Positions 1 to 64,000 of a stretch of 64,000 nucleotides of DNA are shown in pieces. This stretch comes from Massilia rubra. Lineage in GTDB: Bacteria; Pseudomonadota; Gammaproteobacteria; Burkholderiales; Burkholderiaceae_D. How positions within the stretch are numbered: the stretch's first letter is position 1; the number at the start of each line of letters is the position of its first letter. Both the position numbers and the translations under genes were made by a program. The stretch lies in the NCBI RefSeq assembly GCF_011682065.1, contig NZ_VUYU01000029.1:1-64000 (forward strand). Direction: 5' to 3'. The notes beneath the pieces are model-generated. The model was not told the origin of the DNA and did not search any database. It was given only the letters and a program-made list of their open reading frames with translations.

Positions 1-144
1 GTCGGCGCGATGAATGTTTTAGCGCGAGGACATCGCGTCTTAGCCTGTGGAGAGTCGGCGCAGTCAGGCCGCTCGATGAAGCAGGAACCCACCGAAGCGA
101 CCCGTAGATCATCACGCGGCGCCGTAGGAATCCCCTTCCTTTAG
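1..144 (+). CDS. tnpB: TnpB-like RNA-guided nuclease/transposase accessory protein, C-terminal fragment (cut by window start)
   Basis: Frame 1 is open from the first base to the TAG at 142-144. The peptide reads [18 protein letters not shown], later MKQEPTEA, and ends RGAVGIPFL. This matches the usual tail of IS200/IS605 TnpB proteins, where GA(M/I)NVLxRGHR follows the last RuvC aspartate. That aspartate and the zinc finger would lie just before the window. TnpB is the OmegaRNA-guided endonuclease that helps keep such elements in place. Only 47 codons are visible, so I cannot say whether the gene is intact. Family assignment is by motif recall. Confidence 0.7.
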
Positions 145-161
145 GGAGGGGAGGATGTCAA
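1..161 (+). mobile_element. Right end of an IS200/IS605-family element
   Basis: The TnpB tail is followed at once by a subterminal hairpin. CCCCTTCCT (132-140) pairs with AGGGAGGGG (143-151), with one G-T wobble and a 2-base turn. It is followed by GGATGTCAA, which looks like the right boundary at about 161. These elements have no terminal inverted repeats but subterminal hairpins, as here. The 3' part of tnpB plus this end normally also encodes the OmegaRNA, whose guide would be the bases just after the boundary. The exact boundary is inferred, and the left end is outside the window. Confidence 0.55.
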
Positions 162-195
162 CTGGCACAAGGTCAGGCGAACAATTTTTCACCCA

Positions 196-225
196 TTGCG
201 GAGCAAGGTCAAACAGGCGTACATT
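196..225 (+). promoter_or_regulatory. Possible sigma70 promoter of the mtoX-like gene
   Basis: TTGCGG (196-201) and TACATT (220-225) are 18 bases apart, between the IS right end and the start codon at 259. It is a moderate match only. Confidence 0.3.
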
Positions 226-258
226 AGCGTCTTCATAAGCTTGATCAGGAGATCAGCA

Positions 259-1599
259 ATGGGTTCCAGTAAATTTTTACGTTTGAGTTTGCTCGCCGCT
301 GTCGCCCTCGGCGTGGCCGCCGTTCCCGTGGCGGCGCGCGCCGACGAAACCTGCAATTCGCCTTACATGTCGGGCCTGATCAAGGGGCAGGAAGATTATC
401 TGTACGTCTGGACCCTGGGCGTGAAGGGCGTGGGCGACGGTTTCGACAAGATGGTCACCATGGACGTCAATCCGGCCTCGAAAAAATTCGGCCAGGTGAT
501 CGCCCAGGTATCCGTCGGCAAGCGCGGCGAGGCCCATCACATGGGCTTTACGGACGACCGCCGCTTTCTCTGGGCCGGCGGGCTGGACGACAGCAAGATC
601 TACGTGTTCGACGTGCACACCGATCCGGCCAGGCCGAAGCTGGTGAAAACGATCGACGATTTCGCCAAGCGCTCGGGCTATGTCGGCCCGCACACGTTCT
701 ACGCGCTGCCGGGCCGCATGCTGATCGGCGCGCTGTCGAACGACAAGGACCGCGGCGGCGTGACCGGCATGGCGGTCTATAACAGCAAGGGCGACTTCAT
801 CGCCAGGCACGCCATGCCGACCACGAACGGCGGCGATGGCTACGGCTACGATATCGCGATCAGCCCGAGCAAGAACGCGATGCTGAGCTCGAGTTTCACG
901 GGCGCGGTCAATTACATGACCGATCTCGGCAAGCTGATCAAGGATCCGGCGGCGATGAAGCAGTTCGGCAACACCATGGTGATGTGGAACCTGAAATCGA
1001 TGCAGCCCGAAAAAGTGCTGAACGTACCCGGCGCGCCGCTCGAAATCCGCTGGTCGCTCAAGGAAGGCGACGAGTGGGCCATCACCGCCACCGCGCTGAC
1101 CTCGAAGATCTGGCTGGTCAAGAAAGATGCGGCCGGCGCCTGGCAGGCGAAAGAGGTGGCCACGATCGGCGACCCGGCCAAGGTGCCGTTGCCGGTCGAC
1201 CTGTCGATCACGGCCGATGGCAAGGGCTTGTGGGTCAACACCTTCATGGATGGCACCACGCACTATTTTGACATCAGCAATCCGGAAGCCCCGAAAGAAA
1301 CCTATTCCAAGCGCACCGGTTCGCAGGTGAACATGGTGTCGCAAAGCTGGGACGGCAAGCGCCTGTACATCAGCAGTTCGCTGCTGGCCAACTGGGACAA
1401 GAAGGGCTCCGACGACGAGCAGTTCGTCAAGCTGTTCGCCTGGGATGGCAAGGAACTGAAAGAAACCTTCAAGGTCGACTTCGCCAAGCTGAAACTGGGC
1501 CGCGCGCACCACATGAAGTTCGGCGCCGCTCCCGGCCGCACCAGCGCCGATGCGGGGCAGGGCGCGTCGCAGCCCGTCGTGCGCGTGGCGGGCCGCTGA
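259..1599 (+). CDS. mtoX: Periplasmic methanethiol oxidase / selenium-binding protein 56 family
   Basis: 446 residues. The start at 259 is chosen because AGGAG (247-251) precedes it and it begins a clean Sec signal peptide, cleaved near AARA-DETC. The mature part has the SBP56 beta-propeller pattern: DDRRFLWAGGLDDSKIYVFD, GPHTFYALPGRMLI, and ITADGKGLWVNTF before a blade on DISNPEAPKE. Two HHM motifs (GEAHHMGF near residue 94, GRAHHMKFG near the end) are candidate metal ligands. Bacterial members characterised as methanethiol oxidases are exported copper enzymes that convert CH3SH to formaldehyde, H2S and H2O2. The next gene is an SCO-type copper chaperone, a neighbour also reported for mtoX, which supports this reading over a generic selenium-binding label. 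The substrate is not provable from sequence. Confidence 0.72.
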   Translation: MGSSKFLRLSLLAAVALGVAAVPVAARADETCNSPYMSGLIKGQEDYLYVWTLGVKGVGDGFDKMVTMDVNPASKKFGQVIAQVSVGKRGEAHHMGFTDDRRFLWAGGLDDSKIYVFDVHTDPARPKLVKTIDDFAKRSGYVGPHTFYALPGRMLIGALSNDKDRGGVTGMAVYNSKGDFIARHAMPTTNGGDGYGYDIAISPSKNAMLSSSFTGAVNYMTDLGKLIKDPAAMKQFGNTMVMWNLKSMQPEKVLNVPGAPLEIRWSLKEGDEWAITATALTSKIWLVKKDAAGAWQAKEVATIGDPAKVPLPVDLSITADGKGLWVNTFMDGTTHYFDISNPEAPKETYSKRTGSQVNMVSQSWDGKRLYISSSLLANWDKKGSDDEQFVKLFAWDGKELKETFKVDFAKLKLGRAHHMKFGAAPGRTSADAGQGASQPVVRVAGR

Positions 1600-2263
1600 C
1601 TTGGGCCTGCCGGCATGGGCGCTGGCGCTGGTGGCGCTCACGCCGCTGACGCCGTTGGCCAGCGCGGCGCCGGCGCAGTTCGCGCTGCCGGCGCCGGGTG
1701 CCTACAAGCTCGAACGCATCCACAAGGCGCCCGATGGCATCGTGCTCGACAGCGATGGCAGCCGCCATCGGCTGTCGGAATTTACCACCGGTAAAGTCAC
1801 GCTGTTTTCCCTGATCTACACCTATTGCACCGACGCCAAGGGTTGCCCGCTGGCGTACGAAACCTTGCACAGCCTGAAGAAGACCCTGGGCCAGGACCCG
1901 CGCACGCGCGACAAGGTGCGCTTTGTGAGCATGAGTTTCGATCCCACCTACGATACGCCGCCGGCCATGCGCAGCTATGGCGGGCTTGATGCGCGCGAGC
2001 GCGGCGGGGTCGACTGGCGCTTTCTGACCAGCCGCTCGAACGCCGAGCTGGCGCCGATCCTGGACGGCTTCGGCCAGGATGTGTCGGTGGCCGCCGAGCG
2101 CGCGCCCGGGCAGCGCGCGCCGACCCTGTCGCACCTGCTCAAGGTGTATCTGATCGATGCCAGCGGCACCGTGCGCGAAATCTATTCCACTTCCTTTCTT
2201 CAGCCCGGCGTGGTGCTGAACGACATCCGTACGCTGCTACTTGAAAGCAAAAGCAAGCCTTGA
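1550..2263 (+). CDS. SCO1/SenC-type thioredoxin-fold copper chaperone
   Basis: Up to 237 residues. The ATG at 1550 overlaps mtoX by 50 bases. A TTG at 1601, one base after the mtoX stop, gives a cleaner signal peptide (LGLPAWALALVALTPL) and may be the real start. The SCO fold is recognisable: TLFSLIYTYC, KVRFVSMSFDP, then LSHLLKVYLID, whose His is the expected third copper ligand. The cysteine pair reads C-TDAKG-CP, five residues between the cysteines instead of the usual three, so the copper loop is longer than in classic Sco proteins. The position directly behind mtoX suggests it metallates that enzyme rather than cytochrome oxidase. Confidence 0.72.
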   Translation: MRGRARRSPSCAWRAADLGLPAWALALVALTPLTPLASAAPAQFALPAPGAYKLERIHKAPDGIVLDSDGSRHRLSEFTTGKVTLFSLIYTYCTDAKGCPLAYETLHSLKKTLGQDPRTRDKVRFVSMSFDPTYDTPPAMRSYGGLDARERGGVDWRFLTSRSNAELAPILDGFGQDVSVAAERAPGQRAPTLSHLLKVYLIDASGTVREIYSTSFLQPGVVLNDIRTLLLESKSKP

Positions 2264-2596
2264 CCTTGGCCGGATCGGTCATCGATGGGCGCCGCGAGCC
2301 GCACGTCGATGAGCGGCGACTGGCAGGCCGCTCAAGCTTCGGCACTGTACTTACATATGACAATCAGGACGCTTGTCAATTTCCAAAAACACATGGAAGA
2401 TGATAAAAAGCACCGAAATTAGCATGTCGCCTAGTTTCCAATAAGAAATCTCAATACCTTGGCCTCTCTTGTTGTCCCTGCAAGGGATCGACGCCAGAGA
2501 CGGGCTCTCATAGGGGAAAGCGCGGCGCCGATCATGCAAGGAGGGTAGGGCGGCGCCGTGCTGATCCTCCTATGAAGTACCCACTTCTTCGCATCA

Positions 2597-2612
2597 ATTT
2601 CCATGTGGAAAT
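2597..2612. promoter_or_regulatory. Palindromic candidate operator
   Basis: ATTTCCA-TG-TGGAAAT is a perfect 7-bp inverted repeat with a 2-base centre, about 70 bp upstream of the -35 of the giant surface-protein promoter. The half-site ATTTCCAT recurs at 2668-2675, just upstream of the -35. Confidence 0.35.
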
Positions 2613-2682
2613 ATCTAGAGTGTTGACTCTATGCGCACAGACTTGTCGGTGTTGCATTTTTGTCTCATTTCCATTAAGCACT

Positions 2683-2711
2683 TTGTAAGATGTTGTTTGT
2701 ATGAATATAAT
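2683..2711 (+). promoter_or_regulatory. Sigma70 promoter for the giant surface-protein cluster
   Basis: TTGTAA (2683-2688) and a perfect TATAAT (2706-2711) are exactly 17 bases apart. Transcription would start near 2718 and give an untranslated leader of about 145 bases. Confidence 0.6.
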
Positions 2712-2831
2712 GTCGTCGCGCAAGAAAAGTGTTGTTTCTGCATTCATGTCCACCGCTCTACAGCCTGTCTTTTCCAACGCACAGTAGTTCCCGTTCGATT
2801 CCCAATCGCAGTCAGCGATGCCGCGTGCATT

Positions 2832-2851
2832 GCGGGCGATTTATTGCCCGC
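2832..2851 (+). promoter_or_regulatory. Leader hairpin before the giant surface-protein start
   Basis: GCGGGC (2832-2837) pairs perfectly with GCCCGC (2846-2851) across an 8-base loop GATTTATT. It ends 11 bases before the ATG at 2863, which argues against translation from 2818 and could tune initiation. Confidence 0.4.
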
Positions 2852-2862
2852 ATTCTCAATTG

Positions 2863-5800
2863 ATGAAGCCAATCATGTTTAAAAGTGCCTTGCCCATGTT
2901 GAAGTCCCGATCATCGTCCGTGTTTGCCGGCCTGCTCCGGCTGGCGGCGATTGCCTTGCTCGGCCTGCCATTGCAGGCCGCCGCGGTCGATATGCTGGTA
3001 TCGCGCCTGACCGACACGCCCGATCCGGCGGTGCGCGGCGGCACGATTGTGTATTCCGCCTCGGTGACCAACAACACCAGCGACATCGCCAATGACGTCA
3101 AGATCGTGTTCACGCTCGATGCGCAGACCAGCTTCGTGTCGGTGACCGATCCGGCTTGCGTCTACGCTGCCGGGACCAACAAGGTCACTTGCAGCTACGC
3201 CACGGTGGCGGGCGATGGGGCCGGCGCGGGAACCGCCGACCTCAAGGAGATCGACCTGACCGTGCGCACCCTGGCCGGCGCCGGCCAGACGGTCAGCATG
3301 CTGGCTGCGGTGAGCACGACCGATCCGGACAGCAACGCCGGCAACAATTCGCTGTCGCAGCTGACCACCATCGACAACGGCGCCGACCTGGCGCTGGTGC
3401 TGAGCGGCTCGCCCGGCAGCCTGATGGCCAGCGGCACCCTGGTGTACACCGCCAACCTGACCAATAATGGTCCGGATACGGCCGGCGCCACCAAGGCCAC
3501 CTTCACCTTGAGCCCGAACCTGACCTACCAGAGCGCGACCGGTTCCGGCTGGTCGTGCGGCGCGGCGGGGCAGGTGGTGACGTGTACCACGCCGGGCGCG
3601 GTCAAGGGCGCCTTGCAGCTCATTACCATCAACACCAAGGCCACCGGCACCACCACCGGCACCATCACCACCACCGGCGTGGTCACCATCAGCGGCAGCG
3701 CGACCGACTTCAATAACAGCAACGACGCGTCCTCGGTCAACACCATCATCACCGTCGGCACCGACCTGGCAGTGACCAAGACCGTCTCGCAAGGCCTGGT
3801 CGGCAGCGGCCAGCCAGTGAGCTTCACCCTGGCGCCACGCAACCTGGGCCCGATGCTGGCCACCAACGTGGTGGTCAGCGACAGCGTGCCCGCCGGCTTT
3901 GTCGTGATCGGCGCCACCGGCACCGGCTGGACCTGCACCGTGAACGGCCAGAACGTCAGCTGCACCCGCCCGACCTATGCCGTCGGCGACGCCCAGGACA
4001 TCGTCGTCAGCGCCACCGCGCCGAGCGTGCAGGCGCAAACCAACGCCACCAATACCACCACCATCGGCAGCGACACGCCGGATGGCGACACCAGCAACAA
4101 CAGCGGCTCGGTCAATATCAGCATCGTGCCGGACGGCATCGACCTGTCGATCACCAAGACCAAGACCCCGAACCCGGTTGCCCAGGGCGGCAGTATGGTC
4201 AGCACCATGCGCGTGACCAACCAGGGTCCGGGCGCGGCGCTTGCCGGTGAAGTCAAGATCGTCGACACCTTGCCGGCGGGCGAAACCTTCGTCGGCGCCA
4301 GCGGCGCCAACTGGACCTGCGCGCCGCAAGCCGGCCAGGACATCACCTGTACCTACAGCCTGCCGCTGGCATTGAATGCGCAGACCTCGAACCTGGTCCT
4401 GACCACCACCGCGACCCTCGCCGGCACCCTGACCAATACCGCCTGCGCGGCCTACACCGACAGCAACGGCGCCAAGATCGACCCGATCGTCGCGAATAAC
4501 TGCGTCAGCGCGACCTCGCAATCGACCCAGACTCCCAACGCCGCCGATCTGCAACTGGCCAAGACGGCCGCCCCGGGCACCCTCAACTGGAACGCGCCGA
4601 CCATTACCTACAAGCTGACCATCACCAATGCCGGTCCGGGCGAATCGACCAACGTGGTGCTGTCCGACCCGATTCCTGGCTACATTCCCAACAAAACCGT
4701 GGTGAACGCAGCCAAGAGCGGCGGCACCAGTCCGGCGGGCTTCACCTGCACCACGGGTGCGATGGTGACCTGTTTCCTGAGCAGCGGCACGATGGCGGTC
4801 GGCTCCAACGTGGAAATCACCGTGACGGTCACGCGTCCCCTGCTCGACAGTAGTGGCCAGCCCGGCAACAAATGGGTGAACGCGGCCAGCGTGCGTTCCA
4901 ACGCGCAGGGCGATCCGGTCCCGGCGAATAACGTCGCTACCGCCGACGTGCAAGTCGACCCGGTCGCCGACGTGAGCGTCGTCAACACCGTGACTCCTGG
5001 CTCGGTACCGGCCGGCACCAACGCCACCTATGTGATGACGATCAATAACAACGGCCCGTCGACCGCGAACGGCGTGACCGTCACCGATGTGTTCACGATT
5101 CCCGAAGGCTCGATGACCGTGCTGTCGATCAGTCCCAGCAACGGCGGCGTATGCCAGCCTTACGATCCGGCCACCCGGACCATCAGCTGCGCCATGGGCA
5201 ATATGGACTCCGGCGCGACCCGCACGATCACGGTCGTGACGCGTCCCGACTATATGGATAACCAGCCGAATCCGCGCACCATTGGCAGCACCGCCACGGT
5301 CGCAACGACCAGCAACGACAGCGACATGGGCAACAACACCTCGTCGAACACGCTGGCAGTCACCCCGGCCACGCTCGACCTGCTGGTCAACAATACCGAC
5401 AACGTCGATCCGATGGGCTTCGTGCCTGGCGGCGGTGCTGTATTCCCGGACAACGTGGTCACCTACCGCAACGCCATCACCAACCGCGGTCCGTCGGTCG
5501 CCACCCACCTCAAGCTGAGCTATGTCATGAAGCCGCCTGCCGGCAAGACCATGACCTTCCTGGGCGGCAAACTGCTGCCGGATGGACAGGCGTATACCAA
5601 TTACTGCAACCTGGTGAACACCCAGGTAACGGGGCCGGCGCAGATGACGGTGAGCTGTAACTTCCCGACTTCCGATATCTTGATGGGCAACAATGCCAGC
5701 ACCGACCTGTACCTCGACTTCCGCGTCGACAGCCAGCCGACCGGCTCGGGCGACACGTACCAGTCGACGGTCACGGTGTCCTCGCGCGAACCTGAAGCGC

Positions 5801-8800
5801 TGACGCCGAACAACACGGCCGACCAGAGCACCACCATCAAGATGCGGGTCGACCTGAAGATGGCCAAGGCCGCCTTCGCCTGGAACGGCGCCGCCAACGT
5901 GAGCGCCACGGCAGTGCAGTTGCGCCAGCCATTCTTCTGGGTTTTGACCCTGAACAACGCCGGTCCGGGCAACAGCAACGGCACCGTGATCAATGACGTG
6001 CTGCCGGCCGGCCTGACGGTCTACACCGGCGGCGCGGCCGCGCCGTACAACGCGGCGCCATACAACGCGGGCCTGACCTGGAGCACCAACAACGCGGCGC
6101 CGACCAGCGGCACCTGCGCTGGCGCCGGCGCCACGATCAACTGCAACCTCGGCTTGCTCGAAGCGAACAAGTCGGCCACCGTGCGCATTCCGGTGATTGC
6201 CACCGTCGCCAACCCGGCGCTGGAAAACTGCGGCACCGCCACCACCAGTGACGTCGAACGCAGCGCCGTCGACAACCGCGGCTGCGCCACGGTTGCCGTG
6301 CAGCCTTCCTCGATCGCCGGCTTCGTCTACGAAGACACCAACAACGACGCCGCCAAGGCGGCGGGCGAAACCGGCATTGCCGGCGCCACCCTGCGCCTGG
6401 ACGGTACCGATATCTACGGCAATGCCGTCAGCAACGTCACCACCATCACCACCGCCGGCGGCGCTTATGTATTCAATAACCTCTCGCCAGGTACCTACAA
6501 GGTCACCGAAGTCCAGCCGGCGACCTACCTCGATGGCAAGGATGCCGCCGGCACCGCCGCTGGTACCGCCAGCGACGCCACGGCCGACGAGATCAGCAAC
6601 ATCGTGCTGCCGGCCAGCACCAACGCCACCGGCTACCTGTTCGGCGAACTGAAACCGGCGACCCTGTCGGGCTTCGTCTTCGTCGACCTCGACAAGGACG
6701 CCGTGCGCGACGTCACCAACGTTCCGGCAACCGATGAGAGCGCCGGCGTGACCAGCGTGACCATGACCCTCTCGGGTACCGACGACTTCGGCCCGGTGAA
6801 CGCCATCGTGCAGACCGGCGTTAACGGTTCGTACAGCTTCGCCAACCTGCGCCCGGGTACCTACCAGGTGGTGCAGCAGACCCTGTCGGGCGTGACCCAC
6901 ACCGGCATGACCATCGGTAGCAAGGGCGGCAACGACGGCGCCACCGTGCTGGCCGCGAATACCCCGGTACTCGGCCTGACCAAGCGCACTATCGGCAACG
7001 TGGTGCTCGCTTCGGGCGACAATGCGATCAACAACAACTTCGGTGAAACCGGCCAGGGCCTGGGCGGCGCCGTGTATGCCGACCTGAACAACAATGGCGT
7101 CAAGGATGCGGGCGAACCCGGCATTCCGGGCGTGCAAGTGACCCTGTCGGGCAATACCTCGACCGGCACCAGCGTGTGCGTGGCGATTTCGCCGAACCCG
7201 TGCACCATCGTCACCGACAGCAACGGCAGCTACAGCTTCACCGGCCTGCCATCGAGCGACGCCACCGGCTACGTGCTGGCCGAGCAAAGCCAGGCCACGG
7301 CGCCATTGTCGAACTACGCCGACGGCATCGACGCGGTCGGCACCGTCAATGGTGTCATTCGCGGCAGCATGACGAACGACAAGTTCAGCGGCATCGTGAT
7401 CGGCACCGGCCAGTTCGGCAGCAACTACAACTTCGGCGAATCGACGGCCGCCCTGTCGGGCAAGGTCTATCTGGACGCCGACCGCAGCGACACCTTCAAT
7501 GGCGCCGACACCCCGTTGCCGAACGTGACCGTGACCCTGTCGGGCACCACCGCGACCGGTGCGAATGTCTGCACCATCATCAGCACCTGCATCGGCAAGA
7601 CCGACGCCAACGGTAACTACAGCTTCACCGGCCTGCCAGCCAGCAATGGCGCCGGCTACACCGTCGTCGAAACCCAGCCGGTCGACTTCATCGACGCCAC
7701 CAACACGCTCGGCACCGGCGCCGCCGTGCCCGGCAACCTGGGCGTGATCGGCGACAGCGCCTTCAATGGCGTGGTGCTCACCGCCGGCCAGAAGGGCATC
7801 AACTACCTGTTCGGTGAAGCCACCGGCAAACTGAGCGGCTTTGTGTATGCCGACAAGAACAACAACGGCGTCATGGACGCCGGCGAAGACGGCATCGGCG
7901 GCGTGTCCCTGGCCTTGAGCGGCACGGCGGCCAGCGGCGGCAACGCCTGCGGCGCGCCGACCTGCACGGCCACCACCAACCCCGACGGTTCGTACAGCTT
8001 CAGCTTCCTGCGCAACGCCAACGGCGCCGGCTACACCGTCACCGAAACCCAGCCTGTCGCTTACCTGGACGGCATCACCCGCAAGGGTAAGGTCGGCGCC
8101 GCGCCGTGCGCCGCTTGCGTCGACAATGTGGCCAACGTGATCGGCACCATCGCCTACGCGGTGGAAAAAACCCACAGCGACTTTAACTTCGGCGAACTGC
8201 TGCCGGCCAGCGTCAGCGGTGTTGTCTACGCGGACAGCAACCAGAATGCGTCGATCGACAAGGACGAACAGATTGCCGGCGTGACCGTCACCCTGACCGG
8301 CCTTGACGACCGCGGCGCGGCCGTCAGCCTGACCACCACCACCGCGGCCGATGGCAGCTACCGTTTCGACAAGCTGCGTCCGAGCAGCGGCGCCGGTTAC
8401 ACCGTCACCGAAACCCATCCGGCCGGCTTTAACGATTTCCCTGGCAATACCGGCTCGCTGCCGGGCACCATCGGCGCCGTCGCGGCCGGCGTAGCCGTAC
8501 CGAACAGCATCAGTGGCTTGCAACTGGTGCAGGGCGACGCCGCCGTGAACTACAACTTCCGCGAAATCGGCGCCAGCATTGCCGGCGGCGTTTACTTCGA
8601 CGTCAACAACAACGGCGTGCGCGACAGCGGCGAGCCGCCATTCCCTGGCGTCACCGTGCGCCTGGTCGGCCCGACCCCGCGTACCGTGGTTACCGGCGCC
8701 GATGGCAGCTTCCTGTTCACCGGCCTGATGGCGGGCAACTACAGCATCGTCGAAACCCAGCCGGGCGGCGTGGACGATGGCCGCGATACGGCCGGCTCGC

Positions 8801-11800
8801 TCGGCGGCACCATCAACGCCCCGAAAAACAGCATCGGCGGCATTAACCTGACGCCAGGCGCGGCAGGCGTGAACTATCTGTTTGGCGAGCGCAATGCGCC
8901 TGGCGCCAACGGTTCGCTGGCCGGTACCGTGTATGTGGACGCCAATAAAGATGGCAAGCGCGACAGCGGCGAGCAATTGCTGGCCGGCGTCACCCTGACC
9001 CTCACCGGCGTCGATGCCAAAGGCGCCCCGGTCACCATGACCGTGCAGACGGACAGCAACGGTAACTACCTGTTCCCGTTCCTGATCCCTGGCAACTACA
9101 ACCTGGTCGAAACCCAGCCAGCCAAGTGGTCCGACTTCGAGGCCGCCACCGGCACCAAGATCGGTACCCTGGGCGGCGGCGCGGCCGGCCTGAACGCGGT
9201 CACCGCGATCCTGATTCCCGCCGCTGGCGGCGCGGCAACCGGTTACGACTTCCGCGAGTTCGATCCGAACGTGGTCGTCGGCCCGGCCAAGCTCGGCGGT
9301 CATGTGTACGTTGACGGCAACAAGAATGCCAAGCGCGAGCCGGGCGAAGCCCTGGCCGGCGTGACCGTCACCCTGACCGGTGTCGACGCCAAAGGCGTGC
9401 CGATTCCCGCACGCACCACCCAGACGGGCGCCGACGGCAGCTATCTGTTCGAGAACCTGGTTCCGGGCACCTACACCGTGGTCGAAACCCAGCCAGCCGC
9501 TTATGGCGAATTCCCGACCAACACCGGCAGCGCCATCGGCACCGCCGGCGGCACCCTGGACGCGGGTCCGAACAAGACCACGGCCATCGTGATCGCCAGC
9601 GGCACCGATGCGCAAGACTACGATTTCCGCGAAGTGGGCGCCAGCCTGGCGGGCGTGGTGTATCGCGACGACAACCATAACGGCGTGCAAGACGCGGGCG
9701 AGCCTGGCATTGCCGGCGTGCCGGTCAGCGCCGTTGGCAGCAAGGGCGAAGCGGGACGCGCCACCACCGGCGACGATGGCCGCTTCCTGATCGTTGGCTT
9801 GCCAGCGGACACCTATAGCCTGGTGGAAACCCATCCGGCCGCCTATATCGACGGCAAGGAAACCGCCGGCAAGATCGACGGCGCCGTTGCAGGCACGGTC
9901 GACAACAGCGGCTTCGACGCAACCGCGCCGAAGAACACCATCGGCGCGATCAAGCTGGGCGTGGCGCAAAACGGCGTGGACTACCTGTTCGGCGAACGCC
10001 GCGCACGCCTGGAAGGCTATGTGTATGTGGACGCCAACAACAACGGCCAGATGGACGCGGGCGAAACCCCGTTGCCGGGTGTACACGTGACGATGACGGG
10101 TGGCGAGAACTGCGCGCAAGCTTGCGTGGCAGTGACCGGCGCCGATGGCAAGTATGTGTTCGAGAACCTGGTTCCCGGCCGCTACACCCTGGTCGAGTCG
10201 CAAACCGACCTGCCGACCTCGAAGTACATGGATGGCAAGGAAACCGCCGGCGTCGCGGGCGGCACGGTGGACAACAGCAGCTTCGGCACCGCGCCGTCGC
10301 AAAATACGATCGCGCAGATCGACGTCACCAGCGACAAGCTGGCGGCCAACAACGGCGTAATCGGTGGCAACCTGTTCGGCGAGCGCGTGCGTCCGGGTCC
10401 TGAAGTCAAGGCCCCGATCATCAGCGGCTATGTCTGGATGGACCGCGGCCATACCCGCACCCGTCCGAACGACCATGAAGGCGTGAAGGATTGGACCGTG
10501 ACCCTGACCCAGAACGGCAAACCGATCTGCACGGTCAAGAGCGATGCGAACGGTTTCTACCAGTTCGACAACCTGCGTTGTCCTGGCTACGAAGGCACGG
10601 GCCTGCCGACCGGTCCTGGCTTCGATATCAGCTTCACCAAGGATGGCAATGGCATGCCGAACGTTCCGACTTCGGCCGGTAACGCAGGCAAGCCGGCCGC
10701 TGGCGTGATCCGCGACATCACCTTGCTTGATAACAGCGACATTACCGAGCAGAACTTGCCGCTGAACCCGTCGGGCGTGGTGTACGACAGCGTCACCCGT
10801 CAACCGGTGCGTGGCGCGGTCGTGACCGTCAGCGGTCCGGCCGGCTTCGATCCGGCGCGTCACTTGCTGGGCGGCCTGGCGGCAGTCAACCAGACCACCG
10901 GCAGCGACGGCGTGTACCAGTTCTTCCTGCAAAACGGCGCGCCGGCCGGTACCTACAAGCTGGCGATCAGCACCTATCCGATTGGCTACGTGCCGGCCGA
11001 ATCGGCGAAGATTCCGTCGTGCCAGGGTGCGCTGCCGGTCGCGGCCAATGCCAATGTGGCGCTGGTCCAGAAGTCCAACGGTGCTCCGGCAACCGGTGTC
11101 AACCTGCACAAACCGGGCGCCTGCGTTGGCCTGGTGCCGGGCGGGGCGGACACGACCCAGTATTACTACACGTTCACGGTTGGTCCGAACGGCGCACCGG
11201 TGGTCAACAACCACCTGCCGATCGACAAAATCGAAGCGGCTGGCCTGGCGCTGACCAAAACCGGCGACAAGCAGCAACTCGAGTTCGGCGAAAGCCTGCT
11301 CTACACCCTGACCGTGCGCCAGACCAGCGGCACCGCGGTAGCACAGGCAACGGTGCGCGACAGCCTGCCGGCCGGCTTCTCGCTGGTGCCTGGCACCGTC
11401 AAGGTCGATGGCAAGCCGGTGGCCGATCCGGCCGTGGTGGCGGGTCCCGTACTGGCCTTCAACCTGGGTCCTTTGGCCAGCAACAAGCAAGCGGTACTGA
11501 CCTACCGCCTGCGCGCCGGCGTCGGCAGCCTGCAGGGCGACGGCATCAACCGCGCGATTGCGTATGCCTGCAACGTGGCCAGCGGTTGCGTCACGCCGGG
11601 CTCGTACCAGCCGGTACCAAGCGCTTACCCGTCCAACCGCGCCGAGTACAAGGTGCGCCTGACCGGTGGTGTGTTCACCGAGCAAGCATGCGTTGCCGGC
11701 AAGGTATTTGTGGACTGCAACGGTAACTCGGTGCAGGACAGCGAAGAGCTGGGCATTCCAGGTGTGCGTTTGTACATGGAAGACGGCACCTCGTTCACGA

Positions 11801-12204
11801 CCGATGTGGAAGGCAAGTACAGCTTCTGCGGCTTGAGCCCGAAATCGCACGTGATCAAGGCCGACAGTTTGACCCTGCCACGCGGCAGCCGCCTGACGAC
11901 GACCAGCAACCGCAACCTGGGCGACGCCAACAGCATCTGGCTGGACGCGAAGAATGGCGAGCTGCTGCGCGCCGACTTTGCCGAAGGTTCGTGCTCGGCG
12001 CCGGTCATCGAGCAGTTGAAAGCCCGCCGCAGCCAGGGTGGAACGCGCGCCCCGGAAACGGAAGCCGTTCGCCTGCCGGGCCTGAAGTTCGACAGCAAAG
12101 CCCCTGCCGCGCCGCGGCAGGCGACCGACAGCGCCAACCAGGAACTGGTCAAGCCACGCCGGGGAGCAATCCCTGCCGGCGCGGGAGAAGCCCGTGCGCA
12201 ATAA
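2863..12204 (+). CDS. Giant secreted surface protein with DUF11 and SdrD-B-like repeats
   Basis: About 3113 residues from the ATG at 2863. Starts at 2818 and 2875 share the frame, and none has a strong ribosome site. A Sec signal peptide ends near LQAAAVD. Residues about 40-1145 are eight DUF11-type Ig-like repeats, each opening (A/I/V)DL-x-(V/I/L)-x-K or a variant and carrying N-x-GP and DxLPAG motifs. Residues about 1148-2630 are about twelve SdrD-B/Cna-B-like repeats opening G-x-V(Y/F)xDxNxNGxxDxGE, then GAVVTVSG-type and DUF11 repeats. A last SdrD-B-like unit (VFVDCNGNSVQDSEE) sits near residue 2940. The acidic DxNxNG motifs look like calcium sites. There is no LPXTG, PEP-CTERM or RTX signal. 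The tail is basic and Pro/Ala-rich. It is probably an adhesin exported with the next two genes. A full-length antisense ORF here is a codon-bias artefact. Confidence 0.88.
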   Translation: MKPIMFKSALPMLKSRSSSVFAGLLRLAAIALLGLPLQAAAVDMLVSRLTDTPDPAVRGGTIVYSASVTNNTSDIANDVKIVFTLDAQTSFVSVTDPACVYAAGTNKVTCSYATVAGDGAGAGTADLKEIDLTVRTLAGAGQTVSMLAAVSTTDPDSNAGNNSLSQLTTIDNGADLALVLSGSPGSLMASGTLVYTANLTNNGPDTAGATKATFTLSPNLTYQSATGSGWSCGAAGQVVTCTTPGAVKGALQLITINTKATGTTTGTITTTGVVTISGSATDFNNSNDASSVNTIITVGTDLAVTKTVSQGLVGSGQPVSFTLAPRNLGPMLATNVVVSDSVPAGFVVIGATGTGWTCTVNGQNVSCTRPTYAVGDAQDIVVSATAPSVQAQTNATNTTTIGSDTPDGDTSNNSGSVNISIVPDGIDLSITKTKTPNPVAQGGSMVSTMRVTNQGPGAALAGEVKIVDTLPAGETFVGASGANWTCAPQAGQDITCTYSLPLALNAQTSNLVLTTTATLAGTLTNTACAAYTDSNGAKIDPIVANNCVSATSQSTQTPNAADLQLAKTAAPGTLNWNAPTITYKLTITNAGPGESTNVVLSDPIPGYIPNKTVVNAAKSGGTSPAGFTCTTGAMVTCFLSSGTMAVGSNVEITVTVTRPLLDSSGQPGNKWVNAASVRSNAQGDPVPANNVATADVQVDPVADVSVVNTVTPGSVPAGTNATYVMTINNNGPSTANGVTVTDVFTIPEGSMTVLSISPSNGGVCQPYDPATRTISCAMGNMDSGATRTITVVTRPDYMDNQPNPRTIGSTATVATTSNDSDMGNNTSSNTLAVTPATLDLLVNNTDNVDPMGFVPGGGAVFPDNVVTYRNAITNRGPSVATHLKLSYVMKPPAGKTMTFLGGKLLPDGQAYTNYCNLVNTQVTGPAQMTVSCNFPTSDILMGNNASTDLYLDFRVDSQPTGSGDTYQSTVTVSSREPEALTPNNTADQSTTIKMRVDLKMAKAAFAWNGAANVSATAVQLRQPFFWVLTLNNAGPGNSNGTVINDVLPAGLTVYTGGAAAPYNAAPYNAGLTWSTNNAAPTSGTCAGAGATINCNLGLLEANKSATVRIPVIATVANPALENCGTATTSDVERSAVDNRGCATVAVQPSSIAGFVYEDTNNDAAKAAGETGIAGATLRLDGTDIYGNAVSNVTTITTAGGAYVFNNLSPGTYKVTEVQPATYLDGKDAAGTAAGTASDATADEISNIVLPASTNATGYLFGELKPATLSGFVFVDLDKDAVRDVTNVPATDESAGVTSVTMTLSGTDDFGPVNAIVQTGVNGSYSFANLRPGTYQVVQQTLSGVTHTGMTIGSKGGNDGATVLAANTPVLGLTKRTIGNVVLASGDNAINNNFGETGQGLGGAVYADLNNNGVKDAGEPGIPGVQVTLSGNTSTGTSVCVAISPNPCTIVTDSNGSYSFTGLPSSDATGYVLAEQSQATAPLSNYADGIDAVGTVNGVIRGSMTNDKFSGIVIGTGQFGSNYNFGESTAALSGKVYLDADRSDTFNGADTPLPNVTVTLSGTTATGANVCTIISTCIGKTDANGNYSFTGLPASNGAGYTVVETQPVDFIDATNTLGTGAAVPGNLGVIGDSAFNGVVLTAGQKGINYLFGEATGKLSGFVYADKNNNGVMDAGEDGIGGVSLALSGTAASGGNACGAPTCTATTNPDGSYSFSFLRNANGAGYTVTETQPVAYLDGITRKGKVGAAPCAACVDNVANVIGTIAYAVEKTHSDFNFGELLPASVSGVVYADSNQNASIDKDEQIAGVTVTLTGLDDRGAAVSLTTTTAADGSYRFDKLRPSSGAGYTVTETHPAGFNDFPGNTGSLPGTIGAVAAGVAVPNSISGLQLVQGDAAVNYNFREIGASIAGGVYFDVNNNGVRDSGEPPFPGVTVRLVGPTPRTVVTGADGSFLFTGLMAGNYSIVETQPGGVDDGRDTAGSLGGTINAPKNSIGGINLTPGAAGVNYLFGERNAPGANGSLAGTVYVDANKDGKRDSGEQLLAGVTLTLTGVDAKGAPVTMTVQTDSNGNYLFPFLIPGNYNLVETQPAKWSDFEAATGTKIGTLGGGAAGLNAVTAILIPAAGGAATGYDFREFDPNVVVGPAKLGGHVYVDGNKNAKREPGEALAGVTVTLTGVDAKGVPIPARTTQTGADGSYLFENLVPGTYTVVETQPAAYGEFPTNTGSAIGTAGGTLDAGPNKTTAIVIASGTDAQDYDFREVGASLAGVVYRDDNHNGVQDAGEPGIAGVPVSAVGSKGEAGRATTGDDGRFLIVGLPADTYSLVETHPAAYIDGKETAGKIDGAVAGTVDNSGFDATAPKNTIGAIKLGVAQNGVDYLFGERRARLEGYVYVDANNNGQMDAGETPLPGVHVTMTGGENCAQACVAVTGADGKYVFENLVPGRYTLVESQTDLPTSKYMDGKETAGVAGGTVDNSSFGTAPSQNTIAQIDVTSDKLAANNGVIGGNLFGERVRPGPEVKAPIISGYVWMDRGHTRTRPNDHEGVKDWTVTLTQNGKPICTVKSDANGFYQFDNLRCPGYEGTGLPTGPGFDISFTKDGNGMPNVPTSAGNAGKPAAGVIRDITLLDNSDITEQNLPLNPSGVVYDSVTRQPVRGAVVTVSGPAGFDPARHLLGGLAAVNQTTGSDGVYQFFLQNGAPAGTYKLAISTYPIGYVPAESAKIPSCQGALPVAANANVALVQKSNGAPATGVNLHKPGACVGLVPGGADTTQYYYTFTVGPNGAPVVNNHLPIDKIEAAGLALTKTGDKQQLEFGESLLYTLTVRQTSGTAVAQATVRDSLPAGFSLVPGTVKVDGKPVADPAVVAGPVLAFNLGPLASNKQAVLTYRLRAGVGSLQGDGINRAIAYACNVASGCVTPGSYQPVPSAYPSNRAEYKVRLTGGVFTEQACVAGKVFVDCNGNSVQDSEELGIPGVRLYMEDGTSFTTDVEGKYSFCGLSPKSHVIKADSLTLPRGSRLTTTSNRNLGDANSIWLDAKNGELLRADFAEGSCSAPVIEQLKARRSQGGTRAPETEAVRLPGLKFDSKAPAAPRQATDSANQELVKPRRGAIPAGAGEARAQ
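6307..10420 (+). repeat. Tandem SdrD-B-like repeat array inside the giant gene
   Basis: About twelve units of roughly 330-400 bp begin near 6307, 6658, 7050, 7447, 7825, 8208, 8570, 8912, 9286, 9640, 9996 and 10414. Each encodes an opening DxNxNGxxD motif (some degenerate), a (L/V)xG strand, DGSYxF and T(V/L)VE(T/S)QP or TVTETQP. The DNA units are diverged rather than identical, so this is an old array. Unequal recombination between units is still possible and could complicate assembly. Confidence 0.8.
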
Positions 12205-15200
12205 GCAACCATCCCGCCTGGCACAGATGAACATCATGACGAACAAAAAACTTCTTCTTATTCAACGCAGCGGCACCGGTCGCCTGCTGGCGGGCGCGCT
12301 GGCAGTCGCCTGCGCTTTCCCGAACGCCGGCGCCCAAGTGCTGCCATCGGCCCCGGCCGACGCCGGCCTGCGCGCCCAGATGGCGGCGCCGCAACTGTGG
12401 AGCGGGCGTCTGGACGCCAGCGCCAAGGTGGCGCGCATCCTGGTCGAAACCGACCGCGACGGCGTGCCAGCCGATGGCCAATCGCCAGTGCGCGTGAGCG
12501 TGCAGGTGCTGGGCGAAGACGGCCAGCCGCTCAAGGATGACGTGCTGCTGACCCTGGAAGCATCGGCTGGCCGCATCTTGCTCGACGGCGCCGCCACCGA
12601 CGCCCTGGGTCCGCAAAACGGCGACGCCAACAAGGTCACGCCCGGCATGCAGCTGCGCGTGAAGGGCGGCAAGGCGCAGTTCCGCCTGCTGGCCCCGGCC
12701 GCCGCGCAGGAAGTCTTGCTGCGCGTGGACGGTGGCAAGATCAGCACCCAGGGCGTGATCAGCTTTGTTCCGGAACTGCGCCAGATGCTGGCCGTGGGCC
12801 TGATCGAAGGCGTGATTTCCAAGCGCAACCTGAACGCCGGCGACCTCGCACCGGCACGCTTTAACGATGGCTTCGAGCAAGACATCACGCGCTGGAGCCG
12901 CCAGTTCAACAGCGGCAAGGCGAATGCCAGCGCCCGTTCCGCGTTCTTTGTCAAAGGCACCATCCTCGGCAGCAAGCTGTTGACGGCCGCCTACGATTCG
13001 GACCAGCAGACCAAGGAAAAGCTGCAACGCGACATCAACCCGAACGAGTTCTACCCGGTCTACGGCGACAGCGCCACGACCGCGTTCGACGCCCGCTCGG
13101 CCGGCCGCCTGTACGTGCGCGTGGACGACAAGAAGAGCTACGTGCTGTACGGCGACTTTTCGACCAGCGAAGGCACCATGTCGTCGGTGCCGGGTCCGAA
13201 CGTCGGCCTGGAAGCGCGCAAGCTCGGCCAGTACCAGCGCACCGCCACCGGCCTGCGCGGCAACTGGGATGGCGCACGCGGCAAGCTGGGCGGCTTCGCC
13301 TTCCACGACAACGCCAAGCAGGTGATCGAAGAATACCGCGCCAACGGCAGCTCCGGTCCTTTCGCCGTGCGCAACAATGGCGCGCTGACCAATTCCGAGC
13401 GCGTCGAACTGATCGTGCGCGACAAGAACCAGACCGACCTGGTCAAGCAAGTGACGCCCATGCGCCGCCTGGAAGACTACAGCTTCGAGCCGTTTTCGGG
13501 CCGCATCCTGTTCAAGCAGGCCGTGCCGTCGGTCACGCCCGAAGGCGATCCGCAATCGATCCGCGTGACCTACGAGGTGGAGCAGGGCGGCGACGATTTC
13601 TGGGTGATGGGCATCGACGGCGAATATCGCCTGAACGACAGCATCAGCGTCGGCATGGCCTCGGTCGACGACAAGAATCCGCAGTCGCCATACCGCCTGC
13701 ACAGCGTGAACGCGACCGTGAAACTGGCGCCAAGCACCAGTTTCGTGGCCGAATTCGCCCAGAGCGAATCGACCACCTACACCGCAAACGGCCAGGTGTT
13801 TACCACGCCGAGCGGGCAGGCGGGCGAGTTGTCGAGTTCGGCGACGGGCCAGGCCGCGCGCGTGGCCCTGTCGCACAAGGGCGAGACGGTCGAGGCGCGG
13901 GCCTACTGGCAGCGTGCCGACGACGAATTCAACAACACCGCGGCCGGCATCAGCCCCGGTCACAGCGACGCCGGCGTCAATGTCAGCGCCAAATTCACGT
14001 CCACCACCACGGCATACGCCAGCGCGCTGCAAAGCCGCGACCAGCAAGTGGTCGCCCAGCGCGACGCCGTGCGCGTCGGCATGCTGTGGAAAGCCGATCC
14101 GCGCCTGACGCTCGACTTCTCCCTGCAACACATGAAGGAAGAAGGCGAGCTGCGCAACCAGGTCGGCATGGCCAGCAACACCGGCGTGGTCTCGAACGCC
14201 AACGGACTCAATCCGAGCGGCGGCTTCTTCGGCTTCGGCAACACCAACAGCGCGATCAGCCCGGTCAACGGCGGCGCCATCACCACCTTCGCACCGGTCG
14301 GCGCGACCACCACGCCGGGTACGCGCGGCACCCTGGACGCCAACACGGTCGCCATCGGCGCCCAGTACAAGGCCACCGACTTGCTCAGCCTGACGGCGGT
14401 GGTCGAACATGGCGTGTCGGACGGTAACCAGAAGCGCTACGAACTCGGTGCCCAGTATCAATTGTCCGAGCGCAGCCGTGCGTATGCCCGCTATGAAAAC
14501 CAGACCGGCCTGGCCTCGCGCTACGCCTTGAATCCGGCCGAGAAGAGCAACGCCTTCGTGGCCGGGGTCGAATCGACCTACCTGCCGGGCGCCAGCATTT
14601 TCTCCGAATACCGCCTGCGCGATGCGCTCGATACCGAACTGGCCGACGGGCGCGACCTGCAACTGGCCAGCGGCGCGCGCAACACCTGGAACGTCTCGGA
14701 AGGCCTGGCGCTCAGCACCAACGCCGAATACCTGCACGTGTTCGATGGCCGCCAGCAAAAGGGCGTGGCCCTGGCCACCGCGCTCGACTACACCGCCAAT
14801 CCGCTGTGGAAAGCCTCGGCCAAGCTCGAATGGCGTCGCCTGTTCGACAGCCCGGGCGAGATCGGCAACCAGTCGCAGGACCAATGGTTAAATACCTTGT
14901 CCTTCGTGCGCAAGCTCGACCGCGACTGGACCGTGCTGGCCCGCAACTACGCCCTGCTGACGCGCAACAACGACGACATCAGCGGCAAGCCCCTGGCCAA
15001 CAGCCTGCAAGAACGCGCGCAGCTCGGCTTTGCCTGGCGTCCGGTGGACCATAACCAGTTCAACGGCCTGGCGCGCTACGAGTACAAAAACGTGCGCGAT
15101 GGTGCGCGCGCCGATGGCGACAATTACGCCGCGCACATCGTCTCGACGCACCTGGACTACCACCCGAGCCGTCCGTGGTGGAGCACTGGCCGCCTGGCCG

Positions 15201-15559
15201 CCAAGACCAGCCGCGAGCGCAATTTGCCGGTGGGGCAGCAGACCTACAGCGCGTGGATGGCGTCGGGCCGCGTGGTGTACGACATTACCGAAAACTGGGA
15301 CGTCGGCGTGCTCGCCGCCTACCTGCACAGCCCGCAGAACAAAGGCAGCAGCCAATATGCGCGCGGGGTCGAAGTGGGCTACCTGGTCAAGCAGAACCTG
15401 TGGTTGTCGGCGGGCTTTAACGTCAGCGGCTTCCGTGAGCGCGACCTGAGCGCGGCGGACTACACCTCCAAGGGATGGTTCGTGCGCCTGCGCTTCAAGT
15501 TTGACGAGAATGTGTTCAAAGGCAAGGACCCAGAAACGAACCGCACGCTGGCCCGCTAA
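12194..15559 (+). CDS. Outer-membrane protein: invasin-like Ig domain plus C-terminal beta-barrel
   Basis: 1121 residues from GTG 12194, which overlaps the upstream stop by 11 bases and has GGGAGAAG in front. ATGs at 12227 and 12236 would shorten it slightly. A signal peptide ends near PNAGAQ. Residues about 60-200 form a Big_1/invasin-like domain (VETDRDGVPADGQSPVRVSV, GKAQFRLLAP). The linker PNEFYPVYGDSATTAFDA and LYVRVDDKKSYVLYGDF leads into a long run of alternating beta strands with aromatic girdles up to RLRFKFDE. This is the architecture of a surface-exposed barrel, possibly the secretion or anchoring partner of the giant protein with which it is translationally coupled. The barrel is inferred from strand pattern; no TonB-plug motif was seen. 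Confidence 0.75.
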   Translation: MRNKQPSRLAQMNIMTNKKLLLIQRSGTGRLLAGALAVACAFPNAGAQVLPSAPADAGLRAQMAAPQLWSGRLDASAKVARILVETDRDGVPADGQSPVRVSVQVLGEDGQPLKDDVLLTLEASAGRILLDGAATDALGPQNGDANKVTPGMQLRVKGGKAQFRLLAPAAAQEVLLRVDGGKISTQGVISFVPELRQMLAVGLIEGVISKRNLNAGDLAPARFNDGFEQDITRWSRQFNSGKANASARSAFFVKGTILGSKLLTAAYDSDQQTKEKLQRDINPNEFYPVYGDSATTAFDARSAGRLYVRVDDKKSYVLYGDFSTSEGTMSSVPGPNVGLEARKLGQYQRTATGLRGNWDGARGKLGGFAFHDNAKQVIEEYRANGSSGPFAVRNNGALTNSERVELIVRDKNQTDLVKQVTPMRRLEDYSFEPFSGRILFKQAVPSVTPEGDPQSIRVTYEVEQGGDDFWVMGIDGEYRLNDSISVGMASVDDKNPQSPYRLHSVNATVKLAPSTSFVAEFAQSESTTYTANGQVFTTPSGQAGELSSSATGQAARVALSHKGETVEARAYWQRADDEFNNTAAGISPGHSDAGVNVSAKFTSTTTAYASALQSRDQQVVAQRDAVRVGMLWKADPRLTLDFSLQHMKEEGELRNQVGMASNTGVVSNANGLNPSGGFFGFGNTNSAISPVNGGAITTFAPVGATTTPGTRGTLDANTVAIGAQYKATDLLSLTAVVEHGVSDGNQKRYELGAQYQLSERSRAYARYENQTGLASRYALNPAEKSNAFVAGVESTYLPGASIFSEYRLRDALDTELADGRDLQLASGARNTWNVSEGLALSTNAEYLHVFDGRQQKGVALATALDYTANPLWKASAKLEWRRLFDSPGEIGNQSQDQWLNTLSFVRKLDRDWTVLARNYALLTRNNDDISGKPLANSLQERAQLGFAWRPVDHNQFNGLARYEYKNVRDGARADGDNYAAHIVSTHLDYHPSRPWWSTGRLAAKTSRERNLPVGQQTYSAWMASGRVVYDITENWDVGVLAAYLHSPQNKGSSQYARGVEVGYLVKQNLWLSAGFNVSGFRERDLSAADYTSKGWFVRLRFKFDENVFKGKDPETNRTLAR

Positions 15560-15568
15560 TTTCCTGAA

Positions 15569-16612
15569 ATGAGAATGACGATGAAACCAACCATTATTTC
15601 CCGCCCGCGCGCAGTGCTGTTTGCCGCGATGGCCGTGGCCGTGCAAGGCGCCTTTGCGCAAACCTTGAGCGCGCCGGCGCAGCGCATCTCCGACCAGGCG
15701 ATCGTGGCCGACCAGGCTGGCTACAAGGCCTTGCAGCAGCGCGTGAAAGCGCTCAACGACAAGGGCGTACCGGTGAATAATTACTACCTGTCGAAGGCGC
15801 AATGCTGGCTCGACGTGTCGCTGCACGAGTACACCCGCAACGACCGCTCGGCGTTCCCGCAGCAGGCGCTGGAGCAGGGCGCGGCGATTGTCGGCGCGCT
15901 GGAGACGGGCGCCACTCCCAATCCGGGCGACCAGACGCCGCTGGTAAACGATGCGGCCAAGCTGCGCGACGACCTGTGGGCGCGTTTCGGCGGCGTCAAG
16001 TCTGGCGCGGGCTTTGCCTGCGCGGCGCAGAAGGTCGCTTGCGGCGAAGTCGAGCTGGTGCATGCCGGGAATGAATTCAACCAGCAGGGCTGGCGCCATG
16101 CGAATCCGTACATCCAGATCGCCGAAGACCAGTTGCAGGCGGCGCAAGCCTCGGCTGCGGCCTGCGGCGGCGCGCCGGTGGCGGCTGCGGTAACGCCATT
16201 GCCGGGTGCGGCGCCGGTGGTGTCGGTCGAGAAGCTGACCCTGGCGGCCGACGCGCTGTTCAGGTTCGACAAATCGGGCGTGGCCGACTTGCTGCCGGCG
16301 GGCCGTGCGCGCATCGACAGCATGATGACCAGGCTCGATGGCGTGTATGCGCAGATTTCGGATATCAAGCTGACCGGCTATACCGACCGCCTGGGGACGG
16401 AAGCGTACAACCAGCCGCTGTCGGAAAAGCGCGCGGCGACGGTACGCCAGTACATCGTGAGCAAAGGGTTTGCCGGCCAGATCATCAGCGCCGGCAAGGG
16501 CGAAGCGGACCAGGTCGAAGCCTGCAACGGCGTTGCGCCACGCGCCGCGCTGATCGGCTGCCTGCAACCGAACCGCCGGGTTGAAGTCGAAGTGACCGGC
16601 ATCAAGCGGTAA
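15569..16612 (+). CDS. OmpA-family peptidoglycan-associated protein
   Basis: 347 residues. The start at 15569 lies 9 bases after the barrel gene; ATGs at 15575 and 15581 are alternatives. A signal peptide ends near GAFAQ. A novel N-terminal helical region (YKALQQRVKALNDKGVPVNN, YLSKAQCWLDVSLHEYTRND) is followed by a linker. An OmpA C-terminal domain follows from about residue 215: ADALFRFDKSG, LTGYTDRLGTEAYNQ-PLSEKRAATV and PNRRVEVEV. The TDRxG...N..LSxxRA core binds peptidoglycan. As the third gene of the cluster it probably ties the barrel or giant protein to the cell wall. Confidence 0.85.
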   Translation: MRMTMKPTIISRPRAVLFAAMAVAVQGAFAQTLSAPAQRISDQAIVADQAGYKALQQRVKALNDKGVPVNNYYLSKAQCWLDVSLHEYTRNDRSAFPQQALEQGAAIVGALETGATPNPGDQTPLVNDAAKLRDDLWARFGGVKSGAGFACAAQKVACGEVELVHAGNEFNQQGWRHANPYIQIAEDQLQAAQASAAACGGAPVAAAVTPLPGAAPVVSVEKLTLAADALFRFDKSGVADLLPAGRARIDSMMTRLDGVYAQISDIKLTGYTDRLGTEAYNQPLSEKRAATVRQYIVSKGFAGQIISAGKGEADQVEACNGVAPRAALIGCLQPNRRVEVEVTGIKR

Positions 16613-16674
16613 CAGCGAAACGGAGTCATGTTTGCGATGGCGCTTGATTGAGCCATCAAAATCAGAAACCACCT

Positions 16675-16740
16675 ACAACCGGGGTCAGAGCTTTAATTAG
16701 CAACATTTTTGTTGCTAATTAAAGCTCTGACCCCGGTTGT
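16675..16740. repeat. Perfect 30-bp inverted repeat, REP/BIME-like
   Basis: Bases 16675-16704 (starting ACAACCGGGGTCAGAGC) are the exact reverse complement of 16711-16740, with a 6-base spacer ATTTTT. GGGGTCAGAGC-type palindromes recur in many betaproteobacterial genomes and resemble REP units moved by RAYT transposases. It lies between the OmpA gene and the next gene, so it may also act as a bidirectional transcript end, but it has no proper T-tract. The family link is from memory. Confidence 0.6.
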
Positions 16741-16776
16741 CCGGTGCCTTCGGTGGATCGCCTTTTTGGATATTCC

Positions 16777-17169
16777 ATGAAAACTCTTAAAGTGCTTTTA
16801 GTTATGTCGACGCTCGTGATCGCACCACTGGCGTTCGCGATTGTCGAGGACGATCCCCTTGCGCACTGGGGCCAGGCTTCGCCAGAAGAGCGCGTCGCTG
16901 TGATCGAATCCATTGCAAAAAGCATCAACAAAGATGGCAATATTGCGCCCCGGCGATCCGACCTCAGGTTTTTGATTAACTGCGTGAATGATTACGCGAA
17001 CAATGTCAGCAAGGACGAGACAATTCGTCAAGCGGTGAAAGGCTGTTGGAATATCGGAAATTTTGACACGAGGTTAACGATCGAGGCGATTCAGAAGGAA
17101 AGGGATGATATTGAAGCGGTGAGGAAATCATTCCGGGGCATGAAGCGACCTTCTCCAGACAGTCAATAA
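16777..17169 (+). CDS. Small secreted protein of unknown function
   Basis: 130 residues from ATG 16777, preferred over 16744 because it begins a signal peptide (MKTLKVLLVMSTLVIAPLAFA). The mature part is mainly helical and polar, with ASPEERVAVIESIAKSI, two cysteines (LINCVNDY, VKGCWNIG) that could pair, and a basic tail. GC is lower than in the flanking genes. I do not recognise a family. It stands alone after the REP-like palindrome, which suggests acquired or fast-evolving DNA. Confidence 0.6.
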   Translation: MKTLKVLLVMSTLVIAPLAFAIVEDDPLAHWGQASPEERVAVIESIAKSINKDGNIAPRRSDLRFLINCVNDYANNVSKDETIRQAVKGCWNIGNFDTRLTIEAIQKERDDIEAVRKSFRGMKRPSPDSQ

Positions 17170-17294
17170 AGGGACGCCCGGCATCCTGGCACCGCATTCG
17201 GCCCCGCCGGCATGGCGAATGCCATCGGCGCTCGAACACAAGCCGCAATATTTTCCGACAACTGACACCCCATTTTCAGGCTACAAGGAATCCG

Positions 17295-17963
17295 ATGTCC
17301 AACAACATCTCAGTGAAGTTCGACGTTGCCGATTGCACGCTGCGGGAGCAGTCCGAAGATCATTTCGGCTGGAGTAACGCGAACGGCGTCTATATCGTGT
17401 TACGTGTACCGAAGAATCCGACGAACTGGTCCTTTCACCCGCACGACATCGACGCCGCCACGCGCTATTTTTCTCAACAGAGCGCCAGCAACGGCGGCGC
17501 TTTACTGGAAATGGACGTCGTCAGCGCCGGTGGTCATACCGCGCTGCGAGGGTTGTTCAAGTACCGCTCGCCGCTTCCGGACAGTATGGGAATGATGTTC
17601 GTAAGCATTCTGTGGATTCGTCTGGGCAATGCGACGGCACAAATCAATGTTGAGTCCGTCGAGCAAGGCACAACTGGCGTGCGTGAAGCGACTGTGTGCG
17701 TGATGACAGGGGAAAGCCCGACTAGTGCGTCGCCAAGCGAGCCCTTGCTGATGGACAGCGTCGAAGACATGTTTGCCCATATGCGCGCGCAGCCGCTGCG
17801 CGTACTGCCCTCCGACAACAGCCAATATGACCAGATGTTCCCGGATCATCCGCTCTCCAAGGTGCGCCACCGCATGGCGCAGTTGGAGGCCACCTTGTCC
17901 ATTGCAGCCAAGGAAGCGGCACGCGCGGCGCCGGCACAAGCGCCGTGGTGGAAACTTTGGTGA
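17295..17963 (+). CDS. Protein of unknown function, soluble
   Basis: 222 residues, with AAGGAA seven bases before the ATG. There is no signal peptide or membrane segment. The sequence alternates beta-rich stretches (GVYIVLRVPK, GGALLEMDVVSAGG, MMFVSILWIRLGNATAQINVE). It ends with a helical segment (RHRMAQLEATLSIAAKEAARA) and the Trp-rich tail APWWKLW. No family is recognised. It is not coupled to either neighbour. Confidence 0.6.
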   Translation: MSNNISVKFDVADCTLREQSEDHFGWSNANGVYIVLRVPKNPTNWSFHPHDIDAATRYFSQQSASNGGALLEMDVVSAGGHTALRGLFKYRSPLPDSMGMMFVSILWIRLGNATAQINVESVEQGTTGVREATVCVMTGESPTSASPSEPLLMDSVEDMFAHMRAQPLRVLPSDNSQYDQMFPDHPLSKVRHRMAQLEATLSIAAKEAARAAPAQAPWWKLW

Positions 17964-18052
17964 GCCAAATGACGAGCGACCTGCTGCGCGGGCCGGTCGC
18001 CTGCTCACTCATCTGTTGGAAGTAAGCCGAGCGGTTTTTTCAGGCGCTCCTC

Positions 18053-18763
18053 TTAAGCGCGCTTGCGGCGGGCGCTGAAGCCGAGAATGCCCAAGCCGGC
18101 CAGCAGCATCGCCCAAGTGCCTGGTTCGGGCACCGGGGTGATCAAAACCTCGTTCAGCGAGGTGATGTTCGCCCGGAGAAAAATGCGGCCGTCGCTGAAA
18201 TTGCCATAGTCATGCTGGATGTTCGCGCTTGCCATATCGGACAGGGAAAGGTGGGCCGGTATGCCACCATTGGAAACCCAGTTTGCGCTCAAGCCAGAAA
18301 AATTCAACGAAACCAAGTCGCCGTCCAACCCTCCACCATTCATTGACAGCACATCGGTCACGCCAGCATCATTCGGGTTCGCGTCCTCGAACGCCATGCC
18401 ACTAGTTGGCGTGTTCGCATCGCCAACGCGAACTGTCTGTCCACTCTTCAAAACTGTGAACGTAAAGAAATTCGTTGGTGAGGTTTCGGGCGTGTAGTAA
18501 TACGTAGTGGCATCACGATGTGGCAGCCAATTGTCCACGTAGTCCACGGCTTTAGCAGTGTTGTCGTAGTTGAAACGCCCAACAATGCGGTCTCCCACGG
18601 AAATGACAGTGCCTTCTTGCTTTCCTCGAATGCTTTGCACCCACTGAAGGGCACGAACGTCGCCCAGGCCCGTTACCGATGCGGTGAACTCGTAGACTTG
18701 CAGGGCCGCTTGCGCCGGCAAGCTCAAGGCGTATGCTGATAATAATGCTGCGATGTACTTCAT
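18053..18763 (-). CDS. PEP-CTERM sorting-domain protein, paralog A
   Basis: 236 residues with signal peptide MKYIAALLSAYALSLPAQA. A beta-rich middle (YEFTASVTGLGDVRA, GRFNYDNTAKAVDY) leads to the sorting tail: VPEPG, a hydrophobic helix (TWAMLLAGLGILGF) and SARRKRA. Exosortase EpsH/XrtA-type enzymes cut such tails during export, usually in exopolysaccharide or floc-forming bacteria; none is encoded here. The same length, start (MKYIA) and tail occur in the next upstream gene, so the two arose by tandem duplication. Confidence 0.85.
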   Translation of the reverse strand: MKYIAALLSAYALSLPAQAALQVYEFTASVTGLGDVRALQWVQSIRGKQEGTVISVGDRIVGRFNYDNTAKAVDYVDNWLPHRDATTYYYTPETSPTNFFTFTVLKSGQTVRVGDANTPTSGMAFEDANPNDAGVTDVLSMNGGGLDGDLVSLNFSGLSANWVSNGGIPAHLSLSDMASANIQHDYGNFSDGRIFLRANITSLNEVLITPVPEPGTWAMLLAGLGILGFSARRKRA

Positions 18764-18802
18764 GTTGGTCCAGTTGCCGATATATCTATAAATTTACTAT
18801 TT

Positions 18803-18818
18803 TGCACTTAAAGGTCCA
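18803..18818 (-). promoter_or_regulatory. Possible sigma54 promoter of PEP-CTERM paralog A
   Basis: On the minus strand, TGGACCTTTAAGTGCA keeps the invariant GG and GC ten bases apart; other positions fit only partly. ACCGGT lies about 30 bp further upstream (18845-18850), as it also does ahead of the sigma54-like site of the PEP-CTERM gene at 50041. Confidence 0.3.
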
Positions 18819-18919
18819 CCCACGCTCATGCATCCAAGGTGGCTACCGGTGGCGCGCTAGCCGTGCCGCGTGGTTCATCAGCGACCAAGCGGTGCGGCTG
18901 TTGCGCTTGCGCGCCGGAT

Positions 18920-19630
18920 TCAGGCGCGCTTGCGGCGGGCACTGAAGCCGAGAATGCCCAGGCCGGCCAGCAGCATGGCCCAGGTGCCTGGTTCAGGAAC
19001 GGGCGAGACGTCGATTTCGGTCAGCGAGTGCAGGCGCCCGGTCATGCTCATCAGCGCGTTGTCGCTAGTACGCAGCCAGGTATGCGAGAACTCGGCGCGG
19101 TTGACATCGCCAAGCGAGAGTTGCAGCGGGAGCTCGCCATTCGGCAGCCACGTGCCAGCGCTGTTGTCGAGGATGATATAGGTGGAAAATGGCCATCCGC
19201 CTGCGCCCAACATGAAGCGGTCCAATGGATCCCATGAGTACATATCGTTTTCAATACGGATATGGCTCAGCGCGCGCGACTCGGTCGATGTCGGAACGCC
19301 TTTGTCGTACACGGTAAAGGTCAACTTGTCCGTCGTAGCTGGCGCGGGTTGGTACGTATATCCCCCTGACGCAGTGGCGTCAGGCAGCTGTCCATACGTG
19401 CTGTAATTCGGATCGAACGCCATCTCTGAATCGTACGAGAAGCGCCCCACGACTTGCTGATCGACTGCGACCACGCTGCCGGGCACGCTGCCGGTGCTCA
19501 CGCCTTCTTCCGTTTGTTGAAACACGTTTCGTACCGATTCAATCGTCGTCGTAAATTCAAAGACGTGAACCTTGGCCTGGGCAGGCGCGCATAATGCCAA
19601 TGCCGTCAATGCAGTCGCGATATATTTCAT
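18920..19630 (-). CDS. PEP-CTERM sorting-domain protein, paralog B
   Basis: 236 residues from the ATG at 19630-19628. A longer reading from 19669 would add a non-signal prefix. The signal peptide is MKYIATALTALALCAPAQA. The body (FEFTTTIESVRN, VVGRFSYDSEM, KLTFTVYDKG) parallels paralog A, and the last ~25 residues are nearly identical, including VPEPG and the RRKRA end. It is probably secreted and sorted by an exosortase encoded elsewhere. It is transcribed away from the S9 peptidase gene from a separate sigma70-like promoter. Confidence 0.85.
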   Translation of the reverse strand: MKYIATALTALALCAPAQAKVHVFEFTTTIESVRNVFQQTEEGVSTGSVPGSVVAVDQQVVGRFSYDSEMAFDPNYSTYGQLPDATASGGYTYQPAPATTDKLTFTVYDKGVPTSTESRALSHIRIENDMYSWDPLDRFMLGAGGWPFSTYIILDNSAGTWLPNGELPLQLSLGDVNRAEFSHTWLRTSDNALMSMTGRLHSLTEIDVSPVPEPGTWAMLLAGLGILGFSARRKRA

Positions 19631-19657
19631 AGTATTCCAATAATCATCTATTGTTGC

Positions 19658-19686
19658 ATTATAGTACATTTCATTTTTGCAATCAA
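19658..19686 (-). promoter_or_regulatory. Sigma70 promoter of PEP-CTERM paralog B
   Basis: On the minus strand TTGATT (19686-19681) is followed after exactly 17 bases by a perfect TATAAT (19663-19658), about 28 bases before the start codon. Confidence 0.55.
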
Positions 19687-19813
19687 TACAGGCATTGGGC
19701 CTTGCTACCTATCCCAAGCCCCATCTTTCGGCTGCTCTTGCGATACGAACTTGGTATGATGCCGGGGCCATTTCGTATCGTCTGGCACTTTTATGACTCT
19801 TGGGGACATTGCA

Positions 19814-21877
19814 ATGATGGGACGTTTGTTCATATTGGGAGCGGCCACGCTGGCCGCCGGTAGCGCGCTGGCCGCGCCGCGTGGTTTCACCATCGAAGAC
19901 CTGGTGAAGATGGAGCGGGTCGGTTCACCGGCGCTCTCGCCCGACGCCTCGCGCGTGGTCTACACGGTGCGCAGCACCAATGTGGAGAAGAACCGCGGCA
20001 ACACGCAACTGTGGATGATCGACCTGCGCAGCGCCAAGCCGACCCCGGTCAGGCTGACCGAGGGCGAATCGAACAGCACCGATCCCGAATGGTCGCCCAA
20101 GGGCGACGCCATCTATTTCCTGTCGGCCCGCTCGGGCTCGTCGCAGGTATGGCGCCAGCCGGTCTCAAGCAGCGGCACCGGTGGCGAGGCCGTCAAGGTC
20201 ACCGACCTGCCGCTCGACGTCGATAACTTCCGCCTCTCGCCGGCCGGCGACCGCCTTGCCATGAGCCTGGCCGTGTTCCGCGATTGCACCGACCTGGCCT
20301 GCACCAAGACGCGCCTGGACGAGAAGACCAAAAACAAATCGAGCGGCAAGGTCTACGACCGCCTGTTCGTGCGCCACTGGGATACCTGGTCGGACGGCCG
20401 CAACAATGTGCTCTACAGCGCAGCGATCGACGCCGCCGGCAGGGTCACTGCCGCCCCGGTCAGCCTGTCGGGCAGCATCGACGGCGACGTGCCCTCGAAA
20501 CCATTCGGCGACCGCGAGGAATACCGCTTCAGCCCGGACGGCAAGAGCGTCGTGTTCAACGTGCGCGTAGCCGGCAAGACCGAAGCCTGGTCGACCAATT
20601 TCGATATTTACCAAACCGCTGCCACCGGCGGCGCGCCGCGCAACCTGACCGCCGACAATCCGGCCTGGGACAGCAAACCGGCCTTTTCGCCGGATGGAAA
20701 AACGCTGGCCTGGCTGGCCATGAGCCGCCCCGGATTCGAGGCCGACCGCTTCCGCCTGGTGCTGCTCGATGTCGCCAGCGGCAAGAAGCGCGTCGTGGCA
20801 GAAAGCTGGGACCGTTCGATTGCCGACTACAAATGGCGCGACGATGGCAAGGCGCTGCTCGCCACCGCCGACGACCTGGGCCAGCACCGCCTGTTCTCGA
20901 TCGACGCCGCCAGCGGCAAGGTGGCGCCATTGAGCGACAAGGGCTACGTCAGCGCGTTTGACGCGCGCGGCAAGACCGTGGTGATGGCGCAGGCTAACCT
21001 GCAATCGGGCGCGCAGCTGTTCAAGAGCACCAATGGCGGCGCCCCAGTCCAGTTGACGCAGTTGAACAGCGAGCTGCTGGCCGATGTGCGCTTTGGCGAA
21101 TCGGAACAGTTTTCCTTCACCGGCGCCAAGGGCGAAACCGTCTACGGCCACGTGATGAAACCGTGGGACGCCAAGCCGGGCGTGAAGTATCCGGTGGCGT
21201 TTCTGGTGCACGGCGGCCCGCAGGGCAGCTTCGGCAACTCGTGGAGCTACCGCTGGAATCCGCAGACCTACGCCGGCGCCGGTTACGCGACCGTGTTCAT
21301 CGACTTCCACGGCTCCACCGGCTACGGCCAGGGCTTCACCGATTCGATCAGCGGCGACTGGGGCGGCGCACCGCTGGAAGACCTGAAAAAGGGCATGGAC
21401 GCGGCTGTCAAAAAATATGCGTGGCTCGACCGCGAGCGCAGCTGCGCGCTGGGCGCGTCGTACGGCGGCTACATGATGAACTGGATCGCCGGTAACTGGC
21501 CGGAGGGCTTCCGCTGCCTGGTCAACCACGACGGCGTGTTCGACGCGCGCGGCATGGCCTACGCCACCGAGGAACTCTGGTTCACCGAGTGGGAAAACAA
21601 GGGCACCTACGTGGACAACGCGGCGCTGTACGAAAAGTTCAACCCGGTCCATTTCGTCAAGAACTGGAAGACGCCGATGCTGGTGGTGCAGGGCGACCTG
21701 GACTTCCGCATTCCGACCTCGCAGGCGCTCGGCACCTTCACCGCGCTGCAGCGCCAGGGCGTGGAAAGCAAGCTGCTGGTGTTCCCGGACGAGAATCACT
21801 GGGTCCTGAAACCGGCCAACTCGGTGCTGTGGCATCACACGGTCAAGGATTGGCTCGACCGTCACCTGGCGCGCTGA
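19814..21877 (+). CDS. S9-family (prolyl oligopeptidase-type) serine peptidase
   Basis: 687 residues from ATG 19814; 19793 and 19817 are alternatives, and GGGG at 19802-19805 suits 19814/19817. The signal peptide MMGRLFILGAATLAAGSALA points to export. Residues about 30-420 are a beta-propeller with SPDASRVVYTV, EWSPKGDAIYFLSA and YRFSPDGKSVVF blades. The alpha/beta-hydrolase domain follows, with the nucleophile in GASYGGYM (Ser about 549), the Asp in GDLDFRIP and the His in ENHWV. This is a complete Ser-Asp-His triad of the acylaminoacyl-peptidase/DPP type, acting on oligopeptides in the periplasm. Confidence 0.9.
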   Translation: MMGRLFILGAATLAAGSALAAPRGFTIEDLVKMERVGSPALSPDASRVVYTVRSTNVEKNRGNTQLWMIDLRSAKPTPVRLTEGESNSTDPEWSPKGDAIYFLSARSGSSQVWRQPVSSSGTGGEAVKVTDLPLDVDNFRLSPAGDRLAMSLAVFRDCTDLACTKTRLDEKTKNKSSGKVYDRLFVRHWDTWSDGRNNVLYSAAIDAAGRVTAAPVSLSGSIDGDVPSKPFGDREEYRFSPDGKSVVFNVRVAGKTEAWSTNFDIYQTAATGGAPRNLTADNPAWDSKPAFSPDGKTLAWLAMSRPGFEADRFRLVLLDVASGKKRVVAESWDRSIADYKWRDDGKALLATADDLGQHRLFSIDAASGKVAPLSDKGYVSAFDARGKTVVMAQANLQSGAQLFKSTNGGAPVQLTQLNSELLADVRFGESEQFSFTGAKGETVYGHVMKPWDAKPGVKYPVAFLVHGGPQGSFGNSWSYRWNPQTYAGAGYATVFIDFHGSTGYGQGFTDSISGDWGGAPLEDLKKGMDAAVKKYAWLDRERSCALGASYGGYMMNWIAGNWPEGFRCLVNHDGVFDARGMAYATEELWFTEWENKGTYVDNAALYEKFNPVHFVKNWKTPMLVVQGDLDFRIPTSQALGTFTALQRQGVESKLLVFPDENHWVLKPANSVLWHHTVKDWLDRHLAR

Positions 21878-21878
21878 G

Positions 21879-22784
21879 ATGGGCGAGCGGCACGCTTGGA
21901 TGTTTGCGGCGCTGCTGGGCGGGGCGCTCGCGCCATGCGCCGCCGCGCCGGCCGTGCGGGCGCCGGCCGGCACGCCGGCGGCCTTCATCGGCGCGTTCTA
22001 CCGCGATTATTTTGCCGATCCGGCAGCGGCCAGGAAGCGCCATGTGGACAGCGGGGCGTTCTATTCGAGCGGCCTGCGTGCGTTAATGGCCGCCAACCGC
22101 GCCGCCTGCGCCAGGACCGAACGCCAGGACAGCAAATGCGGCTGGGATGTCGACGGCGACGAATTCCTGCACACGCAGGAGAGCGATCCGGCGCTGACCC
22201 TGGCCTCGTCCGGCTTCGCGGCCAAGCCGGCCGGGGTCAACGCGGTGGATGTGCGCTTTCGGGTGTTTCCGGACGATCCGTACTACGAGCGCGCGCTGCG
22301 CTATGTGCTGGTGCGCGAAAACGGCCAGTGGCGCGTCGACGATGTGATCGATGAAGAGAAGGGCGCGTATTCGCCCCGCCACGGCTTGCGTCGCCGTATT
22401 GCGGACGAAAACAGGCAGGCCAACGCCAGCGCGCTCGACGTGGCCGAGACGGCGCTTTGGGTGAACGGTTTTATCCAAAGCGAGGCGGTGGAATCGTTTG
22501 CCCGCTTTGCCGCGTTTCCGCTGGCCGTGTGCGAGACCAAGGGCGCTTGCCTGTCGTACCAGCGGAACGACGCGCGCCTGCCAGCCCTGGTGAGGCTTCT
22601 CAGCCTCAGTTATTTCGATAGGGGCACCGTGGCGCCCGGCGTACCCGCGCGCGCGAAGCGGGCAGGCAAGGCGCCGGGCGAGGGCAGCGTGATACGCAGC
22701 GGCCCGTTCGACTACACCTTCCAGGGCGGCTTGTGGTGGCTGACGCGTGTCGATATGCGGCGCCCGCCGGTCCGTCAACGCTAG
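21879..22784 (+). CDS. Secreted protein, DUF3828-like
   Basis: 301 residues, starting one base after the peptidase stop, so translation is probably coupled. A signal peptide ends near CAAAP. The mature part opens with PAAFIGAFYRDYFADP and has YVLVRENGQWRVDDVIDE, the NTF2-like pattern seen in DUF3828 proteins. A second half repeats a catalysis-free fold (FDYTFQGGLWWLTRVDM). The role is unknown; coupling suggests a link to the peptidase. Confidence 0.65.
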   Translation: MGERHAWMFAALLGGALAPCAAAPAVRAPAGTPAAFIGAFYRDYFADPAAARKRHVDSGAFYSSGLRALMAANRAACARTERQDSKCGWDVDGDEFLHTQESDPALTLASSGFAAKPAGVNAVDVRFRVFPDDPYYERALRYVLVRENGQWRVDDVIDEEKGAYSPRHGLRRRIADENRQANASALDVAETALWVNGFIQSEAVESFARFAAFPLAVCETKGACLSYQRNDARLPALVRLLSLSYFDRGTVAPGVPARAKRAGKAPGEGSVIRSGPFDYTFQGGLWWLTRVDMRRPPVRQR

Positions 22785-22801
22785 ACCGGCAGGCTTGCCT
22801 G

Positions 22802-23977
22802 TTACGGATTGATCAGCGGCGCCACGCTGTTGGCGAACACCCAACCCTGTTCTTCATCGGTGTGGATCTGCCAGTTGAAACCGCCGCGGATATCCGGATG
22901 GTTGGCCTTGACCTGGTTCCATGCGCTCACCGCCTGCTCGCGGCTCATGTAATTGGCCGCGTTACTGATCCCGAAGCCCACCACCACCCGGTTCGCCCCC
23001 AGCAAATTGACCCACTGCCTGACATTGTCCGCCACATACGCCGGATCGTTCAGGCCCGGCCCGTCGTAGTACTGCGGCGCGGCGTAATCCATCGCCCCGG
23101 CGGCCACCATGGCGCGGCAGAACTCCTTGTCGATGGCATTCCACGGCGCCGGCGGCGCGGAAATGATGAAGCCTGGATAGCGCTTTTTCAGTTCCAGGCT
23201 AATCCAGATCATTTCAGCGGTATCGGGCTTCTGGTCCGCCTCGAAGGTATTCCAGTCCATGCCGTCGATCCCGCCCAACTGCGTGTGGATGGCGGCAATG
23301 CTGTTGACAAACGCCTGCGATTTGGTCCGGTTCGGAAAACTCATGCCATTGCCGGCGCCGCCCACCGACAGGATGATCTTGCGGCCTTGCGTCGTGCGCG
23401 CATATGCGATGTCGGCTTTCAGGTTGGTCGCCGCGCCGCGTCCGTCGCCCGGCGCGCTGAAGGTGACCGCGCCGGTGGTGCCGGGCGAGCCGCCCACGGG
23501 AACCGCGTGGAACAGGTAGATCAGGTTGTAGCGCGGATGGACGTCGCGAATACGGATCGGGGAGGGCGTCCAGTTCGGATAGTAGCCGCCCACGATCTTT
23601 TTCGCCGCCGGCGTGGCGCAGGTGGTCTGCGCCCAGTACCAGGTGCTGATGGTCGGGGTGGTGCCGTCGCTGCCGTTGCCGGCGACCTGCACCACCTTGT
23701 AGTAAAGGCCGTTCGGCGCATACAACACCACCGTCCCGAGCGGGTAATTGACACCGGCTTGCCAGGTGACGGCGGCGCAAGGCGCCAGCGCGGCCGACGA
23801 TCCCGCATCCGTGCCGACTCCCTCGATTGCGCCGTTGGTGGCGCTTGGCGCTGCGGACGCCGCCAGCGGCGCCGCCGAGACGGCAGGCGGCGCGTCACCG
23901 GACGATCCACCCCCGCAGCCGCTCAGGATGGCGCCGCCGATGGCCGCCATGCCCAAATATTTCAGTAGTTTCTTCAT
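22802..23977 (-). CDS. Surface lipoprotein GH18 chitinase-like protein with CBM5/12 module
   Basis: 391 residues. The lipoprotein leader ends ILSGC, followed by a GGGSSG linker. Residues about 65-115 form a chitin-binding-type module (WQAGVNYPLGTVVLYAPNGLYYKVVQ). A GH18 barrel follows: KIVGGYYPNW, RKIILSVGG, then the catalytic strand IDGMDWNTFEAD, and YAAPQYYDG. The canonical DGxDxDxE reads DGMDWNTFE, so the usual middle Asp is Asn and spacing to the Glu differs; activity may be altered or shifted to another glycan. It lies 54 bases behind the GH64 gene and shares its leader style. Confidence 0.82.
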   Translation of the reverse strand: MKKLLKYLGMAAIGGAILSGCGGGSSGDAPPAVSAAPLAASAAPSATNGAIEGVGTDAGSSAALAPCAAVTWQAGVNYPLGTVVLYAPNGLYYKVVQVAGNGSDGTTPTISTWYWAQTTCATPAAKKIVGGYYPNWTPSPIRIRDVHPRYNLIYLFHAVPVGGSPGTTGAVTFSAPGDGRGAATNLKADIAYARTTQGRKIILSVGGAGNGMSFPNRTKSQAFVNSIAAIHTQLGGIDGMDWNTFEADQKPDTAEMIWISLELKKRYPGFIISAPPAPWNAIDKEFCRAMVAAGAMDYAAPQYYDGPGLNDPAYVADNVRQWVNLLGANRVVVGFGISNAANYMSREQAVSAWNQVKANHPDIRGGFNWQIHTDEEQGWVFANSVAPLINP

Positions 23978-23990
23978 ATCGACTCCGGTT

Positions 23991-24023
23991 GGAAAAATGA
24001 GAAAGGACCGCCAGCGGCGGTCC
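23991..24023 (-). terminator. Intrinsic-terminator-like hairpin between the glucanase and chitinase genes
   Basis: GGACCGCC (24005-24012) and GGCGGTCC (24016-24023) form a perfect 8-bp stem with a 3-base loop. On the minus strand it is followed by TTTCTCATTTTT. It sits 8 bases after the GH64 stop and may attenuate read-through into the chitinase-like gene. Confidence 0.6.
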
Positions 24024-24031
24024 GGGCGGCT

Positions 24032-25948
24032 TTACCAGCCGATGGTCACCGTGGCCGTGGTCGGCGCGGTGCTGTGTACCGACGAGCTGTAATTCCACAC
24101 GTCGTCGTAGGCGAAGCCGTAGGCCAGCTTGTTGATGCTGTGGTCATGCCAGAACTTGGCGTACCAGTTGGCCGGCTGGCCGGCCGGGTAAAACCAGGCC
24201 GCGTCGCTCCAGCGCGCCGGGTCTTCCACCACATGGCGGTTCAGGGCCGCGCACAGCTGCGCCTGGATCTGCAACTGCTTGTGGTAGGCGGGCGTGCCGC
24301 CGACGGTGCCGCTCGGGTCGTCCAGCGCGCCGTTGCCGAGCAGCGCCATGGCGGTGGTCGGTTTGCGCACCTTGTAGGTGCCGGCGCCGTCGGTGAACTG
24401 GAACACGCCGCCCACCACCTGGCCGCTGAAAGTGCCTTGGTCGTTGGTGAAGACCAGCTTCTGGCTGGTGTACTTGTTCCAGATCGCGTTGATGTAGCCG
24501 TCCAGGTAGGTGGCGTTGGCGCCGTTGTTCTGGAAGCTGGCGTGGGCCGGGGCGATGATGCGGTAGGGCGCGTACGGGGCCTGGGCCAGGCCCTTGAACT
24601 GGGCCGGCACGCTGGCGACGAATTGCGAGATCAGCGAGGCGCGCGTTTCGGTCTCGCCCACGGTCTGGTCGTAGCCGCCCAGGCCCTGCAGGCGCAGGGT
24701 TAGGGGGAAGCCGAAGTGGTCGACCCGGGTCGTATTGCCGAAGAAGCCATCCTTGGCCCCGATCGACATTTCGATGAAGTCGAAGTAGACGTCGATGTTC
24801 GGATCGGACGGATTTTCGATATTCGCGCCGGCGTAGCCGAGGTTGCCGTTGACGTCGGCATTGACCTGCAGATACATCGGACTGCCCACGCTCAGGAACA
24901 GGCGCGCCGAATTGAGCGGCGGGATGGTGATCGACTTGAGCTGGGCCAGGTTGTGGAAGTAGTTGGTGTACGGCTTGCCGTTCTTGTTGAGCGCACCGTT
25001 GTCGCCCAGCGCCATGGGAATGAAGCGCCCGCCGGCATCGACGTGGACGTATTTGCCGGTGCTCCAGTCCTTGCCGATGATGGCCCAGTAGACCTGGCTG
25101 TCGGGATATTGCCCGCGCGTGCCGTTGACCATCTTGAAGGTGGTCAACTGGTTCCAGGTGCCGGGATCGGTCGGGGGCGGGGTGGAGGTGGACGGCATCG
25201 GCACGCCCGGCAGGTAGCAGCGCTTGGCCACGCCGGCGATCGGGTCGCCGAAGACGGCGCTGTTGCAGTCGGTGCCGCCGCTCAGGGTCTTGGTGAAGAA
25301 GTTGCCGTTGGCGCCGTACAGCAGCACCTGCGTGCCGCTGAAATTGCAGCGGCCGTTTTCAAGGGCGCAGCGGGTCCAGGTGGTGGGCGCGCGGTCGCAA
25401 TGCTTGGCGCTGCCGGGCAGTGGATCGCCGAACACGCCGGTGGTGCAGGCCGCGCCGCCGGTCACGGTCTGGCTTACGTAGGTGCTGCCGGCGCCGAAAC
25501 GCACGGTCTGCGTGTCGCCGAAGCCGCACTGGCCGTTCTCGTTGGCGCAGAAGGCAAAGCTGCTGGTGATTTCGCAATGCTTGGCCACGCCCGGGGCCGG
25601 ATCGCTGCCGAAGGTGGCGTTGTTGCAACTGGCCGCCCAGTCGAACTTCTTGCTGGTGAAGCTGGAGCCGGCCCCGTAGCGCACGGTCTGGTTGCCGGTG
25701 AAGATGCACTCGCCATTCTCGTCGGCGCAGAAAGTCCATTCCGTGGTCGAGGGGGCCGCGCTGGCGACGGCGGCCTTGGCCGTTGCCGGCATGGCGTCCG
25801 GCGTGCCGATGTTGCTCGAGCGGACAGTGGTGGTGGCGGACATGGTCGGCGCCGGTGCGGAATCGCCGCCGGAGGACGAGCCGCCGCAGCCGTTCAGCAA
25901 ACTAATGCCGAGCACGCCGAGGGAGAGGTAATGCAGCAGTTTTTTCAT
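24032..25948 (-). CDS. Surface lipoprotein GH64 beta-1,3-glucanase with three Cys-rich N-terminal repeats
   Basis: 638 residues from the ATG at 25948-25946, with GGTGA in front. The lipoprotein leader is MKKLLHYLSLGVLGISLLNGC. Three repeats of about 55 residues follow, each W/F-x-x-CA-x-ENG-x-C-x-F...VRYGAGS...C...FG(D/S)P..G.(A)K.C; these are probably carbohydrate-binding and I cannot name the family. From about residue 245 the GH64/thaumatin-like catalytic part shows YFDFIEMSIG, FFGNTTRVDHFGFPLTLRL and YRIIAPAHASF. GH64 enzymes release laminaripentaose from fungal or algal beta-1,3-glucan. With the GH18 partner it suggests attack on fungal walls. Confidence 0.85.
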   Translation of the reverse strand: MKKLLHYLSLGVLGISLLNGCGGSSSGGDSAPAPTMSATTTVRSSNIGTPDAMPATAKAAVASAAPSTTEWTFCADENGECIFTGNQTVRYGAGSSFTSKKFDWAASCNNATFGSDPAPGVAKHCEITSSFAFCANENGQCGFGDTQTVRFGAGSTYVSQTVTGGAACTTGVFGDPLPGSAKHCDRAPTTWTRCALENGRCNFSGTQVLLYGANGNFFTKTLSGGTDCNSAVFGDPIAGVAKRCYLPGVPMPSTSTPPPTDPGTWNQLTTFKMVNGTRGQYPDSQVYWAIIGKDWSTGKYVHVDAGGRFIPMALGDNGALNKNGKPYTNYFHNLAQLKSITIPPLNSARLFLSVGSPMYLQVNADVNGNLGYAGANIENPSDPNIDVYFDFIEMSIGAKDGFFGNTTRVDHFGFPLTLRLQGLGGYDQTVGETETRASLISQFVASVPAQFKGLAQAPYAPYRIIAPAHASFQNNGANATYLDGYINAIWNKYTSQKLVFTNDQGTFSGQVVGGVFQFTDGAGTYKVRKPTTAMALLGNGALDDPSGTVGGTPAYHKQLQIQAQLCAALNRHVVEDPARWSDAAWFYPAGQPANWYAKFWHDHSINKLAYGFAYDDVWNYSSSVHSTAPTTATVTIGW

Positions 25949-26521
25949 GGGACGGTCACCTTGTCGAACGTGGCCGTTGTCTGCGCTCGCTGGTGCAGCG
26001 ATGGCGGCCTTTGTGGTTGGATGCGCACGGGTCGGCGCTGCCGGGCACGCGGAAACTGACGATCGCGTGTGTTGGTAGCGCTTCCAAAATGCGCTGTTTT
26101 TCGGCTCCCGGATCAGCATTGAGGGCACGATTCTCGTCCGGCGCATCGATTTGGTGAAGACGCCGCTCAAGTGGTCGCAGTATCACCGCCTATTAAAGCG
26201 AGGTCAACAGAGGCGAAACGTAATGTAAATTGGGTAAAGGAAAGGAGGAATGGCGTGCCGGTATCGCTTGTTGGCGCTGCCGCGCATGGCCCGCGACGCA
26301 CTGCAAAATTGCCCTGGTGACAGATCCGGACAAGACCACTTGGCGACGTGGATTTTTCGTCCACGGCGATGACCGGTCCGGCACGATGGGCTTGCTCCCA
26401 TACCACTTGATTTGCGCTTAACGACGGGGATGATCGTCATTGGCCCGACATTGGCGGCAAATTCGCGTGCGTTGATGGCGCTTTGGAGCGGGATGGATGC
26501 TGCCGGCACCTATCTGAATAA
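25949..26521. other. Intergenic region upstream of the glucanase gene
   Basis: 573 bp with no credible gene on either strand. ORFs present lack ribosome sites and recognisable products. The one clear signal is the LacI-type palindrome at 26072-26087. The part from about 26180 to 26260 is relatively AT-rich. Confidence 0.5.
26072..26087. promoter_or_regulatory. LacI-family operator candidate
   Basis: TTGGTAGCGCTTCCAA is a 16-bp palindrome with one mismatched pair and the central AGCGCT typical of LacI-family sites such as CelR boxes. It lies about 124 bases upstream of the GH64 start and would make the operon sugar-responsive. The regulator is not in this window. Confidence 0.55.
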
Positions 26522-27628
26522 ATGAAATTATTTCTCCCCATCGCCACAAACGTGGCATTCTGTCAGCGCGCCCGCACGCGGCAGGGCGAACACCCTTACC
26601 ACACTGGAACCCGATTGCCACCCCGTGACTTGAACGATTCGCACTTCCGGCCGCGCTGCGCGCGCTTGCTGCCGGCGGCGGCCCTGATGCTTGCAGCCCT
26701 GGCGCTCGCGGCCTGCGCGCCGGAAAAACCGGCGCCGGGACCCGCCAGGGGCGCGCCGGCGCAACAGAAATTGCCGCCTGTCGTCTACGGCCAGCTGCCG
26801 CCGGAGCTGGCGCGCTATGCCGAGGCCATCGACCGTTCGCGGCTGCCGTATATCCACATCGACTTGCACCAGCCGGACAAGCTGGCGCCGTGGAACAGCA
26901 GCCTGGGCGGCGCAGCTTACCTGCCCGAGGGACAGGAATATCCCGCCGGCCCCGATGGCGTCCCGCTGACCTTGCTGGCGCAGTTCAATTTTGCCGAGAT
27001 GCCGGCGCTGGAGGGGTATCCTAGGCGCGGCATGCTGCAGTTCTATATTTCCGGCAGTAAATCGAAGGGGCATTTTTACGGCGCATCGAGCGAGAGCGCC
27101 AAGCCGTACAATGCCGAACGCGCATTCCTGTCGCTCGCCAGGCAGCGCTGGTTCCGCGTGGTGTACCACCCCACAGTCGTGCAGGACCGCAACAAACTCC
27201 AGCCCACGAAGGTCATCGCCAGCGACAATCTGCCGATGGCGGGCACTTCCGCGCTCACTTTCGAGATCCGCACCGAACCGGTGTCGGTGCAGGACTACCG
27301 CTTCGCGCGCATCCTTGGCCAGCCGCCCTGGGAGCTGTTCAAGCAGTTCGGCGCCAGGCAGGATGCGGTTTCCGAAAACTACGAGACGTTTTCGCAGAAA
27401 TATACAATCGCCAAGCTGGGCGGTTACAGCAATCCGACCCAAACCGACGTGCGGACCGCCCAGCCCGACGGCGACTGGCTGGTGCTGTTCGAGCTGCAAG
27501 GCGGCGGCGTCAAGGGCGGCTTCGACAGCGAATGGGGCGATAGCGGCATGGCCGTGTTCTACATTCGCCGCAAGGACCTGGCGCGGCGCGATTTTTCGAA
27601 CGTGGTCTACTCGTGGGACAACCTCTGA
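26522..27628 (+). CDS. DUF1963 (YwqG-like) lipoprotein, copy 1
   Basis: Up to 368 residues from ATG 26522. The lipoprotein leader, ending LALAAC-APEK, begins only about 35 residues in, so TTG 26615 or 26630 may be the true start. The mature part has the DUF1963 core: DGVPLTLLAQFNFAEMPALEGYPRRGMLQFYI, then YRFARILG and KLGGYSNPTQTD. YwqG-like proteins are usually cytoplasmic and of unclear function, so a lipid-anchored version is unusual. Its stop overlaps the start of a paralog. Confidence 0.75.
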   Translation: MKLFLPIATNVAFCQRARTRQGEHPYHTGTRLPPRDLNDSHFRPRCARLLPAAALMLAALALAACAPEKPAPGPARGAPAQQKLPPVVYGQLPPELARYAEAIDRSRLPYIHIDLHQPDKLAPWNSSLGGAAYLPEGQEYPAGPDGVPLTLLAQFNFAEMPALEGYPRRGMLQFYISGSKSKGHFYGASSESAKPYNAERAFLSLARQRWFRVVYHPTVVQDRNKLQPTKVIASDNLPMAGTSALTFEIRTEPVSVQDYRFARILGQPPWELFKQFGARQDAVSENYETFSQKYTIAKLGGYSNPTQTDVRTAQPDGDWLVLFELQGGGVKGGFDSEWGDSGMAVFYIRRKDLARRDFSNVVYSWDNL

Positions 27629-28635
27629 TGACGCACGCGGACCCGCATCGTCATCGCGCACGCGGCGCCTGCGTGTGGCTGGCGGCGGCACTGGCGCTTG
27701 GGGCCTGCTCGCCGCACAATCCAGAACCTGCACCCGAACCCGAACCCGAACCCGCATCGGCGCCGGTGCGCGACAAGGCGCGCCGGGTCAGCTACGGTGC
27801 GCTACCGCCGGAGCTGGCGCCCTACACCGGCAAGATCGACGCCTCCCGGCTTGCCTACATCGACATAACGCTGAAAGCACCGCAGCGCCTGGCGCCGTGG
27901 AACAGCAGGCTCGGTGGACCCGCCTACCTGCCCAAGGGACAGGCCTATCCGCGCGACCCCGATGGCGTTCCGCTGGCCTTGCTGGCACAGCTCAATTTTG
28001 CGGAGATGCCGCCCCTGGACGGCTATCCCGCGACCGGCATGCTGCAATTTTTCATCGCAGGCGGCGAATCGAGCGCGCATAGTTACGGCTCCGCGCCGGA
28101 TTTCCCCACTCCCTTCGACGAGCAGCGCTATCTTGCGTTGCTGTCCGCGCAGCGCTACTTCCGGGTGGTGCACCACCCACGGGTCGAACAGAATCCGCAA
28201 AAACTTGCGCGCCCGCCCGCCGCGCCGACCGACGCGCTGCCGTTCAGCGGCACGGCCGGGCTGGTGTTCAAGCGCGACACCGCGCCGGTGTCGGTCGACG
28301 ATTATCGCTTCCAGCGTTACCTGGGCAAGCCGCGCGACGCATTTTTCCGGCAGTTCGGCGGGTTGAGCGAAGACTTGTTGGCCGAGTACGCGCACTATGC
28401 CAACAAGGAGGTTGTGGCCCAGGTGGGCGGCTACAGCAACCCGGCCCAGGACGATCCGCGCGCCTCGTGGCCGGACGACGACTGGATCGTGCTGCTCGAA
28501 TTGCATGGCAGCGAAGCGGACCAGGGCTTGCGCATGATGTGGGGCGACATGGGAATGGGCGCCTTCTACATTCGCCGCAACGACCTTGAACGGCGCGATT
28601 TTTCCAGGGTCCTGTACTACGTCGACAGCTACTAA
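27628..28635 (+). CDS. DUF1963 (YwqG-like) lipoprotein, copy 2
   Basis: 335 residues. The ATG at 27628 overlaps the upstream TGA as TGATG, a classic coupled junction. The leader ends LALGAC, followed by a Pro-Glu-rich spacer (PEPAPEPEPEPA). The body closely parallels copy 1: YGALPPELAPYTGKID, LALLAQLNFAEMPPLDGYPATG, QVGGYSNPAQDDPR and GAFYIRRNDLERRDFS. Both would act at the inner face of the outer membrane or at the surface. Function is unknown. Confidence 0.78.
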   Translation: MTHADPHRHRARGACVWLAAALALGACSPHNPEPAPEPEPEPASAPVRDKARRVSYGALPPELAPYTGKIDASRLAYIDITLKAPQRLAPWNSRLGGPAYLPKGQAYPRDPDGVPLALLAQLNFAEMPPLDGYPATGMLQFFIAGGESSAHSYGSAPDFPTPFDEQRYLALLSAQRYFRVVHHPRVEQNPQKLARPPAAPTDALPFSGTAGLVFKRDTAPVSVDDYRFQRYLGKPRDAFFRQFGGLSEDLLAEYAHYANKEVVAQVGGYSNPAQDDPRASWPDDDWIVLLELHGSEADQGLRMMWGDMGMGAFYIRRNDLERRDFSRVLYYVDSY

Positions 28636-28707
28636 GCGCCTCGCTGGCCGCGCCCTTGACGATCCTGTATCCTTCGCCCTACAGACACGAATTGAAAGCG
28701 CTACACC

Positions 28708-29082
28708 ATGATCCCTGGCAAAAAACCCGACGCCGCCCGCCTCGATAAAATCGTGGCCGAGGCGCGCAAGGCGGCCGAAACGCGCGAAGGCGGTTACCGC
28801 GCACGGTCCCTCAAGATGTACCCGTGGATTTGCGGACGCTGCATGCGCGAGTTCACCAACGCCAACGTGTCGCAGCTGACGGTGCACCACCGCGACCACA
28901 ACCACGACAACAATCCGCCCGACGGCAGCAACTGGGAGCTGTTGTGCCTGTACTGCCACGACAACGAGCACTCGCGCTACCTGGAAGCGGACCGTGGCGC
29001 CGGCCTGCTGTCGGCCGAGGTGGCGCCCGCCACCCACAACCCGTTCGCGGCGCTGGCCGGGCTGATGAAGAAAAAAGACTGA
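28708..29082 (+). CDS. yajD: YajD-family HNH nuclease-like protein
   Basis: 124 residues. It matches YajD-type HNH proteins: a helical N-terminus, CGRCMREF zinc knuckle, LTVHHRDHNHDNNPPDGSNWELLCLYCHDNEH containing the HH...N...CxxCH core, and a basic tail MKKKD. The two CxxC pairs would hold one zinc and the His-Asn-His metal site would cut DNA. The cellular role is not established. Confidence 0.85.
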   Translation: MIPGKKPDAARLDKIVAEARKAAETREGGYRARSLKMYPWICGRCMREFTNANVSQLTVHHRDHNHDNNPPDGSNWELLCLYCHDNEHSRYLEADRGAGLLSAEVAPATHNPFAALAGLMKKKD

Positions 29083-29142
29083 TTGCAGGCGGCAACGCCG
29101 CTCCTGCGCATGCCGCCGATCTCACACAATCACAAGGATGGC

Positions 29143-32100
29143 ATGACGCCGCTATTTCCCCGCTTGTCCGCCTGGACCAGCTACCCGCGCCTGAGCATGC
29201 AGGCATTGCGCGCCCGTTTCGCGTTGCCGGAAGGTGACGACGGGCGTGAAGAGGGTGACGAGGATGACGACGCGCTCGACGTCATCCTCGTCACCGGCCA
29301 CCTGAGCCTGACGCAAGACGAGTACCTTGACATCCTGAAGCACCCGACGCGCCGTGTCGCCGTCGATGGCGATCTGCACGTCGAGGGCAGGGTCAGCGGG
29401 GTGTTTTTCGTCAGCGGCGACCTGCATTGCGATTCGGTGCTGATGTCGTGGAAATGGCGCGCCGACGCCGTGCGCGGGCGCATCCTGGCCAGCGATTGCG
29501 TCTGCATCAGCTCGGACGACCGGGGCGCCCGGCGCATCGCCCCGGCATGCCGCATCGAGACGCGCTTCCTGTTCTGCTGGTTCTACGACATCGAACAGGT
29601 CGGCCTGAACGACGACGCGGTGATCTTCATCCTGGCCGACTGGGACGAGTCGCACAACCTGGAGCGGCCCAATCCGGTGGTCGCCTGGCACGACACCGTC
29701 CACGTGCTGGCCGCGCGGTTCACGGCGGAAGTCACCGCCGCCGACTCCGACCAGGCGAGCTGGGACTTCAAGCGGATAGAAGCGGCCCTGCGCAAGGGAG
29801 AATCGATTTACCGTGCCGGCTTCGACATGGCGTGCTACCCGCTCCAGCGCGCCGCCGACGAAGCGCTCAGCGTGGATGACGCCCGCCTGGCCTATCTGCT
29901 GTACAAGCAGTCGGCGGCCATCTCGCCGTCCTACTCGCTGGCCTGGAACGGCATGGGAGACGCCCTGTGGTACGAGGGCGCCATCGAACAGGCGCAGGAT
30001 GCCTACACCATGGCCAGCGACACCTTTCCGCAAGACGAGAGCGCCCTGATGAACGACGCCTGCGTCATGGCTGCGCGCTGCGCGCTGCTCCTGCGTCGCC
30101 TGCCGCTGGCCAGGGAGATGGCCACGCGCGCGCTCGACCATGTCGATGGCAACTGGGTCACGGTGAGCGGCACGGCGTTCGCTTACCGCGTGCGCGCCGA
30201 GGCCCATCTGCTCGATGGCGACCTCGATGCCGCCCAGGCCGACCTGGCGCTGGCGCTGGAAGACGACTGCGGCGACGAGGTGTCGCTGTGGCTGATGGGA
30301 CTGGTGCACTTCCTGCGCGGCGAGCATGACCAGGCGCGCCGGTTCCACGCCGACGCGGCCAGGATCGATCCGGACCTGGCGCCCGGCTACGACGAGCAAA
30401 CCGACACCGATTTCCTGGCTGGCGAGCCATGCCGCTTCGACTGGGACCGGATCGAGCCCGGTGCGGCAGGCATGCCGCTCAAGGACGAAGCGTACTGGCG
30501 CCATTTCATGGCCTCCAACGAGACCATCAAGATCAGGCGCGTGCCGCCGCAGTTCCGCACGGCGGCGCTGCTGCAAGACATGCTCGAGGCGCGCACCGGG
30601 GAAGACGAGAACGGCCGCCAGGGCGACTGGCTGCGCTTCCTGGCGTCGTTTCCGGCCAGCGCCTTTACGCCGGCGCTGGCGCGGGCGGTGGTGGCGCGCT
30701 CGCCGTACAACCTCGAATGGGTGCCGCGCGCGCTGGTCGACAAGGCCGTCTGCCTGGAGGCGCGCCCCGGCTTGGTCGGCTTCAGCCTGGCGCACGTGCC
30801 CGAGGCGATCATCGACTACGAGGTGTGCCTGCGCGCCGTGGCGTGCGGCGAGTCGATCGCCAGGGTGCCGCCGGCGCTGGTCGACAAGGCCCTGTGCCTG
30901 GCCGCGATCAAGACCACGCCGGGCGCGCTCGACGAGGTGCCGGGCGCGCTCATCGACGACGACCTGATCGCGGCATCGATCGCGTTCGGCACGCCCTGGC
31001 ATATGGAGAACAAGATGCCGGCCATGTACCTCGGCGCGCCCCTGCTCGAACACGCGATCTCGCGCCACAAGTGCGCGCTCGACGCCATCAGCGGCAGCCG
31101 CTTCGGTCCCGGGTTGTACGAGCACGCCCGCCACTGCTATGGCCAGGACGCCGACTGGGACCAGATCGTGGCGCGCCATGCGCCGGCGACCTACAAGCTC
31201 GCCTCCTATACCGAATGCGCCGAGGTGTGCTGGAGCGTGTTCTGGGACGAGGCGTTCATTCTCGGCCAGGTTGCGCAGGCTTCGCCGGGGCTGTCGCCCT
31301 GGCAGATCCCGGACGCCTGCTTCACCCAGGCCATCGCCGACGCCTGCGCGCAGCGCCACCGCATCCATCTCGACAAGATCCCGCTGCGCTTCGTGCACCA
31401 GGCCATGTGCGACGCCTTCAGCGACATGTATCCGCGCATGCTCGATCACGTTCCGGTGGCGTACCGCAGCGCAGCCATCTGCGCCGCCGCCGTCGACAAA
31501 GACCCCGCCAACCTGGCCCTCGTGCCGCTGGCGCTGCGCAGCGTCGGCCTGTGCGTCGAGGCGCTGCTGGCGAGCGAGGAAGTCGAGCCGTCGGTGCCGT
31601 CGGCCGTGCACCGCGCCGTGTTCGAGCGCCTGATCGCGCAGCACGCGGGCGAGTTCGCGCCTGGCTTTCTGTACCTCACGCGCGCCGAACGCGCCCTCTG
31701 CCGCGGCGTGCCCGAAATCGACGCCGCCATGGCCGATTGCGCCACCGTGCGCGCGGTCAAGGCGGGCAGCGGCTTCACGCGCGACGACAAGCAAACCGCA
31801 CGCTACCTGCAAGGCTACGGCCACCATCTGCGCGGCGAGTCGGCCAAGGCAGCCCGGCTGCATCCGGGCGACGAATGGCCGGCCTACGAGGAAGTGCGCT
31901 TCATCGAGCCGGGCGAACCGGTCGACTTCAACAAGGGCCGCTTCGACGCCATCATGCGCGACCTGGACCGCCTGATGCAGGCCGGCCACTACCGGCGCGC
32001 GCTGGCGGCGGTGGAGGATGGCGAGCGCATGCTGGCCGACGCCGGTTCGCGCGACGCCTGTTTCTGGGCGCAGGTGCTCGACAAGAAGCGCTTCGTGGCC

Positions 32101-32409
32101 TGCGAGCTCGGTGAATGGGACCTGAACGAAGCGGCCTGCCACCAGGCCATCGAACGCCTGCAGCATGAAGACCTGTGGCTGTTCGGGGAGCTCATGGAAC
32201 CCTTGCGCGCCGCCCTGCGCTCGGCCTACTTCAGGCTGGGGACCATGCATGCCGACGCCGCGCGTTCGGCCGACGACCTGAAGGCCGACCTGAAACTGAT
32301 CGACAAGGCGCTCGCCCTGTTCTACGAGGATGAAGACGATGACGTGATCGCCCCGTTCAAGGAAGGTCGTGCCACCGTCGGCGCGCTGCTCGATGCCGCC
32401 ACGGCGTAG
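29143..32409 (+). CDS. Large repeat protein: beta-helix-like N-terminus, TPR and DUF4116-like helical repeats
   Basis: 1088 residues from ATG 29143, chosen because AAGGA lies five to nine bases before it; ATG 29110 and TTG 29083 lack a site. There is no signal peptide. Residues about 45-190 carry bactofilin-like turns (VDGDLHVEGRVSG-VFFVSGDLHCDSVL). About 250-420 contains TPRs (SLAWNGMGDALWYEGAIEQAQDAY, RVRAEAHLLDGDLDAAQADLALAL). About 500-880 is a run of short helical repeats built on VPxAL-(V/I)DxxxCLxAV, like DUF4116 repeats known from Legionella effectors and scattered bacteria. A final TPR-like part follows. It is probably a cytoplasmic scaffold with no catalytic motif seen. Confidence 0.72.
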   Translation: MTPLFPRLSAWTSYPRLSMQALRARFALPEGDDGREEGDEDDDALDVILVTGHLSLTQDEYLDILKHPTRRVAVDGDLHVEGRVSGVFFVSGDLHCDSVLMSWKWRADAVRGRILASDCVCISSDDRGARRIAPACRIETRFLFCWFYDIEQVGLNDDAVIFILADWDESHNLERPNPVVAWHDTVHVLAARFTAEVTAADSDQASWDFKRIEAALRKGESIYRAGFDMACYPLQRAADEALSVDDARLAYLLYKQSAAISPSYSLAWNGMGDALWYEGAIEQAQDAYTMASDTFPQDESALMNDACVMAARCALLLRRLPLAREMATRALDHVDGNWVTVSGTAFAYRVRAEAHLLDGDLDAAQADLALALEDDCGDEVSLWLMGLVHFLRGEHDQARRFHADAARIDPDLAPGYDEQTDTDFLAGEPCRFDWDRIEPGAAGMPLKDEAYWRHFMASNETIKIRRVPPQFRTAALLQDMLEARTGEDENGRQGDWLRFLASFPASAFTPALARAVVARSPYNLEWVPRALVDKAVCLEARPGLVGFSLAHVPEAIIDYEVCLRAVACGESIARVPPALVDKALCLAAIKTTPGALDEVPGALIDDDLIAASIAFGTPWHMENKMPAMYLGAPLLEHAISRHKCALDAISGSRFGPGLYEHARHCYGQDADWDQIVARHAPATYKLASYTECAEVCWSVFWDEAFILGQVAQASPGLSPWQIPDACFTQAIADACAQRHRIHLDKIPLRFVHQAMCDAFSDMYPRMLDHVPVAYRSAAICAAAVDKDPANLALVPLALRSVGLCVEALLASEEVEPSVPSAVHRAVFERLIAQHAGEFAPGFLYLTRAERALCRGVPEIDAAMADCATVRAVKAGSGFTRDDKQTARYLQGYGHHLRGESAKAARLHPGDEWPAYEEVRFIEPGEPVDFNKGRFDAIMRDLDRLMQAGHYRRALAAVEDGERMLADAGSRDACFWAQVLDKKRFVACELGEWDLNEAACHQAIERLQHEDLWLFGELMEPLRAALRSAYFRLGTMHADAARSADDLKADLKLIDKALALFYEDEDDDVIAPFKEGRATVGALLDAATA

Positions 32410-32509
32410 CGCCCGGCAGTGCAAGTGCAGTTGCTTGCCGTAAATCAATAAGAGCGCGTGCATCTACTGCGCTGCCCTCATAAAGTTTCCACTGGTAAAT
32501 ATAGAGTAA

Positions 32510-32532
32510 GTGGATGCCAACCCGGCATCCAC
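32510..32532 (+). promoter_or_regulatory. Strong leader hairpin before the RTX gene
   Basis: GTGGATGCC (32510-32518) pairs perfectly with GGCATCCAC (32524-32532) across AACCC, ending 23 bases before the start codon, with CGCCGCTTTT after it. It may attenuate transcription or shield the leader. Confidence 0.45.
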
Positions 32533-32554
32533 CGCCGCTTTTCCTGGAGACCTT

Positions 32555-33436
32555 ATGACGACCGACATCGCAGTGAGCCTGTCCGACACCCCGTTCGCCG
32601 CTGAACCGGACGCGCTGCCCCTCTGGCCGGACCCGGATGCGAGCGCCGCCATCGCCGGCTGGGCGCCCGCGCTCCCGTTGTATGACATCGAAGCGATGAT
32701 CCTGAGCGGCGACGATGGCGGCACGCCTTACTGGTTCGCGTTGCCGTACGACGTACCCGACGACAGCGCGCGCGAAGCTGTGGTGAGCGGCAGCGACGAC
32801 GCCGACATCCTGCACGGGCGCGAAGGCGCCGACCTGCTGTTCGGGCTCGAAGGCGACGATATCCTGCAGGATGTACGCGGCAATAACCTGTTCGACGGCG
32901 GCGCCGGCGACGACATCATCGAAGGCGCGGGCCGCAGCCTGTACATCGGCGGCGCCGGCAACGACACCATCACCGCCTGGGGCGCCGACTTCACGCTCGC
33001 CTTCAACGCCGGCGACGGCTTTGACACAGTCGTGTTGTGCGCGCTCGGCCCGGCCACCATCTCGCTCGGCCTGGGCATCGTTGCGGCGAATGTGCTCGTC
33101 AGCAGGAATGGCGGCGACCTGCTCGTGCACACCGGCGCCGCCGAAGGCATGGCGCTGAGCGGCTGGTACGACAATCCCGCGCCCGAAGCGCTCAGCGTGC
33201 AAGTGATCGGGGAGGGCGGTGTCCAGCTCTACGACCTGATGGCGCTGATCGCCGGCGTCAACGAGCAGCAGGGCGCGCGGCTCGGCCAGCCCGGCATGGA
33301 CGGCGCCGCCCCGGCCGGCGGCGAACTGGCGGTGGTCTATGCCACCAGCGCCGCCGGCATCGAGATCACCGGCGCCAGCGCCGCCGTGTGGACCGACGCT
33401 TTCGGCTTCATCGCGGGCCTGGGCCTGCTGTTGTAG
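32555..33436 (+). CDS. RTX (hemolysin-type calcium-binding repeat) protein
   Basis: 293 residues from ATG 32555, with GGAG in front; an in-frame codon at 32510 falls inside the leader hairpin. Residues about 80-155 hold nonapeptide repeats of the GGxGxDxxx type: SGSDDADILHGREGADLLFG-LEGDDIL, FDGGAGDDIIEG, YIGGAGNDTITA and NAGDGFDTV. These bind calcium in type I secreted proteins. The C-terminus (GFIAGLGLLL) is hydrophobic, as in some type I signals. No ABC exporter is encoded nearby. There is no enzymatic domain, so it may be a small surface-layer or matrix protein. Confidence 0.8.
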   Translation: MTTDIAVSLSDTPFAAEPDALPLWPDPDASAAIAGWAPALPLYDIEAMILSGDDGGTPYWFALPYDVPDDSAREAVVSGSDDADILHGREGADLLFGLEGDDILQDVRGNNLFDGGAGDDIIEGAGRSLYIGGAGNDTITAWGADFTLAFNAGDGFDTVVLCALGPATISLGLGIVAANVLVSRNGGDLLVHTGAAEGMALSGWYDNPAPEALSVQVIGEGGVQLYDLMALIAGVNEQQGARLGQPGMDGAAPAGGELAVVYATSAAGIEITGASAAVWTDAFGFIAGLGLLL

Positions 33437-33848
33437 GCGCCGGCACGGTCCACGGCGTGCCGGGCGCGCGCCAGTATTGGCGCGCGATGTGCCGCCACGG
33501 CAGCACCAGCGGCACCAGCACGATGCCGATCGCGCAGGCGAACAGGGTTTCGGCGGCATACGCGTCGAGGCCCGGTCCCATCCACATCGGCAGGGCGAAG
33601 GCGAGGACCCAGATGATCTTCCAGGCCAGCTCGAAGAGCAGCAGCGGCAGCATGCGCAGCGGATAGCGCAATCCCAGCACCGACAGCAGGCACAAGGCGC
33701 CGAGCAGCGAGCGCACCACGGTGCCGGCGTTGGCCGTCACGCCGGGCGGCGCGATGATCGTCGGCCACATGGTCAGGCCCAGTCCCACCACCAGCAGCAG
33801 GTACATGGCGCGTAACAGGGACAGTCTTACTGTGCTGATCTGGTTCAT
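33408..33848 (-). CDS. Four-helix membrane protein of unknown function
   Basis: 146 residues with about four hydrophobic helices (YLLLVVGLGLTMWPTII, LLGALCLLSVLGL, LLLFELAWKIIWVLAFAL, FACAIGIVLVPLVL). Its ATG overlaps the stop of the DUF4386 gene (ATGA-type), so the two are co-translated. Its 3' end overlaps the convergent RTX gene by 29 bases. It is the last gene of a four-gene minus-strand operon. Confidence 0.7.
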   Translation of the reverse strand: MNQISTVRLSLLRAMYLLLVVGLGLTMWPTIIAPPGVTANAGTVVRSLLGALCLLSVLGLRYPLRMLPLLLFELAWKIIWVLAFALPMWMGPGLDAYAAETLFACAIGIVLVPLVLPWRHIARQYWRAPGTPWTVPAPTTAGPGPR

Positions 33849-34588
33849 GATGCGACTCCTTCAATAGTCAGTTGATCCCAAGCCGGGATGTTGATGCCCT
33901 TGAACAGCAGGTACAGGCAGAATGCGCTTTCGCCGATAAACGACGGCGCCAGGATCGCCGGAAAAACTGCTTCATGCAGGGTGGGCGAGAGCACCATGAT
34001 GAAGGTGTTGAGCAGGTAGCACAGGCCGGCGAGCTGCATCAGCATCCCGAGCGGCGCCGGAAAATAGCCGGACCTGCGCAGCAGGTGGCCGACGATGACG
34101 CATTCGACCCCGAAGAACATCAGCGCCACCGCGAACGCATGCGAATGGCCGACGATGGCCAGGTAGGCCATGGCCTGCGCCTGCCCCGGGTCGATGCCGA
34201 GGCGCCCGGCGGCCAGCAGCGTCGAGAGCGCGCCTTGCAGTTGCAGGGCGCTGACGCTTTCGACCGCCAGCGACACCAGCGCGAAGAACATGGCCAGCAG
34301 GGTCAGGTGCTTGTTCACGGGCCGCAGCAGCACGTACCAGGCCAGCGACAGCGCGACCGCGCACAGCAGCAGCAAGAGCTGGCCGGCCACGCCGACGCGC
34401 CACAGCCATTCGGAGGCGAGGATGCGGCGGGCGGTTTCGGCGGCATTGCCGGAAACGACCAGGCTGTTGCGGATCAGTGTCTCGCCCAGCAGCCCGATGA
34501 CGATGATGACAAGGTACAGCGCGCCGGCGATGCGCGCGGTGCGCAGGGCCTCTTTACCGCCGGGTTCAATCCACTGCTGGTACGGCAT
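33845..34588 (-). CDS. DUF4386 membrane protein
   Basis: 247 residues from the ATG at 34588-34586, with AGGAG before it. About six membrane helices with the DUF4386 pattern: ARIAGALYLVIIVIGLLGE at the start, a large outside loop, FFALVSLAVESVSAL, and NTFIMVLSPTLHE...PSFIGESAFCLYLLFKG near the end. Function is unknown. Genes of this family often sit with ArsR or TetR regulators, as here. Confidence 0.82.
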   Translation of the reverse strand: MPYQQWIEPGGKEALRTARIAGALYLVIIVIGLLGETLIRNSLVVSGNAAETARRILASEWLWRVGVAGQLLLLLCAVALSLAWYVLLRPVNKHLTLLAMFFALVSLAVESVSALQLQGALSTLLAAGRLGIDPGQAQAMAYLAIVGHSHAFAVALMFFGVECVIVGHLLRRSGYFPAPLGMLMQLAGLCYLLNTFIMVLSPTLHEAVFPAILAPSFIGESAFCLYLLFKGINIPAWDQLTIEGVAS

Positions 34589-34643
34589 GGTGTTCTCCTG
34601 GTGAGGTGCAAAAATCGATTGGCGCGGCAAGCGCGGTGTAGGC

Positions 34644-34901
34644 TTACTCGACGTCGCGCAGCATTTTCTCGACGGCGGCCACGCGCGTTTTCACCTCCGT
34701 CATATGGGCGTTGATGGCGCCCAGCGCGGCCGACGTTTCCGCCTGTGCCGCCGCGGCCTGCGCCGCGAGCTGGCGGTAGGCTTCGTCGCTGGCCAGGCGC
34801 GCCCTGGCCTGGACGATGGCGGCCAGATACTTCATGCCGAAAATGAGCAGGACGGTCACGAGCGGCAGCCCGATGGTGATCAAAAAGACGTGTTCGGACA
34901 T
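34644..34901 (-). CDS. Small membrane-anchored coiled-coil protein
   Basis: 85 residues: one N-terminal membrane helix (FLITIGLPLVTVLLIFGMKYL), then an Ala/Gln-rich helix (AAQAAAAQAETSAALGAI) and a heptad end (MTEVKTRVAAVEKML). It resembles PspB-like anchors only in shape. It lies nine bases after the arsR-type gene and 55 before DUF4386, so it is co-transcribed. Confidence 0.65.
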   Translation of the reverse strand: MSEHVFLITIGLPLVTVLLIFGMKYLAAIVQARARLASDEAYRQLAAQAAAAQAETSAALGAINAHMTEVKTRVAAVEKMLRDVE

Positions 34902-34910
34902 AATTGGGCT

Positions 34911-35243
34911 CTATTTTTCAGGGTTGATGGTAAGCGACCTGGCTGCCTCGGCGATCGTCCCGGGCGTGAGCGCCACCGCGAAGCTGGCCGCTTCGAAGTA
35001 GTTAAGCGCTTTGCCGTCGTGCGACAGTTCGAGGCGGCTGGTCACGAGGCCGGCGTGTTCGAGTTTTTGAAGATGCAGGTGCAGCAGGGGCCGGCTGATG
35101 CCAAGGTCGCGCGCAAGCTGGCTGACGTAATTGCGTCCGCCCGCTGACAGGGCTGCAATGATGCGCAGCCGGTGCGGATTGGCGAGGGCCGACAGGATCG
35201 CCAGCAACTGGTCTCCGTCGATTGTTGGTATATTTTCTTTCAC
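34911..35243 (-). CDS. ArsR-family winged-helix transcriptional regulator
   Basis: 110 residues from the GTG at 35243-35241, the only start in frame giving a normal ArsR length; the longer open frame has no ATG or GTG near the domain. The helix-turn-helix reads ALANPHRLRIIAALS, NYVSQLARDLGISRPLLHLHLQKLEHAGLV, then a wing with a Tyr/Phe pair. There is no CxC metal motif in helix 3, so it probably senses something other than arsenic. An ATTGTT...AACAAT inverted repeat (35221-35226 and 35249-35254) spans its start and may be autoregulatory. The divergent operon starts 365 bp away. Confidence 0.75.
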   Translation of the reverse strand: MKENIPTIDGDQLLAILSALANPHRLRIIAALSAGGRNYVSQLARDLGISRPLLHLHLQKLEHAGLVTSRLELSHDGKALNYFEAASFAVALTPGTIAEAARSLTINPEK

Positions 35244-35323
35244 CTGTAAACAATATCTGACACATGACAGCGGGTCAAGCGAATTGTCCGGAATGGGTAA
35301 AAATGACCCTGTCGCCAGTAGGG

Positions 35324-35340
35324 CGAGTCTGATAGACTCG
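35324..35340. promoter_or_regulatory. Palindrome between arsR and the flavoprotein operon
   Basis: CGAGTCT-GAT-AGACTCG is a perfect 7-bp inverted repeat with a 3-base centre in the 365-bp divergent region. It lies between two starts, so it is more likely an operator than a terminator. The rest of 35244-35608 shows no gene. Confidence 0.45.
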
Positions 35341-35608
35341 CGGCGATTGTTGTGTTTGTGTCGAACCAGCCTGCCGTAACGCCGCTGCCAGCTTCCATGG
35401 AACGCTGGACCGGGTCCGACGGCCCGCGTGTGGCTGGTGCGATGACTTAACGCGGCAAAAGTACCGTTTCCAAGCGCTGCCACAGGCAGGTCGAGCAGAA
35501 CTTGTCGAGGTGCGCCACGTCGGCCGATTCCCAGCGCGGAAGCGGCCCCGCCTTGCCCGTGTCTGCGACTTGCTGGTGGCACCTATCCGCCATTTTTACA
35601 GGGATGCC

Positions 35609-36727
35609 ATGACTTATCTTCACACACTCGACACCATCGTCAGCACCATCGTGCTGCCAGCCGCCCCCGACACCGACCGCGAAGCCCGCTTTCCGCGCGC
35701 CGCCATCGACGCGCTGGGCCAGGCCGGCCTGCTCGGCCTTGTCAGCAGCAAGGACGTGGGCGGCATGGGCCTCGGTTTGCCCGAGGCTGCGCAACTGATC
35801 GAGCGCCTGGCCAAGGCCTGCCCGTCGACCGCGATGATCGTCTGCATGCACCTGTGCGCGGCCACCGTGCTGGAAAAATTCGCCACTGAAAACGTGCGCC
35901 GCGACGTCGCTTGCGGGCGCCACCTGAGCACCCTGGCCTGGTCCGACAACGGCTCGCGCAGCCACTTCTGGGCGCCGGTCGGCACTGCGCGCCAGGAGGG
36001 CGATGGCATCGTCATCGACGGCAGCAAGTCGATGGTCACCGCCGCCGGCGAAGCCGATTCGTACGTCTGGTCGACCGCGCCGGTGGCCAAAGAAGGCGCC
36101 AGCACCCTGTGGCTGGTCGACAGCAAGAGCGCCGGCCTCTCCGAACCGAAAGCGTTCGACGGCATGGGCTTGCGCGGCAACCGTTCCTCGCCGATCAGCG
36201 CAAGCGGCGTGCGCGTCACCCCGGCGGCCATGCTCGGCGTGGACGGCGGCGGCTTCGACATCATGATCGGCGCGGTGCTGCCGGTGTTCTCGACCCTGAT
36301 CGCCTCGTCCTCGCTGGGGCAGATGGAGGCGGTGCTGGAAGCGGCGTGCGCGCACGCGGCCGGCAGCAAGCTCGAACACCTGGGCAGCTCCTTGTCGGAA
36401 CTGCCGACCATCCGCGCCTACCTGGCGCGCGCCCGCATCCAGGCCGACATGGTGCGCACCCTGCGCGACGATACGCTCGCCGCGCTGGCCGCCAACCGTC
36501 CGGACGCCATGCTGCGCGTGATGCAGGTCAAAGCGGCAGCGGCCGAAGCGGCGCTGGAAGTGACCGACACCGCCATGCGCGTGTGCGGCGGCGCGGCCTT
36601 CCGCAAGGATGTCGGCATCGAACGTTACTTCCGCGACGCGCGCGCCGCCTCGGTCATGGCGCCGACCTCCGACGTGCTGTTCGATTTTATCGGCAAGGCC
36701 GTTTGCGGCATGCCGGTGTTCGGTTAA
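35609..36727 (+). CDS. Acyl-CoA dehydrogenase-family flavoprotein
   Basis: 372 residues from ATG 35609, with AGGGA upstream. The three-domain ACAD pattern is clear: LGQAGLLGLVSSKDVGGMGLGL, the middle beta domain (DGSKSMVTAAGEADSYVWSTA, GLRGNRSSPISASGVRV) and a helical C-domain ending MRVCGGAAFRKD...YFRDARAASVMAPTSDVL. It is shorter than most beta-oxidation enzymes and sits with a PhnD-like protein and a diiron protein, not with thiolases. An oxidase or monooxygenase-type role (as in DszC or SfnB relatives) is as likely as fatty acid oxidation. It heads a three-gene operon. Confidence 0.82.
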   Translation: MTYLHTLDTIVSTIVLPAAPDTDREARFPRAAIDALGQAGLLGLVSSKDVGGMGLGLPEAAQLIERLAKACPSTAMIVCMHLCAATVLEKFATENVRRDVACGRHLSTLAWSDNGSRSHFWAPVGTARQEGDGIVIDGSKSMVTAAGEADSYVWSTAPVAKEGASTLWLVDSKSAGLSEPKAFDGMGLRGNRSSPISASGVRVTPAAMLGVDGGGFDIMIGAVLPVFSTLIASSSLGQMEAVLEAACAHAAGSKLEHLGSSLSELPTIRAYLARARIQADMVRTLRDDTLAALAANRPDAMLRVMQVKAAAAEAALEVTDTAMRVCGGAAFRKDVGIERYFRDARAASVMAPTSDVLFDFIGKAVCGMPVFG

Positions 36728-36737
36728 GGAGCGCGCG

Positions 36738-37592
36738 ATGAACACACCATTGATGATGGGCGCCGTGGCCTACGCACCGAAAGTCGTGACGATCTGGGAA
36801 GGCTTCAAGGAGTACTTCCGCCGCCATGATTTCGAATTCGATTACATTTTGTACTCCAACTACGAGCGCCAGGTTCAGGCGCAGTTCGACGGCAGCATTG
36901 CGCTGGCGTGGAATTCGCCGCTGGCCTGGGTGCGGGCCGACCGCATGGCGCGCGCACGCGGGCTTGAAGTGAGCGCGCTGGCCATGCGCGACAGCGACTG
37001 CGACCTGACCTCGGTGCTGGTCACGCGGACCGGCCCGCTGCTCACGCTGGAACAACTCAAGGGCAAGACGATCGGGTTTGGCGCCATCGACTCGCCGCAG
37101 GCGCACCTGATTCCGCTCGACCTGCTGCGCCAGCACGGCATGCTGGCCGGGCGCGATTACACGGCGCGCCGCTTCGACGTTTTGGGCGGCAAGCACGGCG
37201 ACCATATCGGCGGCGAACGCGAGGCCGCGCTGGCGCTCATCGCCGGCGAGATCGACGCCGCCTGGATGATCGACAGTAACCACATGGCCTTTTCGCGCGA
37301 AGGCGTGCTGCCGGCCGGCGCCACCACGATCCTGGCGCGCACGGCGCCGTTCGATCACTGTAACTTCACGGTCAGCCCCGGCGCGCCGGCGGAGAGAATC
37401 GCGCGCTTCGGCGAACTGCTGCTGGCCATGAGCTGGGACGACCCGGAAGTGCGCCCGCTGCTCGAACTCGAGGGCCTGAAAACCTGGCTGCCGGGACGCA
37501 CGAGCGGCTACGACGCGCTGGTGCGGGCGGTGGACGACGAAGCTTTCTACGACGCGGAAGGGAAGATCCTTGCCACCGACTATCGATATTGA
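36738..37592 (+). CDS. PhnD/SsuA-type periplasmic-binding-fold protein lacking a signal peptide
   Basis: 284 residues, with TAAGGAG before ATG 36738, ten bases after the flavoprotein gene. The fold resembles PhnD/TauA ligand-binding proteins: FDGSIALAWNSPLAWVRADRM, LTLEQLKGKTIGFG, SPQAHLIPLDLL, ALIAGEIDAAWMID. The N-terminus (MNTPLMMGAVAYAPKVV) has no export signal, and no permease or ATPase gene is adjacent. It probably binds a small ligand in the cytoplasm, as an enzyme subunit or sensor. Confidence 0.78.
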   Translation: MNTPLMMGAVAYAPKVVTIWEGFKEYFRRHDFEFDYILYSNYERQVQAQFDGSIALAWNSPLAWVRADRMARARGLEVSALAMRDSDCDLTSVLVTRTGPLLTLEQLKGKTIGFGAIDSPQAHLIPLDLLRQHGMLAGRDYTARRFDVLGGKHGDHIGGEREAALALIAGEIDAAWMIDSNHMAFSREGVLPAGATTILARTAPFDHCNFTVSPGAPAERIARFGELLLAMSWDDPEVRPLLELEGLKTWLPGRTSGYDALVRAVDDEAFYDAEGKILATDYRY

Positions 37593-38772
37593 GGACCTGG
37601 GCTTCGACGCCGGCGCCCACCTGCTGGTCAAGCACGGCTTGCAGCAGCTGGCGCCGGGCGAGGAGCTCGATGTCACGGGCAGCGGCGCGGGCTGGGACGG
37701 GCAACTGGGCGCCTGGTGCCGCAGCCAGGGGCACCCGTGCGCGCCGCATGACGTGGACGGGCGCAAGCTCGTGCGCGTGACGCGCGGCGGCGCCTCGGCC
37801 GGCCGCTGGCGCGCCGCGCTGCACAGCGGCCATGCCGACCCGCGTGCCGATGGCGCCATCGCCGACCAGGCCAAGGCCCAGTGGGGCCTGGCCGCGCGCG
37901 GCGCCACCGTCGAAGCGGGGTCGCCGGCCATGCAATTTCGCCTCGACCAGAAGGAAGAAGTGTGGGCCGAGCGCGCGGCCGACCTGTACGCGCAGGCTGC
38001 CGCCGCCCAGTGGGACCCGGAGACGGCCATCGACTGGAAGGCCGACTTCACCTTGCCCGACATGGTCGAAGACGCGGTGGTGCAGGTGCTGACCTACATG
38101 ATCGAAAACGAAGTGGCGGCGCTGGTGGTGCCGGCGCGCTTTTTGGGGCAGGTGCATCCGCATTTTCGAGAAGTGCAGGCGGTGCTGGCGATCCAGGTGG
38201 CTGACGAAGCGCGCCACATCGAGGTGTTCACGCGGCGCGTGCGGCTCAAGGGCAGGGAGCCGGGCCTGTCGACGGCGGGCGGGCAAAGCTCGCTCAAGAC
38301 GCTGCTCGACGAGCAGGATTTTTCGGTGGCCGAGTTTTTGCTGTCGGTGCTGGGGGAGGGCACGTTCGTCAGCCTGCTGCACTTCTTGCATGCGTACGCG
38401 CCGGACCCGGTCACGCGCCAGATCGCGCGCCTGGCCGCGCGCGACGAAGCGCGCCATGTCGCCTTCGGCATGACGCACCTGGCGGCGCGGCTCGAACGCG
38501 AGCCGGCCTTTCGCACGCGCCTGGCCAACGCGGTCCAGTCGCGCAACGATGCGCTGGCGGCCAGCTCGGGACTGAACGAAGAAGTGTTCGATTCCCTGAT
38601 CCTGCTGGCGGCGGGCGCGCTGACCCCGGGCGCGATCGCGGCCGGCTATGTGCGGGTGCAGCAGCTGATGGTGGACATGGCCGAAGGGCGCCAGTCGCGC
38701 CTGGAGCGGCTGGGGTTTTCGAAGGCCGAGGCGCGCCAGTTGTCGGCGCTGCATACACGCAATTTCATGTGA
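37570..38772 (+). CDS. Fusion of a TusA-like domain to a ferritin-like diiron oxygenase domain
   Basis: 400 residues. The TTG at 37570 overlaps the upstream gene by 23 bases and follows GGAAG. Residues 1-75 resemble TusA/SirA (IEDLGFDAGAHLLVKHGLQ, LAPGEELDVTGS, GAWCRSQGHPC), but the CPxP cysteine position is not cysteine. From about 150 a four-helix diiron domain carries the full ligand set: Glu179/181, Glu213 with His216 (DEARH), Glu263 (GEGTF), and Glu293 with His296 (DEARH). This is the ExxH...ExxH pattern of R2-like oxygenases. The substrate is unknown; the context suggests an oxidative pathway with the flavoprotein. Confidence 0.75.
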   Translation: MPPTIDIEDLGFDAGAHLLVKHGLQQLAPGEELDVTGSGAGWDGQLGAWCRSQGHPCAPHDVDGRKLVRVTRGGASAGRWRAALHSGHADPRADGAIADQAKAQWGLAARGATVEAGSPAMQFRLDQKEEVWAERAADLYAQAAAAQWDPETAIDWKADFTLPDMVEDAVVQVLTYMIENEVAALVVPARFLGQVHPHFREVQAVLAIQVADEARHIEVFTRRVRLKGREPGLSTAGGQSSLKTLLDEQDFSVAEFLLSVLGEGTFVSLLHFLHAYAPDPVTRQIARLAARDEARHVAFGMTHLAARLEREPAFRTRLANAVQSRNDALAASSGLNEEVFDSLILLAAGALTPGAIAAGYVRVQQLMVDMAEGRQSRLERLGFSKAEARQLSALHTRNFM

Positions 38773-38782
38773 GGCCGCGCCG

Positions 38783-39250
38783 ATGATGACGATGCTCAAG
38801 GCGCTGTTGCTATGCCTCGCGCTGGCCTTGGCGGCATGCGATGTGTCGCCCGCCGCATCGGACGCGCCGGCACCGGCCTACGTCGCCGGCACCGTCATCG
38901 ATGGTTTCCGCATCGTGGTGGCGATCAAGGATACGCACCCCTTGCTGAACGAGCACGAGAAAAAAGTGAGCGTTTACAGGGACAAGCAATTATTGGCGTC
39001 AACCACGTATCCCGATCCGGGTGGCTTTGCCAGTCTTTACGTGCATCGCCACGCCGGCAGGATCTACATCGTCGATGGCCTGGGCAATGGCATGACCATC
39101 GATACGGTTGCCGGTACGGTCCGAGCCGGAATCGACGCGGATGGCGACGCGCTCGATCGGGTGCGGCCCGACCGCGGAACGTTCAGGTTTGCCGATCATC
39201 CGGCCAACGAGTACGCCTGGTTCCCGGCCATGCCCGACCAGCAGAAGTAG
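38783..39250 (+). CDS. Small lipoprotein of unknown function
   Basis: 155 residues with a lipoprotein leader ending LALAAC. The mature part is beta-rich (GFRIVVAIKDTHPLL, KVSVYRDKQLLAS, GRIYIVDGLGNGMTID) and ends NEYAWFPAMPDQQK. It starts ten bases after the diiron gene, but it looks like the head of the following cluster of secreted proteins. No family is recognised. Confidence 0.65.
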   Translation: MMTMLKALLLCLALALAACDVSPAASDAPAPAYVAGTVIDGFRIVVAIKDTHPLLNEHEKKVSVYRDKQLLASTTYPDPGGFASLYVHRHAGRIYIVDGLGNGMTIDTVAGTVRAGIDADGDALDRVRPDRGTFRFADHPANEYAWFPAMPDQQK

Positions 39251-39263
39251 AAGGGAAGCGACC

Positions 39264-39608
39264 TTGAACGAGCTACTTCAAGAACTTAACCGTCGCGGCG
39301 GATGGGACTGGTGCATCCGCTCGTTCGACGGCGACGCCTTGCACCTGTCGGCGGGGAGTTCCTTGTCGGCCGTCCGGCACATGGTGGCGTTCGGCGGGGT
39401 GTCTTACCTCGCCTGCCCCAGCGTCTTTCACCATCCCGTATTCCGTCTGGCCCGAGCGGACGAGCGTCTGGCGCTGGGCGCCGTCACCGCGCTCGGCGAG
39501 GACGAGCTGGTGGTGGCGATCGATGCCGACAGTACGGGCGGCATGGCGCTGGCAAGCTATTTTATCGTTGCCACCTCGGCGACACTGGACGTGCCCGGCG
39601 CGGCCTGA
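39264..39608 (+). CDS. Small cytoplasmic protein of unknown function
   Basis: 114 residues. A TTG start at 39264 is preferred because AAGGGAAG precedes it; the longer frame from 39108 lies inside the previous gene. The sequence NELLQELNRRGGWDWCIRSF, then VRHMVAFGGVSYLACPSVFHHPVF, is compact and alpha/beta. No family is recognised. It lies 13 bases behind the lipoprotein gene. Immunity-type proteins can look like this, but there is no toxin beside it. Confidence 0.55.
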   Translation: MNELLQELNRRGGWDWCIRSFDGDALHLSAGSSLSAVRHMVAFGGVSYLACPSVFHHPVFRLARADERLALGAVTALGEDELVVAIDADSTGGMALASYFIVATSATLDVPGAA

Positions 39609-39663
39609 TGCGCCGCAGGCTACAATGCCCGCCTGCTTTGTGAATCTCGGATAGGAATGCGAC

Positions 39664-40593
39664 ATGCAACTCAAGATCGTTGTTGCCGGCCTGATGGCGC
39701 TGGCGTGCTCGTTGCCGGCGTCCGCGCAGACGGCCGAGCGGGCCGGCGGCCAGCGCAAGCTTGCTGCCAAGCCGGATGGGCTCGGCACAGTGCTTCCCGC
39801 CGGCCTGACCGCGCAACAGCTGGTCGCCCTGATCGCGCCTGGCCGCGACCCCGCGCTGGCCACCCTGGTCGGCGCAAAAGCCTGGCCGCATCGCGCCAAT
39901 ACCTACGTGGTCATCGCTTGTTTCGTGCGCAGCAAAGCGGAACGCGCGTCGGAGCAGAAATACAGCAAGGAGCCGAGCTGCGAAAGAATGTACCAGCCAG
40001 GCGAGGTGCCGCACTATGTCGACCGGCCGACTTATCTGGGTGTGGTGCAGTACCAGGGCGGCGGCGCCGCGCCGACGCTCGTTGCCAGCTACGGGAAACC
40101 GTACGATGTCAGGACCCGATGGGATGCCTCCGGCCTCGACGGCCCTGACGGCGACCCCGGCCTTCCCGCAGGCGCGGCGGGAGGCCTGCTGCCCGAAACG
40201 GTCAATCGTTTCGACTTCGCTCCCTACAAGATCACCGCGACGGAAACGGCGATCGGACTGCGCCTCGGCTGGCATGAGGGCTATGCCGGCGGTGGGGCGT
40301 TTTATGAAGCGCTGGCGCTGTTCCGGATCGACGGCGACAAGCTGGTCAATATTCTGTCGGAACCGATCGCTTTTCACAGCAACCTGGCCGGGGAACTGCA
40401 CAAGGATGGCACCAGGGAGCGGGAAATTGCGGAAGGAACGAGCGTGCTGTCCATTCTTCCGGGCACGACCAACGGCTACGCCGACCTGGAAATGCGCATG
40501 CTCAAAAGCAAGTGGAAGCAAGTCTTCACCTGGGACGGCAAGGCGGCCAGATACGTGCCCGCCAAGCCGGCGCCGGGAGCGAAAAGTCGCTGA
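39664..40593 (+). CDS. Secreted protein of a triplicated family, copy 1
   Basis: 309 residues with a signal peptide (MQLKIVVAGLMALACSLPASAQ) and AGGA before the ATG. Conserved blocks: LIAPGRDPALATLVGAKAWP, YVVIACFVRSK, YLGVVQYQGGGAAPTLVASY, RFDFAPYKITATETAIGLRL, LFRIDGDKLVNILSEPIAF and a DLEMRMLKSKWKQVFTWDG end. Three or four cysteines are shared with the next copies. I do not recognise a named family. It is probably periplasmic. Confidence 0.72.
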   Translation: MQLKIVVAGLMALACSLPASAQTAERAGGQRKLAAKPDGLGTVLPAGLTAQQLVALIAPGRDPALATLVGAKAWPHRANTYVVIACFVRSKAERASEQKYSKEPSCERMYQPGEVPHYVDRPTYLGVVQYQGGGAAPTLVASYGKPYDVRTRWDASGLDGPDGDPGLPAGAAGGLLPETVNRFDFAPYKITATETAIGLRLGWHEGYAGGGAFYEALALFRIDGDKLVNILSEPIAFHSNLAGELHKDGTREREIAEGTSVLSILPGTTNGYADLEMRMLKSKWKQVFTWDGKAARYVPAKPAPGAKSR

Positions 40594-40623
40594 GGCGCCA
40601 CCCTGTACCGTCGAGGAGTTTCC

Positions 40624-41523
40624 ATGTTGTTAAATCTCAAGAGCGCAGCGCTCATCTCGCTGCTTGCGGCGCCGCTGGCGTGCGCGCAAACGGCCGCCGT
40701 CCCGCCGCCGGATAACTTCGGGACAGCGCTTGCGCCCGGCCTTGACGCCAAGGCCATCATCGCCCTGATCGCACCCGGACGCGATGCCTCGCTGGCCACC
40801 CTGGTCGGCGCCCGGGCATGGCCGTATCGTCCCAACACTTATGTGGCGATTGCTTGTTTCGCCCGCAACAAAAAGGAATTCGACGCCGAACGCAGCGAGG
40901 GGAATTTACCGGGCTGCCGCCAATACCGCGACCGCCTTGGCGAGAACGAGGAGATCGGCAAAGCCGTCTACCTCGGTGTCGTGGCGTTCGCGGCGGGCGG
41001 CGCGCAGCCGGCGCTGGTGGCCAGCTACGGCAAAGCGCTCGATATCGAGACTGGCTGGAACGCCAGCGCCCTTGCGCGACCGATTGTATTGGACGATGCG
41101 GTGCGCGCGGGCAGGAGCACTATCCTGCCTGAAGAATATATCCGCTTCGATTTCGCTCCGTACAAGATCAGCGCGACGCAAACCGCCATCGGCGTGCGCG
41201 TCGGCTGGAATGAACGCTATACCGGCGTCGGCATGGGCAGCTTCGACGCACTTTCCCTGTTCAGGATTGATGGCGGCAAGCTTGTCAATATCCTGTCCGA
41301 GCCGATCGCGTTCGAAACGGACAGCAACGACGGGTACGACGCGGATGGCAACCGCAAGGGCATCGTTCGCGAAGGGGGGAACGTGCTCACGATCCTTCCC
41401 GGTAACACCGGGGGCTACCACGACCTCCAGTTGAAGACGCTCAAGGGCAGGTGGAAGAAAACCTTCGTTTGGGATAGCGCGGCGTCAAGGTATATGCCGG
41501 CGCCGCTGGCGAAACAACGCTGA
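40624..41523 (+). CDS. Secreted protein of a triplicated family, copy 2
   Basis: 299 residues, with GAGGAG before the ATG, 30 bases after copy 1. The signal peptide is MLLNLKSAALISLLAAPLACA. It shares LVGARAWPYRPNTYVAIACF, YLGVVAFAAGGAQPALVASYGK, RFDFAPYKISATQTAIGVRV and LFRIDGGKLVNILSEPIAF with copies 1 and 3. It is the most diverged of the three and lacks part of the glycine-rich insert of copy 1. Confidence 0.72.
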   Translation: MLLNLKSAALISLLAAPLACAQTAAVPPPDNFGTALAPGLDAKAIIALIAPGRDASLATLVGARAWPYRPNTYVAIACFARNKKEFDAERSEGNLPGCRQYRDRLGENEEIGKAVYLGVVAFAAGGAQPALVASYGKALDIETGWNASALARPIVLDDAVRAGRSTILPEEYIRFDFAPYKISATQTAIGVRVGWNERYTGVGMGSFDALSLFRIDGGKLVNILSEPIAFETDSNDGYDADGNRKGIVREGGNVLTILPGNTGGYHDLQLKTLKGRWKKTFVWDSAASRYMPAPLAKQR

Positions 41524-41585
41524 GCGCCGTGGCGGCCGGCCGGCATGCAGGTGGTTTCAATCGATGTTCATCAAGGAGTCTGTCA

Positions 41586-42551
41586 ATGCACATTAAAATA
41601 CTTGGCGCCGGCCTGATGGCGCTGGCATGTTCCTCGCTGGCGTACGCGCAGACGGTCGATCGGGCCAGGCCGCCGGAAAAAACCGCCGCGACTGTCAAGG
41701 GCAAGGCCCGGACCCCGGCCGATGTCAAGCCCGACGGGTTCGGGACGGTGCTTCCCGCCGGCTTGAACGCGAAGCAGCTGATCGCCCTGGTCGCGCCCGG
41801 CCGGGACGCGTCGTTCGCCATGCTCGTCGGTGCAAAAGCCTGGCCGTACCGCGCCAACAGCTTCGTCGTGATCGCTTGTTTCAGCCGCAACGAAAAGGAC
41901 GCTGAACGGTCGCGCAAGTCCAGCACGGGACCGTCCTGCGACGGCACTTCCCGGTCTGGCGGGACGCCCGCATCCATCGATCCGGCGGTGTATCTCGGTG
42001 TCGTGGAATATCAGGCCGGCAGTGCGGCGCCGACGCTGCTCGCCAGTTACGGCAAGCCCTACGATATCAAGACCAGCTGGGCATTTAGTCAGGTCGAAGG
42101 TCCCGGGGAGGACGACGATACGCCCGCAAGCGGGGAGAGCGGCCTGATGCCGGAACAGTATCGCCGTTTCGACTTCGCCCCCTACAAGATCACGCCGACG
42201 GAAACGGCCATCGGGCTGCGTCTTGGCTGGAACGAGGGCTACGCCGGCGGAGGCGCCGATTTTGAAGCACTGTCCCTGCTCAGGATCGACGGCAACAAGC
42301 TGGTCAATATCTTGTCGGAGCCGGTCTCCTTCCACAAGCTCATCGCGGGCGACTGGAACAAGGACGGCACCAGGGACCACGACGAGTACGAAGGCACGAA
42401 TGTGCTGTCCGTTCTCCCGAGCACGACCAACGGCTATGCCGATCTCCAGTTGCGATTACTGGAAAGCAAATCGAAGCAGGTCTTCACCTGGGACAGCAAG
42501 CGGGCCCGCTATATGCTGACCCGATCGGCCGCGCCAGCGAAAAAGCGCTGA
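41586..42551 (+). CDS. Secreted protein of a triplicated family, copy 3
   Basis: 321 residues from ATG 41586, with AAGGAG upstream. The signal peptide MHIKILGAGLMALACSSLAYAQ is almost that of copy 1. It has a longer basic N-terminal spacer (KTAATVKGKARTPAD), then LVGAKAWPYRANSFVVIACF, YLGVVEYQAGSAAPTLLASY, RFDFAPYKITPTETAIGLRL and LLRIDGNKLVNILSEPVSF. Copies 1 and 3 are closer to each other than to copy 2. Confidence 0.72.
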   Translation: MHIKILGAGLMALACSSLAYAQTVDRARPPEKTAATVKGKARTPADVKPDGFGTVLPAGLNAKQLIALVAPGRDASFAMLVGAKAWPYRANSFVVIACFSRNEKDAERSRKSSTGPSCDGTSRSGGTPASIDPAVYLGVVEYQAGSAAPTLLASYGKPYDIKTSWAFSQVEGPGEDDDTPASGESGLMPEQYRRFDFAPYKITPTETAIGLRLGWNEGYAGGGADFEALSLLRIDGNKLVNILSEPVSFHKLIAGDWNKDGTRDHDEYEGTNVLSVLPSTTNGYADLQLRLLESKSKQVFTWDSKRARYMLTRSAAPAKKR

Positions 42552-42557
42552 GCTGCG

Positions 42558-43820
42558 TCAGGCGGTCTTGGCCGCCTTCTTGAACGGACTGCGCTCGGGC
42601 GCGTCATCGTGCTCGATGCCCAGCAACAGGTGCTTGATCATCTTGTTGAGCACGGGCTGGCGGTGCCGCACCAAAATGCCGAAGGGTTGCGGTTTCGCGC
42701 CCAGCGCCGCCTTCGGTTCGAGCGCGGTGCGGCCGAACGAGACCTGTTTGCAGCCCATCGACAGGGCGTCGGCAATGCCGGCGTGCAGCAGGCGCAGGTA
42801 GATCGGCAGGTCGGCCGCCGCCGCGCGGTTAAAGCCGATATGGTAGGCGATGGAGGTATCGCCATCGGCCACCGATATCAAAAAGCCCAGTATCGCCCCC
42901 TCTTGCTTGAGCACGCTGCAGCGGAAACGCTCGCCGGCGGCCTTTTGCAGCGCGGGAAAATACTCGGGGCGCAGCTCGAACGGGCGGAAACCCGCATTGA
43001 CCTGGACTTCCTTGTAGAGACCGTGGATCTGGTCGCGCACGGCGTCCAGGTCACTTAACTGTTCCACGGTGCAGGCCGCTTCATCGAGCGTCTTGAACAC
43101 GGCGTTGCGCACGCCGCTGCGGTACTTGGAGGCGAGGCTGGCCAGGTAGTCGTCGTAGTGCTTCCAGTCGTCCTGCAGGGCCAGCACCATGTTCGGCTCG
43201 GTTTCCACGTAGCGGTAGCTCAGGTGTTCCAGGTGGGCCGCGTGGTCGATGTGGGGCGCGTGCAAGTCCTTGATCATGATGAAGTGGGTCTTGCCGACCA
43301 GCTTGTCGGCCTGGCGCACGCGGTACAGCACTTCGGCCACGCCATGCCAGGCCAGCTTGGGATCGGCGTCGGGCGCCATGGCGATGCCGTGCTGGCCGAA
43401 GGTGAGCAAGTTGCCGCAGGTGAGGATGCGCTGGGTGGTCTTCTTGGCCAGCTCGTCGAGCGCAGCCGGGCGGGTCGAAGCCGAGCCGCTCTTGTCGGGG
43501 CGGGCCTGGGCCAGGCTGATGTCGGCGATCTGCATGTACACGGCCGCGACCGGCATGCGGTCGGCGCCGGCGCCGCTGTAGATCAGGGCGTAGCGCGGCG
43601 ACAGGTTGTGCGGCAGCACCTGTTCGAGCGCCTTGAGGTAGTCGAAGGACATGAAGAAGCCGGCGTGCCGGGCCAGCGCCTGCCAGGCGGCGGCGTCGAG
43701 CAGCTCGATGGAATCGGCGATGGCGTAGTTCAGGTCGGCCGGCCCGCGCAGGCGCTTGCGTTCGCGGCTGCGTTCGGAGAGCGAGGCTTTGATCGAGCGG
43801 AGTTTTTCAGGGATGTTCAT
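42558..43820 (-). CDS. FemAB/GNAT-fold acyltransferase-like protein (COG3146 type)
   Basis: 420 residues, no signal. Features fit the large GNAT/FemAB-like 'BioF2' proteins: WQALARHAGFFMSFDYLKALE, LASKYRSGVRNAVFKTLDE, FRPFELRPEYFPALQKAAGE and the acceptor-site-like end GILVRHRQPVLNKMIKHLL. GFLISVADGDTSIAYHIGFNR is the typical beta-hairpin before the last GNAT helix. It probably transfers an acyl group to a lipid or peptide; the substrate is unknown. It converges with copy 3 of the secreted family. Confidence 0.65.
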   Translation of the reverse strand: MNIPEKLRSIKASLSERSRERKRLRGPADLNYAIADSIELLDAAAWQALARHAGFFMSFDYLKALEQVLPHNLSPRYALIYSGAGADRMPVAAVYMQIADISLAQARPDKSGSASTRPAALDELAKKTTQRILTCGNLLTFGQHGIAMAPDADPKLAWHGVAEVLYRVRQADKLVGKTHFIMIKDLHAPHIDHAAHLEHLSYRYVETEPNMVLALQDDWKHYDDYLASLASKYRSGVRNAVFKTLDEAACTVEQLSDLDAVRDQIHGLYKEVQVNAGFRPFELRPEYFPALQKAAGERFRCSVLKQEGAILGFLISVADGDTSIAYHIGFNRAAAADLPIYLRLLHAGIADALSMGCKQVSFGRTALEPKAALGAKPQPFGILVRHRQPVLNKMIKHLLLGIEHDDAPERSPFKKAAKTA

Positions 43821-43947
43821 GGACGCACTTTTTTATCGATATTGACATGTTCAGTGCGTGGGATTCTACAGAAGTTCCACCGTGCGATGCCGGTGGCGGC
43901 CACAACGCCGGCAATCGGGAACGCTGGCGCGTGCGTGCGGAGATCGA

Positions 43948-44472
43948 TCAGTGCCTGTTTTCCTCATCGAGCGATGGGCGGGGAGTTGCTTGCGTCACAC
44001 CTGTGCGGAAACTCAAGCGGTCCAGGCCGTCGTCGAGTAGCCTGTATCCAAACACAAGCGCGGCAATCAGCAGGATGGTCAGTACGTTCACACTCAGGTT
44101 CGCGCCCACGTCGCGGAACAGGCCCAGTGGCCCTCTGCGTGCACGCAGCTCCGCCTGGATTGCTGCCAGTTGTCGACCAATTGCCGTGCTTGTGAAATCC
44201 GCGTGCAGCGCTTCTCTTTTGGCGTCAAGCGTGGCATTGACAAACGCGTTCATGAAACTGTCTGCCTGCCTATGGTACATGGCAAGACAAACGGGTGTTG
44301 TCGCGGCACGCTCGAAGGTGTCAACGTCTTCCGGTGTGGGCGGATGCCCGGTCTGCGCCTCGATCGCCGCATAGGTCTGCATTTCGTGATGTTTGTACGA
44401 TGCATACGCCAGCGCCGCAAGGGTATCGTGGGGATGTGGGAGCAGCAGGCTGAAGACGCTGGGGGTGACCAT
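43948..44472 (-). CDS. Tail-anchored membrane protein, second gene of a coupled pair
   Basis: 174 residues from the ATG at 44472-44470, preceded by GGAGGCGTG. A helical soluble part (DTLAALAYASYKHHEMQTY, TPEDVDTFERAATTPVCLAMYH, SFMNAFVNATLDAKREAL) leads to one membrane helix near residue 140 (VNVLTILLIAALVFGYRLL). Its start overlaps the stop of the small upstream gene (TGATG). No family is recognised. The layout resembles small defence or stress operons, but nothing proves that. Confidence 0.6.
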   Translation of the reverse strand: MVTPSVFSLLLPHPHDTLAALAYASYKHHEMQTYAAIEAQTGHPPTPEDVDTFERAATTPVCLAMYHRQADSFMNAFVNATLDAKREALHADFTSTAIGRQLAAIQAELRARRGPLGLFRDVGANLSVNVLTILLIAALVFGYRLLDDGLDRLSFRTGVTQATPRPSLDEENRH

Positions 44473-44714
44473 CACGCCTCCATGTCGTTGGAGGCGGTGA
44501 CGTTCCTGTTCGGTACCACTGCAGCGTCGGGCCACCCAAGTCGCTGTTGGGCGATGATCGCCGCTGCGCGAATTTCTTCCCGGCTCAGCTCTATGCGTAA
44601 TACAGGCCATTCGTCCGCTTCGCCAGCGCTGGCGTTTTTATCCTCACCGCGCAGGATTTCGCTCGCGCGGCGATTGATTGCCTTGAGCATGCTTCTGTCG
44701 ATAGTGAATAGCAT
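44472..44714 (-). CDS. Small acidic protein, first gene of a coupled pair
   Basis: 80 residues from the ATG at 44714-44712, with GGAGG upstream; the longer frame to 44780 lacks a site. It starts MLFTIDRSMLKAINRRASEILRG and continues EWPVLRIELSREEIRAAAIIAQQRLGWPDA, so it is mostly helical. No family is recognised. Antitoxin-like in size and coupling only. Confidence 0.5.
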   Translation of the reverse strand: MLFTIDRSMLKAINRRASEILRGEDKNASAGEADEWPVLRIELSREEIRAAAIIAQQRLGWPDAAVVPNRNVTASNDMEA

Positions 44715-44874
44715 CACGTACCTCCCGGTATCAAGTTCACACCATTCTAGCCCGCGATGCGACCCGCACAAGGACTGCACGAACCTTGAAGTGCCTGGGT
44801 TTGTGCTGGCGCAAATATCCCTGGCGTACGCTGTGGCTTGTCGTCATGCCATCGATAAACAGGTGGCCCGCCCG

Positions 44875-46683
44875 CTAGCTCCCATCCCAGCCATTCTGCC
44901 TGTCATCCTCGGCCAGTTCCGCGTCCAGCGCGAACATGGCTTCGAGTTCCTCGCGCGCCTGCTTGGCCACCGACAGGAACTGTTCCTTGTCCTTGTAATA
45001 CGGATAGATCTTGTCCAGGCTGCGCATATTGAACATGCGGAACTTGCTGGCCGCCTGGCGCGCCCGGTAGGCGCCGAAGCCCAACTCGTGCAGCACATCG
45101 CGCCCCAGCATCAGCGCCGCCTCGAACGTTTCGCGCTGGATGATGGTCACGCCGCGGTCGCGCAAGTCGAAATAATGGGTCACATTGCGCGCGCGCGCCA
45201 TGATTTTCAAGTCCGGAAACGTCCTGCGCACCGCGTCCACCAGTTTCAGGCTGTCGTCGATATCGTCGACCGCCACCACCAGCGCGCGCGCCCGCGCCGC
45301 ACCCGCCGCGTGCAGCAGATCGACCCGCGTCACATCGCCATAAAACACTTCCATGCCGAAGCGGCGCACCAGGTCGATCTGGTCCGGATCGTGATCGAGC
45401 ACGGTCAGCTTGACCCCGTTGGCCGCCAGCAGGCGCCCGAGGATCTGGCCGAAGCGCCCGAAGCCGGCGATGATCACATGCTCGTCGTTGGGCGCGATCT
45501 TGTCGGCCTGGCGTTTCTTGTCGGCGCGGTAGCGCGGCGCGATCAGGCGGTCGTGCGCGATCAAGAGCAGCGGCGTGACCACCATCGACAGCGCCACCAC
45601 CACCACCAGCATCGAGGCCACCTCGGCGCTGAACACCTTGGCCGCTTCGGCCGCGCCGAACACCACGAACGCAAATTCCCCGCCCTGCGACAGGATGAAG
45701 GCGAACAGCGCCTGCTGGCTGCGTGGAATCTCGGCGATCTTGCTGATGCCGTACAGGACCGCGATCTTGATGCACAAGAACGCCGCCACCAGTCCCAGGA
45801 TCAGCCACGGCTGCGCCATGAACACGCCGAAGTCGACCGACATGCCGACCGCGATGAAGAACAGCCCGAGCAGCAAGCCCTTGAACGGCTCCAGGTCGGT
45901 CTCGAGCGCGTGCCGGTATTCGGAGTCGGCCAGCAGCATGCCGGCCATGAAGGCGCCCAGCGCCATCGACATGCCGACCCATTGCATCAGCAGCGAAATG
46001 GCGATCACCAGCAGCAGTGCGAAGGCGGTAAAGATCTCGCGCATGCCGGTCTTGACGATGATGCGCAGCAGCGGGCGCACCAGGTAGCGCCCGGCGAAGA
46101 TCAGCGCGCCGATCACGCCGACCACCTTCAGCACGCCCAGCCAGCCCTGTTCTGTGCCTTCGGCCGCCGCCACGCCCAGCAGCGGCACGATGGCGATCAT
46201 GGGAATGGCGGCCATGTCCTGGAACAGCAGGATGGCAAAGCTGGCCGAGCCGGTCGGGGTGGTCATCAGGTTGCGCTCGTCGAGCGTGGCCAGGGCGATC
46301 GCGGTCGACGACAGCGACAGGCCCAGCGCGGCAATCAGCGCCACCTTCCAGTCGATCCCGGCCAGCATGGCGCAAGCGCACAGGGCGCCGGTCACGCCCA
46401 GCACCTGGGCCGCGCCGCGCCCGAAGATGGCGCGCCGCATCGACCACAGGCGCTTCGGTTCGAGTTCGAGGCCAATCACGAACAGCAGCAGCACCACCCC
46501 GAATTCGGAAATGTGCAAGATGTCTTCGACCTCGCCGATCAGGCCCAGTCCCCACGGGCCGATGGCGATGCCGGCCAGCAGGTAGCCGAGCACGGCGCCC
46601 AGGCCGAGTTTTTTGGCGATCGGGACGGCGATCACCGCCGCCGCCAGGTAGATCAGTGCGTTAAGCAGCAAACCGTGTTCCAT
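44875..46683 (-). CDS. kefC: KefC-type glutathione-gated potassium/proton antiporter
   Basis: 602 residues. A CPA2 membrane domain of about 12-13 helices spans residues 1-380 (EFGVVLLLFVIGLELEP, LSLSSTAIALATLDERN, LLFQDMAAIPMIAIVPLLG). A TrkA-N/RCK domain spans about 400-520 (HVIIAGFGRFGQILGRLL), a Rossmann site for NAD(H) and glutathione adducts. The C-terminal tail EELEAMFALDAELAEDD is acidic. It releases K+ to protect against electrophiles. The KefF/KefG-type oxidoreductase that activates it is the gene just upstream. Confidence 0.92.
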   Translation of the reverse strand: MEHGLLLNALIYLAAAVIAVPIAKKLGLGAVLGYLLAGIAIGPWGLGLIGEVEDILHISEFGVVLLLFVIGLELEPKRLWSMRRAIFGRGAAQVLGVTGALCACAMLAGIDWKVALIAALGLSLSSTAIALATLDERNLMTTPTGSASFAILLFQDMAAIPMIAIVPLLGVAAAEGTEQGWLGVLKVVGVIGALIFAGRYLVRPLLRIIVKTGMREIFTAFALLLVIAISLLMQWVGMSMALGAFMAGMLLADSEYRHALETDLEPFKGLLLGLFFIAVGMSVDFGVFMAQPWLILGLVAAFLCIKIAVLYGISKIAEIPRSQQALFAFILSQGGEFAFVVFGAAEAAKVFSAEVASMLVVVVALSMVVTPLLLIAHDRLIAPRYRADKKRQADKIAPNDEHVIIAGFGRFGQILGRLLAANGVKLTVLDHDPDQIDLVRRFGMEVFYGDVTRVDLLHAAGAARARALVVAVDDIDDSLKLVDAVRRTFPDLKIMARARNVTHYFDLRDRGVTIIQRETFEAALMLGRDVLHELGFGAYRARQAASKFRMFNMRSLDKIYPYYKDKEQFLSVAKQAREELEAMFALDAELAEDDRQNGWDGS

Positions 46684-46708
46684 TGTTACAGAGCTTTCTT
46701 AGGGGAGG

Positions 46709-47266
46709 TCATGCGCTGGTTAGCGCGCCCAGGCGGGCGACGAAGGTGTCGATGTGGGCGTCGAGCGTTTCCTCGCTGGCGTGATGGGCGCCATGCAGGA
46801 TGTGGGGGGCTAGCCATTCCATGCCGCACAGGGCGGCAATCTGGCGGTAGGGCGGCAGGAATGCCGCAAACGGGTGGCCGTGCGCGGCGTCCGGCGCATA
46901 GGCCTCGGCCGGACTGCCGGTCGAGGCGGCCAGCCAGAAGCGCTTGCCCGCCAGCGCGGTGGCGCCGGCGCCGTAGGCCCAACCCGGCGTCAACACCGCA
47001 TCGACCCATTCCTTGAGCAGGGACGGCATGCCGTACCACTGTATCGGATGAAGTAACACCAGCGCGGCGGCGTCGGCCAGGTTTTCCTGCTCGGCCGCCA
47101 CGTCGATGTAAAAGTCGGGATAGCTCTCGTACAGGTCGACCAGCTCGACGCCGGGCACGCCGCGCGCGGCGTCGCGCAGGCGCCGGTTCACGCGCGAGCG
47201 CTGCGGCGCCGCGTGGGCGAAGACGACCAGTACCTTGCGCAGCGGCGCGCCATCGCGCGCCGTCAC
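46709..47266 (-). CDS. kefF: KefF/KefG-type NAD(P)H quinone oxidoreductase, Kef ancillary subunit
   Basis: 185 residues. The GTG at 47266-47264 overlaps the chitinase stop (GTGA). The flavodoxin-like fold shows VLVVFAHAAPQRSRVNRRL, LLHPIQWYGMPSLLKEWVDAVLTPGWAYG and AGKRFWLAASTGSP, typical of KefF, KefG and MdaB. It lies 25 bases upstream of kefC, with which it forms the gated complex. Which of the KefF or KefG names applies is not decidable here. Confidence 0.85.
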   Translation of the reverse strand: MTARDGAPLRKVLVVFAHAAPQRSRVNRRLRDAARGVPGVELVDLYESYPDFYIDVAAEQENLADAAALVLLHPIQWYGMPSLLKEWVDAVLTPGWAYGAGATALAGKRFWLAASTGSPAEAYAPDAAHGHPFAAFLPPYRQIAALCGMEWLAPHILHGAHHASEETLDAHIDTFVARLGALTSA

Positions 47267-48594
47267 TTCGCCTCGAGCATGGCTTTGGACAGCGCGAAGC
47301 CGGCGTCGTCCTGGTCCAGGGCCCACGACATCATGCCGCCCAGGCGGTGGTCGCGCACGTAAGCGGCTTTTTCCTTGATCACGAGCGGGTCGTCGTAGGT
47401 CCAGAAGGTGCCGTTCTCGTACGTCCACAGTTGCTTGCTGACCGGATGGTAGAACTTGGGCGCCTTGCGCGCGGCGATGGTCGAGTAGCGCTCGGTACCT
47501 TCCTCGAAGCCCTTGGCCGGACCCGTCGCGCTCTGGTACAGGCCGTAGCGCGCCGCCGCCACGCCGGTCCAGCCGCGCGCGTAAAAGGGCACGCCGATGA
47601 CCAGTTTCCTGGCTGGCACGCCGGCTTTCAGGAAACGCTCGACACCGGTGTGCACGCTCTGCTTGTCGGTGTCGGGGCTGCCCGGATCGGGGTACAGGTT
47701 CGAGTGAAAGCCGGTCGGGCCTTGCCTGGTCCAGCTGCCGTTGAAGTCGTAGGTCATCAGGTTGATCCAGTCGAGCGACTTGACATACTTGGCCGGCTCG
47801 GTGGCGTCGGTGGTCTTGGCGCCGCTGTTGACAGCCGCCGTCAGGTAGTATTTCTTGCGTTGCTTCTTGCCCAGCGTGTTGAGCTGGCTGCGAAATTCCG
47901 CCAGCAGCAAGGTGAAATTCTGCTTGTCCGCCGGGCTGATGGTGTTGTACGCCATCAGCGGCACGCCCGGATATTCCCAGTCGATATCGAAGCCGTCGAA
48001 CAGCCCGGCCGCGGCGCCCTTGCCGCCATGCCCGTTCAGGACCGGCAAGTCGCCCTTGATGTACAGGTCGATGCAGGACGATACCAGCGCGCGCCGCAGC
48101 GGTTCGGTGGCGGCGCCGGCCGAGAACCAGCGCGACCATTCGGCCCCGCCGATGGCCAGCATGACTTTCAGCTTGGGGTGCTTGGCCTTGAGCTGGCGCA
48201 GCTGGTTGAAATTGCCCGCCAGCGGCTGGGAGGCGGTGTCGGCCGTGCCGTCGACCGATTCGGCCGCCGTGAACGGACGGGCGTAGTCGAGCGTGGCGCG
48301 CATGCCGCCGCCGTCGGCCGCATCCTTGATGTCGCGCCCGCTGTCGCAGCGGTAGGTGTTATCCGGCATCTTGTACAGATTGGCGAAGGCGTAGTTCAGG
48401 AACGTGAAGCGTTCCGCCACGCCGGCCTGGTCGAGCTGCTTCAGGCGAAAACCGCTCTCGGTGCTCCAGGCGGTGTAGTACGAGCCGACTTCGACCGGGG
48501 AGGCGGAGCGCGCCGGGGCCGCCATCGCGGCCGTGGTCGCGCCGGCCAGCGCGAGGGCGCAGGCCAGGGTGGTCATGCAGTTTGTGTTCAACAT
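47263..48594 (-). CDS. Secreted GH18 chitinase (ChiA-like)
   Basis: 443 residues with a signal peptide (MTTLACALALAGATTAAMA) and AAGGAG before the ATG. The GH18 barrel is complete: VGSYYTAW, LKVMLAIGGAEWSRWF, the catalytic FDGFDIDWEYPG with an intact DxxDxDxE, MTYDFNGSW, KLVIGVPFYARGW and MMSWALDQDD. It cleaves chitin outside the cell or in the periplasm. It ends inside the start of the Kef subunit gene and starts 13 bases after a NagX-like gene. Confidence 0.92.
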   Translation of the reverse strand: MLNTNCMTTLACALALAGATTAAMAAPARSASPVEVGSYYTAWSTESGFRLKQLDQAGVAERFTFLNYAFANLYKMPDNTYRCDSGRDIKDAADGGGMRATLDYARPFTAAESVDGTADTASQPLAGNFNQLRQLKAKHPKLKVMLAIGGAEWSRWFSAGAATEPLRRALVSSCIDLYIKGDLPVLNGHGGKGAAAGLFDGFDIDWEYPGVPLMAYNTISPADKQNFTLLLAEFRSQLNTLGKKQRKKYYLTAAVNSGAKTTDATEPAKYVKSLDWINLMTYDFNGSWTRQGPTGFHSNLYPDPGSPDTDKQSVHTGVERFLKAGVPARKLVIGVPFYARGWTGVAAARYGLYQSATGPAKGFEEGTERYSTIAARKAPKFYHPVSKQLWTYENGTFWTYDDPLVIKEKAAYVRDHRLGGMMSWALDQDDAGFALSKAMLEAK

Positions 48595-48607
48595 CTGTTC
48601 TCCTTGC

Positions 48608-49774
48608 TTAAATCTTGAGCTTGCAATTATGTATGTTCAGGCGTGCAACTACCAGCACGATTGTGGCCGTAAAGACGGCCCCGGCCAACAGTGCCGCGCC
48701 GCCCTCGAGCAGCGCCGGGCGGAAGCGCGCGCCGGCCAGGCTGATGACGGCGCCGATGGCGAACGGCAGCAGGTAGGTGATCAGCGGGCTGGTCGCGGCC
48801 GGTTCCACCAGCACGGTCCAGCGGCGCGCGGCCAGTACCTCGACCAGCCAGTACAGCAGCGCGAACACGGCCACGCACAGCGCACCGCAATACAAGGCCC
48901 AGGGCGGCGTGGCGCCGATCTTGGACACCGGGTACCAGTGGTGCAGCACCCATCCGGCCAGCGCCAGCACCAGCGCGAAAGCGGCCGCTTGCCGCAGGCG
49001 CTGCGGCGCGCCGCGCTGGCCGTCGAAGAACAGCAGCGCGCACACCAGTCCGGCCAGCACGATCACGCTGTGGATGGCGTGCCCTGACAGGGCCGTGCCG
49101 ACCCCGGTTTTGTTGGCAATCATGTACAGCGCCACGCCGGCGGGCATGGCCCCCAGCAGCAGGGTCAATTGTCCGCGCCCCGCCTGGTACAGCAGCGCAA
49201 CGGCCAGGTAAGCCCAGCCGATCAGGCCGAGAATGCCCCACCACTGCGGCGTCATCATGGCGCCGTGCTCGCCGCGCCAGAGCAGCGCCAGGGCGGCCAG
49301 CAGGGCCACGCCGGCGCCGCGCAGGCAGCCATTGAGCAGGGCGCTGTCGAACCGGTACACGCCCCACACCAGCAGCACCGCCGCGTAGAAGGCCAGCGAC
49401 CAGGCCGCGATCGGCATGCGCATGGCCGCTTCGCTGTAGCCCGACTCGGCATTGACCATGAACACGCCCATCACGATCAGGGCCAGCGCGCGCCAGGCGC
49501 TGTGCCCGAACACCCGGCCCGGGCCGTCGCCGCGCGCGAGGCGGCTGTTCACGCCGAAGGGAATCGACATGCCGACCGCGAACAGGAAGGCGGGGAACAC
49601 GATGTCGGCCAGGCCCATGCCGTTAGCGCCGCCATCGGCGTGCAGCAGCCAGGCCGGCACGCCGCGCGCACCGGCAAGGAAATTGACGAACAGCATGAGC
49701 ACGAAGGTGAGGCCGCGAAAGGCGTCGACCGACAGGATGCGTTGCCGGGGCAAGTCGTTGAAGGCGAGGGGCAT
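48608..49774 (-). CDS. nagX: NagX-like membrane acyltransferase family (DUF5009/HGSNAT)
   Basis: 388 residues from the ATG at 49774-49772. An upstream ATG at 49834 adds a Pro/Leu-rich prefix and has a somewhat better ribosome site. RILSVDAFRGLTFVLMLFVNF is the typical opening of NagX/HGSNAT proteins, followed by about ten membrane helices (DIVFPAFLFAVGMSIPF, TSPLITYLLPFAIGAVISL). Members are found with GlcNAc or chitin use genes, and animal homologs acetylate glucosamine. The adjacent chitinase supports an amino-sugar role. Confidence 0.78.
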   Translation of the reverse strand: MPLAFNDLPRQRILSVDAFRGLTFVLMLFVNFLAGARGVPAWLLHADGGANGMGLADIVFPAFLFAVGMSIPFGVNSRLARGDGPGRVFGHSAWRALALIVMGVFMVNAESGYSEAAMRMPIAAWSLAFYAAVLLVWGVYRFDSALLNGCLRGAGVALLAALALLWRGEHGAMMTPQWWGILGLIGWAYLAVALLYQAGRGQLTLLLGAMPAGVALYMIANKTGVGTALSGHAIHSVIVLAGLVCALLFFDGQRGAPQRLRQAAAFALVLALAGWVLHHWYPVSKIGATPPWALYCGALCVAVFALLYWLVEVLAARRWTVLVEPAATSPLITYLLPFAIGAVISLAGARFRPALLEGGAALLAGAVFTATIVLVVARLNIHNCKLKI

Positions 49775-49920
49775 GGGTGGTGGCGGTAATGGTAACGGTA
49801 ACGGAAAGTCATCGATGTCGGCAGACAGTAACATTTCCCGCAGGCGAGGCCAAGAGCCTTGCCGGAAGTTAAAATTATAACACTATCCCTGTCGGCTTTC
49901 TTTACAGTCGAGCTTATCAA

Positions 49921-49932
49921 ACCGGTACCGGT
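49921..49932. promoter_or_regulatory. ACCGGT palindrome, candidate enhancer site
   Basis: ACCGGTACCGGT is both a perfect 12-bp palindrome and a direct repeat, 36 bases upstream of a sigma54-like promoter. ACCGGT also lies upstream of the PEP-CTERM paralog A. Confidence 0.4.
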
Positions 49933-49968
49933 CGCGCTAAGTGGCTGAATTGATGGCCTTGTTGTTTC

Positions 49969-49984
49969 GGGTACGGAAATTGCT
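49969..49984 (+). promoter_or_regulatory. Sigma54 promoter of the PEP-CTERM gene
   Basis: GGGTACGGAAATTGCT matches the TGGCACG-N4-TTGCW pattern at 10 of 12 fixed positions, including both GG and GC. PEP-CTERM genes in other betaproteobacteria are driven by the PrsK/PrsR system with RpoN, which fits. Confidence 0.55.
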
Positions 49985-50040
49985 AAAGCATTGCCACAAG
50001 CGTCATAAGCTGTGCGCAAAATCAAAAAAATGGAGAGACT

Positions 50041-50640
50041 ATGCTTGGAAAAATGAAGATGCTCGCTTGCATGGCTGCCATCGTGGCCGGCACGGCCCAG
50101 GCCGGCGTGATCGGCGTGGGCGGCTTTAGCGCCCCGACCGTGATTGACTTCGAGAACGCCGTCGCCGGTCCGATCGGCAACCAGTATGCGGCGCTCGGCC
50201 TCGGTTTCACCAATTTCGACCTGGCCATTTTCGCCACGTCCCCGGCGCCGAAAAGCTTCGTCGCGCTCAAATACGTCGACGGCGCGCCCCAGATCGACGG
50301 CACGATCACGTTTTCATCGGTGATCACCCGGCTGGGCGCGGACGCGAGCACCAATCCGGAAGACGACACCTTCATCGACGCTTACCTCGGCAATACCCTG
50401 GTCGGCAGCCATTTTTTCGATACCACCGGCGATGGCGAGGGCGGTTCCTTCATCGGCATCGAATTCTTGTCCGGCTTCGATCGGGTGGTGTTTCGCACCA
50501 TTCCTGTGATCAACGGGGCGCTGGCGCTCGACAACCTGCGCTTCGAAAATGCCGTGCCGCCGGGCCAGGTGCCGGAACCGGGCAGCCTGGCCCTGCTCGG
50601 CACGGCCCTGCTGGGACTGGCCCTGGCGCGCCGCCGCTGA
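50041..50640 (+). CDS. PEP-CTERM sorting-domain protein
   Basis: 199 residues with GGAGAG before the ATG. A signal peptide (MKMLACMAAIVAGTAQA) precedes a beta-sandwich-like body: VIDFENAVAGPIGNQYAALGLGF, DTFIDAYLGNTLVGSHFF and GFDRVVFRT, like other secreted lectin-type PEP-CTERM proteins. The tail is VPEPGSLALLGTALLGLALARRR. It is probably attached to or released into the polysaccharide matrix. It is not close in sequence to the pair at 18-19.6 kb. Confidence 0.88.
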   Translation: MLGKMKMLACMAAIVAGTAQAGVIGVGGFSAPTVIDFENAVAGPIGNQYAALGLGFTNFDLAIFATSPAPKSFVALKYVDGAPQIDGTITFSSVITRLGADASTNPEDDTFIDAYLGNTLVGSHFFDTTGDGEGGSFIGIEFLSGFDRVVFRTIPVINGALALDNLRFENAVPPGQVPEPGSLALLGTALLGLALARRR

Positions 50641-50645
50641 GACGC

Positions 50646-51080
50646 TTACAGCGTCTTGTTGGCGGCAAACGCCGCTTCCAGGTAGCGCAGCACGATGGCC
50701 GGGGCGTCGGTGTCCATGCGCGGAAAATTGCCTTCCACATCGGGATCGAGGTCGGTCATGCCGTCCGACCCGAAGGTGAATGCGCCGAGCAAGACTTGCA
50801 TCGGCGCGCCATAGGTGCAGTGGCAATGGATGCACACCGCGCGCGCGCGCGGGCGCCGGTCGGCCCCGAAAATGAGCAGCATCTGGAACTTGATGCGCAC
50901 CCCGTTGAAGGTGGCCTCGATGCTGTCGTCGTCGAACTGGTCCGACACCGAAATCGAACGCAGCGCGCCCGCACCCTGGAACACCTGGTGCGCCGTGGTC
51001 AGGGCGGAAAACGCCTCGCGCAGGCGCGCGGCCTGTTTGTCCATTTCCTGGAATTTGTTGCTCAGTTCGCGGTCGATCAT
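50646..51080 (-). CDS. Cytoplasmic protein of unknown function
   Basis: 144 residues with CGGAG before the ATG. It starts with a helical segment (RELSNKFQEMDKQAARLREAFSAL). A beta-rich part follows with ATFNGVRIKFQMLLIFG, the Cys/His cluster VCIHCHCTYG, and GAFTFGSDGMTDLDP. The CxHCHC cluster could bind a metal. No family is recognised. Confidence 0.6.
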   Translation of the reverse strand: MIDRELSNKFQEMDKQAARLREAFSALTTAHQVFQGAGALRSISVSDQFDDDSIEATFNGVRIKFQMLLIFGADRRPRARAVCIHCHCTYGAPMQVLLGAFTFGSDGMTDLDPDVEGNFPRMDTDAPAIVLRYLEAAFAANKTL

Positions 51081-51161
51081 GATGTGCTCCGGTACGTCTC
51101 GGGAACCGACAGACAGATCGGCGACCAGTCCATCATACGCCCATGGCGAACCGGAGCGTCT

Positions 51162-52040
51162 TTACTGCGCGGGCAGGGCCGCGGCCACCACGGTATCGGC
51201 CAGCGGCAGGGCGAAGCGGGTGCCCAGGAACGCCGCGATGCGCTCCTGCGTCGCTGCCAGGTAGGGAATATTCATGTGGTCCGAATCGGGCACGGTTTCG
51301 TCCAGGTGCAGCTTGCCGAGCTTGGCCACCAGCAGGTCGGTGTGCGAATGCGGCACGATATCGTCGAAGGCGGCGCGCAGCACATAGGTGGGCGCGGTCA
51401 GCGCCGAGGCGTACTTGACCGACTCGAAACGGTGGCGCAGCACGTATTCCACCGGCACCGCGCGGAACTTGCGCTTGGCAATGGCCAGGATCGAATCGTA
51501 GGGCGTGATCAGCACCAGCGAATGGACCGGGCACTCCAGCGCCACCTGCACCGCCACCCCGGAACCGAGGCTGCGCCCGACCACCGCCACCCTTTGCGGA
51601 TCGACGTGCGGGCGTTCGGCCAGCCAGTCGAACAGCAGGCGGCCGTCTTCGACCATGTGGGCTTCGGCCGGCTCGCCGTGCGAATTGCCGTAGCCGCGGT
51701 AATTCACGGCCAGCACCGCCATGCCGGGAAACAGCTTGCCGGCGTCGCGCACCACCCACGACACTTCTTCCGAGCGCCCGCCAAAATACACCACGGCCGG
51801 ATGCGGCCCCGGAATCTGGGGCGTCATCAGCCAGCCCGACAGCTTGGTGCCGTCGCGCGCGCGCAGCACAATGGCGCGGGTGCGGTGGCCGCTTGAGCGC
51901 GGATTGTCGACTTCGGGCTTGATGGTCGGGTTGAAAACCAGGCGGCGCTGGTTGGCGGCGATGGCCGCAGTCACCCCGACCCATACCATGCTGACGAGGC
52001 CGGCCACGCCGGCGACTTTTCTAGAATTGTTCATAGGCAT
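51162..52040 (-). CDS. Membrane-anchored alpha/beta hydrolase
   Basis: 292 residues. One N-terminal membrane helix (GVAGLVSMVWVGVTAAIAA) is followed by the hydrolase core: HPAVVYFGGRSEEVSW, VNYRGYGNSHGEP, nucleophile Ser in VVGRSLGSGVA, Asp in RAAFDDIVPHSHT and His in PDSDHMNIPY. The full triad is present. The closest broad type is the BEM46/FrsA-like family, of uncertain substrate. A second ATG at 52034 is equally possible. Confidence 0.8.
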   Translation of the reverse strand: MPMNNSRKVAGVAGLVSMVWVGVTAAIAANQRRLVFNPTIKPEVDNPRSSGHRTRAIVLRARDGTKLSGWLMTPQIPGPHPAVVYFGGRSEEVSWVVRDAGKLFPGMAVLAVNYRGYGNSHGEPAEAHMVEDGRLLFDWLAERPHVDPQRVAVVGRSLGSGVAVQVALECPVHSLVLITPYDSILAIAKRKFRAVPVEYVLRHRFESVKYASALTAPTYVLRAAFDDIVPHSHTDLLVAKLGKLHLDETVPDSDHMNIPYLAATQERIAAFLGTRFALPLADTVVAAALPAQ

Positions 52041-52201
52041 CAGTTTAACCGGTTCGGGCGTCGCCGTCCGGCGCCGGGGGGGCGGACAAGCTCATCAGTA
52101 CGATCTCATCAATAGTCGTGGCTGGAATACAACGATCTTGTCGGATGCCTGCGCGCATTTGCATGTGGTAATCTTTATCCGGTCCGAACCTTGGCTACTC
52201 C

Positions 52202-55200
52202 ATGAAAAAATCCGCCTTCTCGGCTGAACAAAGCGCCGGCCTGTTCATCGGCCTGCTCGGCACGCTGGTCGCCGCGCGCTGGATCTTCAACAGCGCCACG
52301 ATCGCCACCCTGATCCCCGGTTCGGCCCAGATGGGCATCAACAGTCCCGTGCTGTTCATCGCCGCCGGCGTGTGTTGCTGCCTGGCCCTGCCGCGCGCGC
52401 ACGCGAAGGCGCACGCGAGCGCCTGGCGCACGGCGCTGTGGCGCCTGTGCTCCTGGCTGCTGCTGGTCTTGCCGGCGCTGGTGCTGGTCGAGCACATTTC
52501 CGGCCTGAACCTGGGGATCGACTTCGTGCGCGTGCCCACCGCGCCCACCGCCAACATCCCGCACCCGGGCCGCATGGCGCCCAACACCTGCCTCGGCTTC
52601 CTGCTGGCCGGGATCGCCCTGCGCCTGATCCGCCTGCCACGGCGCGGCGCCCGCCTGCGTGGCTTGCTGACCTGCTGCGCGGCGGCCGTAACCGGGATCG
52701 GCCTGGCGGCCCTGGCCGGCTACTTCCTCAAGCTCGAAGTGCTGTACCGGCTGGCCGCCTACAACGCCATGGTCACCCCGACCGCGGTCGGCATGAGCGT
52801 GCTGGGCCTCGGTTTATGGTCGCTGAGAAGTAGCGTCACCGTGCGCGCCGCCATCCCGGACAATGAAAAACGCATCACCGCGCGCGCCATTGCGGTGGTG
52901 GCGCTGGTGGCCGTCTCCGCCGGCGCGGCCGGCTTTGCCGCCATGCGCGACAGCTACGAAGCCTCGATCGCCGACAATATGCGCCTGTCGGCCGTCAGCA
53001 GCGCCGCCACGGTCGGCAATTCGCTGGAAACGAGCTTGTGGTTTCCGCGCACGATCGCCAACCGGCCCTCGGTCAAGGGGCCGGTGGCGCTGCTGGCCGC
53101 CGGGCGCGGCGACGCCGCCACCCGCGCCGCCTTGCTGGGCGAGGCCGAAAGCTTCATGAACGCCGGCATCAGCGCGCTGCGTTTCGAAAGCCTGGACGGC
53201 ACCGTGCTGGCCGCCAGCGGCGTATTCACCGAAAGCGCACCCGGCACGGCCCAGCCGCTGGCGACCGGCGGCCAGCGTGCGCGCCTGCTGTGGCGCGGGC
53301 GCTACCTGCTGGCCACCGAGAACGAGATGCGCGACGGCGGGCGCGTCATCGGACGCATGTTGGCGGAACAGCAACTGCCAATCATCGACCGCCTGCTGGC
53401 CGAGATTCGCGCCAGCAGTCCGTCGTCGGACGTGCTGTTGTGCAGCCTGGACGGCAAGGACGCCCTGTGCGCGCCGACCCGCTTCTATCCGGCCACGTTC
53501 CGCATTCCCATGTTCAAGCCCGACGGCCAGGTCAACCTGCCGATCAACGAGGCCCTGCTGGGGCGCACCGGGGTGGCCGTCACGCGCGACCTGCGCGGGG
53601 TGGCCGTGTTCGCCGCCTACACGCCGATCCGCGCCTTCGGCCTCGGCGTGGTGGTCAAGAGCAACCTCGACACCGTGTACCAGCCGCTGCGCGACAAGGC
53701 CAACACCCTCATGATCATCCTGGTGGCGCTGGTCGGACTGGGCGCATCGCTGCTGCTGATCCAGGTGCGCCCGCTGCTGGCCCAGCTGGTGCGCGAGCAG
53801 CGCCGCATCCGGGTCATCCTGGAAAACTCGAACGACGCCTTCATCGCGCTCGGCGTGGACGGCTGCATCACCGACTGGAACACCGAAGCGGAGCGCACCT
53901 TCGGCTGGAGCGCGGCCGACGCCATCGGTCGGCGCCTGTCGGAATTGATCATCCCGCAAGCCCAGCGCGCCGCCCACGACGCCGGTTTTGCGCGCTTTAC
54001 CGGCAGCGGCGCCGGCCCGGTGATCAACAACCGCTTGGAGGTGAGCGCCCTGCACCGCGACGGGCGCGAAATCCCGATCGAGATGGCGGTGGCCGCCTTC
54101 CAGACCAGCGACGGTTTCGTGGCCAACGCCTTTGTGCGCGACATCAGCGAGCGGCGCCGCCTGGCCGGCGAAATCGCCGCGCGCGCCACCGAGCTCGAAC
54201 TCGAGCGCGACCGCGCCCAGGCGGCCAACCGCGCCAAGGGCGAATTCGTGGCCAACATGAGCCACGAACTGCGCACCCCGATGAACGCGGTGCTCGGCAT
54301 GACCTACCTGCTGGCGCACACCGACCTGAAAACCGAGCAGCGCAAATACCTCGACATGATCAGGAGTTCGGGCCAGTCGCTGATGGGGATCATGAACGAC
54401 ATCCTCGACTTTTCCAAGATCGAGGGCGGGCGCATGGAACTGGCCGAGGCGCCCTTCGACCTCGGTCACGTGCTGGCGGCGGTGGCCGACATCATGAGCG
54501 TATCGGCCGGCGACAAAGACCTCGACCTGGCCATCGGGGTCGAGCCGGACGTGCCGCGCGCGCTGGTGGGCGACGCCCTGCGCCTGCAGCAGGTGCTGGT
54601 CAACCTGGCCGGCAACGCCATCAAGTTCACCGAGCAGGGCGAAGTGAGCGTGCTGGTCGACGTGGCCGCGCGCGCCGGCGATCAGTTGACCCTGCGCATC
54701 CGGGTGCGCGACACCGGCATCGGCATGGACCAGGCGCAGCAGGCGCGCCTGTTCTCGCCCTTCACCCAGGGCGACTCGTCGACCACGCGCCGCTTCGGCG
54801 GCACCGGGCTGGGACTGACCATTTCCAAGCACCTGGCCGGGATGATGAAAGGGACCATTGAACTTGACAGCGCGCCCGGGCGCGGCAGCGAATTCGTGGT
54901 CTGCCTGCCGTTGCTGGTAGCCCCGGAGGCGGACGGCGGCAGCGTTCCCGACGCCGCGCTGGGCACCCTGCGCCTGCTGGTGGTGGACGACAACGCCACC
55001 AGCCGCGAGTATCTGTCCAAGACCATCGCCGGCTGGCGCTGGGAAGCCGAGGTGGCCGCCTCGGGCGCCGAAGCGCTCGAGATGGTGGCGCGCGCCGCCA
55101 GCGCGCAGCGCCACTACGACGTGGTGCTGCTGGACTGGCAAATGCCCGGCATGGACGGCGCGGCCACCATGCGCGCGCTGCGCGAACACATGCCGGCGGC

Positions 55201-56242
55201 GCGCCTGCCGATCGCGCTGATGGTCAACGCCTACGGGCGCGGCAAGCTGATGGAAGGCAGCGCGGCCAGCCAGGCCGACGCCATCCTGAGCAAACCGGTG
55301 ACCGGTTCGAGCCTGTTCGACACCGTGCACGAGGTACTGGTGCAGCGCGCCCAGGCGGCGCTGCGGCCCGCCAGCGGCCTGCCGCCCGTGCATGGCGGCG
55401 CCGACGGCGTGCGCCTCGATGGCGCGCGCCTGCTGCTGGCCGAAGACAATGACCTGAACCAGGTGGTCGCGCGCGGGATTTTAGAGAGCGTCGGCGCGCG
55501 CCTCGACATCGTGGGCAACGGCCAGCTGGCGCTGGCGCGGCTGGCGGCCAATCCGGGCGCCTACGACCTGGTGCTGATGGATATCCAGATGCCGGTGATG
55601 GATGGCTACGCGGCGGCGCGCCGCATCCGCGCCGGCCTGCGCTTGAGCCTGCCGGTGCTGGCGCTGACGGCTGGCGTGACCGAGTCCGAACGGCGCGCCT
55701 GCGCCGACGCAGGCATGAACGACGTCATCGCCAAGCCGATCGACGTCGACGAGATGTTGTCCACGATCGCGCGTCACTTGCCGGGCCTGGGCCGGGTGCG
55801 CGCGCCGCCCGCGCCGGTGGCCGCGCCCGTGTCGGCGCCAACGCCGGCGGGGCTGCCGGTGTTAAGGCTCGGGCCCCTGGTCGACATCGCCAAAGGCAAT
55901 CCGGAGCACCTGGCGGCCGTGGCCAACCTGGTGCGCCGCGTGGTGGGCGAAGGCCACCAGCAGTTCGACCAGGCGCGCGTGCACTGGGACGCGGGACGCG
56001 ACGACGAAGCGGCCAAGATGCTGCACATGCTGCGCGGCGGGATCGGCAGCGTCGGCGCCAAGCGCTTCGCCGCCGCCTCGCTGGAACTGGAGCAGTCGCT
56101 CAGGGGCGAGCCGGCGGGCGACACGGCGGCCCTGTTCCTGCAGGCGGCGCGCGAACTCGATGCGGCGGTGGAAGCGGGGCGCGCGTGGCTGGCGCAGCAG
56201 GATGCTAGTGCGACATCAGCACCGGCGCCGTCATCGACTTGA
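52202..56242 (+). CDS. BarA-type hybrid sensor histidine kinase with two receivers and an HPt domain
   Basis: 1346 residues. About five to six membrane helices at the N-terminus (residues 10-220) are followed by a periplasmic sensor loop with a flanking helix (TLMIILVALVGLGASLLL near 510). PAS spans about 535-650. HisKA has His688 in NMSHELRTPMNAVLGM. HATPase has N, G1 and G2 boxes (NLAGNAIKF, DTGIGMD, GTGLGLTI). REC1 has Asp978 (LLDWQMPGMDG), REC2 has Asp1127 (LMDIQMPVMDG) and HPt has His1275 (LHMLRGGIGSVGA). All phosphorelay residues are present. The partner output regulator is not nearby. Confidence 0.9.
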   Translation: MKKSAFSAEQSAGLFIGLLGTLVAARWIFNSATIATLIPGSAQMGINSPVLFIAAGVCCCLALPRAHAKAHASAWRTALWRLCSWLLLVLPALVLVEHISGLNLGIDFVRVPTAPTANIPHPGRMAPNTCLGFLLAGIALRLIRLPRRGARLRGLLTCCAAAVTGIGLAALAGYFLKLEVLYRLAAYNAMVTPTAVGMSVLGLGLWSLRSSVTVRAAIPDNEKRITARAIAVVALVAVSAGAAGFAAMRDSYEASIADNMRLSAVSSAATVGNSLETSLWFPRTIANRPSVKGPVALLAAGRGDAATRAALLGEAESFMNAGISALRFESLDGTVLAASGVFTESAPGTAQPLATGGQRARLLWRGRYLLATENEMRDGGRVIGRMLAEQQLPIIDRLLAEIRASSPSSDVLLCSLDGKDALCAPTRFYPATFRIPMFKPDGQVNLPINEALLGRTGVAVTRDLRGVAVFAAYTPIRAFGLGVVVKSNLDTVYQPLRDKANTLMIILVALVGLGASLLLIQVRPLLAQLVREQRRIRVILENSNDAFIALGVDGCITDWNTEAERTFGWSAADAIGRRLSELIIPQAQRAAHDAGFARFTGSGAGPVINNRLEVSALHRDGREIPIEMAVAAFQTSDGFVANAFVRDISERRRLAGEIAARATELELERDRAQAANRAKGEFVANMSHELRTPMNAVLGMTYLLAHTDLKTEQRKYLDMIRSSGQSLMGIMNDILDFSKIEGGRMELAEAPFDLGHVLAAVADIMSVSAGDKDLDLAIGVEPDVPRALVGDALRLQQVLVNLAGNAIKFTEQGEVSVLVDVAARAGDQLTLRIRVRDTGIGMDQAQQARLFSPFTQGDSSTTRRFGGTGLGLTISKHLAGMMKGTIELDSAPGRGSEFVVCLPLLVAPEADGGSVPDAALGTLRLLVVDDNATSREYLSKTIAGWRWEAEVAASGAEALEMVARAASAQRHYDVVLLDWQMPGMDGAATMRALREHMPAARLPIALMVNAYGRGKLMEGSAASQADAILSKPVTGSSLFDTVHEVLVQRAQAALRPASGLPPVHGGADGVRLDGARLLLAEDNDLNQVVARGILESVGARLDIVGNGQLALARLAANPGAYDLVLMDIQMPVMDGYAAARRIRAGLRLSLPVLALTAGVTESERRACADAGMNDVIAKPIDVDEMLSTIARHLPGLGRVRAPPAPVAAPVSAPTPAGLPVLRLGPLVDIAKGNPEHLAAVANLVRRVVGEGHQQFDQARVHWDAGRDDEAAKMLHMLRGGIGSVGAKRFAAASLELEQSLRGEPAGDTAALFLQAARELDAAVEAGRAWLAQQDASATSAPAPSST

Positions 56243-57035
56243 GGATGGTGGCCGTTACCCCGCCCAGCATCAGTTCGCGCAGGCGCGCGTGGCCGTAGCA
56301 GCCCATCACGATCAGGTTGGCGTCGACATCGGCCGCCAGCGACAGCAGCGCTTCGCCGATGTCGATGCTGGTGTGCTGGGCCATGACGTCGGCCTTGACG
56401 CCGTGGCGCGCCAGGTACAGGGCGATGTCGGCGCCCGGTTGCTGGCCGTGCGCGTCGTCGGGATTGAACACCGCTACCGTCACGCGGCGCGCGCGTTTGA
56501 GCAGCGGCAGGGCGTTGGCCAGCGCGCGCGTGGCGGCGGTGCTGGCGTCCCAGGCCACCAGCACCTCGCTGCCGATCACGGGAAAGTGGCCGGCGTGCGG
56601 GATCACCAGCACCGGGCGCGCGCTGGCCAGCATGACGTATTCGGGCAGGCCGGGGGTCATGCGCGCGACCGGATCGTCGGGATCGGACTGGCTCAGCACC
56701 ACCAGGTCGGCATAGCGCGCCTGCAGCGCCAGCGCGGCGCCGGGTTCGTCGTCGACCATGCGCCGTTCGAACGAGCGCACGGCGGCGCCGGCGGCGATGC
56801 GCTCGAAAACGTCGAGCGAGGCATTGGCGCGCCGGTTCAGTTCCTCCATGTGGGTGGCGAGCACGGTTTGCAGCAGGTCGGTGGCGCCATCCTGGTAGAC
56901 GTAGCGCGAGACCCCGCTCATGGCCGCGCCGATCAGGTGGGCGCTGCAGTCGGCCGCCACGCTGGCGGCGGCCAGCAGGCGCGCTTCGGCGTGGCGCGCA
57001 TGATCGACGTGGACGAGGATGGTCTTGTACGGCAT
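56205..57035 (-). CDS. Universal stress protein, tandem-domain
   Basis: 276 residues from the ATG at 57035-57033, with AGGAG upstream. Two Usp domains: the first opens MPYKTILVHVDH. The second opens SEVLVAWDASTAATRAL and ends GCYGHARLRELMLGGVTATIL, the Gx2Gx9G(S/T) ATP-binding loop. It overlaps the convergent kinase gene by 38 bases. It is transcribed divergently from pat, and the FNR-like box lies between them. Stress proteins of this type are often induced at low oxygen. Confidence 0.88.
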   Translation of the reverse strand: MPYKTILVHVDHARHAEARLLAAASVAADCSAHLIGAAMSGVSRYVYQDGATDLLQTVLATHMEELNRRANASLDVFERIAAGAAVRSFERRMVDDEPGAALALQARYADLVVLSQSDPDDPVARMTPGLPEYVMLASARPVLVIPHAGHFPVIGSEVLVAWDASTAATRALANALPLLKRARRVTVAVFNPDDAHGQQPGADIALYLARHGVKADVMAQHTSIDIGEALLSLAADVDANLIVMGCYGHARLRELMLGGVTATILKSMTAPVLMSH

Positions 57036-57129
57036 GGCGGCTCCTGTAGGTTGGGATACCCTAGCGTAGGCCCTGGCACGGAGCGCGTCCAGCGGTGTTC
57101 GGCGTGCGCAAACCTTTGTTTTGTCTAAT

Positions 57130-57143
57130 TTGATGCACATCAA
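57130..57143 (+). promoter_or_regulatory. FNR/ANR box ahead of pat
   Basis: TTGAT-GCAC-ATCAA is a perfect FNR-type palindrome. A -10-like TACGCT follows at 57166-57171, which places the box centre at -41.5 as in class II FNR promoters. The implied start of transcription is about 57178. Confidence 0.7.
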
Positions 57144-57208
57144 GCGAGGGGGCGGTCGCGCCGTCTACGCTGTGCGCCCATCGTCACGCCGAATCAAAAG
57201 GGATCATC

Positions 57209-59887
57209 ATGAGCGTCAGGAACCTGCAGCACTTGTTCGCCCCGAAGTCGGTCGCCATCATCGGCGCGTCCGCGCGGCCGAACAGCGTGGGCGCGACCGT
57301 GCTGCGCAACGTCATCGAGGGCGGCTTTGCCGGCGCGATCTACCCGGTCAACCCCAAGTACGACAGCCTGGCCGGACTGCGCGTGTACGCGCGCGTGTCA
57401 AGCTTGCCGGCGGCGCCCGACCTGGCGATCATCTGCACCCCGCCGGCCACGGTGCCGGGCATCGTGCGCCAGCTCGGCGAAGCGGGCACGCGCGCGGCGA
57501 TCATCCTCACGGCCGGCCTGTCCGGCATGCATGACAGCGGCGGGCGCACCTTGCGCCAGGCCGCGCTCGACGCCGCCAAACCGTATGTGCTACGCCTCTT
57601 GGGACCGAACAGCGTCGGCCTGCTGGTGCCCGGCATCGGCCTGAACGCCAGCTTCGCGCATACCGGCGCGCTGCCGGGCAGGATCGCCTTCGTGTCGCAG
57701 TCCGGCGCCATGGTGACCGGCGTGCTCGATTGGGCCAGGTCGCGCGGGATCGGCTTTTCCAAGTTCATTTCGCTGGGCGAGGGCGCCGACATCGATTTTG
57801 GCGACCTGCTCGACTACCTCGCTTCCGACCCCGGCACCAGCGCCATCCTGCTATACATGGAAGACGTGCGCCATGCGCGCAAATTCATGTCGGCCGCGCG
57901 CGCCGCCGCGCGCAGCAAGCCGACCGTGGTGCTCAAGGCGGGCAGGGTGGCCGAAGGCGCCATCGCGGCCGCCTCGCATACCGGGGCGCTGGCCGGATCG
58001 GACGACGTCTACGACGCCGCCATCCGCCGCGCCGGCATGCTGCGTGTGCTCGGCACCGAAGAGCTGTTCGCCGCCGTGGCCACGCTGGCGCACGCGCGCC
58101 CGCTGTTCGGCGAGCGCGTGGCCATCTTTTCCAATGGCGGCGGCCCCGGCGTCATGGCGACCGATGCGGTGGTGTGCGGCAAAGGCGGCATGGCGCAGCT
58201 GGCGCCGGACACCGTGGCCCGCCTGGACGCCGTGCTCCCCGCCACCTGGGCGCGCGCCAACCCGGTCGACATCCTCGGCGACGCGCCGGCCCAGCGCTAC
58301 GTCGATGTGCTGAACATCCTGCTCAAAGACCCGCAGGCCGACGCCATCCTGTTCATCCATGCGCCCACGGCCATCGTGCCGAGCGCGGACATTGCGCGTG
58401 CGCTGGCCCCGATCGCCAGCGCATCGTCGCGCAATATCCTGGCCTGCTGGCTGGGCGGCGATGCGGTAGCCGAGGCGCGCGCGATCTTCACCGAGGCCGG
58501 CATTCCCAGTTTCGGCACGCCCGAAGAAGCGGTCAGCGCCTACCTGCAGATCGTACAGTACCGGCGCAACCAGAACCTGCTGATGCAGGTGCCGCCGGCC
58601 GCCAGCGACGATGGCGCGACCGACCCGCAAGCGGCGCGCGCGCTGGTGCGCAAGGCGCTGGCCGAGGGCCGTACCTTGCTCAGCGAGCCGGAAACCAAGT
58701 CGGTGCTGGCCGCCTACGGCGTGGCCGTGGTGCAAACGCGCAGCACGCAATCGGTGGACGAGGCGGTGGCGGCGGCCGAGGCGATCGGTTTTCCGGTCGC
58801 GCTCAAGATCGTCTCGCCCGACATCACCCACAAGAGCGACATGGGCGGCGTGGCGCTCGACCTGGAAGATGCGGAGGCGGTGCGCGCGGTGGCCCTGCGC
58901 ATGAACAAGCGCCTGGCCGAACTGCGGCCCGACGCGCGCCTGGAGGGCTTTTCGGTGCAGCAGATGGCGCGCCGCCCCGAGGCGCATGAACTGATCATCG
59001 GCGTGGCCACCGATCCGGTGTTCGGCCCCGTGATCCTGTTCGGCCAGGGCGGCATCGCGGTCGAAGTGACGGCCGACCATGCGGTGGCGCTGCCGCCGCT
59101 GAACGTGGTGCTGGCGCGCGACCTGATATCGCGCACGCGCGTAGCCAAGCTGCTGGCCGGCTACCGCAACCGGCCGCCCGCCAACATGGACGCCATCATC
59201 GCCACCCTGATGCGCATCTCGCACATGGTGGCCGACCTGCCCGAGATGGTGGAGCTCGACATCAATCCGCTGCTGGTCGACAGCGAGGGTGCGCTGGCGC
59301 TGGACGCGCGCATGCGGGTGGCGCTTGCCGACCATTCGGCCAGCACCCTGGACCGGCTGGCGATCCGCCCCTATCCGCGCGAGCTGGAAGAGCGCATCGA
59401 CTGGTGCGGCGAAGCGCTGCTGCTGCGCCCCATCCAGCCCGAGGATGGCCCGGCCCACGTGGCCATGTTCAACGCGCTCTCCGACGACGACGTGCGCTAC
59501 CGCATGTTCGTGCGCGTGCGCGAACTGAACGCCTCGCAACTGGCGCGCTTTACCCAGATCGACTACGACCGCGAGATGGCCTTCATCGCCACCCGCCCCG
59601 GTCCCGACGGCGTGAACGAAACGCTGGGCGTGGCGCGCGTGGTGTGCGACCCCGATAACATCGCCGCCGAATTCGCGGTGACGGTGCGCTCCGACCTGAA
59701 AGGGCATGGACTGGGCTACGTGCTGATGGAAAAGCTGATCGCCTATTGCCGCAGCCGCGGCACGCGCGAAATCGTGGGCGAGGCGCTGCCGCAGAACACC
59801 CGCATCACCAAGCTGGCGCGCAAGCTCGGTTTCGAGATCAGCAAGGCGGCCGAAGACGGGTCGGTGCATATGCGATTGACTTTGTAG
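57209..59887 (+). CDS. pat: Pat-type protein lysine acetyltransferase (NDP-forming acyl-CoA synthetase-like plus GNAT)
   Basis: 892 residues with AAGGGA before the ATG. The CoA-binding part (PKSVAIIGASARPNSVG...YPVNP) and succinyl-CoA-ligase-like domain run to about residue 460. The ATP-grasp-like part follows (VALKIVSPDITHKSDMGGVALDL, DINPLLVDSEGA). A GNAT domain starts near 733 (LLLRPIQPEDGPAHVAMF, LKGHGLGYVLMEKLI). The composition matches PatZ/YfiQ, which acetylates acetyl-CoA synthetase and other proteins. An FNR-like box points to oxygen control of this modification. Confidence 0.9.
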   Translation: MSVRNLQHLFAPKSVAIIGASARPNSVGATVLRNVIEGGFAGAIYPVNPKYDSLAGLRVYARVSSLPAAPDLAIICTPPATVPGIVRQLGEAGTRAAIILTAGLSGMHDSGGRTLRQAALDAAKPYVLRLLGPNSVGLLVPGIGLNASFAHTGALPGRIAFVSQSGAMVTGVLDWARSRGIGFSKFISLGEGADIDFGDLLDYLASDPGTSAILLYMEDVRHARKFMSAARAAARSKPTVVLKAGRVAEGAIAAASHTGALAGSDDVYDAAIRRAGMLRVLGTEELFAAVATLAHARPLFGERVAIFSNGGGPGVMATDAVVCGKGGMAQLAPDTVARLDAVLPATWARANPVDILGDAPAQRYVDVLNILLKDPQADAILFIHAPTAIVPSADIARALAPIASASSRNILACWLGGDAVAEARAIFTEAGIPSFGTPEEAVSAYLQIVQYRRNQNLLMQVPPAASDDGATDPQAARALVRKALAEGRTLLSEPETKSVLAAYGVAVVQTRSTQSVDEAVAAAEAIGFPVALKIVSPDITHKSDMGGVALDLEDAEAVRAVALRMNKRLAELRPDARLEGFSVQQMARRPEAHELIIGVATDPVFGPVILFGQGGIAVEVTADHAVALPPLNVVLARDLISRTRVAKLLAGYRNRPPANMDAIIATLMRISHMVADLPEMVELDINPLLVDSEGALALDARMRVALADHSASTLDRLAIRPYPRELEERIDWCGEALLLRPIQPEDGPAHVAMFNALSDDDVRYRMFVRVRELNASQLARFTQIDYDREMAFIATRPGPDGVNETLGVARVVCDPDNIAAEFAVTVRSDLKGHGLGYVLMEKLIAYCRSRGTREIVGEALPQNTRITKLARKLGFEISKAAEDGSVHMRLTL

Positions 59888-59985
59888 CTGCGCTCTACAG
59901 TTACATACGTTGGCTTGCGCTCATTTTTGGTAGTGCAAGGCAGCACGGCGTGGCCAGGGACGGACAGATGATCCCATGTGCCGGC

Positions 59986-60021
59986 CACCTGCGCCGTCGC
60001 TTTTTGGGTAAGATGGCTTGA
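59986..60021 (+). repeat. Left copy of a diverged direct repeat
   Basis: CACCTGCGCCGTCGCTTTTT and onwards matches 60686-60721 at exactly 700 bases offset, with about four mismatches in 35. The pair brackets the small membrane-protein gene at 60102-60665. Confidence 0.6.
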
Positions 60022-60101
60022 AGAACCATGCTGGCCATGCAGATTGCGCTGATCGCGCATCGCGACAATCGCATGAGCGCGTCTTGAAAGGCCACAGCCA
60101 A

Positions 60102-60665
60102 ATGGACGAAATCGACATGGCAATTTTTAACGGTGTACGACGCGGCGCTATTTTTGTAGCAGGCGTTTTGACAATTATCTCGGCTATAGTTATATGGACA
60201 GAAAGAACGGGTTTTACTTTTCTGTACCAGATCAGCAGCTTGGGAAGGTCACAAGGATTATTGGAATTTTGCGACTATTATGTGGACGGGTCTCAAGTTC
60301 TACTCAGAGAAACCGATGATGGCCGTAGTTATATGGTTGTGTTATGTTTCAGAGCGCGCAAGTTGGCGGACGGCAGGATGCTGGTTGAATACGTGGGCGA
60401 GGGTGGAGCAATTCGGATGAGCACGGCACACTCTGAAGAAGTGAAAAAATACACAAGGCAGGTCGCACTTGATTTTCATCAGACGTCGGCCGAGATGCTC
60501 GCTGCAAAAGACGGCCTGGACGAACGGTGGCGCTCGAATTTGGCGAGCGGAGCAGTGATTATATTGGTTGGGCTTCTGTTTTTCTGCTTGTTTATCGCGA
60601 GCGTCAGCTTGATGATCAAGAGCATGCCAAACCTGCGCAATATCGAGCCAAGTCATGATGAGTAA
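60102..60665 (+). CDS. Small membrane protein of unknown function
   Basis: 187 residues from ATG 60102. There are two membrane helices: residues 15-30 (GAIFVAGVLTIISAIVIW) and near 150-172 (GAVIILVGLLFFCLFIASVSLMI). A soluble part between them includes LLEFCDYYVDG, DDGRSYMVVLCFRARKL and DFHQTSAEMLAAKDGLDE. Base composition is clearly lower in GC than its neighbours, and direct repeats flank it. No family is recognised. This may be acquired DNA. Confidence 0.6.
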   Translation: MDEIDMAIFNGVRRGAIFVAGVLTIISAIVIWTERTGFTFLYQISSLGRSQGLLEFCDYYVDGSQVLLRETDDGRSYMVVLCFRARKLADGRMLVEYVGEGGAIRMSTAHSEEVKKYTRQVALDFHQTSAEMLAAKDGLDERWRSNLASGAVIILVGLLFFCLFIASVSLMIKSMPNLRNIEPSHDE

Positions 60666-61065
60666 TAGCGCTTACGCCCCCCATTCACCTGCGCCGCCGA
60701 TTTTTGGGTGAGATTGCTTGATAATCGTGTTCTGGTCACGCAATACAATCGCTCGTCACTCTGCGCGACTCCGGAACTGGATTGCCGTGTTTGAAAAAAA
60801 TATCAGTTTCCTTGGATTTTGACCGTCTCACCGTTTGCGAAACTACCTCTGCAACGGATATTTAATTGTTATTCATTCACCGCGATATTTCTGCGCAATG
60901 ACCAGAATAATATTTTTCTGTCAACAACGTGATTGTCGCACATAAATCCCGCCCGGATTGTCAATTTGCTCGCCATCTGAGCACCCTGAAGGCAAATGCA
61001 ATGCCATTGAAGTAGTCGCCTGTGGCACAATGCCCGCCGTTGCCATCTCTATCCCGGACCATCGA
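60666..61065. other. AT-rich intergenic region
   Basis: No gene is supported. It holds the right copy of the direct repeat (60686-60721). Bases 60780-60960 are notably AT-rich for this genome. Confidence 0.5.
60686..60721 (+). repeat. Right copy of a diverged direct repeat
   Basis: CACCTGCGCCGCCGATTTTT and onwards corresponds to 59986-60021. Similarity fades after GCTTGA, but more scattered matches follow for about 30 bases. Confidence 0.6.
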
Positions 61066-61413
61066 ATGAAACCCGCCATCCTCCTCGCCCTGACCCTCGG
61101 CGCCATCGGCGCCGCCCGCGCCGATATCCTGATCACGCCCTCGTTCATCATCAATATAGAAGAAGAGTGCGCGGTCGAATACCGGGTGTGCGGCAAAGTC
61201 TCGTACACGGGAACGAGCAAGAAGACCGGCCAGGCCATCGTCTTGCGCGGCAAGACCGTGGAAGGGAAGTGCGAGAAGGACGTGCCATTTTGCGAATTCA
61301 AGGGCTACATCTTCAAGAACGGGGCCACGGTTTACCGGGTGACTTCCGATGGAAAACTGACCGTCTCGCAGGGCGCCAAGACCCTGGTCGAGGAAAAGGG
61401 CGTGTGGCAGTAA
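61066..61413 (+). CDS. Small secreted cysteine-containing protein
   Basis: 115 residues from ATG 61066, which starts a signal peptide (MKPAILLALTLGAIGAARA). The mature part contains four cysteines (EECAVEYRVCGK, EGKCEKDVPFCEFKG) that could form two disulfides, in a beta-rich domain (TVYRVTSDGKLTVSQGAK). A longer frame from 60958 has no export signal at its start. No family is recognised. Confidence 0.6.
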   Translation: MKPAILLALTLGAIGAARADILITPSFIINIEEECAVEYRVCGKVSYTGTSKKTGQAIVLRGKTVEGKCEKDVPFCEFKGYIFKNGATVYRVTSDGKLTVSQGAKTLVEEKGVWQ

Positions 61414-61544
61414 GAGGGCTGCGTGCGCCACCCGTTGTAAATACTTCTACTGTCAAACCGCCATCGAGGCATGCGAATGTGTGGCGAAAACCCACATACC
61501 CCGTATTTTGCACACCCGGGCGTAGCCCTGTCGCCCGGCCATTT

Positions 61545-61558
61545 TTGATGCATATCAA
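61545..61558 (+). promoter_or_regulatory. FNR/ANR box ahead of the Aer-like receptor gene
   Basis: TTGAT-GCAT-ATCAA is a perfect FNR-type palindrome. TAGACT at 61581-61586 lies at the same spacing as the -10-like hexamer of the pat box, which gives a start of transcription near 61593. Confidence 0.75.
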
Positions 61559-61628
61559 GGATTTCAGCCTCCAAGCTCCCTAGACTCGTCCTATTGAATT
61601 AATGCTCTAGGGCAAAAGGAGTATCTCC

Positions 61629-63263
61629 GTGCGCAATAATCTGCCGGTAACGGGTATCGAATACGAGCTGCGCGAAGGCCAGTCCATCGTCTCCAAAACG
61701 GACACCAAGGGATTGATCACCTACGTCAACGCCGCCTTTATCGAGGTCAGCGGCTTTCCCGAAGACGAATTGCTGGGCAAGCCGCACAACCTGGTGCGCC
61801 ATCCGGACATGCCGGCCGAAGCGTTTGCGGACCTGTGGCGCAGCATGAAGGACGGCCGTCCCTGGACAGGCCTGGTCAAGAACCGGCGCAAGAACGGCGA
61901 CTTTTACTGGGTGGTGGCGAACGTCACGCCGGTCAAGGAAAACGGCCAGGCGGTCGGCTACATGTCGGTGCGCACGCGCCCGACGCGCGAACAGATCAAG
62001 GCCGCCGGCGAGTTGTACCGGCGCTTCAAGGAGGGCCGCGCCGCCGGACTGGCGATCGTGGACGGCGGCGCGGTGCGCACCGGCCTGGCCACGCGCCTGC
62101 GCGCCGCGCTGCATTTGCCGATCGGCGTACGGATCGGCATCCTGATGGGCAGCCTGGCCGTGTTGATTGCCGGTCTTGGCGCGGCGTCCGGCAGCGTCGT
62201 GCTGGCCGGCCTGGGCGCGTGCGGCGCGCTGCTGGCGCTGGCCGGCTGGGTCGCCCTGCATCGCGCCATCGTGGCGCCGATGCGGCAGGCGGCCGAGGCG
62301 GTGCAGGCGCTGGCCGGCGGCGACTTGTCGTTCTTGTGCGCCGCCGACCGCACCGACGACATGGGCCAGCTGCTGCGCGGCCTGCGCCAGGTGGCGGTCA
62401 ACCTGCGCGCCATCATCGGCGACGTGCGCAGCAATGTGGCCTCGATCGAGACGGCCACGCGCGAAATCGCGGTCGGCAACGCCGACCTGGCCGCGCGCAC
62501 CGAGTCGCAGGCGTCCAGCCTCGAAGAAACCGCCGCCAGCATGGAGCAGTTCGCGGTGACCGTGGGCGAGAACGCCGAGCGCGCGCTGCAGGCCGACCAG
62601 CTGGTGCTGTCGGCGTCGTCGATCGCCGGCAAGGGCGGCCAGGCGGTGGCCCAGGTGGGGGCGACGATGGGGCAGATCAGTGATTCGGCTGCCAAGATTG
62701 TCGATATTATCAGCCTGATTAACGGGATCGCCTTCCAGACCAATATCCTGGCGCTGAACGCCGCCGTGGAAGCGGCGCGCGCCGGCGAGCAGGGACGCGG
62801 CTTTGCCGTGGTGGCGGGCGAAGTGCGCGCGCTGGCCCAGCGCTCGGCCGCCGCCGCCAGCGACATCAAGCACCTGATCGAGGATTCCGTCACCAAGGTC
62901 AAGAACGGCGACCGCCTGGTAGAGGAAGCCGGCGGCACCATGGCCGGCGTGGTCGAATCGGTGCAGCGCGCCACCACCATCATGAGCGACATCAAGCGCG
63001 CCAGCATCGAGCAAAAGAGCGGCATCGCCCAGGTCAACGAAGCGGTGGCCCACCTGGACCAGATCACCCAGCAGAACGCGGCCCTGGTCGAGGAATCGGC
63101 CACGGCGGCGGCCAGCGTGGCCGAGCAGGCCGTGCACCTGGCGCAGGCGATCTCGGTGTTCAAGTTCGGCGGCGAGAGCCGGGTGCGGCGGGCGCCGGCG
63201 AAACGGCAAGCACATGCCGACTCAGCCGTTTTTGATGCAGGTCAAGGATTTCGCGAGCCCTGA
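61629..63263 (+). CDS. aer: Aer-like PAS-containing methyl-accepting chemotaxis protein
   Basis: 544 residues from GTG 61629, with AAGGAG in front. The N-terminal PAS is of the Aer type: [38 protein letters not shown] and [18 protein letters not shown], which binds FAD in known aerotaxis receptors. One hydrophobic hairpin at about 155-215 anchors it. A HAMP-like region leads to the signalling domain with [34 protein letters not shown] at about 370-405. It lacks a periplasmic sensor. Its 3' end carries the FNR box of hemN. Confidence 0.88.
63232..63245 (+). promoter_or_regulatory. FNR/ANR box ahead of hemN, inside the end of the Aer-like gene
   Basis: TTGAT-GCAG-GTCAA has one mismatch to the FNR palindrome. 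TACACT at 63268-63273 lies at the same spacing as in the other two boxes, with transcription starting near 63280, about 19 bases before hemN. hemN is a known FNR/ANR target. Confidence 0.7.
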
Positions 63264-63298
63264 TCCCTACACTCGGTCCCATCGCCTAGGAGCCCACC

Positions 63299-64000
63299 AT
63301 GCTGCACACCGTTATCCCCATCGCCAATCCGCGTCCGATCGATTTCGATGCGGACCTGATCCGCAAGTTGAGCCAGAACGGTCCGCGTTACACCTCGTAC
63401 CCGACCGCCGACCGCTTCAGCGAAGCCTTCGGCTACCGTGACTACCTGCATGCGGTGGCGGGGCTGCGCACGCGCGGCACGGTCAAGCCGCTTTCGCTGT
63501 ACCTGCACATCCCGTTCTGCGAATCGGTGTGCTACTACTGCGCCTGCAACAAGATCGTCACCAAGAACCACGACAAGGCGGTTACCTACCTGGGCTACCT
63601 GAAACGCGAGATCGAGATGCAGGGCAGGCTGTTCGCCGGCATGAACCAGATCGAGCAGCTGCACCTGGGCGGCGGCACGCCGACCTATTTCACCGACGCG
63701 CAGATGGAAGAGCTGATGGACCACCTGCGCCGCTGGTTCCAGTTCGCGCCCGACGGCAGCGGCGAATATTCGATCGAAATCGATCCGCGCACGGTCTCGC
63801 GCGAGCGTGTCCTGAGCCTGCGCCGCCAGGGTTTCAACCGCGTCAGCCTGGGCGTGCAGGATTACGACCCGGCGGTGCAGGCGGCGGTCAACCGCATCCA
63901 GCCCGAGGCCGAAACCCAGGCCATCATCGACGCCGCGCGCGAAGCGGGCTTCCGCTCGGTGAGCATCGACCTCATTTACGGCCTGCCCAAGCAGAACGTA
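63299..64000 (+). CDS. hemN: Oxygen-independent coproporphyrinogen III dehydrogenase HemN, N-terminal part (cut by window end)
   Basis: 234 codons are visible and the frame is open to the end of the window. AGGAG precedes ATG 63299. The N-terminus GPRYTSYPTADRFSEAF and the radical-SAM cluster motif HIPFCESVCYYCACNKI (CxxxCxxC plus C) are those of HemN. LHLGGGTPTYF binds SAM, and VSLGVQDYDP and LIYGLPKQ follow. It decarboxylates coproporphyrinogen III in heme synthesis without oxygen. The FNR box just upstream fits anaerobic induction. Confidence 0.93.
   Translation, partial: MLHTVIPIANPRPIDFDADLIRKLSQNGPRYTSYPTADRFSEAFGYRDYLHAVAGLRTRGTVKPLSLYLHIPFCESVCYYCACNKIVTKNHDKAVTYLGYLKREIEMQGRLFAGMNQIEQLHLGGGTPTYFTDAQMEELMDHLRRWFQFAPDGSGEYSIEIDPRTVSRERVLSLRRQGFNRVSLGVQDYDPAVQAAVNRIQPEAETQAIIDAAREAGFRSVSIDLIYGLPKQNV

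Follow-up and report, generated by a model that had tools for sequence, protein, structure and literature searches.

A recurrent three-gene cassette adjoining selenium genes in two bacterial lineages: a candidate supplier of selenophosphate synthetase

Introduction

What might an ACAD-fold flavoprotein, a leaderless relative of phosphonate-binding proteins and a TusA-like/diiron fusion protein do together? The question is raised by three tightly packed genes in a 64,000-nucleotide stretch of Massilia rubra DNA (contig NZ_VUYU01000029.1; hereafter the window), for which an initial annotation had suggested, as one reading, a pathway without a name in which a sulfur or phosphonate-like compound is oxidised with the help of flavin and diiron centres. 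The gene context of related loci in two lineages points instead to selenium. A 2026 review (PMC13188914) notes, in the passages covered, that prokaryotes have no known specific high-affinity system for taking up selenium, and that it is incompletely elucidated which form of selenium, and which donor, serves selenophosphate synthetase (SelD) in vivo; use of dimethyl selenide has been linked, in the portion of PMC10418091 covered, to methyltransferase clusters of anaerobes.

Results

Gene set, layout and recurrence

The observation made by the initial annotation at positions 35609-38772 is confirmed: the intergenic spacings of 10 and -23 bases agree with the coordinates in Table 1, and the domain identities stand. 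The divergent ArsR/SmtB-type gene upstream has close homologues only at the four nearest Massilia loci, with a weak 38% match in a further locus (L081), so that it appears to be a local regulator and was rejected as a conserved regulator of the cassette.

Table 1. Features of the three-gene locus and its upstream neighbour in the window
Feature	Position	Strand	Basis or remark
Divergent ArsR/SmtB-type regulator	34911..35210	-	True start uncertain
ACAD-fold flavoprotein gene (Rv1679/FadE16-like, 372 aa)	35609..36727	+	Pfam, NCBIfam, alignment
PhnD/PtxB-fold protein gene (Rv1680-like, 284 aa; cytoplasmic)	36738..37592	+	Pfam, NCBIfam, alignment
Third gene, TusA-like and diiron fusion	37570..38772	+	
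TusA-like N-terminal domain without CPxP Cys	37570..37800	+	Profile matches, model
AurF/VlmB/ADO-like diiron domain	37960..38772	+	Pfam, alignment, model; predicted ligands E181, E213, H216, E263, E293, H296

Copies of the trio occur in Betaproteobacteria, Acidobacteria, Planctomycetota, Actinomycetota and one Spirochaetes MAG, a distribution that argues against a chance assembly, and the gene-neighbour check proposed in the initial annotation found the gene order retained in 44 of the 46 loci in which all three genes were called. An order-wide search with a threshold of E <= 1e-50 recovered the trio in 7 of 399 genomes, among them that of the window. All-against-all clustering of flanking ORFs yielded no fourth conserved partner, with each non-trio cluster comprising at most six loci. 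Only clusters of at least four loci were reported, which is why the clustering missed the sel genes described below; these were recognised by eye near the trio and then sought by targeted tblastn. Most of the reported clusters were confined to Nitrosomonadaceae or to Massilia, while two, judged by eye to be a generic ABC ATPase and a short-chain dehydrogenase, each occurred at four loci of several genera.

The three proteins

The product of the first gene exceeded the Pfam cut-offs for the N, M and C domains of ACADs and matched the Rv1679 family over nearly its full length (381.8 bits; NCBIfam cut-off of 600 not reached). Where some ACADs carry YEGT this protein reads MAPT, no Glu was found there in 25 alignment rows, and the usual catalytic Glu is also missing from what we take to be the alternative, IVD-type position. 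Among the eight other ACADs of the window's genome, three (L002, L003 and L005) carry xEGT, four (L001, L004, L006 and L008) have a Glu in a second-block xER motif where the window protein has Phe, and one (L007) has neither. The fold is shared with SfnB, DszC and 3-sulfinopropanoyl-CoA desulfinase, but the respective scores of 73.7, 65.8 and 94.4 bits lie far under each cut-off and the protein is not one of those enzymes.

The second protein scored 96.9 bits against Pfam Phosphonate-bd (cut-off 27) and 232.8 bits against Rv1680, below that family's NCBIfam cut-off of 400; its closest folds are PtxB, HtxB and PhnD. As the initial annotation had stated, it lacks an export signal and a transporter: inspection by eye revealed no signal peptide at the N-terminus (MNTPLMMGAV) and no adjoining transporter gene within the window. 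The STS loop, presumably the anion-binding loop of PhnD and PtxB, is absent; the STSS of PtxB is replaced by DSPQA, which is invariant across 27 sequences except at one Q/P position. Other invariant residues are KHGDH, HC and D85/D87/D89. The next-best named family after Rv1680 was TIGR04553, a putative selenate ABC transporter binding protein, with 50.9, 88.6 and 91 bits for the three PhnD-like proteins compared. TIGR04553 and PtxB/PhnD share the fold and a distant sequence homology with the window-type protein, which differs from them in having no visible signal peptide, adjoining transporter or STS loop and in carrying a KHGD-containing insertion.

The N-terminal domain of the third protein is TusA-like, judging from its sequence and predicted fold. 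The whole protein reached only 12 bits against Pfam TusA (cut-off 28.6), whereas all 16 N-domains excised for the comparison matched that profile at E <= 1; the best value was 2.2e-6, and the domain from the window, with E 0.012, lies under the Pfam cut-off. A profile of the domain found YhhP and TusA as its best PDB matches (E about 0.01), and the predicted model shows a beta-alpha-beta-alpha-beta-beta arrangement; both the TusA-like assignment and the absence of the CPxP cysteine, as originally annotated, are borne out. When the alignment is extended by eye without gaps, the CPxP place, where we assume the sulfur-carrying Cys of TusA to lie, coincides with DAGA at residues 13-16, and none of the 22 rows aligned has a Cys at this position.

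Pfam AurF scored 27.5 bits in the same protein, slightly under its cut-off of 29.6. The diiron ligand set, described as complete in the initial annotation, is conserved: E181, E213xxH216, E263 and E293xxH296 show no variation among the 22 sequences compared and sit on four helices of the predicted model, and an alignment with VlmB covers five of the six, E181 excepted. The fused TusA-like domain, a conserved C-terminal HTRNFM and a different gene set distinguish the protein from VlmB azoxy synthase, AurF and cyanobacterial aldehyde-deformylating oxygenase, in addition to the AurF score just under the cut-off.

A sister form with a radical SAM enzyme

The claim that the set belongs to no named pathway survived in part. 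The trio is undescribed as a pathway in the literature searched, among the matches listed and in the passages covered, and the term 'acyl-CoA' is absent from PMC5322559, PMC2432076 and PMC13188914; NCBIfam, on the other hand, has named models for the families of the first two proteins and for a radical SAM counterpart of the third (Rv1679, Rv1680 and Rv1681; NF049984, NF049985 and NF049973). These families describe a sister form in which the TusA-like domain is joined to a radical SAM enzyme, and in a mycobacterium-like genome (G700, locus L145) the three genes are adjacent and all exceed the cut-offs. Both cassettes combine an ACAD, a leaderless protein resembling solute-binding proteins and a third enzyme whose N-domain is TusA-like; such a domain also precedes a radical SAM enzyme in L117. 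They differ in that the third enzyme is diiron in the window and radical SAM in G700, that the window proteins fall under the family cut-offs (no Rv1681 match was listed for the third gene in NCBIfam) and that G700 has no SelD; the model names themselves imply no function. The diiron and radical SAM enzymes may catalyse one and the same step, the former using oxygen and the latter not, and a TusA-like domain common to both would be expected if they do. Rv1680 itself is given as a putative phosphonate transporter component in the part of PMC8562490 covered.

Placement beside selenium genes

The trio is linked to sel genes in unrelated lineages, and its link to selenium is a new finding. In two Variovorax loci (L082 and L083) a single strand carries, in this order, selA, ACAD, PhnD-like, TusA-diiron, selB and tRNA-Sec, with selA-ACAD gaps of 37 and 24 bases and diiron-selB gaps of 13 and 16 bases; such short gaps argue for co-transcription. 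selD, on the other strand, and a TIGR04553 gene lie farther out in L082, and a third locus (L097) has selA upstream of a trio in which the contig ends. The actinobacterium G650 (L146), whose trio belongs to a separate clade of the tree from that of Variovorax, carries selD, tRNA-Sec, selA, selB, ACAD, PhnD-like and diiron genes on one strand, with 108-150 bases between selB and the ACAD gene. Adjacency to sel genes was seen at only 4 of the 71 loci with a PhnD-like gene, all in these two lineages; the flanks surveyed add up to 906 kb, with some genomes counted twice. A fifth locus (L066) adjoins a damaged TIGR04553-like piece; tblastn listed no selA, selB, selD, senA or senB match in two regions taken from the order-wide search (L209 and L211) or in a further one (L212). 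Two Rfam matches reached the gathering score in the window and 22 related loci, one tRNA and the tRNA-Sec of L146, and no riboswitch did.

Co-occurrence with SelD

SelD was found in 31 of the 32 diiron-form genomes tested, the sole exception being a MAG (G543), and in none of the three radical-SAM-form genomes (G200, G217 and G700), which leaves room for a core chemistry that is not restricted to selenium. The 31 include two Nitrosomonas genomes (G765 and G766) with SelD only as an oxidoreductase-SelD fusion, which may not be a true SelD; the fusion exceeds the SelD cut-off and lies under that of TIGR04369, 'fusion_not_SelD'. SelD is put at 33.7% of sequenced bacteria in the section of PMC5029168 covered, yet it is so common in the host groups (126/145 and 137/198 genomes) that the co-occurrence is weak by itself. 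In even samples, SelD was present in 8/8 trio genomes versus 118/137 others for Oxalobacteraceae and in 7/7 versus 130/191 for Actinomycetota; with kinship ignored, the joint chance was 0.023, rising to 0.038 when the two centre genomes were left out, and the Oxalobacteraceae value alone (0.32) was uninformative.

SelA was detected in 22 of the 34 genomes searched and not in the window's genome, and selenocysteine as the sole end use was rejected on these grounds. The window's genome has a selenoneine (sen) cluster, and its trio and selD are on different contigs. Such variety in selenium end use fits a supply role.

Discussion

We propose that the trio works as a single functional cassette, acting in the cytoplasm on a selenium compound upstream of SelD, a reading to which we assign slightly less than an even chance. 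The PhnD-fold protein, as a leaderless relative of TIGR04553, would bind the compound; the ACAD-fold flavoprotein, which lacks the dehydrogenase Glu and possibly works like a DszC/SfnB-type monooxygenase, would oxidise it together with the VlmB/ADO-like diiron domain and cut a carbon-selenium bond; and the Cys-less TusA-like domain may dock the third enzyme to the other two. The inorganic selenium set free would pass through SelD to selenophosphate and on to selenocysteine, selenouridine or selenoneine. Substrate, order of steps, cleavage and docking are inferred; a joint flavin and diiron oxidation would fit the protein anatomy. A fuller version is more tentative and on balance rather doubtful: a dedicated aerobic pathway that supplies SelD from organic selenium by means of a binding protein turned enzyme, an ACAD without its dehydrogenase base and a diiron oxygenase docked by its TusA-like domain, and that has a twin working without oxygen, with a radical SAM enzyme on the same kind of domain.

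Among the alternatives, the cassette might handle an organosulfur or other non-selenium compound, its placement beside sel genes being incidental and the co-occurrence with SelD a matter of taxonomy. The prevalence of SelD in the hosts, which leaves the stratified excess weak, agrees with this, as do the radical SAM form without SelD and the weak ACAD similarity to the organosulfur enzymes named above; two independent placements right beside selB and the probable co-transcription in Variovorax run counter to it, and we regard it as unlikely while still allowing it a real share of the probability. The cassette could instead lie downstream of SelD, converting selenophosphate or a seleno-precursor into a novel small molecule or modification that contains selenium, much as SenABC build selenoneine. 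The near-constant presence of SelD with the diiron form, the frequent tailoring role of AurF/VlmB relatives and the further selenometabolites anticipated by PMC9814287 are in keeping with this arrangement, which we consider unlikely given that the cassette lacks a scaffold-making enzyme, that its PhnD-fold protein resembles uptake proteins, that the radical SAM form occurs without SelD and that the association seen in two lineages is with selA/selB and not with a biosynthetic cluster.

The oxidation of a sulfur or phosphonate-like ligand suggested by the initial annotation draws on the Phosphonate-bd score and the PtxB, HtxB and PhnD folds, but the near-invariant DSPQA in place of the anion loop, the selenium context in two lineages and the finding that no flanking cluster of at least four loci looks phosphonate- or sulfonate-related (by eye, from first residues) make it very improbable. 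Least probable of all, to the point of deserving scant weight, is a self-modifying, THI5-like enzyme of the periplasmic-binding-protein fold that, aided by oxidative partners, makes a pyrimidine or some other cofactor: a weak match to NMT1/THI5 (23.2 bits against a cut-off of 20.5) and Thi5 at rank 45 among the Foldseek matches hint at it, whereas PtxB/PhnD match better and the window and 22 related loci are free of riboswitches at the gathering score.

If the cassette does act upstream of SelD, an aerobic three-gene candidate inside a sel operon would make the gap in selenium supply testable in Variovorax and Massilia, and would offer a lead on function for three NCBIfam families known by locus number alone. 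A parallel is provided by the sdm and type 1 mlp dimethyl-selenide clusters which, in the portion of PMC10418091 covered, are likewise proposed to release selenide from methylated selenium and are tied to selenium-using genomes, but which belong to anaerobes and employ methyltransferase and corrinoid chemistry with a different set of proteins.

Domain composition and distribution of the trio

The genome around the window is a 7.57-Mb draft, the window being bases 1-64000 of its contig C40, and the nearest relatives by PhnD-like protein were Massilia (93-95% identity; 69 loci returned). The layout proposed in the initial annotation, three ORFs spaced by 10 and -23 bases, was borne out in the window sequence, and its ACAD and PhnD-like assignments were supported by Pfam ACAD and Phosphonate-bd matches, both exceeding cut-off. 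The third protein, described there as a TusA-like domain fused to a diiron domain, scored below the Pfam cut-offs in the window for AurF (27.5 vs. 29.6) and TusA (12 vs. 28.6). Both descriptions were nevertheless supported by the sequences compared: AurF was matched in 18 of 22 (E ≤ 0.01, the window protein itself falling under the Pfam cut-off), the excised N-domain matched TusA in 16 of 16 (E ≤ 1), and a PDB search with the N-domain profile placed YhhP and TusA at the top (E ~0.01). The C-terminus of the diiron protein was unusually conserved, reading HTRNFM in 21 of 22 sequences (window 38752-38769) and HTKNFM in one.

Among the 69 loci of the relatives search, 57 (L048-L104) were counted as relatives and 12 remote binding proteins were left out. 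All three genes matched on one piece in 58 of the 71 PhnD-like gene loci examined, which included loci from whole genomes and a few genomes twice. The order ACAD, PhnD-like, diiron was kept in 44 of 46 relatives-search loci with three callable genes (rearranged in L093 and L103); gaps were <30 bases in 43 of these 44, and 31 carried a 23-base overlap identical to that of the window. Occurrence was sporadic: in even samples that each include the window's genome, full-length matches were found in 2/398 Pseudomonadota, 8/145 Oxalobacteraceae and 7/399 Burkholderiales, one of these seven being truncated where its contig stops. A contig labelled Klebsiella pneumoniae MAG (L098) is probably mislabelled, its PhnD-like protein grouping near planctomycete sequences.

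Exchange of the third enzyme

In G700, a genome inferred from gene content to be mycobacterium-like, the ACAD and PhnD-like genes stood beside a gene for a TusA-like plus radical SAM protein, while the corresponding radical SAM gene was convergent in G217 and G200. The G700 and G217 proteins matched NCBIfam NF049973 above its cut-off, and that of G200 was assigned through near identity to G217's. A Ktedonobacterales MAG (L088) retained a short radical SAM remnant (10314-10613) downstream of its ACAD and PhnD-like genes, a third gene that seems to be decaying; no diiron protein was found in the genomes of L088 and L086 (E ≤ 1e-5), and the contig of G592 held neither form. The TusA-like part is common to both kinds of third enzyme; the third enzyme is therefore exchangeable and its N-domain retained.

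Association with selenium genes

Two Variovorax loci (L082 and L083) shared the order formate dehydrogenase genes, selA, trio, selB, tRNA-Sec, with gaps at the trio's two ends of 37 and 13 bases in L082 and 24 and 16 in L083, where the internal ACAD-PhnD-like gap was 184. NCBIfam confirmed selA, selB, selD and TIGR04553 (a putative selenate ABC transporter binding protein family) for L082; selA and selB of L083 were identified by similarity to L082, tRNA-Sec by ARAGORN, and the formate dehydrogenase genes by eye. In L097, selA and the first two trio genes ran up to the contig end. In the actinobacterium G650 (L146), the ACAD, PhnD-like and diiron genes lay on a single strand, preceded by selD, tRNA-Sec, selA and selB. 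The Variovorax and G650 proteins fell in separate clades of the PhnD-like tree, so sel linkage arose at least twice. By rough estimate, not a test, the number of lineages, out of some 30, in which chance would give a direct selA, selB or selD neighbour is well below one. Weak evidence came from a Gallionellaceae MAG (L066), with a damaged TIGR04553-like piece immediately 3' of the trio.

SelD was searched for in 38 genomes bearing the PhnD-like gene, picked for spread from loci in hand, with SelD status known beforehand for G592, G539, G700, L082 and G401 (apparently the same genome as L084's). It was present in 34, including 31 of the 32 encoding the diiron protein (the exception being MAG G543; G765 and G766, counted among the 31, had only an oxidoreductase-SelD fusion) and all three whose third gene is not known (G540, G550, G592), and absent from all three radical-SAM genomes (G200, G217, G700). 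In the even samples, SelD occurred in 8/8 trio genomes vs. 118/137 other Oxalobacteraceae (hypergeometric chance 0.32), and in 7/7 diiron-form genomes vs. 130/191 other Actinomycetota (0.07; trio located via the PhnD-like gene, E ≤ 1e-15). The joint chance, which ignores relatedness, was 0.023; the co-occurrence was weaker once the two centre genomes, sampled as trio carriers, were omitted (0.038, likewise ignoring relatedness). SelD of the window's genome sits in a senA-senB-selD cluster, and SelA was not found in that genome. Some 10-13 kb beyond this selenoneine cluster lie a SenA-like match (33%) and a TIGR04553 ABC binding protein.

Proposed function

Because selA/selB linkage, SelD association and TIGR04553 kinship coincide, some role in selenium metabolism is probable. 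The best explanation, cytoplasmic processing of a selenium compound upstream of SelD, has close to an even chance; we preferred supply to SelD over a downstream product because the genomes differ in what they use selenium for and because the PhnD-like protein is similar to proteins of uptake systems. Judging from the enzyme kinds, the cassette may use oxygen to cleave an organic selenium compound. The specific scheme of aerobic supply to SelD from such a compound, with the radical SAM form as its oxygen-independent twin, is rather doubtful. The SelD-less radical-SAM form counts against a selenium reading, and the weaker co-occurrence without the centre genomes slightly lowers the odds of the best explanation and of the specific scheme and slightly raises those of a non-selenium substrate, which, given the linkage to sel genes, we regard as unlikely.

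NCBIfam already has names for two of these families and for the radical-SAM twin; among the matches listed from the openly licensed PMC papers searched, none described the diiron form, the exchange of domains or the selenium context. Families without an assigned function now have a testable candidate one.

Other features

Features of the window and its genome
Feature	Location	Strand	Basis
Three similar proteins of secreted type in tandem (309, 299 and 340 aa)	39664-42551	+	by eye
Protein with RTX-like repeats (GADLLFGLEGDDIL)	32510-33436	+	by eye
Second ACAD without either Glu (RDARAGHVMAPT)	G000 (window's genome), contig C10, L216 6281-7549	-	
senA-senB-selD selenoneine cluster	G000, contig C85, L210 5046-8319 and L120		

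By eye, the tandem secreted-type proteins form a local duplication array adjoining the trio, and a LysR-type gene adjoins the second Glu-less ACAD.
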